IMG/VR virus record: IMGVR_UViG_3300037963_000130
Location: 12,193 to 38,392 of that record
Origin: a virus
Strand: one strand, 5' to 3'
Length of the DNA: 26,200 nt
Positions within the stretch are counted from its first letter, which is position 1. Each line of letters begins with the position of its first letter. The notes below the pieces were generated by a model that was not told the DNA's origin, made no database searches, and worked only from the letters and a program-made list of their open reading frames with translations. Of this stretch, positions 1 through 26,200 are shown piece after piece. Both the position numbers and the translations under genes were made by a program.

Positions 1-1
1 T

Positions 2-253
2 GACCCCATAGGTATGAAAAACGGTGGAGACCCAGATGAGGTCTTAGATAGAAAAATGTTTAAACCCATAATAGGTGGTGGTGAACTCGACGGTCCAGGA
101 GGACCCAAAGATGATATGATACCTATTATGGCTAGTGACGGTGAATTTATGTTATCTAAAGCTACGGTCGATTTAGTTGGTGGTGGTAATCATAATAAAG
201 GTATAAAAACATTAGAAAAATTAAATAATAAAGGAAATAGAATGTATGGCTAG
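2..253 (+). CDS. Virion structural protein with DGEF motif (5' partial)
   Basis: The frame is open to the window edge, so this is probably the C-terminal end of a longer gene. An internal ATG at 14 would give 79 residues. The visible part is Gly-rich and carries GPGGPKDD-IP-MASDGEFMLSKA followed by GGGNHNKGI. This resembles the 'GPG-x-SD-IPAxLSDGEFV' segment that recurs in small virion-associated proteins of marine podo- and siphoviruses. The family is structural by genome position, with no proven biochemical role. It overlaps the next gene by 8 bp, so the two are co-translated in the late operon. A head/tail-associated structural role is inferred from the motif and neighbours. Confidence 0.6.
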   Translation, partial: DPIGMKNGGDPDEVLDRKMFKPIIGGGELDGPGGPKDDMIPIMASDGEFMLSKATVDLVGGGNHNKGIKTLEKLNNKGNRMYG

Positions 254-1313
254 TAGAGAAGAACAAGAATATTCCAGTCAAGCCCCCGCAGGGTATATAG
301 GTGATTTATTATCACAAACTATATTCCCGTATGCGACGCAATATTTTAAAGACCAGTTTGCGAATTTAGGCACGGAAGATAGTTCACCGTTTACCTATAC
401 AGGACAAAGGGTAGCTGATTTTGACCCTAGAGAAAGATTAGCTATGCAACTATCTGATAGTGCTATTGGTAGTTATAGACCATATTTAGGTGCTTCTGCC
501 GATTTATTAAACCAAGCGGGTGCTATGACTCGTGGTAGCACGGGACAGTTCGACCCAAGTATGATTGACCAATTTTATAATCCTTTTGAAGATGCAGTTG
601 TAGACCAAACTTTAGAAGATATTAATAGAGGATTTGCACAATCAGATATAGGTTTACGTGATAGAGCTGTTAGTCAAGGAGCTTTCGGAGGCTCTAGAGG
701 TCGTATAGCACAAGATGAATTAGCTAGAGCTACAGGTAGGGGTGCAGCAGAAGCAGTCGGTAAAATAAGAAGTGGTGGTTTCGGTCAAGCTTCGCGACTT
801 GCATCAAATGCTTTCGAACAAGCTCAACGTAGGGGTTTACAAGGTGCGGGGGCATTAGCAGGAATAGGCAGAAATTTTCAAAATTTAGCACAAACCCTTC
901 CCGCATTACAAGGACAAGATATAAGCCGAACTATGGGTTTAGGTGGTTTAGGTAGAGGTAGAAGTCAATCATTAATGGATTTAGCGTATCAAAACTTTAC
1001 AGGTCAATATAATTTACCTATGCAATTAGTACAGAATCTTGGTTCGTTAACAGCTTCTTTAGGACCGTTAGCAGGTGGTTATGGCTATGCAGGTGCAACA
1101 CCTGCAACAGGCTCAGCTTATACACCTAACAATTTTTCACCAAGTTATACAGGCATAGGTAATATGTCTTTACCTTTTCAACAAACACCATACACACCAT
1201 CAACAGGAACACCACAAACAGGAATGCCACAAACAGGAATGCCTCCTGGTGGTATAGGTAATTTTATGTTTCCAGGATTCGGTGGTGGGTTTCCTAACTT
1301 CATGATGAGTTAA
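246..1313 (+). CDS. Glycine-rich virion structural protein, possible ejection protein
   Basis: This 355-aa protein has no catalytic motif. The middle (about residues 125-240) is rich in Gly, Ala, Gln and Arg and looks helical (GAFGGSRGRIAQDELARATG, then repeated Ala/Gln segments). The C-terminus is low-complexity Gly/Pro/Thr/Tyr with tandem TGMPQ/TGMPP units near residues 318-335. Proteins of this composition sit beside the large internal proteins in podovirus-like marine phages and are usually annotated as virion structural or DNA-ejection components. The ATG at 246 lies after an AAGGAA purine stretch, inside the end of the preceding gene (8-bp overlap). The function is inferred from composition and position only. 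Confidence 0.6.
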   Translation: MASREEQEYSSQAPAGYIGDLLSQTIFPYATQYFKDQFANLGTEDSSPFTYTGQRVADFDPRERLAMQLSDSAIGSYRPYLGASADLLNQAGAMTRGSTGQFDPSMIDQFYNPFEDAVVDQTLEDINRGFAQSDIGLRDRAVSQGAFGGSRGRIAQDELARATGRGAAEAVGKIRSGGFGQASRLASNAFEQAQRRGLQGAGALAGIGRNFQNLAQTLPALQGQDISRTMGLGGLGRGRSQSLMDLAYQNFTGQYNLPMQLVQNLGSLTASLGPLAGGYGYAGATPATGSAYTPNNFSPSYTGIGNMSLPFQQTPYTPSTGTPQTGMPQTGMPPGGIGNFMFPGFGGGFPNFMMS

Positions 1314-1316
1314 TTT

Positions 1317-3026
1317 ATGAAATTTGCACCATTTCCAACATTCGGCGGTAAACAAGGTATAGCAGGTATACAACCTATCCAAGTTCCACAAGTAAGAACA
1401 TCATTTCCCACTGCTAGACCACCACTACGTAGAGCACCTGAGCCAACAACAAAAGAAAAAATTGCTGGACTACTGCCTTTTATACCTCGTGGTATAGCAG
1501 GCTTATTCCAAAAAGACCAGAAAACTATGACCCCTAGCGAGTATTATGAAAGTATAGGAGCTGACCCTGAAAATCTTACTAGAGAAGAAAAAGCTTTAGG
1601 TGCTGCTTATACTGCTTATGGTCCACAGAGAGATGTAGGAGGTTTTAGAGGCATGGATATAGTTGATTTAATAGCAGCTTCACAAATGGGTAGAGGTGCA
1701 CCCGATTACACTAGAACAGCTATATCGTTAAGAGGAGCAGAAGATACTAGAGATGTAAATATAAATAAAGCTAGAGGAGAATTAATTGAAAAATTTTTAG
1801 AAGAAGATAAAGGAACAGCAACGTTTTTAAATCTTTTAGATACAGATGCACTACGAAATCGTGGAGTAACTATAATTAAGCCTGGATTTTACTATACCAA
1901 AGGCGACACTCCAGGACAACCATATTTAATTAGCGATGACGGAGAGCCACAATTAGCAGGAGAAAATTGGATTAGGTATATTGATGCAGATAGTGTTTCT
2001 GGAAGTGCAATGAAAGACGATGTATCAACAGAGTTTTTTAAAGATTACGACGAAATAAAAAACAAAGATATTGCTGCTACACAATTTTTAAATATTGCTG
2101 TACCCCAACTTGAAATGTTGTTCACGGCAATACAAGACCCTTCTAAATCAGGTATAACTACTACAGCAGATATTGCAAATTTTGCTAATAGTATGGGAGC
2201 TAACTTTAAACAGATTGCCTCTTTCTTTGGTCAAAAATATGGAGCAGGTCAAGATGATATATATGCTATTTTTTCTAAAGATGAAAATGGTGGTGGTTCA
2301 GATTTAACAAGAGGCACAGGTGTAAATGCTGAAAATACATTTAAAGCTTTAGAAAGATATCAAGCTAATCCAGACGACCCTGAAGCAAAAGCAGCACTAA
2401 ACACAGCTTTTCAAACTTTAATGGAAACACAACCTACATATAAGAAAACTTTTATGGAGAAAGTAGGACCAACAGCTTTTCAAAATGTTGCACAACAAGC
2501 AAACTTTTTACAAATGGCTTATATGTTAGCTGCTATGAATGGTCAAACAGGAAGAACTTTATCTGATAAAGATTTAGCGTATCATTTACAAATCGTCGGT
2601 TTTGGTGCAACACAAGACGCTAATATTGCATACCATAATTTATTAAGAGTTACTGACCAAATGTTAAATGGTCTTGAATTAGAAACACGTAGACGTGTAA
2701 GTCCTAATATTATAAGACATCTTCATCGAACAAATAATCAAACAGGACTATCTTTAATAACTGACTTTTATAAACCACCCTTGATAGAAGGAACTAACGA
2801 TTATGATTTTGCAAATGTAAATGCTTATGAGTTTGTTCCGTTTACAGAAAGAAGTTATAACAAAGGTATTAAGATTTTCGACCAATATACAAACTTACCC
2901 TCTAATCCTGACTATTATCAAAGAAAAACAGGAACGCCTTCGAATCCAAGTGCGATTATTGACCAAAATGTTCTAGATGATGAGATTACTAGAGATACAA
3001 ATAATATAACTGATTTATACAAATAA
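1317..3026 (+). CDS. Unknown virion-module protein, 569 aa
   Basis: I do not recognise a family. The N-terminus (residues 1-60) is Pro-rich with FPTFGG and a hydrophobic IAGLLPFIPRGIAGLF patch. The rest is a mixed, mostly helical-looking soluble sequence without transmembrane segments or enzyme motifs. It sits three bases after the preceding stop and shares a TAATG stop-start with the following 1149-aa gene. That makes it the middle member of a tightly coupled trio of large proteins. In podovirus-like genomes this slot, next to the giant internal protein, is usually filled by internal core or ejection proteins, so such a role is plausible but unproven. Confidence 0.55.
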   Translation: MKFAPFPTFGGKQGIAGIQPIQVPQVRTSFPTARPPLRRAPEPTTKEKIAGLLPFIPRGIAGLFQKDQKTMTPSEYYESIGADPENLTREEKALGAAYTAYGPQRDVGGFRGMDIVDLIAASQMGRGAPDYTRTAISLRGAEDTRDVNINKARGELIEKFLEEDKGTATFLNLLDTDALRNRGVTIIKPGFYYTKGDTPGQPYLISDDGEPQLAGENWIRYIDADSVSGSAMKDDVSTEFFKDYDEIKNKDIAATQFLNIAVPQLEMLFTAIQDPSKSGITTTADIANFANSMGANFKQIASFFGQKYGAGQDDIYAIFSKDENGGGSDLTRGTGVNAENTFKALERYQANPDDPEAKAALNTAFQTLMETQPTYKKTFMEKVGPTAFQNVAQQANFLQMAYMLAAMNGQTGRTLSDKDLAYHLQIVGFGATQDANIAYHNLLRVTDQMLNGLELETRRRVSPNIIRHLHRTNNQTGLSLITDFYKPPLIEGTNDYDFANVNAYEFVPFTERSYNKGIKIFDQYTNLPSNPDYYQRKTGTPSNPSAIIDQNVLDDEITRDTNNITDLYK

Positions 3027-6000
3027 TGGTTACCGATACACAAACAACAGGAAATCAAATAACGGTAGGTGCTAAACAACTTTATAACCAAAAACGTGAA
3101 GCACTTGGTCAAGAATTAGCTGCAAAAACTTTACCTCAAAACCCAAACGTAACTTATGGAGCTATATTATCGCCTAAAGAATTAGAGGCACTAGCTTTAG
3201 TTTATAGTCCAGAGTTAAAAGCAGAAGCAGTAAATATTTATGGATTAGACAGTGTTAATAACTTAATTAATGCTGTTGATGTTAATAAAAGAATAAAACC
3301 TTATGACCGCCCACCACTCCCTTTTGAAATATCGGAATATTTTCCTGATTATGATAGAAGAATGGGAATCTATAATTCAGACGAGGCTGTTCGTATAAGA
3401 GAGCAGGAAAAACAAGGCATATTTACACCCTATAACCCATTAGACCAAAGAGAACTTGATATGAGACAACAGCCTTATTTAATAGGTTTGGCTGATGGCT
3501 CGTGGGATTCTTCTCCTGCAGCAAGAGTTCAACGTCTTGCAGCTTTAGGTTTTGATGCAACTAAACAAGCAGAATACAAATTCAGTGATGTAGAAGCAGG
3601 TCGACGTTTTGCTTTCGATAGAGCTTTAAATCCACGTATTATGACTACAGCTGATTATGAACATTTAGCTAAAAAATATGGTATGGAAGGGGCTGAATTT
3701 ATGTATATGAATCCTAGTAACCCTGCTGACGGCATAGCTATCAAACCAAACCCAGAAGCTGATTGGCAAGTAATAAATAGTCCGCTTATTACAAGTGAAG
3801 ATACGTTTAATTTTTTATTACAAGAATTCCCCGCACTAGCATTAGATGCAGGATTAGTTATATATGCTACAAGAAAAGGTGGACGTTTAAGAATGTCTGG
3901 ACCTACTTTACGTTCTAAAGGTAAAAAAATATTAGGACTTTCTGCTTTATCGGGTGCAGGTGCTGCAGGTGGTGATTTTCTACGTATGACTTTAGGAGTG
4001 GCTTTAGGCTCACATGATAGAGATTTTGATGATATTTTCAAAGAGTCAGGAATGATTGGTGCCCTAAGTTTTGGTGGCACCGCATTAATTAGCACAGGTG
4101 CACAAGTTATACCAAAAGTTTGGGGTATGATAACAGGAAAAGACGTACCTGATACTTTTTACGAACAAATAGATGATTTGTATAAAGCCGCTAGAGCAGA
4201 TGAAATAGGTGGACCTGCGGGTGGGATAAATTATGGTGTAGAAGGTGTTGCAGAACTTAATAGACAAATTGAAGAATTAGCTAGACGTATGGGAGTTGAT
4301 TTAAAAAAATACAACCCAACATTATCAGGTCAAACACAAACAGTAGAAGCTGCTGATTTAGAAACTATGTTTTTAAAATACGCTGATGACCCGAAGTTAC
4401 GTGAAGCTTTTATACAAATAAAACTAGGTAATGACGAAGTTATAAATAACTTAATTACTAAAGTTGCTGGGTCAACATCAGATGTAACAGCAGCAGATTT
4501 ATCTAAAGGATTAAGTGGACTAGCACAAGAAAATTATGATAAAATTGTAAGAGATATGGAAGATATGATTACTGAGGTACGTGGAGCTTTACCCCAAGGA
4601 GGCACCGTAGATAGTGCTGGTAATGCTTTAATGAAAGATGTAATAGACCCTAATGCTTCTTCTCCTATGTTTCAAAGGACAACTAGTCGACTAAATCAAA
4701 TGCGTAATAATTATATGACTAATGCGAATGATTTAATGGAGCAAGCTTTAGCAAATCCACTGTATCAAGATTTAGTAACTGGTGCTGGATATTTAAAAAG
4801 ACCCACACAAGCTTGGATAAACTCAACACGTAAAAAATCTGAAAATCTTTTTCAAGCTTTTGGTGATAAAGACGCTAAAAATGTTCTAAAAGAATTATTA
4901 GGAACTAATGGTGGTGAGACATTAAGAAGATTAACCGCAAAAAATAAAGCAGGTAAATTTGCAGGACCTGACGAATTAGGTTTTAATTTAAGAGAATTAC
5001 ATGACGCTAGAGTTACTTTAAATGATTTTGCAAGTAGATATGCTGATAAATATCCGAAAGCTGCACGATTAGCAAGAGATTTAGAACGTGGGTTTGAAAG
5101 ACAAATAGATGAGTTAATTAATAGTGCTGTTAGACAACAATTAACTAAAGAAGGTATAAACCCTACACCGAAAGCGGTGATGCGTAGAAGAGCAGAATCA
5201 GGTTTTGGTGAAGATTTAAGAACAGCATGGACAACACAAAAAGAAGCTATAAAAGATTCTTACTCTCAAATCATAAGAGAACTTTTAAAGAAAAATCCTG
5301 AAGATGTTGCTAGATATATTTTAAGTACAAACTCTAAAAACGCTAGCAGTAATACTAGATTAGAGCCTTTATTACGAATATTGAAAGCTGAAAACGGCGA
5401 TGAATTAAGACAAATACAATTAGGAGTAGCACGGTATTTAGAAGCGGAACTTTTAGAAGATACATCTAAAAGTTCATTACAAAGAGCTACAGCTTTTAGA
5501 CAGTTTGCTAGAGAAAATAAAGGCACTTTGAGAGCTATATATGGCGATGACGTGCCGATTTTTCAACCTAAAAGATTTATTGACGAAGTTATAACGCCGT
5601 TAGAAAGAATGAATGATGATTTATTGTTTTTAACAAACCGTTTCGGTGTGTCAAATTTAGGTAGACCTGACGAAAGAATGTTTAATATTGTAGAAAATAT
5701 ATTATCTGCGGGTAGAACACAAAAAGAGTCTGGTATTTTATTAGACGATATACAATTTTTTTCAAATATAGTAAAAAGAAATCCAGCTTTACAAGAAGGT
5801 ATGGCAGATGTAACTAAAAGATATATATTACAACAAATACTCAAACCCACTGGCAGGAGAGGAGCACAATATTCTTACGACCCTTTTGCATTAGATGACC
5901 TTTTATATAAGGGATTTGGACCTGAAAACATGGTCGGTCCACAATTAACTTTTGATAATTTTATAAAACCTTTATTAGGTAAAGAAGCAGATGAATATGT

Positions 6001-6475
6001 TAAAAATTTAAAACTATTAAATGAGATGATGTTAAAAGAAGCAGGTCAGGCACCTACTCCCCAAGTACAAAGAAAAGTAATGGGTGATGAGTATAAACAA
6101 GGAGCTAACATAGAAGATGCAAGATTTTTACAGAGAATGTTGATAGCTCCTTTAAGTATTGTAGGTAGAAGGGTGAACGCTCTTTTACGTAATCAAGAGA
6201 GGAGGTCAAGAACACATATAGGTTATATGGTTTTAGACCAAAAATATGCAGATGCTTATAGAAAATTTTACGAGGGTAAAATAAGTTATGACCAACTTAC
6301 TAATATTATGTCTTCTTATGGTATAGTCATATATCAAGATTTAGGTAGCGAAGATGAATTATATAACGAATATGAACGAGCTTTACAAATTCCAGAAGAT
6401 AGAGAAGAAGTAAATTTTCCTATGATACAAGATAATAAAATTATAGATAAAGTTATTTCAGGGGGTATTTATTAA
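3026..6475 (+). CDS. Large internal virion / DNA-ejection-type protein
   Basis: At 1149 aa this is the largest protein in the window. It starts at an ATG overlapping the previous stop (TAATG). Around residues 300-370 are two hydrophobic Gly/Ala-rich stretches (LSALSGAGAAGG...LGVALG and MIGALSFGGTALISTG), which could contact or cross a membrane. The remainder is long, charged and probably helical, with many Glu/Lys/Arg-rich segments from about residue 440 to the end. Size, charged helices and hydrophobic patches match internal core proteins that podoviruses eject to build a channel for DNA (T7 gp15/gp16-like role). No transglycosylase motif is evident. The assignment rests on size, composition and position. 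Confidence 0.55.
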   Translation: MVTDTQTTGNQITVGAKQLYNQKREALGQELAAKTLPQNPNVTYGAILSPKELEALALVYSPELKAEAVNIYGLDSVNNLINAVDVNKRIKPYDRPPLPFEISEYFPDYDRRMGIYNSDEAVRIREQEKQGIFTPYNPLDQRELDMRQQPYLIGLADGSWDSSPAARVQRLAALGFDATKQAEYKFSDVEAGRRFAFDRALNPRIMTTADYEHLAKKYGMEGAEFMYMNPSNPADGIAIKPNPEADWQVINSPLITSEDTFNFLLQEFPALALDAGLVIYATRKGGRLRMSGPTLRSKGKKILGLSALSGAGAAGGDFLRMTLGVALGSHDRDFDDIFKESGMIGALSFGGTALISTGAQVIPKVWGMITGKDVPDTFYEQIDDLYKAARADEIGGPAGGINYGVEGVAELNRQIEELARRMGVDLKKYNPTLSGQTQTVEAADLETMFLKYADDPKLREAFIQIKLGNDEVINNLITKVAGSTSDVTAADLSKGLSGLAQENYDKIVRDMEDMITEVRGALPQGGTVDSAGNALMKDVIDPNASSPMFQRTTSRLNQMRNNYMTNANDLMEQALANPLYQDLVTGAGYLKRPTQAWINSTRKKSENLFQAFGDKDAKNVLKELLGTNGGETLRRLTAKNKAGKFAGPDELGFNLRELHDARVTLNDFASRYADKYPKAARLARDLERGFERQIDELINSAVRQQLTKEGINPTPKAVMRRRAESGFGEDLRTAWTTQKEAIKDSYSQIIRELLKKNPEDVARYILSTNSKNASSNTRLEPLLRILKAENGDELRQIQLGVARYLEAELLEDTSKSSLQRATAFRQFARENKGTLRAIYGDDVPIFQPKRFIDEVITPLERMNDDLLFLTNRFGVSNLGRPDERMFNIVENILSAGRTQKESGILLDDIQFFSNIVKRNPALQEGMADVTKRYILQQILKPTGRRGAQYSYDPFALDDLLYKGFGPENMVGPQLTFDNFIKPLLGKEADEYVKNLKLLNEMMLKEAGQAPTPQVQRKVMGDEYKQGANIEDARFLQRMLIAPLSIVGRRVNALLRNQERRSRTHIGYMVLDQKYADAYRKFYEGKISYDQLTNIMSSYGIVIYQDLGSEDELYNEYERALQIPEDREEVNFPMIQDNKIIDKVISGGIY

Positions 6476-7398
6476 TGATTTACGATGATATAGGTAGAGA
6501 CGGAATATTATCATTAGCAAACGCAAGACGTGACGCTAATCTATCTCGTATGGAAGCAACAGACCAATACGAAGCTGATGTTGCAGATTTTAAAGATGCT
6601 TTAGTTTCTGAAATAGAAAATGATTTTATGTCTAGTGGTGATACTTTTAAAAACCCCTCGAATATACAATCCCCCAGTATACTGCTAGACATTCCCCAAG
6701 AAGATGTTTTTCTACCTCCTTCGTTTGATGATTATTTGTTCGATGAATTACCTATAAACGTGCCGCCTAGAGATGAACAAATATTTGTGCCACCTGTAGA
6801 TAACATCTACGAAGATATTTTTACACCACCTATAGACGATTTACCCCCATTTAGACCACCTGTAGATGATTTTCCACCGTTTGAGCCACCTGTAGATATG
6901 CCGCCACCGTTTACACCACCACCGTTTACACCACCTATAGAGCCACCGTTTACACCACCTATAGAGCCACCGTTTACACCGCCTATGGACCCACCGTTTA
7001 AACCACCGTTTGATGACGGTATAATAGACCCACCGTACGACCCACCACAGGACCCACCACAGGACCCTCCGTATACACCACCTCCTCCTGTAGATGTTCC
7101 TACACCTAGGAGACGTATGTATAAACCACCAACTGATTTTAGTAGTGGCGTTCCTAGTATTCGACTTTCTCCAGGAATTAGTACAAGAACATTTGGTCAA
7201 GCTCCTGGCTATGTTACTACTCCAATTAAAAAACCTATACTTAAACCACCACAAGTGCCACCTAAAGAACCACCTAGACCAGGAGGTATGAAATTTGGTG
7301 GACCTTTAAACGCAGGTATTATGAGGTTGCCGCAAAGTCAACAAGGTGATACAATGACTACAAGAATATTTCAAAACGCTTTTAAGCCAAGGAGATAA
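6475..7398 (+). CDS. Proline-rich repeat protein of the structural operon
   Basis: This 307-aa protein starts at a TAATG overlap with the preceding gene. Residues about 75-205 consist of near-tandem PPF-(T/E/K/R)-PP and PP-(V/I)-(D/E) units interspersed with acidic residues. They form a long polyproline-type, probably extended, linker. The N-terminal 70 residues look helical. The C-terminus is basic and Gly/Pro-rich (PGGMKFGGPLNAG). Repeats of PP followed by acidic or aromatic residues suggest a rigid spacer in the virion, and consecutive prolines would make translation dependent on host EF-P. A role in tail or fibre attachment is possible, but no homologous family is recognised. Confidence 0.55.
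   Translation: MIYDDIGRDGILSLANARRDANLSRMEATDQYEADVADFKDALVSEIENDFMSSGDTFKNPSNIQSPSILLDIPQEDVFLPPSFDDYLFDELPINVPPRDEQIFVPPVDNIYEDIFTPPIDDLPPFRPPVDDFPPFEPPVDMPPPFTPPPFTPPIEPPFTPPIEPPFTPPMDPPFKPPFDDGIIDPPYDPPQDPPQDPPYTPPPPVDVPTPRRRMYKPPTDFSSGVPSIRLSPGISTRTFGQAPGYVTTPIKKPILKPPQVPPKEPPRPGGMKFGGPLNAGIMRLPQSQQGDTMTTRIFQNAFKPRR
6904..7014 (+). repeat. Tandem DNA repeats encoding PPFTPP units
   Basis: The word CCACCGTTTA recurs in phase across this stretch, mostly as CCACCGTTTACACCACC followed by TATAGAG, with slightly diverged copies such as CCACCGTTTAAACC. It encodes PPFTPP(I/M)(E/D) units. Near-identical copies suggest expansion by slippage or unequal recombination, so copy number may vary between relatives. 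Confidence 0.7.
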
Positions 7399-7402
7399 AA
7401 TT

Positions 7403-7963
7403 ATGATGAAAGGTATAATGAGTAAACTAGACCAGTTAAGAAACATGGGTATAGAAAGTGGACCTATAGGAGGACCTAATAACCCTGAATCATATCCAGG
7501 ACAAGCCAAAGAGCGAGGTAATCAAACACCTGTGCCTAGAGAATTGTTAGCAGGTATGGGTATAGAAAGCGGTCCTGTCGGTAGCCCAACTAATCCTGAA
7601 TCATATCCAGGACAAGCAAGGGAACTAATGCAAGACCAAGCACCTGAAATGTTACAACAAGGAGTTGATACAGGACAAGATGCACAGATGTTAGCAGATG
7701 CAGTAGTTAAAAGGTCACAAGGTAATCCTGAAACTGCTTTACAAATATTAGACACAGCAAAAAGTATTATCATGAACATTATAAGCGGTAGCGAACGACC
7801 ACGAATGATGAGCTCGGGCGGTGCTACAGATACAGATAATCTTCCTAATGAAGGTTTAAAAGCTTTAGCTGAAAGCGGTGAAAAAGGTAAAAAGGCTGTA
7901 GAATCTATGGGCTATGCTGAAGGTGGTTCTTTAAACGAATTAATGAAACAAAGATACGGTTAA
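7403..7963 (+). CDS. Small virion-module protein with duplicated SGP-NPESYPGQA motif
   Basis: This 186-aa protein has a good ribosome binding site, AAGGAG at 7390-7395, ahead of a double ATG (7403/7406). Residues 15-36 and 52-73 are near-identical copies of a motif reading MGIESGP(I/V)G-x-P-x-NPESYPGQA. A helical Ala/Gln-rich stretch follows (residues 75-120). The tail holds SSGGATDTDNLPNEG and ends in EGGSLNELMKQRYG, in the style of the Gly-rich tails of other virion proteins in marine phages. It ends the + strand structural operon, and its TAA lies in the TTAA that also encodes the stop of the convergent helicase. The function is unknown; a structural role is inferred from position and composition. 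Confidence 0.6.
   Translation: MMKGIMSKLDQLRNMGIESGPIGGPNNPESYPGQAKERGNQTPVPRELLAGMGIESGPVGSPTNPESYPGQARELMQDQAPEMLQQGVDTGQDAQMLADAVVKRSQGNPETALQILDTAKSIIMNIISGSERPRMMSSGGATDTDNLPNEGLKALAESGEKGKKAVESMGYAEGGSLNELMKQRYG
7445..7617 (+). repeat. Two 62-bp direct repeat copies (7445-7506, 7556-7617)
   Basis: The two copies begin ATGGGTATAGAAAG and end GAATCATATCCAGGACAAGC. They are spaced 111 bp (37 codons) apart, so the reading frame is kept. They differ mainly in the middle, where many changes are at the third base, which suggests a duplication retained for its protein sequence. Confidence 0.8.
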
Positions 7964-9408
7964 TTAATCCAATCTTTCCATTTTTCGTCACCTAATACTT
8001 CTTGTGCTAAGTCTAGTTTATTTCTAAGAGCTTTTACTATTTTCTCATCTACAGTTCCTTTAGCAACTAAATCAATATAAGTTACTTTATTTGTTTGACC
8101 TATACGATGAGCACGGTCTTCAGATTGTAAACGTTTTTCGAGGTCGTAATTATTGCTGTAATAAATAACATTTTTAGCTTCAGTTAATGTAATACCATAA
8201 CCACCTGTTTGAGTATTACTAATAATATATTGTAATTCTGAATTAGGGTCTTGAAACCTACGTATAATTTCTTGACGTTCTTCATCAGGTGTTTCACCGT
8301 AATAAGTCGCTACACTATCTGTGCCTGTAATACCTTGTAATGTTTTAAGTATTCTTTTAATATCGTATTGATAGTTCGCCCATATAATAGTTTTACCTTG
8401 AACTTCTTGTAATACGTTTATTAATTCATCTAGCCTATTATTTTTTATTTCTACTTCGTCTCCTTGGTCGTGTTTAACAAAACCACAAACAACTTGGTGT
8501 AGTCTTAATATCTGTGTAAGAATAGATGTTACGCTAACTGTTTCATTAGATTCTAATTCTGCAACAGCATATTTAGTTAATTCTTTATATACTTTCTTTT
8601 GTTCAGGAGTAAGTTCTACTTCTCTAGTAGTGTATATTTTATCTGGTAAATCTAAGCATTCTTTTTTCAAAACTCTAAAAGAAAAACTATCTAACGATGA
8701 TGTAAGTTCATCTAAGTTTTGATATCCGACAACCTGTCTAAAACTATGTGTTCCTAACTTTCTATTCATAACTTGTGCATATCTATTTTGAAAAGAATAA
8801 TAAGAGCCGTAACCTAACAAATGTGTATTAAGAAATGCACATTGACTATATAAATCTAGTGGTGACCTTGTAACAGGGAAGCCTGTAAGTATTCTGCGAT
8901 ATTTTGTATTAACAGCGAGTTTAACTAAATTTTTAGTTCTTTGTGCTTTCGGGTTTTTAATAGTAGTAGATTCATCTACAGCAATAAGTGAATTAGAGCT
9001 AAGTATAAATTTTTCTACAAAAGTAACACCCTTCTTCGTACTAAAAGCTTCTACATTTACGATAAATATTTTAAGTTCGTAACAAGGCTCAAATAATTCT
9101 ACTAAATCTTTCTTTTGTTTTTTATTAGGAGCAGGATTCCATATAGCCATTTTATATTCAACATGGTCAGGCATATGGCTTGGTATTTCTTTCTCTAACC
9201 AGTTCCTATATACTCCTTTAGGTGCTACTATAATAGCGGAGTTTATAGCTCCTTTATCATAAAGTAGTGCAATATTATCTATAAGGACTTTAGATTTACC
9301 TGTACCCATTTCCATAAAATAGGCGTACTCGTGTTTTCTCCACGATTTTTGCAGAGCTTTTAACTGATGCTCATATGGTTTAGTTTTAAACTTATATTTA
9401 ATTTCCAT
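7960..9408 (-). CDS. SNF2-family DEAD/DEAH-like helicase (SF2)
   Basis: This 482-aa two-RecA-domain ATPase is compact compared with cellular SNF2 proteins, as is usual in phages. Visible motifs are the Q-motif PYEHQ (residues 11-15), Walker A MGTGKSK (34-40), Walker B DEST (145-148), motif III LTGFPVT (174-180) and motif VI RAHRIGQ (432-438), the last two being SNF2 hallmarks. Such enzymes translocate on double-stranded DNA and remodel protein-DNA complexes. In phages they are placed with replication, recombination or transcription control. It is the only - strand gene in the window, is convergent with the structural operon, and is probably expressed from the promoter at 9469-9496. The initiator has only a weak AGAAAG purine stretch upstream. 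Confidence 0.9.
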   Translation of the reverse strand: MEIKYKFKTKPYEHQLKALQKSWRKHEYAYFMEMGTGKSKVLIDNIALLYDKGAINSAIIVAPKGVYRNWLEKEIPSHMPDHVEYKMAIWNPAPNKKQKKDLVELFEPCYELKIFIVNVEAFSTKKGVTFVEKFILSSNSLIAVDESTTIKNPKAQRTKNLVKLAVNTKYRRILTGFPVTRSPLDLYSQCAFLNTHLLGYGSYYSFQNRYAQVMNRKLGTHSFRQVVGYQNLDELTSSLDSFSFRVLKKECLDLPDKIYTTREVELTPEQKKVYKELTKYAVAELESNETVSVTSILTQILRLHQVVCGFVKHDQGDEVEIKNNRLDELINVLQEVQGKTIIWANYQYDIKRILKTLQGITGTDSVATYYGETPDEERQEIIRRFQDPNSELQYIISNTQTGGYGITLTEAKNVIYYSNNYDLEKRLQSEDRAHRIGQTNKVTYIDLVAKGTVDEKIVKALRNKLDLAQEVLGDEKWKDWIN

Positions 9409-9468
9409 TTTACTTTCTAATTTCTAGTAATAATAATATAGTAAAACTAATAGAGTTTAAAGACCAAA

Positions 9469-9498
9469 ATAATAATCTTCTAGTCCGTTTAGTAAAGC
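9469..9498 (-). promoter_or_regulatory. Promoter for the helicase (GCTTTACT type)
   Basis: On the - strand GCTTTACT (9498-9491) is followed, 16 bp after TTTACT, by TATTAT (9474-9469). This is the single reverse copy of the repeated promoter motif, with a spacer one base shorter than the + strand copies. It lies about 60 bp upstream of the helicase ATG at 9408. Confidence 0.55.
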
Positions 9499-9595
9499 GT
9501 TTGATTTAGAAATCTATTACTCTATTAGAGATATTAGCTATTTATAAAAAATTTTTTTATAAAATAAAATATTTTTAAAATAAATAATACTAATA

Positions 9596-9626
9596 GCTTT
9601 ACTTTGGTAAAACTCTATTATAAATT
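9596..9626 (+). promoter_or_regulatory. Promoter P1 for the replication operon
   Basis: GCTTTACTTTGG starts at 9596. TTTACT (9598-9603) is followed after 17 bp by TAAATT (9621-9626). The A/T-rich tract immediately upstream could act as an UP element. The ATG at 9656 is 29 bp beyond the -10 box, with AGAAAGGAG at 9642-9650. Confidence 0.65.
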
Positions 9627-9655
9627 AAAAGCCTAGAAATAAGAAAGGAGAAAAA

Positions 9656-9982
9656 ATGACAGTATATGTTGTTCAAGAAGTTCCAGGACGAAATATCGCA
9701 GGTGCTAGACAGTACGGCGACTTTGAAGTCTTGTTACCTTCTAATACACAAATCATGTTAAGCTCTGGACCTTCGGTGCGTAGGATGAAAAAACTTCTAC
9801 AAGACTATAAAGAAGGAGATTACTTATTGTTGATAGGGGACCCTGCCGCTATAGGTGTGGCGTGTTCATTAGCTGCATTTTTTAATCGAGGTAAATATAG
9901 TATATTAAAATGGGATAAACAAGAAGGCTTGTATTATCCTGTAGATATAGACATACATCAGAAAGGAGAATTAGATGAGTAA
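9656..9982 (+). CDS. Conserved small phage protein, unknown function
   Basis: This 108-aa protein opens the replication operon, with a strong AGAAAGGAG ribosome binding site six bases before the ATG. The sequence pattern is MTVYVVQE-PGR near the start, then a SVRRMKKLLQDY segment, a hydrophobic YLLLIGDPAAIGVACSLAAF core (residues about 56-75) and a KWD---GLYYPV end. I recognise this layout from small proteins in replication modules of many tailed phages. No function is established for them. The hydrophobic stretch looks like a buried strand-helix unit rather than a membrane segment. It overlaps the next gene by 8 bp. Confidence 0.75.
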   Translation: MTVYVVQEVPGRNIAGARQYGDFEVLLPSNTQIMLSSGPSVRRMKKLLQDYKEGDYLLLIGDPAAIGVACSLAAFFNRGKYSILKWDKQEGLYYPVDIDIHQKGELDE

Positions 9983-10547
9983 ACCTACATTTGAAGAACT
10001 TATTGGTAGTAGCGAACCCGACTCATGGGGGAGTAATGTTACTGATAATGAATTAAACACCGTTTCTAGTTTAGCTGAAAAACAATTACGTCTATCCGAT
10101 GAAGTTGCGAGTATTGAAGAAAACTTAAAAGCTAAAAAAGAAGAATTGCGATTATGCCAAGAACAAGAGTTACCTGACGCTATGTCAGAAGCAGGACTCT
10201 CGCAGATAACTTTATCCTCTGGAGAAAAGATATCTATAAACGAGTTCTATAGTGCTCATATATCTAAGGCTAATCAGCAACAGGCATACCAATGGTTATT
10301 AGATAACGGACACGAGGGTATTATAAAGAACGAAGTATCTTTAAAGTTCGCTCGTGGAGAAAGTGCTATAGTAGATGAAACTGTTTTAGCACTTAAATCT
10401 CGTGGTCTATCACCAGAGGTTAAACAGAGTATTCATCCCTCTACATTAAAAGCTTTTGTTAAAGAGCAATTAACTACAGGGAATGATGTTCCAACCGAGC
10501 CTTTTGGTGTCTATATAGGCACTAAGGCTATCATCAAAAAGGAGTAA
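9975..10547 (+). CDS. Conserved phage protein with N-terminal coiled coil (DUF7173-like)
   Basis: This 190-aa protein has AGAAAGGAG at 9960-9968, inside the end of the previous gene. Residues about 30-62 form a coiled coil (AEKQLRLSDEVASIEENLKA and onward), with the typical ELPDAMSEAGL turn. Next comes an SSGEKISI strand region and a C-terminal half with WLLDNGHEGIIKNEV, then IHPSTLKAFVKE. This architecture, placed just before an SSB-like gene, is common in phage replication modules. I associate it from memory with DUF7173, which needs confirmation. No catalytic residues are evident. An accessory role in replication or recombination is suggested by context alone. Confidence 0.7.
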   Translation: MSKPTFEELIGSSEPDSWGSNVTDNELNTVSSLAEKQLRLSDEVASIEENLKAKKEELRLCQEQELPDAMSEAGLSQITLSSGEKISINEFYSAHISKANQQQAYQWLLDNGHEGIIKNEVSLKFARGESAIVDETVLALKSRGLSPEVKQSIHPSTLKAFVKEQLTTGNDVPTEPFGVYIGTKAIIKKE

Positions 10548-10550
10548 AAC

Positions 10551-11315
10551 ATGATTGATGAAGATAAAAATGTAGCCCCCAAAGCTACAACAAACGTAGT
10601 CGCTTTCGATGATACTTTATTATCAGAAGGGACTGGTCTAGAAGAAACTACGGTAGAGGATTTTGCAATTCCTTTTATCAGAGTTTTACAACCCATGTCT
10701 CCACAGCTTAATAAAGCAAGTGGTAACTATGTAGAGGGTGCGAGTGCAGGAGACCTTTATAACACTGTAACAAATAGTGTTTATGACGGTGCCAAAGGAA
10801 TAACTATTGTTCCATGTGCTTATACTAAAAAATACATAGAATGGGTGCCTAGAGAAAAAGGCGGTGGTTTGGTCAACGCTAACCACGATATTTCTATCCT
10901 AAATAAATGTAAAAAAGACCCTGAATCTAGGAGATTTTATACACCTGAAGGAAACGAGATAGTTGAAACAGCACAGTTTTATGTGTTGGTGTTAGAGCCA
11001 GAGCCTCAACAAGCAGTTCTTGCATTTACTTCTACACAATTAGGTGTAGCACGTAAATGGTTAACTATGATGAGAATGGCTAGAGTACAAACCTCTGCAG
11101 GAAAGCATGTAGAAGCACCTATGTTTGCTTATAACTATATTCTTTCAACAACAACTCAATCTAATGATAAAGGTACTTGGAATAGCTTCAGCATAAGCCA
11201 AGCAAATCCTACTGTTATCGAAGATGCACAGACTGCTAAGACATTTATGTCTGCAGCAAGAGCAGGTGAGGTTGAGGTTAAAGAAGAACAGCTAGACGAT
11301 TCTGTTACTTTGTAG
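10551..11315 (+). CDS. Putative single-stranded DNA-binding protein
   Basis: This 254-aa protein has GGAG in the last codons of the gene before it, positioned to initiate at 10551. It contains a phage-type IPFIRVLQPMSPQLNK segment (residues about 43-58), an A--GDLYNT element and mixed beta segments. It ends in an acidic tail (EVEVKEEQLDD). Similar proteins between DUF7173-like and primase genes in phage genomes are annotated as ssDNA-binding proteins. The acidic C-terminus fits an SSB that recruits replication partners. I cannot demonstrate an OB-fold from sequence alone, so the function is provisional. Confidence 0.55.
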   Translation: MIDEDKNVAPKATTNVVAFDDTLLSEGTGLEETTVEDFAIPFIRVLQPMSPQLNKASGNYVEGASAGDLYNTVTNSVYDGAKGITIVPCAYTKKYIEWVPREKGGGLVNANHDISILNKCKKDPESRRFYTPEGNEIVETAQFYVLVLEPEPQQAVLAFTSTQLGVARKWLTMMRMARVQTSAGKHVEAPMFAYNYILSTTTQSNDKGTWNSFSISQANPTVIEDAQTAKTFMSAARAGEVEVKEEQLDDSVTL

Positions 11316-11317
11316 CC

Positions 11318-12841
11318 ATGTCGTTAGCTGAAACGTTCGCTAAGAAGTATGCAGGACTACGTTCTGCATACGGAACGTTTACTTCTACAAATGAAACTAG
11401 AGAGGACGGCAAAGCCAGTGGTAAAAATATTACCATATCTAAAAACCTAGACGATAATGATGTCCTAGAGTTATGGACAAAACATCTATCGGGTCAACAA
11501 AGTTTAGGGATAGTCCCCATAAATGAAAATAACGAGTGTGTGTGGGGGGCTATAGATGTTGACGAATACCAATTAGATTTAAAACAACTAGCTATTAAAT
11601 TAGCAAAACAAAATCTGCCACTAATAATCTGTAGAAGTAAAAGTGGCGGTGCACATATATACATATTTTTAATAGACCCTGTCCCTGCTTCTATGCTACA
11701 AAGAAAACTTAGACAGATTGCCGCTTCTATAGGCTATGGTCAAGCAGAGATATTTCCTAAACAAACTAAACTATTATTAGATAGAGGGGATAGAGGAAGC
11801 ACACTTAATATGCCGTATTTTGGTGGCGAAAACTCAACAAGGTATGCTTACGGCGTAGAAGGACAAGCACTTACACCAACAGAATTTATAGAACGTATAG
11901 AAGAAATACAAATAAACTCAAAAACATTAGAACTATTAGAGGCTAGCCCTTTGAATGAACAACATGAATGGTTAGACCAAGCACCACCATGTATTCAACA
12001 TCTAGTTGTACAAGGTTTTCCTAAAGGCACACGTAATTCAGGATTGTTCAACGTTGGTGTATTTTTGCGTAAAAAGTATGCAGACGATTGGGAAAAAAGA
12101 CTAGAAGATATTAATATACAGTATATGCAACCACCTTTAGGTGCACAAGAAGTTCTAACAGTTGTAAAACAATTAAAACGTAAAGATTATTTTTATAGAT
12201 GTAATGACCAACCCATAGCAAGTCACTGTAATAGTCCACTATGTCGAACTCGTAAGTTCGGTATAGGAGCCAATGGTGGCACACCTTTATTTAGTAATCT
12301 TACAAAACAAGATAGTGACCCACCGATATGGTTTTTAGATGTAGAGGGGGGTAGACTAGAACTAGAAACAGATGACCTATTAAATCAAAACAGGTTTCAG
12401 CGTAAATGTATGGACGCTCTCAATAAAATACCACCTAAAGTAAAAGATAATGTCTGGAGACAAATTATACAACAGCTACTAGATGTTATTACTATTGTAG
12501 AAGTTCCTAAAGAAAGTTCTACTGAAGGACATTTTATGGAGCTATTAGAAGCTTTTTGTACAGAACGACCTGCTAGAGAAAGAGATGAATTATTATTACA
12601 TAAACCATGGACAAATAAAGGTAAAACATATTTCAGATTAGCAGACTTGATGGATTATTTACATAGAAATAATTTTAAAGAATACCAAAGAAACAGGTTA
12701 ACATCTAAATTAAAACAGCTTGATGGTGAGCCTTATTTTTTCAATATTAAAGGCAAAGGTGTAAACGTATGGTATATTAATGAATTCGAAACTCAAAATG
12801 AGCCCCACGACTTACCAGAGTTTAACGATACAAAAATATGA
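11318..12841 (+). CDS. AEP-type DNA primase (TOTE/PrimPol-like)
   Basis: This 507-aa protein belongs to the archaeo-eukaryotic primase superfamily, which makes primers (and often DNA) for phage replication. The metal-binding motif is GAIDVDEY (D80, D82). The second motif is RSKSGGAH (S109, H113). A KLLLDRGDRGSTLNMPYF segment follows. Around residues 292-316 a Cys/His cluster (CNDQPIASHC---LC) followed by RTRKFGIG resembles the zinc-binding segment seen after the catalytic domain in phage and TOTE-type primases. The C-terminal part (residues about 350-507) looks like a helical PriCT/winged-helix region. It follows the SSB-like gene by 2 bp, has no good ribosome binding site and is probably translationally coupled. 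Confidence 0.85.
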   Translation: MSLAETFAKKYAGLRSAYGTFTSTNETREDGKASGKNITISKNLDDNDVLELWTKHLSGQQSLGIVPINENNECVWGAIDVDEYQLDLKQLAIKLAKQNLPLIICRSKSGGAHIYIFLIDPVPASMLQRKLRQIAASIGYGQAEIFPKQTKLLLDRGDRGSTLNMPYFGGENSTRYAYGVEGQALTPTEFIERIEEIQINSKTLELLEASPLNEQHEWLDQAPPCIQHLVVQGFPKGTRNSGLFNVGVFLRKKYADDWEKRLEDINIQYMQPPLGAQEVLTVVKQLKRKDYFYRCNDQPIASHCNSPLCRTRKFGIGANGGTPLFSNLTKQDSDPPIWFLDVEGGRLELETDDLLNQNRFQRKCMDALNKIPPKVKDNVWRQIIQQLLDVITIVEVPKESSTEGHFMELLEAFCTERPARERDELLLHKPWTNKGKTYFRLADLMDYLHRNNFKEYQRNRLTSKLKQLDGEPYFFNIKGKGVNVWYINEFETQNEPHDLPEFNDTKI

Positions 12842-13425
12842 TAGATTTTAAAAAAGGATATTTCAAAAAAGAAAACCCTGTTATTACTGATTGGGATGAG
12901 CCTACCATACGTGAGTTTAACGGTCATAAAGTTTTAGGCAGAAAAACAGTCGGTTATGGAAATACTTTTGCATACGCAGGTAAAGAATATAAAGGACGCT
13001 TGTGGACAGATAACCACCGTATCTTTAGAATTAAAACATTAACTGAGTATATGCTATTACGAGATTATGATTTACGAGTTGATTTTTCGTTTTGTCTATG
13101 TGGGTATTATGGTGTTGATGGCAAAGGAATCCCCCACCACAGCGACACCGTACCCACATTAGATGACTTAGTTGTCTCTATATCGTTTGGAGCACCAAGA
13201 GTATTTACTTGGCGGTATTATCAAAATGAAATAAAAAAGAAAACAGATACAAGCGAGATAGAAACAAAAATAGAAAACTTTGTAGTTGCTGAAGATACAT
13301 ATCTATTAGAACACGGCGACGTATTAATATTCGATGGACATAGCCAGATGAAATCTACTCACGCTGTACCCGACATCGTTGGTGCAGAAGAAAGAATTAA
13401 CCTTACATTTAGGACGGGTATATGA
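12838..13425 (+). CDS. alkB-like: AlkB-like 2-oxoglutarate/Fe(II) dioxygenase
   Basis: This 195-aa protein, about the size of E. coli AlkB (216 aa), shows the complete AlkB signature. The iron ligands are H101-x-D103 (PHHSDTV) and H175 (KSTHAV), and the 2-oxoglutarate motif R186-x-N-x-T-F-R192 (RINLTFR) is present. FDGHSQMKSTH matches the usual GG-S-x4-H segment before the distal histidine. The known AlkB reaction is oxidative removal of alkyl groups from N1-methyladenine and N3-methylcytosine in DNA or RNA. Here it sits between primase and UvrD helicase with 4-bp ATGA overlaps on both sides, so it is made with the replication proteins. Repair of phage DNA is the default reading, and a role in base modification is possible. 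Confidence 0.85.
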   Translation: MIDFKKGYFKKENPVITDWDEPTIREFNGHKVLGRKTVGYGNTFAYAGKEYKGRLWTDNHRIFRIKTLTEYMLLRDYDLRVDFSFCLCGYYGVDGKGIPHHSDTVPTLDDLVVSISFGAPRVFTWRYYQNEIKKKTDTSEIETKIENFVVAEDTYLLEHGDVLIFDGHSQMKSTHAVPDIVGAEERINLTFRTGI

Positions 13426-14918
13426 CGTTACCAAGCCATACCCAAGTTATTCTTGGACCACCAGGAACAGGTAAAACGACGACTTTACTAGATTTAATTG
13501 AAAAAGAACTTGATTCAGGAACAGAGCCCACCGATATAGGTTTTTTTACATTTACTCGCAAAGCAGTCAACGAAGGTAAAGAAAGAGCTATAACTAAGTT
13601 CGGAATAACTAATACTCAATTACCATACTTTAGAACTCTACATTCATTAGCGTTTAGACAACTAGGATTAACAAGAGAAAACGTTATGGGTAAACAAGAT
13701 ATAGATGAACTAAACGAAAAACTAAACCTAAAGCTTACAGGTAAAACACAATCAGAAGACGGTCATCTATTCGCTATGACTCATGACGATAGGTTAGCGT
13801 TTATAGAAAATTTAGCACGTATGCGTTACGTATCGTTAGAAGACCAATGGCATGACGTGGACGAAGCTGTGGGTTGGTTTGAATTAGAACGTTTTGCTAG
13901 AGGATTAAAATTATTCAAAGAAGATAAGTTGTTAGTTGATTATACAGATATGTTACATAAATTTATACACGAAGGAACTATACCAAAACTAGACGTTATG
14001 TTCGTAGATGAAGCACAAGATTTATCACCTGTTCAATGGGCTGTTGTGCGTAAGCTAGCAGAAAAATCAAAACGAATATATGTGGCAGGAGACGACGACC
14101 AAGCTATTTATAAATGGGCGGGGGCAGATGTAGATTATTTAATAAAGAATAGTAAAAATGCTATGGTATTAGAACAATCTTATAGGATACCTTCTAGCGT
14201 TCATGAGTATGCTAGACGTTGTATATCGCAAGTTAGTTCACGTATACATAAAGTATGGCACCCACGAAAGGACGAAGGAATGGTACGTTGGGAGCCGAGT
14301 ATAACATTACTAAATATGGAAGAAAGTGATTGGCTTGTACTAGCGAGAACAAATTATCTATTAGAAGAAGTTGATGAGTATTGTAGAAACGAAGGTTGGT
14401 TTTTCGAAGTTAAAGGTAAAACGAGTTTGCCCGAAAGCAAAGTAAGAGCTGTTATAAATTGGCAACGCCTTAGAAAAGGTGCCCGATTACCACTAACAGA
14501 ATGTGCTAATATTCTTAAATATATCAAGGTAAAAGATTTTAAAAAGTTAGATTTATTAGAAGCGTCAGCAAAGCCTAATCTGACATCACTTAAAGAACAG
14601 TTTCCAGATTTACCTATAGGTGAATGGTACGATGTTTTTACTTTACTAAGACCTGCAGAAATTAGCTATATAAGAGCGATGTTACGTAGAGGTGAGAAAA
14701 TAACAAAAGAACCACGTATACGATTATCTACAATACACGCAGCAAAAGGCGGAGAGGCTACCAACGTTGTATTACTTACTGATATAACTACAAGGGTGTA
14801 TAAAAATTATCAGAAAAATCCTGATGATGAAAATAGAGTGTTTTATGTAGGTATGACAAGAGCTAAAGAAAATTTATATTTAATTGAACCAAAAACTACT
14901 AGATGTTTTCAAATTTAA
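13422..14918 (+). CDS. UvrD/Rep-type superfamily 1 helicase
   Basis: This 498-aa ATP-dependent 3'-5' type DNA helicase carries Walker A GPPGTGKT (12-19), motif Ia TFTRKAV, Walker B VDEAQD (195-200) and motif III GDDDQAIYKWAGA (223-235). It also has motif IV QSYRIP, motif V STIHAAKG and motif VI VFYVGMTRAKENLYL near the C-terminus. It is shorter than UvrD (about 720 aa) because the 2B insertions are reduced, as in phage versions. It is the last gene of the 9656-14918 unit and overlaps the AlkB-like gene by 4 bp. No DnaB-type helicase is visible in the window, so this enzyme may do the unwinding for phage replication. Confidence 0.9.
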   Translation: MTLPSHTQVILGPPGTGKTTTLLDLIEKELDSGTEPTDIGFFTFTRKAVNEGKERAITKFGITNTQLPYFRTLHSLAFRQLGLTRENVMGKQDIDELNEKLNLKLTGKTQSEDGHLFAMTHDDRLAFIENLARMRYVSLEDQWHDVDEAVGWFELERFARGLKLFKEDKLLVDYTDMLHKFIHEGTIPKLDVMFVDEAQDLSPVQWAVVRKLAEKSKRIYVAGDDDQAIYKWAGADVDYLIKNSKNAMVLEQSYRIPSSVHEYARRCISQVSSRIHKVWHPRKDEGMVRWEPSITLLNMEESDWLVLARTNYLLEEVDEYCRNEGWFFEVKGKTSLPESKVRAVINWQRLRKGARLPLTECANILKYIKVKDFKKLDLLEASAKPNLTSLKEQFPDLPIGEWYDVFTLLRPAEISYIRAMLRRGEKITKEPRIRLSTIHAAKGGEATNVVLLTDITTRVYKNYQKNPDDENRVFYVGMTRAKENLYLIEPKTTRCFQI

Positions 14919-14920
14919 GT

Positions 14921-14951
14921 GCTTTACTTTGCTATAAATGTAAAGTATAAA
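14921..14951 (+). promoter_or_regulatory. Promoter P2 for the modification/polymerase operon
   Basis: GCTTTACTTT starts at 14921. TTTACT (14923-14928) is followed after 17 bp by TATAAA (14946-14951). A GTAAAG at 14940-14945 forms an inverted pair with CTTTAC. The first gene starts 38 bp beyond the -10 box. Confidence 0.7.
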
Positions 14952-14989
14952 TATATGGTAAATTTATGTTTAAAAGAAAGGAGAGATAT

Positions 14990-15472
14990 ATGAACATATT
15001 TTATTTTAACGAGTGTCCTGTAAAGTCGGCACAAGACCAACCCGATAAGTTGTTGGTTAAAATGCCGCTTGAAACAGCACAGATGTTATGTACCGCCCAT
15101 AGGGTATTAGACGGCGATGAAGAATCAGATAAGCTCGGTTTATATAAAACTGCTTATAAAAATCATCCGTGCACTATATGGGCTAGAGAAACAAGTGGTA
15201 ATTATAGATGGCTCTATAATCACTTTATAGCGTTAGGTGACGAATATACTCACCGATACGGTAAAAATCATCTTAGCGTAGAAAAGTTAAGGGAAGCATT
15301 ATATTTAGCACCTGCTAATATAACTATTAATGCGATGACACCTTTAGCACAAGCTATGCCTGATGAGTATAAGAATAAAAACCCTGTAAAAGCGTACAGG
15401 GATTATGTGATACATGAAAAACATTACGCTCAATGGAATAGAAATAGACAACAACCAAGTTGGTGGAGGTAA
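14990..15472 (+). CDS. Conserved phage protein (NIFYF / VKMPLETAQMLCTAHR family)
   Basis: The start is the ATG at 14990, seven bases after AGAAAGGAG (14975-14983). An upstream in-frame ATG at 14966 lies before this ribosome binding site and lacks its own. The 160-aa product has the pattern NIFYFNECPVKSAQ, VKMPLETAQMLCTAHRVL, then NHPCTIWARE-NYRWLYNHF and DEYTHRYGK. I recognise this layout from proteins common in marine T4-like and other phages. They have conserved His, Cys and Arg residues but no established activity. It opens the operon carrying the thymidine-modification genes, so a nucleotide-related role is conceivable. The C-terminus (YRDYVIHEKHYAQW...PSWWR) is basic and aromatic. Confidence 0.75.
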   Translation: MNIFYFNECPVKSAQDQPDKLLVKMPLETAQMLCTAHRVLDGDEESDKLGLYKTAYKNHPCTIWARETSGNYRWLYNHFIALGDEYTHRYGKNHLSVEKLREALYLAPANITINAMTPLAQAMPDEYKNKNPVKAYRDYVIHEKHYAQWNRNRQQPSWWR

Positions 15473-15475
15473 ATT

Positions 15476-16315
15476 ATGTCATCTATTAGAAAGAAACTTT
15501 TAGTAAACGAAAACGATAGTAAAAACACAAGGATGGATATTGCTAGTGCGGGTGTATTAGCTAATTGGCGTCCTGATGAAATAGCTCATATGAGTCGTTT
15601 CGATAAAATAGCTTCTCTATGTATAGAAGAAGCAAAAAGATTAGGCAGACCATTAGATACTTTTGAAGTAGGCTGCGGTGAATGTTGGGCTTTAAGAAAC
15701 CTATATAAAGCATATGTTATTAAAAAGACAGATGTTATAGCTTCTTTTTATGGCACAGATATAGACCCTGCTTGTGAAATGGAATTACCTTATTGGTCTA
15801 ACGCGGGGGGTAAAGTTATGGACTCTACGTGGTTCCAGAATTTTAATCCAACGATAGTAATTCAAGACTTAACAGTCGACCCTGTATTTAAACTAGAGGA
15901 CGAAAGTATAGATTTCTTTTGGTCTACTGAAGTTATTGAACATATGGGTAGACAGTTTATAGCTCCGTGGCTTGACGATGTAGCTAGGGTGATGCGTCCT
16001 GGAGCTTTAGGTTTTGTATCTACTCCTAACCATGACGGCTCTAACGATAAACTACCTGAAGACCACGTATATGAGTGGGGTTTCCAAGAACTAAAAGATG
16101 AGTTAGAAAGAAACTTTACTATAGAAGCTGTTACAGGAACATTTATACAAATGCCTAATTTAAAGAAAGCTATGAAAATTCCTAACTTAGGATGGACTCC
16201 AGAACAATTTAGTATGTTAGAAAATAGATACGGTAGACAGTTTTTAAGAGTTGTTGCTGCAACATTCTATCCAGAATATGCGAATAACTGTTCATGGGTA
16301 TTGCGTAAAAAGTAA
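15476..16315 (+). CDS. Class I SAM-dependent methyltransferase
   Basis: This 279-aa protein has GGAGG ahead of its ATG. The Rossmann-fold motifs are clear: motif I FEVGCGEC (63-70), the acidic strand-2 end YGTDID (92-97), then IQDLTVDP, and a motif IV/post-IV segment FFWSTEVIEHM. A strand with RPGALGFVSTPNHDGS follows. This matches the Methyltransf_11/type-12-like group of small-molecule or nucleotide methyltransferases, not the DPPY/NPPY amino-methyltransferases of restriction systems. It is joined by a TAATG to the pyrophosphorylase-like gene, so it probably acts in the same pathway, perhaps methylating a modified base or its precursor. The substrate is inference. Confidence 0.8.
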   Translation: MSSIRKKLLVNENDSKNTRMDIASAGVLANWRPDEIAHMSRFDKIASLCIEEAKRLGRPLDTFEVGCGECWALRNLYKAYVIKKTDVIASFYGTDIDPACEMELPYWSNAGGKVMDSTWFQNFNPTIVIQDLTVDPVFKLEDESIDFFWSTEVIEHMGRQFIAPWLDDVARVMRPGALGFVSTPNHDGSNDKLPEDHVYEWGFQELKDELERNFTIEAVTGTFIQMPNLKKAMKIPNLGWTPEQFSMLENRYGRQFLRVVAATFYPEYANNCSWVLRKK

Positions 16316-17214
16316 TGTTTATTCAAGAGGAACTTGATAGATACTTGTATTGGCAAGTAGAGAGGGAAAACATCAGACTACAAAAAGAAGTCCAAAACTT
16401 CCCACCTCCTTGGACTGATGACCCTATACTTCAGCAGTATAAGTTCTGTCAAGTTTTTCGCGAAGAAGATAGAACAACTCGTTGGTTTAAAAAACATATA
16501 CGAGAGCCTATGCGTGAAGATACTGACGTGCTTATGGCTACGGTTATTTTTCGTTGGTTTAATTGGATACCTACTGGAAGAACTCTGATAAAACACGACT
16601 TACTTAAAAATTGGGATAGAAAAAAAGCGATAGAAGAAATAACTAAACAAGATAAATGGGTCACAGGAGCTTATATAGTAAAGTCTCCAAACGGTATGGA
16701 TAAAGTTACAGGTGTAGCAGAATGTATAACCCATATGTGGGAACGTAAAGATTATATGATAGAAAAGCTTGTAAAACGTAGAGATAATAATGAAAGTTCT
16801 TTAGAGTATTGTTGGAATTTATTACGAGAATATCCATACATGGGACCGTTCATGGCTTATGAAGTTGTTACAGATTTAAGATTTACTTACCTATTACAAG
16901 GAGCAAATGATAGATATTCATGGGCTAATGCAGGTCCAGGAGCTATGCGAGGACTAAACAGATTAACAGGTAGACCATTAGATTTTTGTCAGCGTAGCCA
17001 TGATTGGTGTAGTGAAATGGTGGCGTTATACGATATAGCACTACATAAACTACCAGTAAACATAACTTTTAGAAATGATTTACCTTATGAGATGAGAGAA
17101 ATAGAGGGGGGTTTATGTGAGTTTGATAAGTATTCTCGTATTTATAAAGGCGAGGGAAGAACAAGGTCTATGTATACCTATGACGAAAATTTACCATTAG
17201 TGGAGGAACTATGA
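16315..17214 (+). CDS. Alpha-glutamyl/putrescinyl-thymine pyrophosphorylase-like (5-hmdU DNA kinase helical domain) protein
   Basis: This 299-aa helical protein belongs to the aGPT-Pplase/HMUDK-helical group, most like clade 3 by pattern. It shows FPPPWTDDPIL then FCQVFREEDRTTRWF (residues 29-58), VIFRWFN (78-83), YPYMGPFMAYEVVTDLR (173-189) and WANAGPGAMRGLNRL (203-217). Members of this group act in phage thymidine hypermodification. There 5-hydroxymethyl-dU in DNA is activated as a pyrophosphate, and the pyrophosphate is displaced by an amino acid, polyamine or other nucleophile. The gene lies between a methyltransferase and a thymidylate-synthase-like gene, with overlaps at both ends. No P-loop 5-hmdU kinase domain is attached. 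The family call is confident, the reaction here is inferred. Confidence 0.8.
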   Translation: MFIQEELDRYLYWQVERENIRLQKEVQNFPPPWTDDPILQQYKFCQVFREEDRTTRWFKKHIREPMREDTDVLMATVIFRWFNWIPTGRTLIKHDLLKNWDRKKAIEEITKQDKWVTGAYIVKSPNGMDKVTGVAECITHMWERKDYMIEKLVKRRDNNESSLEYCWNLLREYPYMGPFMAYEVVTDLRFTYLLQGANDRYSWANAGPGAMRGLNRLTGRPLDFCQRSHDWCSEMVALYDIALHKLPVNITFRNDLPYEMREIEGGLCEFDKYSRIYKGEGRTRSMYTYDENLPLVEEL

Positions 17215-18239
17215 AAGTTATAAAAGTTAGAAATGTAAACGAGGCTATTTTAAGAGGTGTAGATTTATTTCAAGATGAAACAAATTATATCGAACAAGAC
17301 AGTAGAAACGGTAAAACATTAGAATGTGTTGACCCTGTTACTACTGTATACCTAAAACCAACAGAAAGAGTATGTCTTATAGAAGCAAGAGATGCAAATC
17401 CTTTCTTTCACTTTATAGAAAGTATGTGGATGTTAGCAGGCAGAAACGATTTAAAATCATTAACTTATTATGTTGCGAGTATGTCTAATTTTTCAGATGA
17501 TGGCGAAACTCTATGGGGTGCGTATGGTTATAGGTGGAGAAAATATTTTCATAAAGACCAAATAGATATGATTGTAAAACTTCTTAAAGAAAACCCAGAC
17601 GATAGACGTGCAGTATTACAGATGTGGGACCCAAATAAAGATTTAGCTAGAGTCAGTAAAGATGTGCCTTGTAATACTAATATTTATTTTAAGATAAGAG
17701 ATAATAAATTAAATATGACTGTTTGTAATAGGTCTAACGATATGCTATGGGGTGCGTATGGTGCCAACGTGGTACATATGTCAGTGCTACAAGAACTTGT
17801 TGCACATAGACTTGGTGTACCCGTTGGCGTATATCGACAAGTTAGTGATAGTTTTCATGTCTATATTAACGAGGTATGGGATAAAGTTAAACATTTATCT
17901 ATAGATGTTTATACACCTTTTAAAAATATTTACGAAACTTTGCCTGATTACCAATGTAGTGATTTATTTATAGAACATGATTGTTTAGACTGGGAACACG
18001 ATAGATTTTTTAATTACCACCCTGCAGATATCATAGGTGCTGCTAATTGGGTAAACCCCTGTTATAGAGATATTGCAGTGCCTATGGCAATTACTTATTA
18101 TTTATATAAATCAGGAAAGTATGAGGAAGCATACGCACACTGTGATTATATAATTCCAAAAGATTGGAAAAACGCTTGTCTTAGTTGGCTCCGCACCCGA
18201 GAAGAGCGTAGAAATAACCATGCGGAAAAAGGAGAATAA
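17211..18239 (+). CDS. Thymidylate synthase-family protein, likely dUMP hydroxymethylase or TS
   Basis: This 342-aa member of the ThyA/dNMP hydroxymethylase superfamily has GGAGG ahead of its ATG and overlaps the preceding gene (ATGA). Conserved positions are an SRNG phosphate-loop-like segment (31-34), FIESMWMLAGRNDL with E70, LWGAYGYRW (101-109), R132/R133 (DDRRAVLQMW), nucleophile C154 (DVPCN), NRSNDMLWGAYGANVVH (173-189) and SFHVYIN (214-220). The canonical PPCH is altered to PCN, and the substrate-discriminating loop differs from ThyA, as in phage enzymes linked to modified bases. It would convert dUMP to dTMP or 5-hydroxymethyl-dUMP with methylene-tetrahydrofolate. Its adjacency to the pyrophosphorylase-like gene favours hydroxymethylation, but sequence alone does not decide. 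Confidence 0.8.
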   Translation: MKVIKVRNVNEAILRGVDLFQDETNYIEQDSRNGKTLECVDPVTTVYLKPTERVCLIEARDANPFFHFIESMWMLAGRNDLKSLTYYVASMSNFSDDGETLWGAYGYRWRKYFHKDQIDMIVKLLKENPDDRRAVLQMWDPNKDLARVSKDVPCNTNIYFKIRDNKLNMTVCNRSNDMLWGAYGANVVHMSVLQELVAHRLGVPVGVYRQVSDSFHVYINEVWDKVKHLSIDVYTPFKNIYETLPDYQCSDLFIEHDCLDWEHDRFFNYHPADIIGAANWVNPCYRDIAVPMAITYYLYKSGKYEEAYAHCDYIIPKDWKNACLSWLRTREERRNNHAEKGE

Positions 18240-18240
18240 C

Positions 18241-18585
18241 ATGAGTGCAGATTTTAATCTCATGAAAGAAGTTGCTCAAAACGATTTACAAGCTCTACAA
18301 CGAGCGGAACAATCTTACGGCGATTCTTGGAAAAGACGTGGCGGTGTCGGTGCCTTTATGATGCTTGCTCGTAAGTTCGATAGGATAGAACATCAATCTG
18401 AAAAACATGGTTGGGATATCTTCGAAGCGGGTAAAGTATATAGTGGCGAGGCAGGTCTATTAGACGATATACGTGATTTACGTAGATATCTTTTACTAGT
18501 AGAACAAGAAATACTTGTTCAAACTACAGATGAACCACAAGAAATAACAGAATCTTATAACGACGTAGACGAGGAGGATATATGA
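18241..18585 (+). CDS. Nmad1/DUF1599-like phage protein
   Basis: The start chosen is the ATG at 18241, six bases after AAAAAGGAG. An in-frame ATG at 18220 lies before that site and inside the previous gene. The 114-aa helical protein has SYGDSWKRRGGVGAFMMLARKFDRIE (residues 25-50), GWDIF and DDIRDLRRYLLLVE (75-88). This Y-G-x-SW...K-DRI...D(D/I)-DL-RYLL pattern is widespread in phages and resembles nucleotide modification associated domain 1 (DUF1599), an all-alpha domain that co-occurs with base-modification genes. The acidic tail is DVDEED. One base separates it from the thymidylate-synthase-like gene, supporting a role in nucleotide handling. The domain assignment is moderate. Confidence 0.65.
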   Translation: MSADFNLMKEVAQNDLQALQRAEQSYGDSWKRRGGVGAFMMLARKFDRIEHQSEKHGWDIFEAGKVYSGEAGLLDDIRDLRRYLLLVEQEILVQTTDEPQEITESYNDVDEEDI

Positions 18586-18878
18586 GTTTTTGGAATAAAT
18601 TAAAAGGTTTTTTAGGATTACCTACACAAGAAAGTGCAGAAGTAACAAAAGTTAAAAAACTTTTAAAAGAAGCAGAAATAATTGATGCTGCAATAGAAGA
18701 AGCAACAGTAGAACTAAAACCTTTAACATCAGCTAAAACTGTAAAAGAAGGCGTAGTGCCTGTAACACCTAAACGTGCTAGAACTAAAAAAGGAAGATAT
18801 GTTGCTGACGATAAATCTACTCCTGATGTAAACGAAGCATGGGTAGGCGGAAAAGCACCTAAAAAGAAGAAGAAGTGA
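18582..18878 (+). CDS. Small basic phage protein, unknown function
   Basis: This 98-aa protein is preceded by GAGGAGG and overlaps the upstream stop (ATGA). The N-terminal half is amphipathic helix (FWNKLKGFLGLP, then KKLLKEAEIIDAAIEEATVE). The C-terminal half has RARTKKGRYVADDKSTPDVN followed by EAW and a poly-Lys end. The KKGRY-ADD-x-TPD-NEAW segment recurs in small proteins of other marine phages, always with unknown function. The basic tail could bind nucleic acid. Its final codons overlap the GTG start of DNA polymerase, coupling the two. Confidence 0.6.
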   Translation: MSFWNKLKGFLGLPTQESAEVTKVKKLLKEAEIIDAAIEEATVELKPLTSAKTVKEGVVPVTPKRARTKKGRYVADDKSTPDVNEAWVGGKAPKKKKK

Positions 18879-20740
18879 TTTTGCAAAGTCCTTTATTTAA
18901 ACCCGAAAGTTCATGGTCTGTGCCTGATGTGTTTCCACAGTTTGCAACTGATGAAACGGTAGCCATAGACCTTGAGACTTATGACCCTAATCTACTCATC
19001 AATGGTCCAGGTTGGGCTACAGGTAATGGTCATATTGTTGGTGTGGGTGTTGCTACAAAAGATTGGCATGGGTATTTTCCTATACGTCATGAAGGTGGCG
19101 GCAATTTAGATGAGGGTATTGTATTAAGGTGGTTAAAAAATGTTTTATCTACCCAACGCAAAGTAATCTTTCATAATTCTCTGTATGATGTTGGGTGGTT
19201 AAAAAGGGAAGGCATTGATATACAAGGTACAATCCTTGATACTATCATTGCCGCCCCTCTACTAGACGAAAATAGATTTTCATATTCGCTAGATAATTTA
19301 GGTAAAGATTGGTGTAACGAAACTAAAGATGAAACGTTATTACAAGACGCTGCACTTACTTATGGTGTTAACCCTAAAAGCGAAATGTATAGACTACCCG
19401 CAAAATACGTTGGACCTTACGGTGAACAAGACGCCATACTTACTTATAAACTGTGGCATAAATTAGAAGAACAAATTAAAGAACAAGATTTAGAAAAAGT
19501 TTTATATATGGAACTTAGCCTAATACCTCTACTTATCGAAATGCGATGGAGGGGTGTAAGAGTCGATACTAATAAAGCAGATGAAGTTAGTAGTCGATTA
19601 TCTAAAGAAGAACAACTTATACAAGTAGAAATAAAAAGGAAATATGGTAGTGATGTAAATTTATGGGCTAACGCTTCATTACAAAACATATTCGATAAAA
19701 ACGATTTATGGTATCCACGTACAGAAAAAGGCACACCTAGTTTTCAAAGACAGTGGTTAGAAGGACATGAACACGAGTTGCCTAAACTAATTGTTAGGGC
19801 TAGAAAGTTAAATAAAGCGAGAACTACGTTTATTGATAAAATGATAGGCGACCATGTATTTAATGGTCGTATACATGCAGAAGCTCACCCTATGCGTAAC
19901 GACAGGGGTGGCACAGTCAGTGGTAGATTTAGTTATAGTAATCCTAATCTACAACAAGTCCCTGCTCGTGACCCAGAAATAGGTAATTTAATACGGTCAT
20001 TATTTATACCAGAAGAAGGCTGTGAATGGGGAGCGTTTGACTATTCACAACAAGAGCCTAGACTTACGGTGCATTACGCCAACGAAATGAGTCTACGTGG
20101 CTCACAAGAAGCTGTACAACAGTATACAGAAAATAATGCAGACTTTCACCAGATAGTTGCAGATATGGCAAACATACCACGTAAACAAGCTAAAACGATT
20201 AATCTAGGATTAAGCTATGGTATGGGTAAAGAAAAATTAATTAGAGAGCTAGGGCTAGACGAGTTCGAAGCAGAAAAATTATTTCAACAATATCATGAAA
20301 AAGTTCCGTTTATAAAAGCATTACAAGACCAATGCACTCGGATAGCGAATTTAAAAGGATTTATAAAAACTATCGGTGGGCGTAGATGTCGTTTCGATTT
20401 ATGGGAAAGTAAATTTGAAAGAACTACACCGCTAGCAAAAGATGAAGCAATAACAAAATACGGCGATGAACTAAAACGTTCATTTACTTATAAAGCACTC
20501 AACCGTTTGATACAAGGCTCTGCGGCTGATATGACTAAATTAGCCATGATAGAACTATGGAAGGAAGGAATAGTCCCACACTTGCAAATACATGATGAGG
20601 TAGATATATCTATCGAAAATCATGCTCAGGCTAAAAAAGTTATAGAGATTATGGAAAACTGTGTAAAAATCGCAGTTCCTCTATTAGTCGACGCAGAGCT
20701 TGGTCAATCTTGGGGCGAAGTTAAGGAGATAACTCTATGA
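18875..20740 (+). CDS. polA-like: Family A DNA polymerase with 3'-5' exonuclease
   Basis: This is a 621-aa replicative polymerase. Exonuclease motifs are IDLET (D32, E34), FHNSLYD (D105) and YGEQD (Y182, D186), so proofreading appears intact. Polymerase motifs are A, FDYSQQEPRL (D389); B, RKQAKTINLGLSYG (R436-G449); and C, IHDEVD (H573-D574-E575). There is no 5'-3' nuclease domain. The residue equivalent to E. coli Phe762 is Leu444, a known subgroup among phage PolA enzymes. The start is GTG at 18875 within a GTGA overlap with the preceding stop; a TTG two codons later is the alternative. It is the distal member of the operon that includes the base-modification genes, so the polymerase and its altered substrates would be made together. 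Confidence 0.95.
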   Translation: MILQSPLFKPESSWSVPDVFPQFATDETVAIDLETYDPNLLINGPGWATGNGHIVGVGVATKDWHGYFPIRHEGGGNLDEGIVLRWLKNVLSTQRKVIFHNSLYDVGWLKREGIDIQGTILDTIIAAPLLDENRFSYSLDNLGKDWCNETKDETLLQDAALTYGVNPKSEMYRLPAKYVGPYGEQDAILTYKLWHKLEEQIKEQDLEKVLYMELSLIPLLIEMRWRGVRVDTNKADEVSSRLSKEEQLIQVEIKRKYGSDVNLWANASLQNIFDKNDLWYPRTEKGTPSFQRQWLEGHEHELPKLIVRARKLNKARTTFIDKMIGDHVFNGRIHAEAHPMRNDRGGTVSGRFSYSNPNLQQVPARDPEIGNLIRSLFIPEEGCEWGAFDYSQQEPRLTVHYANEMSLRGSQEAVQQYTENNADFHQIVADMANIPRKQAKTINLGLSYGMGKEKLIRELGLDEFEAEKLFQQYHEKVPFIKALQDQCTRIANLKGFIKTIGGRRCRFDLWESKFERTTPLAKDEAITKYGDELKRSFTYKALNRLIQGSAADMTKLAMIELWKEGIVPHLQIHDEVDISIENHAQAKKVIEIMENCVKIAVPLLVDAELGQSWGEVKEITL

Positions 20741-21081
20741 GAGGTATAACACCAAAAAAGAAAGCAGAAAGTCAAGAAAAATATGCAATGATGTATGAGG
20801 AGTGGCTAAAACAAGATATCACTCTACTCGAATTAGCAGAAGCATATGATTTAACAAAACAACGTGCATGGCAAATTGTAACACGCTGTAAGTTAGGTGA
20901 TGGCGATTATTATCTTGGAACGCAAGTTGCACGTAATAAATGGAATGAACTCAACTCTACTTATAATGATATGGAAGAAATAACAGCCGAATATAATGCA
21001 TGGTTAAAGACTAAAAGTGTAAAAACTATTAGAAATAATCAGTCAGTAGTACCACATAGCGGTTGGGACTGGAAATACTAA
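20737..21081 (+). CDS. Small helix-turn-helix protein
   Basis: This 114-aa protein overlaps the polymerase stop by ATGA. Residues about 28-50 (DITLLELAEAYDLTKQRAWQ and following IV) form a helix-turn-helix resembling sigma-70 region 4 or phage regulators that read L-E-(L/I)-A--Y-LT-QR--QIV. The N-terminus is basic and the C-terminal half is polar with WLKTKS and a tryptophan-rich end. It is the last gene before the structured non-coding region at 21083-21223 and the small-gene units driven by the repeated promoter, so a transcription-control role is reasonable. The target is unknown. Confidence 0.55.
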   Translation: MRGITPKKKAESQEKYAMMYEEWLKQDITLLELAEAYDLTKQRAWQIVTRCKLGDGDYYLGTQVARNKWNELNSTYNDMEEITAEYNAWLKTKSVKTIRNNQSVVPHSGWDWKY

Positions 21082-21082
21082 A

Positions 21083-21223
21083 TTTTAAGCTATATCGGAA
21101 AAATCGGTCTCACCAGACGCCACCTAAGGCGTTTTGACGGAGTAGTTAAGGGTTTAGCCTTAGAAGATATAGTCAGGGCTTAAAACGGCTTAGATTAAAC
21201 AGAAAGCTAATTTCGTCGTTTTA
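21083..21223 (+). ncRNA. Candidate structured RNA between the HTH gene and the next operon
   Basis: The arms TTTTAAGC (21083-21090) and GCTTAAAA (21178-21185) pair over 8 bp. TATATC (21091-21096) and GATATA (21166-21171) extend this with 6 more, leaving a bulge on the 3' side. Inside lie hairpins ACGCC/GGCGT (21117-21132, followed by TTT) and TAAGG/CCTTA (21147-21162). A competing helix TAAAACG (21181-21187) with CGTTTTA (21217-21223) would open the closing stem. No ORF is convincing here. It could be a 3' UTR structure, a terminator region or a small RNA. Confidence 0.4.
21117..21135 (+). terminator. Weak hairpin plus short T run, possible terminator
   Basis: ACGCC, a 6-base ACCTAA loop, GGCGT and then TTT lie 36 bp after the HTH gene stop. 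The stem is short and the T run is short, so termination would be weak at best. Confidence 0.25.
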
Positions 21224-21225
21224 CT

Positions 21226-21256
21226 GCTTTACTTTGGCGTTAATCTACTTTACCCT
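21226..21256 (+). promoter_or_regulatory. Promoter P3 for the zinc-ribbon/VRR-NUC unit
   Basis: GCTTTACTTTGGCG starts at 21226. TTTACT (21228-21233) is followed after 17 bp by TACCCT (21251-21256), the weakest -10 of the set. The ATG at 21263 is only six bases past it, so the transcript would start at or next to the start codon. Confidence 0.55.
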
Positions 21257-21262
21257 ATAGGT

Positions 21263-21916
21263 ATGTGTAAAAAAGAGAAAGTTACATACCTACGATGTGC
21301 TTTACCCAAGTGTGATAACCCACTTACAGGAAAGCAAAGAAAATTTTGTAGTAGGAAATGTATGGTTAAAAATAACACGGCAAGTAGAAAAGGTGTTTAT
21401 AAAGACCTTGACGGATGGGCAGGTGGACCGAGAAGTTTAACTAAAGTTGAAAACTCTATTAAACATGACGAAACTCATGTTACAGGTAATGGTAGATTCG
21501 CAGTTGATGACTACCATGTTGACCCAGATATATTTGCTATAGCAGAAGCTAACCATGAACAGTACGTGCAAGATAGAAATGAACACGAAGCTAAAGTTGT
21601 TATAGCAGGTTTAGAAGCATTTGTAGAAGAATACAATAAACACCATGACGTATCTTATGAAACTTTACGGTCTAAAAAATATCTAGCTAATTTAACAGAA
21701 GACCAAAAAGTAGGTATGCGTATCAAAAGTACAAAATATGCGAGAAAAAATAAAGATAAAATAAACAAAAGAGCAAAAGAAAAATATAGAACTAATAAAG
21801 AAGCTAGGAAAAAACGTGCAGTTTATGCAAAAAAATATTATGAACAAAACCTTAAAAAACCAGATTTATTCAAACATGAAGAATGGCTAAAGAAAAGAAT
21901 CTCTGGCTCTTATTAA
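21263..21916 (+). CDS. Zinc-ribbon-like protein with basic C-terminal helix
   Basis: This is a 217-aa protein. The N-terminal segment C12-x4-C17...C29-SRK-C33 (CALPKC, then KFCSRKC) is a zinc-ribbon or treble-clef-like knuckle, as seen in phage endonuclease-associated and transcription-related proteins. Residues about 140-195 are very rich in Lys/Arg and probably helical (RAKEKYRTNKEARKKR region), fitting nucleic-acid binding. No HNH or other nuclease core is clear in the middle, although it is His/Asp-rich (VDDYHVDPD). ATG 21263 is the only plausible start. There is no ribosome binding site, and promoter P3 places the expected transcript start there. The last 34 bp overlap the VRR-NUC gene. 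Confidence 0.65.
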   Translation: MCKKEKVTYLRCALPKCDNPLTGKQRKFCSRKCMVKNNTASRKGVYKDLDGWAGGPRSLTKVENSIKHDETHVTGNGRFAVDDYHVDPDIFAIAEANHEQYVQDRNEHEAKVVIAGLEAFVEEYNKHHDVSYETLRSKKYLANLTEDQKVGMRIKSTKYARKNKDKINKRAKEKYRTNKEARKKRAVYAKKYYEQNLKKPDLFKHEEWLKKRISGSY

Positions 21917-22272
21917 GAGAAAATCTAAAAGATATTCACCTACAGCGTATTGAAACAGGTATGACAGGTGCAGGTGTGCCCGACGTAAACGGTTGTGGTT
22001 GGGGCAAAGAATTTTGGATAGAACTAAAAGAAATACATTCAGGAAATAAACTTACTCTACGACCCATGCAAGTATCATGGTTAACTAAACGTGCAATGCA
22101 TGGAGGACAGGTGTTTGTCATGGCTAGAAAAAATGACGAAATCAAACTCTACCATATCGATAGCCTAACAGGAATTAAAGAATTAGTAAAAGGTGGTTAT
22201 AATCATAAAGCTCTTCTAACTCTCACCGTTCCCTACGACTGGGCTGCTCTTACTAGTGCTTTACTTTCGTAA
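21883..22272 (+). CDS. VRR-NUC / PD-(D/E)XK nuclease-like protein
   Basis: This 129-aa protein, typical of stand-alone phage VRR-NUC proteins, has G-VPDVNGCGWGKEFWIELKE (D34, E47, K49), the PD-(D/E)-x-K catalytic pattern. RPMQVSWL (residues about 62-69) matches the conserved Q-helix and is followed by a GGQVFVMAR strand. Family members are structure-specific nucleases related to Holliday-junction resolvases. A phage copy would process branched replication or recombination intermediates. The start is an ATG 34 bp inside the preceding gene with only a GAAG upstream, indicating coupled translation. The last codons contain the -35 element of the next promoter. Confidence 0.8.
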   Translation: MAKEKNLWLLLRENLKDIHLQRIETGMTGAGVPDVNGCGWGKEFWIELKEIHSGNKLTLRPMQVSWLTKRAMHGGQVFVMARKNDEIKLYHIDSLTGIKELVKGGYNHKALLTLTVPYDWAALTSALLS

Positions 22273-22288
22273 GTTTGTTATATACTAT
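22258..22288 (+). promoter_or_regulatory. Promoter P4 for the DUF932 operon
   Basis: GCTTTACTTTCG starts at 22258, inside the last codons of the VRR-NUC gene. TTTACT (22260-22265) is followed after 17 bp by TACTAT (22283-22288). TATACT at 22281-22286 is an alternative -10 with a 15-bp spacer. Confidence 0.65.
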
Positions 22289-22295
22289 TATAAGG

Positions 22296-22312
22296 GTAAG
22301 CGTGGGGCTTAC
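22296..22312 (+). promoter_or_regulatory. 5' leader hairpin of the DUF932 mRNA
   Basis: GTAAGC and GCTTAC form a 6-bp stem around the GTGGG loop. It starts about 8 bases after the -10 box, so it would cap the transcript's 5' end. Such hairpins protect mRNA against 5'-dependent decay. Confidence 0.4.
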
Positions 22313-22343
22313 AACCATATACACTATCAGAAAGGAGAATTAT

Positions 22344-23369
22344 ATGGCACATAATATAGAAACAATAGCGTGGGCAAACGATGTCCCTTGGCACAAACTA
22401 GGTGTTAAGGTAGAGTCTAATCTTACGCCATTGCAAATGTTGGAGGCGGCAGAGTTAAACTGGACTGTTAGTAAACGTCCAAGCTACACTATCGATACTC
22501 CAGACTGGAGCGACAACGTGGGGTTAATTCAAGCTGAAGATACCTACCATATTGTTCGTGACAGCGACAATACAATACTTTCGCATTGCGGGAAGAACTA
22601 TGTTCCTTTCCAAAACGAGAGGGTATTTGAGTTTTTTAAACGCTTTACAGAAGCTGGTGATATGACCATGGAAACTGCAGGTAGTTTAAGAAACGGTAAA
22701 GAAATTTGGGGTTTAGCTAAAATCTCAGATGACTTTGAACTTGCTGGTGGTGATGAAATAGGAGGTTATCTCTTAATTAATCAACCACACGTAGCAGGTA
22801 AATCGATGACGATAAAACTAACGCCTATAAGAGTAGTTTGTAATAACACACTTACATTAGCTCTAGAACAAGCAGGTAATCACTTTAGAGTGCCGCATGT
22901 TAGAGATTTCAATGACCAAGTTGTTAAAACTGCAGAAGAGGCACTAGGTTTATCTAAATCTAAAATGCAAGAGTTTCAGCAATACGCTACAACTCTATCT
23001 AAAGCGAAAGCTAAACATTCTGACGTAATAGATTACGTTGCAGAAATATATCAACCAGATATGCTTATGCAATATAAACTAGAAGAAAAATTACGTTCAG
23101 AAGGTAAAGCAGTCGGTATACAAGAACCATTAGCGGAGAAACTTAATAAGTTCCCTGCATTAGCTATGGAAGGGTATTACAACTCTCCAGGTGCAAACCT
23201 TAAATCAGCTAAAGAAACATGGTGGGGTGCATTTAATGCTGTTACCTATGTCGAAGACCACCTTAGGACTTCGCAAGTAAAAGGTAATGCTTTACATAGT
23301 GCTTGGTTTGGTGCAGGAGCTAATAGAAAAGCTAAAGCACTAGATATGGCTCTATCGAGGGCTGCCTAA
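22344..23369 (+). CDS. DUF932 (TIGR03299-like) phage/plasmid protein
   Basis: The start is ATG 22344, six bases after AGAAAGGAG (22329-22337). An in-frame ATG at 22275 lies before the hairpin and the ribosome binding site. The 341-aa product has the family's MAHNIE--AWANDVPWHKLG opening (residues 1-20), WTVSKRP, the central WGLAKI segment, and VVCNNTLTLAL (about 170-180) followed by RVPHVRD. This family is abundant in phages and plasmids, often highly expressed or near recombination genes, and its biochemical role is unknown. C-terminal NSPGANLKSAKETWWGAFNA with VTYVEDH is also typical. It leads a three-gene unit under promoter P4. Confidence 0.85.
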   Translation: MAHNIETIAWANDVPWHKLGVKVESNLTPLQMLEAAELNWTVSKRPSYTIDTPDWSDNVGLIQAEDTYHIVRDSDNTILSHCGKNYVPFQNERVFEFFKRFTEAGDMTMETAGSLRNGKEIWGLAKISDDFELAGGDEIGGYLLINQPHVAGKSMTIKLTPIRVVCNNTLTLALEQAGNHFRVPHVRDFNDQVVKTAEEALGLSKSKMQEFQQYATTLSKAKAKHSDVIDYVAEIYQPDMLMQYKLEEKLRSEGKAVGIQEPLAEKLNKFPALAMEGYYNSPGANLKSAKETWWGAFNAVTYVEDHLRTSQVKGNALHSAWFGAGANRKAKALDMALSRAA

Positions 23370-23587
23370 TGGATGATTATAGCGTACCAGCCAATCTACT
23401 TGGCAGACTATGGGAAGCTGTATTCAGCAAAGCACATGAGAATGAGCTAGCACAAGAGCTAGCTGACCTTATGATAGCACAAGGCTGTGAGCAACTAGAG
23501 GGGGTCAATGACCCCGCTCTAGTGTTTATGTTTTGGAAGAAATATTTAGAAGATAATAAACTTATTAAAATCGAGGATATACACTAA
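23369..23587 (+). CDS. Small unknown acidic helical protein
   Basis: This 72-aa protein begins at a TAATG overlap with the DUF932 gene and ends in another with the next gene. It is rich in Leu, Ala and Glu (LLGRLWEAVFSKAHENELAQ then ELADLM) and looks helical throughout. I recognise no family. The coding sequence contains a very stable hairpin at 23495-23522, encoding LEGVNDPAL. Coupling at both ends supports it being a real gene. Confidence 0.55.
   Translation: MDDYSVPANLLGRLWEAVFSKAHENELAQELADLMIAQGCEQLEGVNDPALVFMFWKKYLEDNKLIKIEDIH
23495..23522 (+). promoter_or_regulatory. Strong intragenic stem-loop followed by T-rich sequence
   Basis: CTAGAG plus GGGGTC pair with GACCCC and CTCTAG, giving 12 bp with one bulged G (23516) and an AAT loop. 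TGTTTATGTTTT follows directly. The arrangement resembles an intrinsic terminator or an RNA-processing site inside a coding region. Confidence 0.45.
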
Positions 23588-23877
23588 TGAAATTTAACAT
23601 AGAAAAAGGAGTTCCTATCCCTGAAGATATCAGGGGCAGAGGCTCACAATACGCATGGGGCGATATGGAAGTCGGCGATTCAGTTTTTATAGAATTGCGA
23701 GAAGATGACAATGCAACTCGTGCAAAAAATAGATTACAACAATCTACTAGGACTTTTTGTAAAAAACAAGAACCCGAGTGGAAGTTTGTATTACGTTATA
23801 GACTTGAAGAAATATCTGACCCTTCAAACCCTACACTGGTAGAAGTATCTGGTATCAGAGTCTGGCGTATCGCTTAA
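23587..23877 (+). CDS. Small conserved phage protein (MEVGDSVF type)
   Basis: This 96-aa protein starts at a TAATG overlap. KFNIEKGVPIP, YAWGDMEVGDSVFIE (residues about 22-36), a helix with NRLQQSTRTFCKK, then FVLRYRLEE and IRVWRIA describe an alpha/beta fold. The pattern 'KGVPIP...MEVGDSF...F..R...IRVWR' recurs in short phage proteins of unknown function, where the basic middle helix and beta strands have suggested nucleic-acid binding. I can support the family resemblance from memory, not a biochemical activity. It is the last gene of the P4 unit. Confidence 0.65.
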   Translation: MKFNIEKGVPIPEDIRGRGSQYAWGDMEVGDSVFIELREDDNATRAKNRLQQSTRTFCKKQEPEWKFVLRYRLEEISDPSNPTLVEVSGIRVWRIA

Positions 23878-23887
23878 TGAACTTGCT

Positions 23888-23918
23888 GCTTTACATTCGT
23901 AAAAGTGGTAAGTATAGT
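23888..23918 (+). promoter_or_regulatory. Promoter P5
   Basis: GCTTTACATTCG starts at 23888. TTTACA (23890-23895) is followed after 17 bp by TATAGT (23913-23918), close to the sigma70 consensus at both boxes. GTAAAGC at 23918-23924 is the reverse complement of the start of the motif, making an inverted pair around the promoter. A small stem TCTGT/ACAGA (23930-23945) follows in the leader. Confidence 0.7.
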
Positions 23919-23974
23919 AAAGCTTGGTGTCTGTATAAAAACAGATTAAATTAATATTTAGAAAGGAGAAAGAT

Positions 23975-24346
23975 ATGCGAACAGCAACTACTACTTCAAA
24001 ATCTAAAAGTATGCCGCCAAAGGTTGTTGCAGACAAGCCTATAAGCAAAGCACAAGTAACAAAAGTGCCAAAGCCTGTCGCAAAAACTAGAGGTGCAGCG
24101 AGAAAAAGCTACAAGTTCAGTGGCACTATGCCTGAACAAACTGGCTTTACACCGCAAATGTATGCTTTATTACAAACAATTAGTGAAGCTAAAAAGACTG
24201 AGCTAGACCCTAAAAAGTTTACTGCTCAAGACTTAGTTGCACTAGCTGTTAAAAAAGGATTCTTGTCTACATGCCAAGACCCTTTAAGAATTTTCAGATT
24301 TTACAAAGATAGATTAGTAAGCGAAGGCTTCCTATCTGAAGTATAA
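23975..24346 (+). CDS. Basic N-terminal tail plus small C-terminal domain, unknown function
   Basis: This 123-aa protein has AGAAAGGAG (23960-23968) six bases before its ATG. The first 45 residues are low-complexity and rich in Lys, Pro, Ser and Thr (KSMPPKVVADKPISKAQVTK), followed by TRGAARKSYKF, like a flexible DNA- or RNA-binding tail. Residues about 58-123 could form a winged-helix: FTPQMYALLQTI, FTAQDLVALAVKKG, then RIFRFYKDRLVSEGFLSEV. That layout (helix, L-A-KKG, FYK--L---GFL) fits a small HTH-type DNA-binding domain but is not a recognised family. It is alone after promoter P5. Confidence 0.6.
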   Translation: MRTATTTSKSKSMPPKVVADKPISKAQVTKVPKPVAKTRGAARKSYKFSGTMPEQTGFTPQMYALLQTISEAKKTELDPKKFTAQDLVALAVKKGFLSTCQDPLRIFRFYKDRLVSEGFLSEV

Positions 24347-24356
24347 TTTGGAAACC

Positions 24357-24508
24357 GTGAGACTGTATTGCCTCAATAGTACAGTCTCACACGATAAGGT
24401 TAGCGGAAAAGTGGATAGCTATTAAAGTATAAATCCAGTTTGACGAGGAATTGATGTTTAATCTACATAGGTTAGGCTAGAGTGAAGTCATATGAACAAC
24501 GCCTTATC
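24357..24508 (+). ncRNA. Candidate structured RNA between two small genes
   Basis: This lies in a 186-bp gap without a convincing ORF. GTGAGACTGTA (24357-24367) and TACAGTCTCAC (24380-24390) form a perfect 11-bp stem. After it, GATAAGG (24393-24399) can pair with CCTTATC (24502-24508) to enclose about 100 nt, which holds TGGAT/ATCCA and ATGT/ACAT stems. No T run follows the first stem, so it is not a standard terminator. A tRNA-like D-arm (AGC...AGTGGATAGCT) is present but no T-arm. It may be a processed 3' UTR, leader or small RNA. Confidence 0.4.
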
Positions 24509-24532
24509 ATTTATTATTCATAGGAGGAGAAT

Positions 24533-24736
24533 ATGGAAATTACAATAACTAAACACGACGGCACTGTTGTAGAAACTAATGCTATAGCACTCGCTCGTAA
24601 GCTTAACAATGTTGTAGTCCCTAACATGGCTGATGGAGTTTTAGAAAAACCAGAAATCCGTTGGGACCAAGCTGATTTTATCAACTGCGTGATTGATACT
24701 ATCGATACTATGTTTACTGAAAAAGAAATGAAATAA
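24533..24736 (+). CDS. Small unknown phage protein
   Basis: This 67-aa protein has a perfect AGGAGG ahead of its ATG. The sequence MEITITKHDGTVVETNAIAL begins with two beta strands. A helical acidic part follows (FINCVIDTIDTMFTEKEMK). I recognise no family and see no catalytic motif. It follows the structured region at 24357-24508, which may be its leader, and has no copy of the repeated promoter directly upstream. It may therefore depend on read-through from P5. Confidence 0.55.
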   Translation: MEITITKHDGTVVETNAIALARKLNNVVVPNMADGVLEKPEIRWDQADFINCVIDTIDTMFTEKEMK

Positions 24737-24740
24737 CGTT

Positions 24741-24771
24741 GCTTTACTTTCGGCTTGCTGGTAGGTAAAGT
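24741..24771 (+). promoter_or_regulatory. Promoter P6
   Basis: GCTTTACTTTCGG starts at 24741. TTTACT (24743-24748) is followed after 17 bp by TAAAGT (24766-24771). GTAAAG at 24765-24770 is an inverted match to CTTTAC. The ATG at 24804 is 32 bp beyond the -10 box. Confidence 0.65.
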
Positions 24772-24803
24772 ATTAATATAACTAATTAAGAAAGGAGAAA
24801 GTT

Positions 24804-25154
24804 ATGAAAGCTATATTAATTGACCCTTTTGACCAATCTGTGTCAGAAGTAGATTATAACGGAGATTACAAAGAAATATACAATCTTACAGATTGCGATA
24901 CTTTCGATGTAGTATCTCTTGACGATACCAACGATATATACGTAGATGACGAAGGTTTATTGAAAGACCCTACACGTTATTTTAGAATATATAGTTATAC
25001 GACCAACCAACTTGTGACCCTTGCGGGCAAAGGTTTAATACTTGGTCATAACGACGAGGGCGAGAGTATTGCCACTACGTTAGATGTTAACGAGTATGCG
25101 AAAACTATACAGTTTTTACCTGAAGGTAAGTTGGTTGCGAGAATTTGGAGTTAA
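24804..25154 (+). CDS. Conserved phage protein (MKAILIDP type)
   Basis: This 116-aa protein has AGAAAGGAG (24789-24797) and a clean ATG. The layout is MKAILIDPFDQSVSEVDY, GDYKEIYNL-DCDTFDVVSL, IYVDDEGLL (residues about 45-53), then a C-terminal beta-rich AGKGLILGHNDEGES segment. This arrangement, starting 'MKAxLIDP...V.E..Y.GD...IY.L......F..V' and containing 'VDDEGL', is common in small phage and plasmid genes of unknown function. It looks like an alpha/beta domain with many acidic residues. It is the first gene of the P6 unit and is followed two bases later by the Api92-like gene. Confidence 0.65.
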   Translation: MKAILIDPFDQSVSEVDYNGDYKEIYNLTDCDTFDVVSLDDTNDIYVDDEGLLKDPTRYFRIYSYTTNQLVTLAGKGLILGHNDEGESIATTLDVNEYAKTIQFLPEGKLVARIWS

Positions 25155-25156
25155 TT

Positions 25157-25570
25157 ATGCCAAACCATTGTTTTAATAGAGTAGAAATACATTGTAGGTC
25201 TGAAGAACAGGCTAAAGAAATTAAAGAATTTTTACAGTCTGAAGAAACTTGTTTCGACCTAAGCCATATATTACCCGAGCCAGACTACGAAAGTATCGCA
25301 GTTAAGCCAACGTTTGGTAAAGAAGACGATACCCACCGTATGCCAAAATGGTGGGATTGGCGTATTCAAAATTGGGGTACTAAATGGAATACTTATGACG
25401 ACGAGTTATGTGAAATTAATGAAACTTTAGAGTATCGTTTCAATACTGCATGGTCGCCGCCAGAAATGGCAGTAGCTCATTTACGTGAGATATATAAAGA
25501 AGAACGTGATGGCGTTAGTATTACAGCGTTTTATGACGAGCCTGGAATGGAAATCGCGGGGTATTATTAA
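25157..25570 (+). CDS. Api92/YubB-like (DUF1281) protein
   Basis: I place the start at ATG 25157 (MPNHCFNRVEI), six bases after GGAG at 25147-25150. A TTG at 25145 is upstream of that site and overlaps the preceding gene. The 137-aa product has MPNH--NRVEI at the start, FDLSHILPEP (residues about 33-42), WWDWRIQNWGTKWNTYDDEL (residues about 64-83) and RFNTAWSPPEMAVAHL (94-109). These are the marks of the phage/plasmid Api92-like family with a ferredoxin-like fold. Family members are common on mobile DNA and their function is unproven. It ends in a TAATG with a 47-aa ORF. Confidence 0.8.
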   Translation: MPNHCFNRVEIHCRSEEQAKEIKEFLQSEETCFDLSHILPEPDYESIAVKPTFGKEDDTHRMPKWWDWRIQNWGTKWNTYDDELCEINETLEYRFNTAWSPPEMAVAHLREIYKEERDGVSITAFYDEPGMEIAGYY

Positions 25571-25713
25571 TGGATATACAAGAAGCGTTAGAATTACTTG
25601 GTGAAGTTGTTTCATCGGGGGCTAAAACAGGATACGACGAAGACGCTGTTAACGAGGCTTGGGATATAATTTATCAAGTTGTGACTGAACATGCTGACTT
25701 CGATACTCCGTAA
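25570..25713 (+). CDS. 47-aa small protein after the Api92-like gene
   Basis: ATG 25570 overlaps the stop of the Api92-like gene (TAATG). The product is MDIQEALELLGEVVSSGAKT followed by GYDEDAVNEAWDII and a short YQVVTEHADFDTP end. It is very acidic and probably two helices. The tight stop-start coupling and coding-like sequence argue that it is real despite its length. No family is recognised. Confidence 0.55.
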   Translation: MDIQEALELLGEVVSSGAKTGYDEDAVNEAWDIIYQVVTEHADFDTP

Positions 25714-25722
25714 TGTTTTAGT

Positions 25723-25753
25723 GCTTTACTTTGGCGTTAGTCGTAAGTAAACT
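25723..25753 (+). promoter_or_regulatory. Promoter P7
   Basis: GCTTTACTTTGGCG starts at 25723. TTTACT (25725-25730) is followed after 17 bp by TAAACT (25748-25753). It precedes the longest leader of the set, about 140 bp to the ATG at 25898. Confidence 0.65.
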
Positions 25754-25765
25754 ATTATTAAGTTT

Positions 25766-25880
25766 TAGTTGTGAGGAATTACTCTCGTTCATACGACCTC
25801 ACAACTAGACGAGGGTGTGTGTAGGGGAAAAACGCATGCAAATCCGAGGAAGACCCACTCGGCACACACTCTCAATTTTT
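25766..25880 (+). ncRNA. Structured 5' leader with two long stem-loops
   Basis: TAGTTGTGAGG (25766-25776) pairs perfectly with CCTCACAACTA (25797-25807), 11 bp with a 20-nt loop. Next, GAGGGTGTGTG (25811-25821) pairs with CACACACTCTC (25863-25873), 11 bp with one G-T wobble. This encloses CCGAG/CTCGG (25844-25848 and 25858-25862). TTTTT at 25876-25880 follows, like an intrinsic terminator, just before the AGAAAGGAG at 25883-25891. ACTCTCGT in the first loop could instead pair with GACGAGGGT (25808-25816), a possible antiterminator arrangement. A regulatory leader or attenuator is suggested. Confidence 0.45.
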
Positions 25881-25897
25881 ATAGAAAGGAGAATATT

Positions 25898-26197
25898 ATG
25901 AACTTAGAAATTATTAAAGAACAAACATTACGGCATATCAGTAGGTTAACATACTATTTAGATATGTCTGATGAAGATAGGTTAAAAGCCTATGATTTTG
26001 TTACATCTGCTTTATGGGATTACCATAGAATATACGAGCCTTATACTAAAATCAAAGTTGCTGACGTAAGCCACTTTTTCGATATTTGGTTTGAAGATAC
26101 TTACGGCAATTACAGTTATGAAGATACCTGTGTTTGTGGTTTACCACTAGAAGCCAACGGTAGAAATTGTTATTCACATATGACAAGGGGGATGTAA
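25898..26197 (+). CDS. Small unknown protein with C-terminal Cys cluster
   Basis: The start is ATG 25898, six bases after AGAAAGGAG (25883-25891). An in-frame ATG at 25817 would translate through the leader hairpins and is rejected. The 99-aa protein is helical and acidic-aromatic (MSDEDRLKAYDFVTSALWDY, DVSHFFDIWFEDTYG). It ends in CVCGLPLEANGRNCYSH, whose C-x-C...C-x2-H could bind a metal. I recognise no family. The stop is shared with the next start (TAATG). Confidence 0.55.
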   Translation: MNLEIIKEQTLRHISRLTYYLDMSDEDRLKAYDFVTSALWDYHRIYEPYTKIKVADVSHFFDIWFEDTYGNYSYEDTCVCGLPLEANGRNCYSHMTRGM

Positions 26198-26200
26198 TGG
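26197..26200 (+). CDS. Start of a following gene (cut by window end)
   Basis: An ATG overlapping the preceding TAA (TAATG) begins at 26197, matching the coupling used elsewhere in this genome. Only one codon is visible, so the product cannot be assessed. Confidence 0.3.

Follow-up and report, generated by a model that had tools for sequence, protein, structure and literature searches.

Here, we describe four adjacent genes in a 26,200-nucleotide stretch of viral DNA (positions 12,193 to 38,392 of the IMG/VR record IMGVR_UViG_3300037963_000130; hereafter the window) that, at about even chances, constitute a thymidine hypermodification cassette without a kinase, in a virus resembling pelagiphages, with 5-methoxymethyl-2'-deoxyuridine as its end product. 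The proposal builds on gene content, conservation, active-site residues, the exchange of enzymes beside a helical-domain protein, and the absence of kinase and amino-acid:DNA transferase genes in profile searches. The cassette is compact and widespread among ocean phages. Judging from these sequence data, the DNA of these phages probably carries a modified base that is undescribed so far.

All four genes lie on the plus strand and encode, in order, a class I SAM-dependent methyltransferase of 279 amino acids (MT, 15476-16315), a protein with the helical domain of 5-hmdU DNA kinases (HEL, 16315-17214), a member of the thymidylate synthase superfamily (TS-like, 17211-18239) and a small conserved protein of 121 amino acids that is modification-associated by context (p121, 18220-18585). 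They are followed in the same run by a fast-evolving 98-amino-acid protein (18582-18878, plus strand), which gave no family match above cut-off in profile searches and was recognised in 122/169 loci, and by DNA polymerase A (PolA, 18875-20740, plus strand; PF00476, 209 bits), in agreement with a preliminary description of this DNA that had placed the polymerase in the same operon. That description also had the four cassette genes overlapping. Their adjacency and common strand hold; p121, however, probably starts at 18241, where there is a good ribosome-binding site, rather than at 18220, and need not overlap the TS gene. Scans for promoters and terminators gave results near chance level.

The MT-HEL-TS-p121-PolA order recurs across loci. 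HEL is present in all 85 loci that MT queries retrieved, directly downstream of MT in 84 of them, and the grouping is therefore not due to chance. p121 is found in 46/46 non-redundant MT loci. Two genes upstream on the same strand are optional neighbors: a Pyr_excise-like protein (14966-15472; PF03013, 35.5 bits) is present in 17/46 non-redundant MT loci and 4/9 TAGT loci, and an AlkB-like 2OG-Fe(II) oxygenase (12838-13425; PF13532, 61.1 bits) in 26/46 of the former.

The TS-like protein matches PF00303 (88.6 bits) and phrog_5131 (E 1.5e-112), and its best PDB match is a CMP 5-hydroxymethylase (E 2.4e-26, versus 3.6e-15 for a thymidylate synthase). It has the sequence marks of a dUMP 5-hydroxymethylase, namely the TS fold, a catalytic cysteine (Cys154, in a PCN motif), the uracil-type Asn186 and, in the alignment, a phenylalanine (Phe94) where synthases have their Trp. 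It is thus best read as a predicted dUMP 5-hydroxymethylase, one of the two enzyme types named for it in the preliminary description. The PCN motif, which was there called altered, is the rule in these enzymes and cannot be considered unusual: it occurs in 152/160 TS proteins of such loci, and also in M6 gp58 and in the enzyme of the SPO1-like phage Goe26. The least probable of the alternatives we weighed is that this protein functions as a normal thymidylate synthase providing dTMP, the DNA being unmodified. The superfamily fold and motifs would fit such a role, and the homologous protein is annotated as thymidylate synthase in many phages. Against it stand the missing synthase Trp, the hydroxymethylase as best structural match, the failure of every NCBIfam thymidylate synthase (ThyA) model to reach its cut-off (best 104.7 bits versus 174.55), and the fact that TS travels with HEL in the loci compared.

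HEL matches PF18723 (HMUDK_hel, "5-hmdU DNA kinase, helical domain") with 155.3 bits, well above the Pfam gathering score of 25, and over the full domain (residues 7-278 to model positions 4-276). Proteins of this family are called aGPT-Pplase1 in records, whereas the amino-acid:DNA transferase (ADDT) is a different family, PF18724, named aGPT-Pplase2 in Pam3. The earlier label of HEL as an aGPT pyrophosphorylase-like protein is to be corrected accordingly, to the helical-domain family and not the transferase; with PF18724 absent, the pyrophosphorylase-catalyzed substitution proposed along with it has no enzyme. The HEL tree was built without the Pam3 row, which is an ADDT protein. The AF2 model of HEL (pLDDT 90.7) gave no fold match at E ≤ 0.001, and a sequence search of the PDB gave none either. 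The best folds, all weak (TM 0.42, E ~0.7), were a DNA glycosylase and the PaMx11 gp46 glycinyltransferase, and we predict HEL to be a DNA- or base-binding partner with a weak likeness to HhH glycosylases.

An activation step by a kinase, as in the known systems, is not supported either. Profile searches that recovered the M6, PaMx11 and Pam3 controls found neither kinase nor ADDT in the record of the window or in its relatives: no 5-hmdU kinase (PF18748) was found in 34 related records, and a broader 14-member kinase profile had no match in 26 related records, its controls also ringing. Searches of 29 records, and of another 6, brought up no ADDT (PF18724), again with ringing controls. The record of the window is incomplete (38.4 kb), so that a kinase could sit in the missing part, although fuller relatives are without one. 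Apart from the UvrD helicase, a terminally redundant relative (61,952 bp, 127-bp repeat) shows no kinase with a Walker-A motif. No phage-encoded dTTPase/HD protein or hmdUMP kinase was recognised, which makes full replacement of T doubtful. In another reading, HEL is itself a catalyst, for instance a transferase that flips bases and is akin to the ADDT fold, and MT modifies its product to give an adduct more complex than methoxymethyl. The many invariant polar residues of HEL and its faint likeness to the glycinyltransferase and to DNA glycosylases speak for this idea, but there is neither a kinase to make the leaving group nor a donor-making enzyme nearby, and we regard it as very improbable.

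What stands beside HEL varies between loci. HEL queries yielded 76 non-redundant loci, 44 with MT and 10 with the kinase; all the others except one have glycosyltransferases (TAGT, GT-B-like, or GT4-like with FkbM). The slot outside the MT loci is occupied by a kinase plus transferase, or by glycosyltransferases. MT and kinase never occur together (0/76), an exclusivity that does not amount to many independent observations because the MT loci are phylogenetically clustered.

MT was named a SAM methyltransferase in the preliminary description, and its match to Methyltransf_11 (PF08241, 26.0 bits, cut-off 21.2) confirms this. It carries the SAM motif EVGCG at residue 64 and lacks the [DNS]PP[YFW] motif of amino-methyltransferases in a motif search of the protein. 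In a fold search, its AF2 model (pLDDT 80) came closest to TleD, AtmM, RebM and SpnF, and thus resembles small-molecule methyltransferases, unlike DNA amino-methyltransferases. Given the missing motif and this type of fold, we reject the reading of MT as a DNA amino-methyltransferase (m6A/m4C). Residues 1-30 of MT form a conserved N-terminal tail. A sequence search against the PDB gave one weak match. Among cellular genomes, a scan turned up a single close relative, located on a possibly viral 5-kb contig of a Maricaulis MAG, and two further weak partial matches. From its context, MT is predicted to be a hydroxymethyl-pyrimidine O-methyltransferase acting on the 5-hydroxymethyl group.

The small protein p121 had been called Nmad1-like. 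The window protein has no match in Pfam and does not reach the curated threshold of PF07659, which appears in a single one of 22 homologues (E 0.02); Nmad1 membership is rejected as it stands, and p121 is at best a distant Nmad1. Its homologues adjoin the thyA/TS gene in Goe26 and lie inside the hypermodification cassette of Pam3.

A route to the methylated base can be proposed, in which we infer each enzymatic activity, the level (DNA or nucleotide) at which methylation takes place, and the product. The TS-like enzyme would convert dUMP and methylene-tetrahydrofolate into 5-hydroxymethyl-dUMP, host kinases would take this to hmdUTP, and the phage PolA would incorporate it. HEL would then bind hmdU in the new DNA and present the base, and MT, together with HEL, would methylate the oxygen of the 5-hydroxymethyl group with SAM as donor, so that 5-methoxymethyl-2'-deoxyuridine results. 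This last step would stand in for the kinase and amino-acid transferase route of M6, while p121 may aid hmdU metabolism. More tentatively, rather than being part of a kinase, HEL may act as a general adaptor for 5-hmdU in DNA, which it would locate and flip for whichever tailoring enzyme the locus encodes: the kinase together with the amino-acid transferase, a glycosyltransferase or, in this cassette, an O-methyltransferase. The product of the latter, 5-methoxymethyl-deoxyuridine, would then be an undescribed DNA base in abundant ocean phages. The weakness of the glycosylase likeness of HEL (E ~0.7) was counted against the methyl-cap reading. If true, the known amino- and sugar-bearing thymine modifications would be joined by one that is new in its chemistry, very small and without charge, the working of kinase-less HEL cassettes would be explained, and HEL would gain a testable role as shared hmdU-DNA adaptor. 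As numerous pelagiphage-related contigs of marine viruses have the cassette, the DNA of ocean viruses could commonly contain a modified base, with possible effects on how these phages are restricted, sequenced and detected.

Among known systems, a 5-hmdU route has been proposed for M6, ViI and phiW-14 (PMC6449724). M6 and PaMx11 (Mesyanzhinovviridae) have HEL, a TS of the hydroxymethylase type and PolA just as the window cassette does, and the order of these genes agrees. In M6 the block runs from kinase gp54 through HEL gp55 and TS gp58 to PolA gp62, and MT takes the position of the kinase in an otherwise matching block. This sequence and context evidence supports the earlier suggestion that a methyltransferase replaces the usual partners to give a methylated hmdU derivative. 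In the window group, the TS is linked to HEL and PolA as in M6, whereas the kinase (PF18748), ADDT (PF18724) and any PLP, radical-SAM or FAD partner are lacking; p121, on the other hand, is always present, unlike in M6/PaMx11. TS and HEL had already been linked to hypermodification in HTVC023P-type pelagiphages of clades V, VIII and IX, in which TS and aG/PT-PPlase1 near PolA were proposed as a thymidine hypermodification pair, in a paper whose main text never mentions a methyltransferase and whose passages on this pair do not remark on the missing kinase and ADDT (PMC9599517). T8SS genes like those that this paper describes are also found in the record of the window. The nearest PolA records (023Pt_psg01, DSL-LC04 and HTVC023P) lack the cassette block, their helicase and PolA genes lying close together.

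The SPO1-like Bacillus phage Goe26 has, like the window, a TS-type gene with a homologue of p121 behind it, and this MT was not found in it. Herelleviridae, the group of Goe26, are known for plain 5-hmdU. The window cassette might make 5-hmdU DNA only, with MT having some other target (a different base, a protein or a small molecule) and lying next to these genes by chance or for regulation. The arrangement in Goe26 and the generic family membership of MT (Methyltransf_11/23) would agree with that reading, but we hold it to be unlikely given the nearly invariant position of MT directly 5' of HEL, its replacement by other tailoring enzymes in other loci, its lack of the amino-methyltransferase motif, and the presence of its homologues in dCMP-hydroxymethylase operons.

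Those distant homologues, in Stenotrophomonas phage AXL3, Podoviridae ct3Et533 and AXL3-type loci, bring us back to the methyl-cap reading. MT and AXL3 gp31 are homologous over their full length (hhalign probability 99.6%, 254 columns), at an identity of only ~26% that was counted against this reading, as was the variety of substrates used by class I methyltransferases. In both groups the MT is linked to a pyrimidine hydroxymethylase, next to which it lies in AXL3 and ct3Et533. The AXL3-type operons differ in having an Asp-type (dCMP) hydroxymethylase, a dNMP kinase, an NTPase and a dCMP deaminase, and no HEL; a viral scan with the ct3Et533 MT as query gave no matches. This gene content, with MT next to kinase, NTPase and hydroxymethylase genes and independent of HEL, and the small-molecule type of its fold, would suit methylation of the nucleotide, in which MT turns hmdUMP into 5-methoxymethyl-dUMP before polymerization and HEL has some other role. 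We find this quite unlikely for the window group, where no dNMP kinase is encoded and MT goes with HEL; the usual partner of HEL, the 5-hmdU DNA kinase, acts on DNA (PMC6449724). Since a 5-CH2OH pyrimidine would be what the substrates of the two pathways share, 5-methoxymethyl-dU is predicted for the window. AXL3 DNA resists 35/37 restriction enzymes, and the only two that cut have A/T-only sites (PMC7504290). By analogy, 5-hydroxymethylcytosine may be methyl-capped in this way in AXL3, a cultured phage in which the cap would be directly measurable.

The cassette in the window is a predicted thymidine hypermodification set based on 5-hydroxymethyl-dU (hmdU), in which a methyltransferase replaces the kinase and transferase. 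It lies in a run of plus-strand genes: the class I SAM-dependent methyltransferase MT (15476-16315), the PF18723 protein HEL (16315-17214), a thymidylate synthase (TS)-superfamily enzyme (17211-18239), the 121-aa protein p121 (listed as 18220-18585), a 98-aa protein and DNA polymerase A (18875-20740). MT and HEL overlap by 1 base and HEL and TS by 4 bases. The true start of p121 is probably 18241, a position that has a GGAG site and at which its homologues begin. A UvrD-type helicase lies 5' of MT, and an AlkB-like 2OG-Fe(II) oxygenase (12838-13425) lies between primase and helicase; modified bases may be its substrate, or it may serve in repair. Of the 46 non-redundant MT loci, 26 encode the oxygenase, as does one locus with a TAGT glycosyltransferase. 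The gene immediately before MT here (14966-15472) encodes a Pyr_excise-like protein, which holds that position before MT or HEL in only a minority of loci and also adjoins TAGT cassettes.

Formation of hmdU by this cassette is well supported by sequence and context. The best PDB match of the TS-like enzyme was a CMP 5-hydroxymethylase (E 2.4e-26), compared with 3.6e-15 or weaker for thymidylate synthases, and none of the NCBIfam TS models reached its cut-off. In the alignment Cys154 is the nucleophile, Asn186 corresponds to the uracil-selecting Asn of TS (the CMP enzyme and Stenotrophomonas phage AXL3 have Asp), and Phe94 corresponds to the conserved synthase Trp of 6auj. It is established for the family that these positions separate dUMP from dCMP use and synthases from hydroxymethylases.

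The preliminary description had proposed an hmdU route with a methyltransferase as substitute partner, which sequence and context support; its kinase activation and aGPT-Pplase-catalysed substitution are not supported, as neither the P-loop 5-hmdU DNA kinase (PF18748) nor the amino acid:DNA transferase ADDT (PF18724) was found in the records searched. Profile searches detected no PF18748 kinase in 29 records or in 5 more, and a profile built from 14 diverse kinases gave no match in 26 records while recovering the controls M6, PaMx11 and Pam3. ADDT was absent from 29 records and from 6 further ones, with controls matched. One relative of 61,952 bases has a 127-base terminal repeat made of short tandem units, and its completeness is therefore likely rather than certain; the only clear Walker-A enzyme among its ORFs was the UvrD helicase. 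The title of PF18723, to which M6 gp55 belongs, is "5-hmdU DNA kinase, helical domain". In database records the PF18723 protein appears under the name aGPT-Pplase1, while aGPT-Pplase2 is the name given to the Pam3 protein of family PF18724, so that the earlier label "aGPT pyrophosphorylase-like" for HEL carries an outdated mechanism. In M6, gp51 is the ADDT and gp54 (NC_007809; L003 7381-7944) the PF18748 kinase; the latter and the PaMx11 5-hmdU DNA kinase gp49 (L005 5393-5962) are annotated as terminase small subunits.

The slot beside HEL accepts different partners. Among 76 non-redundant loci fetched with HEL, 44 carried MT, 10 the kinase, 11 TAGT, 5 an FkbM methyltransferase with a glycosyltransferase, 4 a GT-B-like protein with a radical SAM enzyme, 1 FkbM with TAGT and 1 none (TAGT, FkbM and radical SAM being Pfam assignments above cut-off, the GT4-type match lying below the gathering score, and the GT-B label of L241 being read from its sequence, with no Pfam match). 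MT and kinase never occurred together (0/76), a pattern rather than a count of independent events, since the HEL loci are related. On the HEL tree the slot label needs 9 changes, with starred branches forcing at least 4 for kinase and at least 3 for TAGT; the MT label may have a single origin. In the FkbM cassettes (L164 6822-9102; L217-L225), HEL and TS are separated by the FkbM methyltransferase, p121 and a GT4-like glycosyltransferase; these cassettes lack the kinase and possibly place a methylated sugar on hmdU. Other HEL cassettes contain the TET-associated glycosyltransferase PF20691 (L282-L296 and L265, most without kinase), joined in L265 by an NDP-sugar epimerase, or a GT-B-like protein with a SPASM radical SAM enzyme (L235, L241, L249, L252), joined in L252 by a cytidylyltransferase-cupin protein.

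The cassette block behaves as a single unit: the DNA polymerase A relatives HTVC023P, 023Pt_psg01 and DSL-LC04 yielded no MT, and in their annotations neither TS nor HEL stands between helicase and polymerase. HEL was present in all of the first 169 loci and MT in 157, many contigs being counted twice because both queries fetched them. With one locus per contig, the 85 loci from MT queries all contained HEL, directly downstream of MT in 84, and the order is kept in divergent versions (MT about 55% and HEL about 50% identical). p121 was found in 46/46 non-redundant MT loci but in only 2/11 kinase-only loci.

The nearest annotated phage relatives of MT are in ct3Et533 (Podoviridae), PW916 and AXL3 (26%), and profile comparison with the AXL3-type family gave a probability of 99.6% over 254 columns. 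In AXL3 (L171 6851-10885), ct3Et533 and the AXL3-type contigs (L297-L318), MT is followed by an NTPase, a dNMP kinase and a hydroxymethylase of the Asp (dCMP) type; a dCMP deaminase usually completes the set, and a few genes escaped detection in single or truncated loci. The predicted product is a methylated hmC. AXL3 gp28, annotated as thymidylate synthase, carries the dCMP-type Asp, and only 2 of 37 restriction enzymes cut AXL3 DNA, both with A/T-only sites (PMC7504290), which fits modified C. As the MT family stands beside both hmdU and hmdC synthesis, its shared target would be the 5-hydroxymethyl group. Methylation of the hmdU hydroxyl, giving 5-methoxymethyl-dU, is the most economical reading, with about an even chance of being correct; a limited literature search found no report of a methoxymethyl base in phage DNA.

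The AF2 model of MT (pLDDT 80) matched small-molecule methyltransferases, and its residues 1-30, strongly conserved though predicted disordered, suggest contact with a binding partner, for which HEL or DNA would be candidates. HEL was modeled confidently (pLDDT 90.7) with weak fold matches, the best being a DNA glycosylase and the PaMx11 gp46 glycinyltransferase (E ~0.7); a role as base-flipper is plausible.

The string "methyl" does not occur in the main text of a study of HTVC023P-type phages (PMC9599517). For clades V, VIII and IX that study describes TS paired with aG/PT-PPlase1 as a hypermodification set; in other clades it notes a glucosyltransferase and a 5'-deoxynucleotidase as companions. 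Upstream of the window, which spans bases 12193-38392 of the 38,392-base IMG/VR virus record, lies a curli-type (T8SS) cluster of CsgF, CsgG, FecR and CHASE2-adenylate cyclase genes (L002 6932-11628), which resembles the cluster described for HTVC023P-type pelagiphages in that study (PMC9599517).
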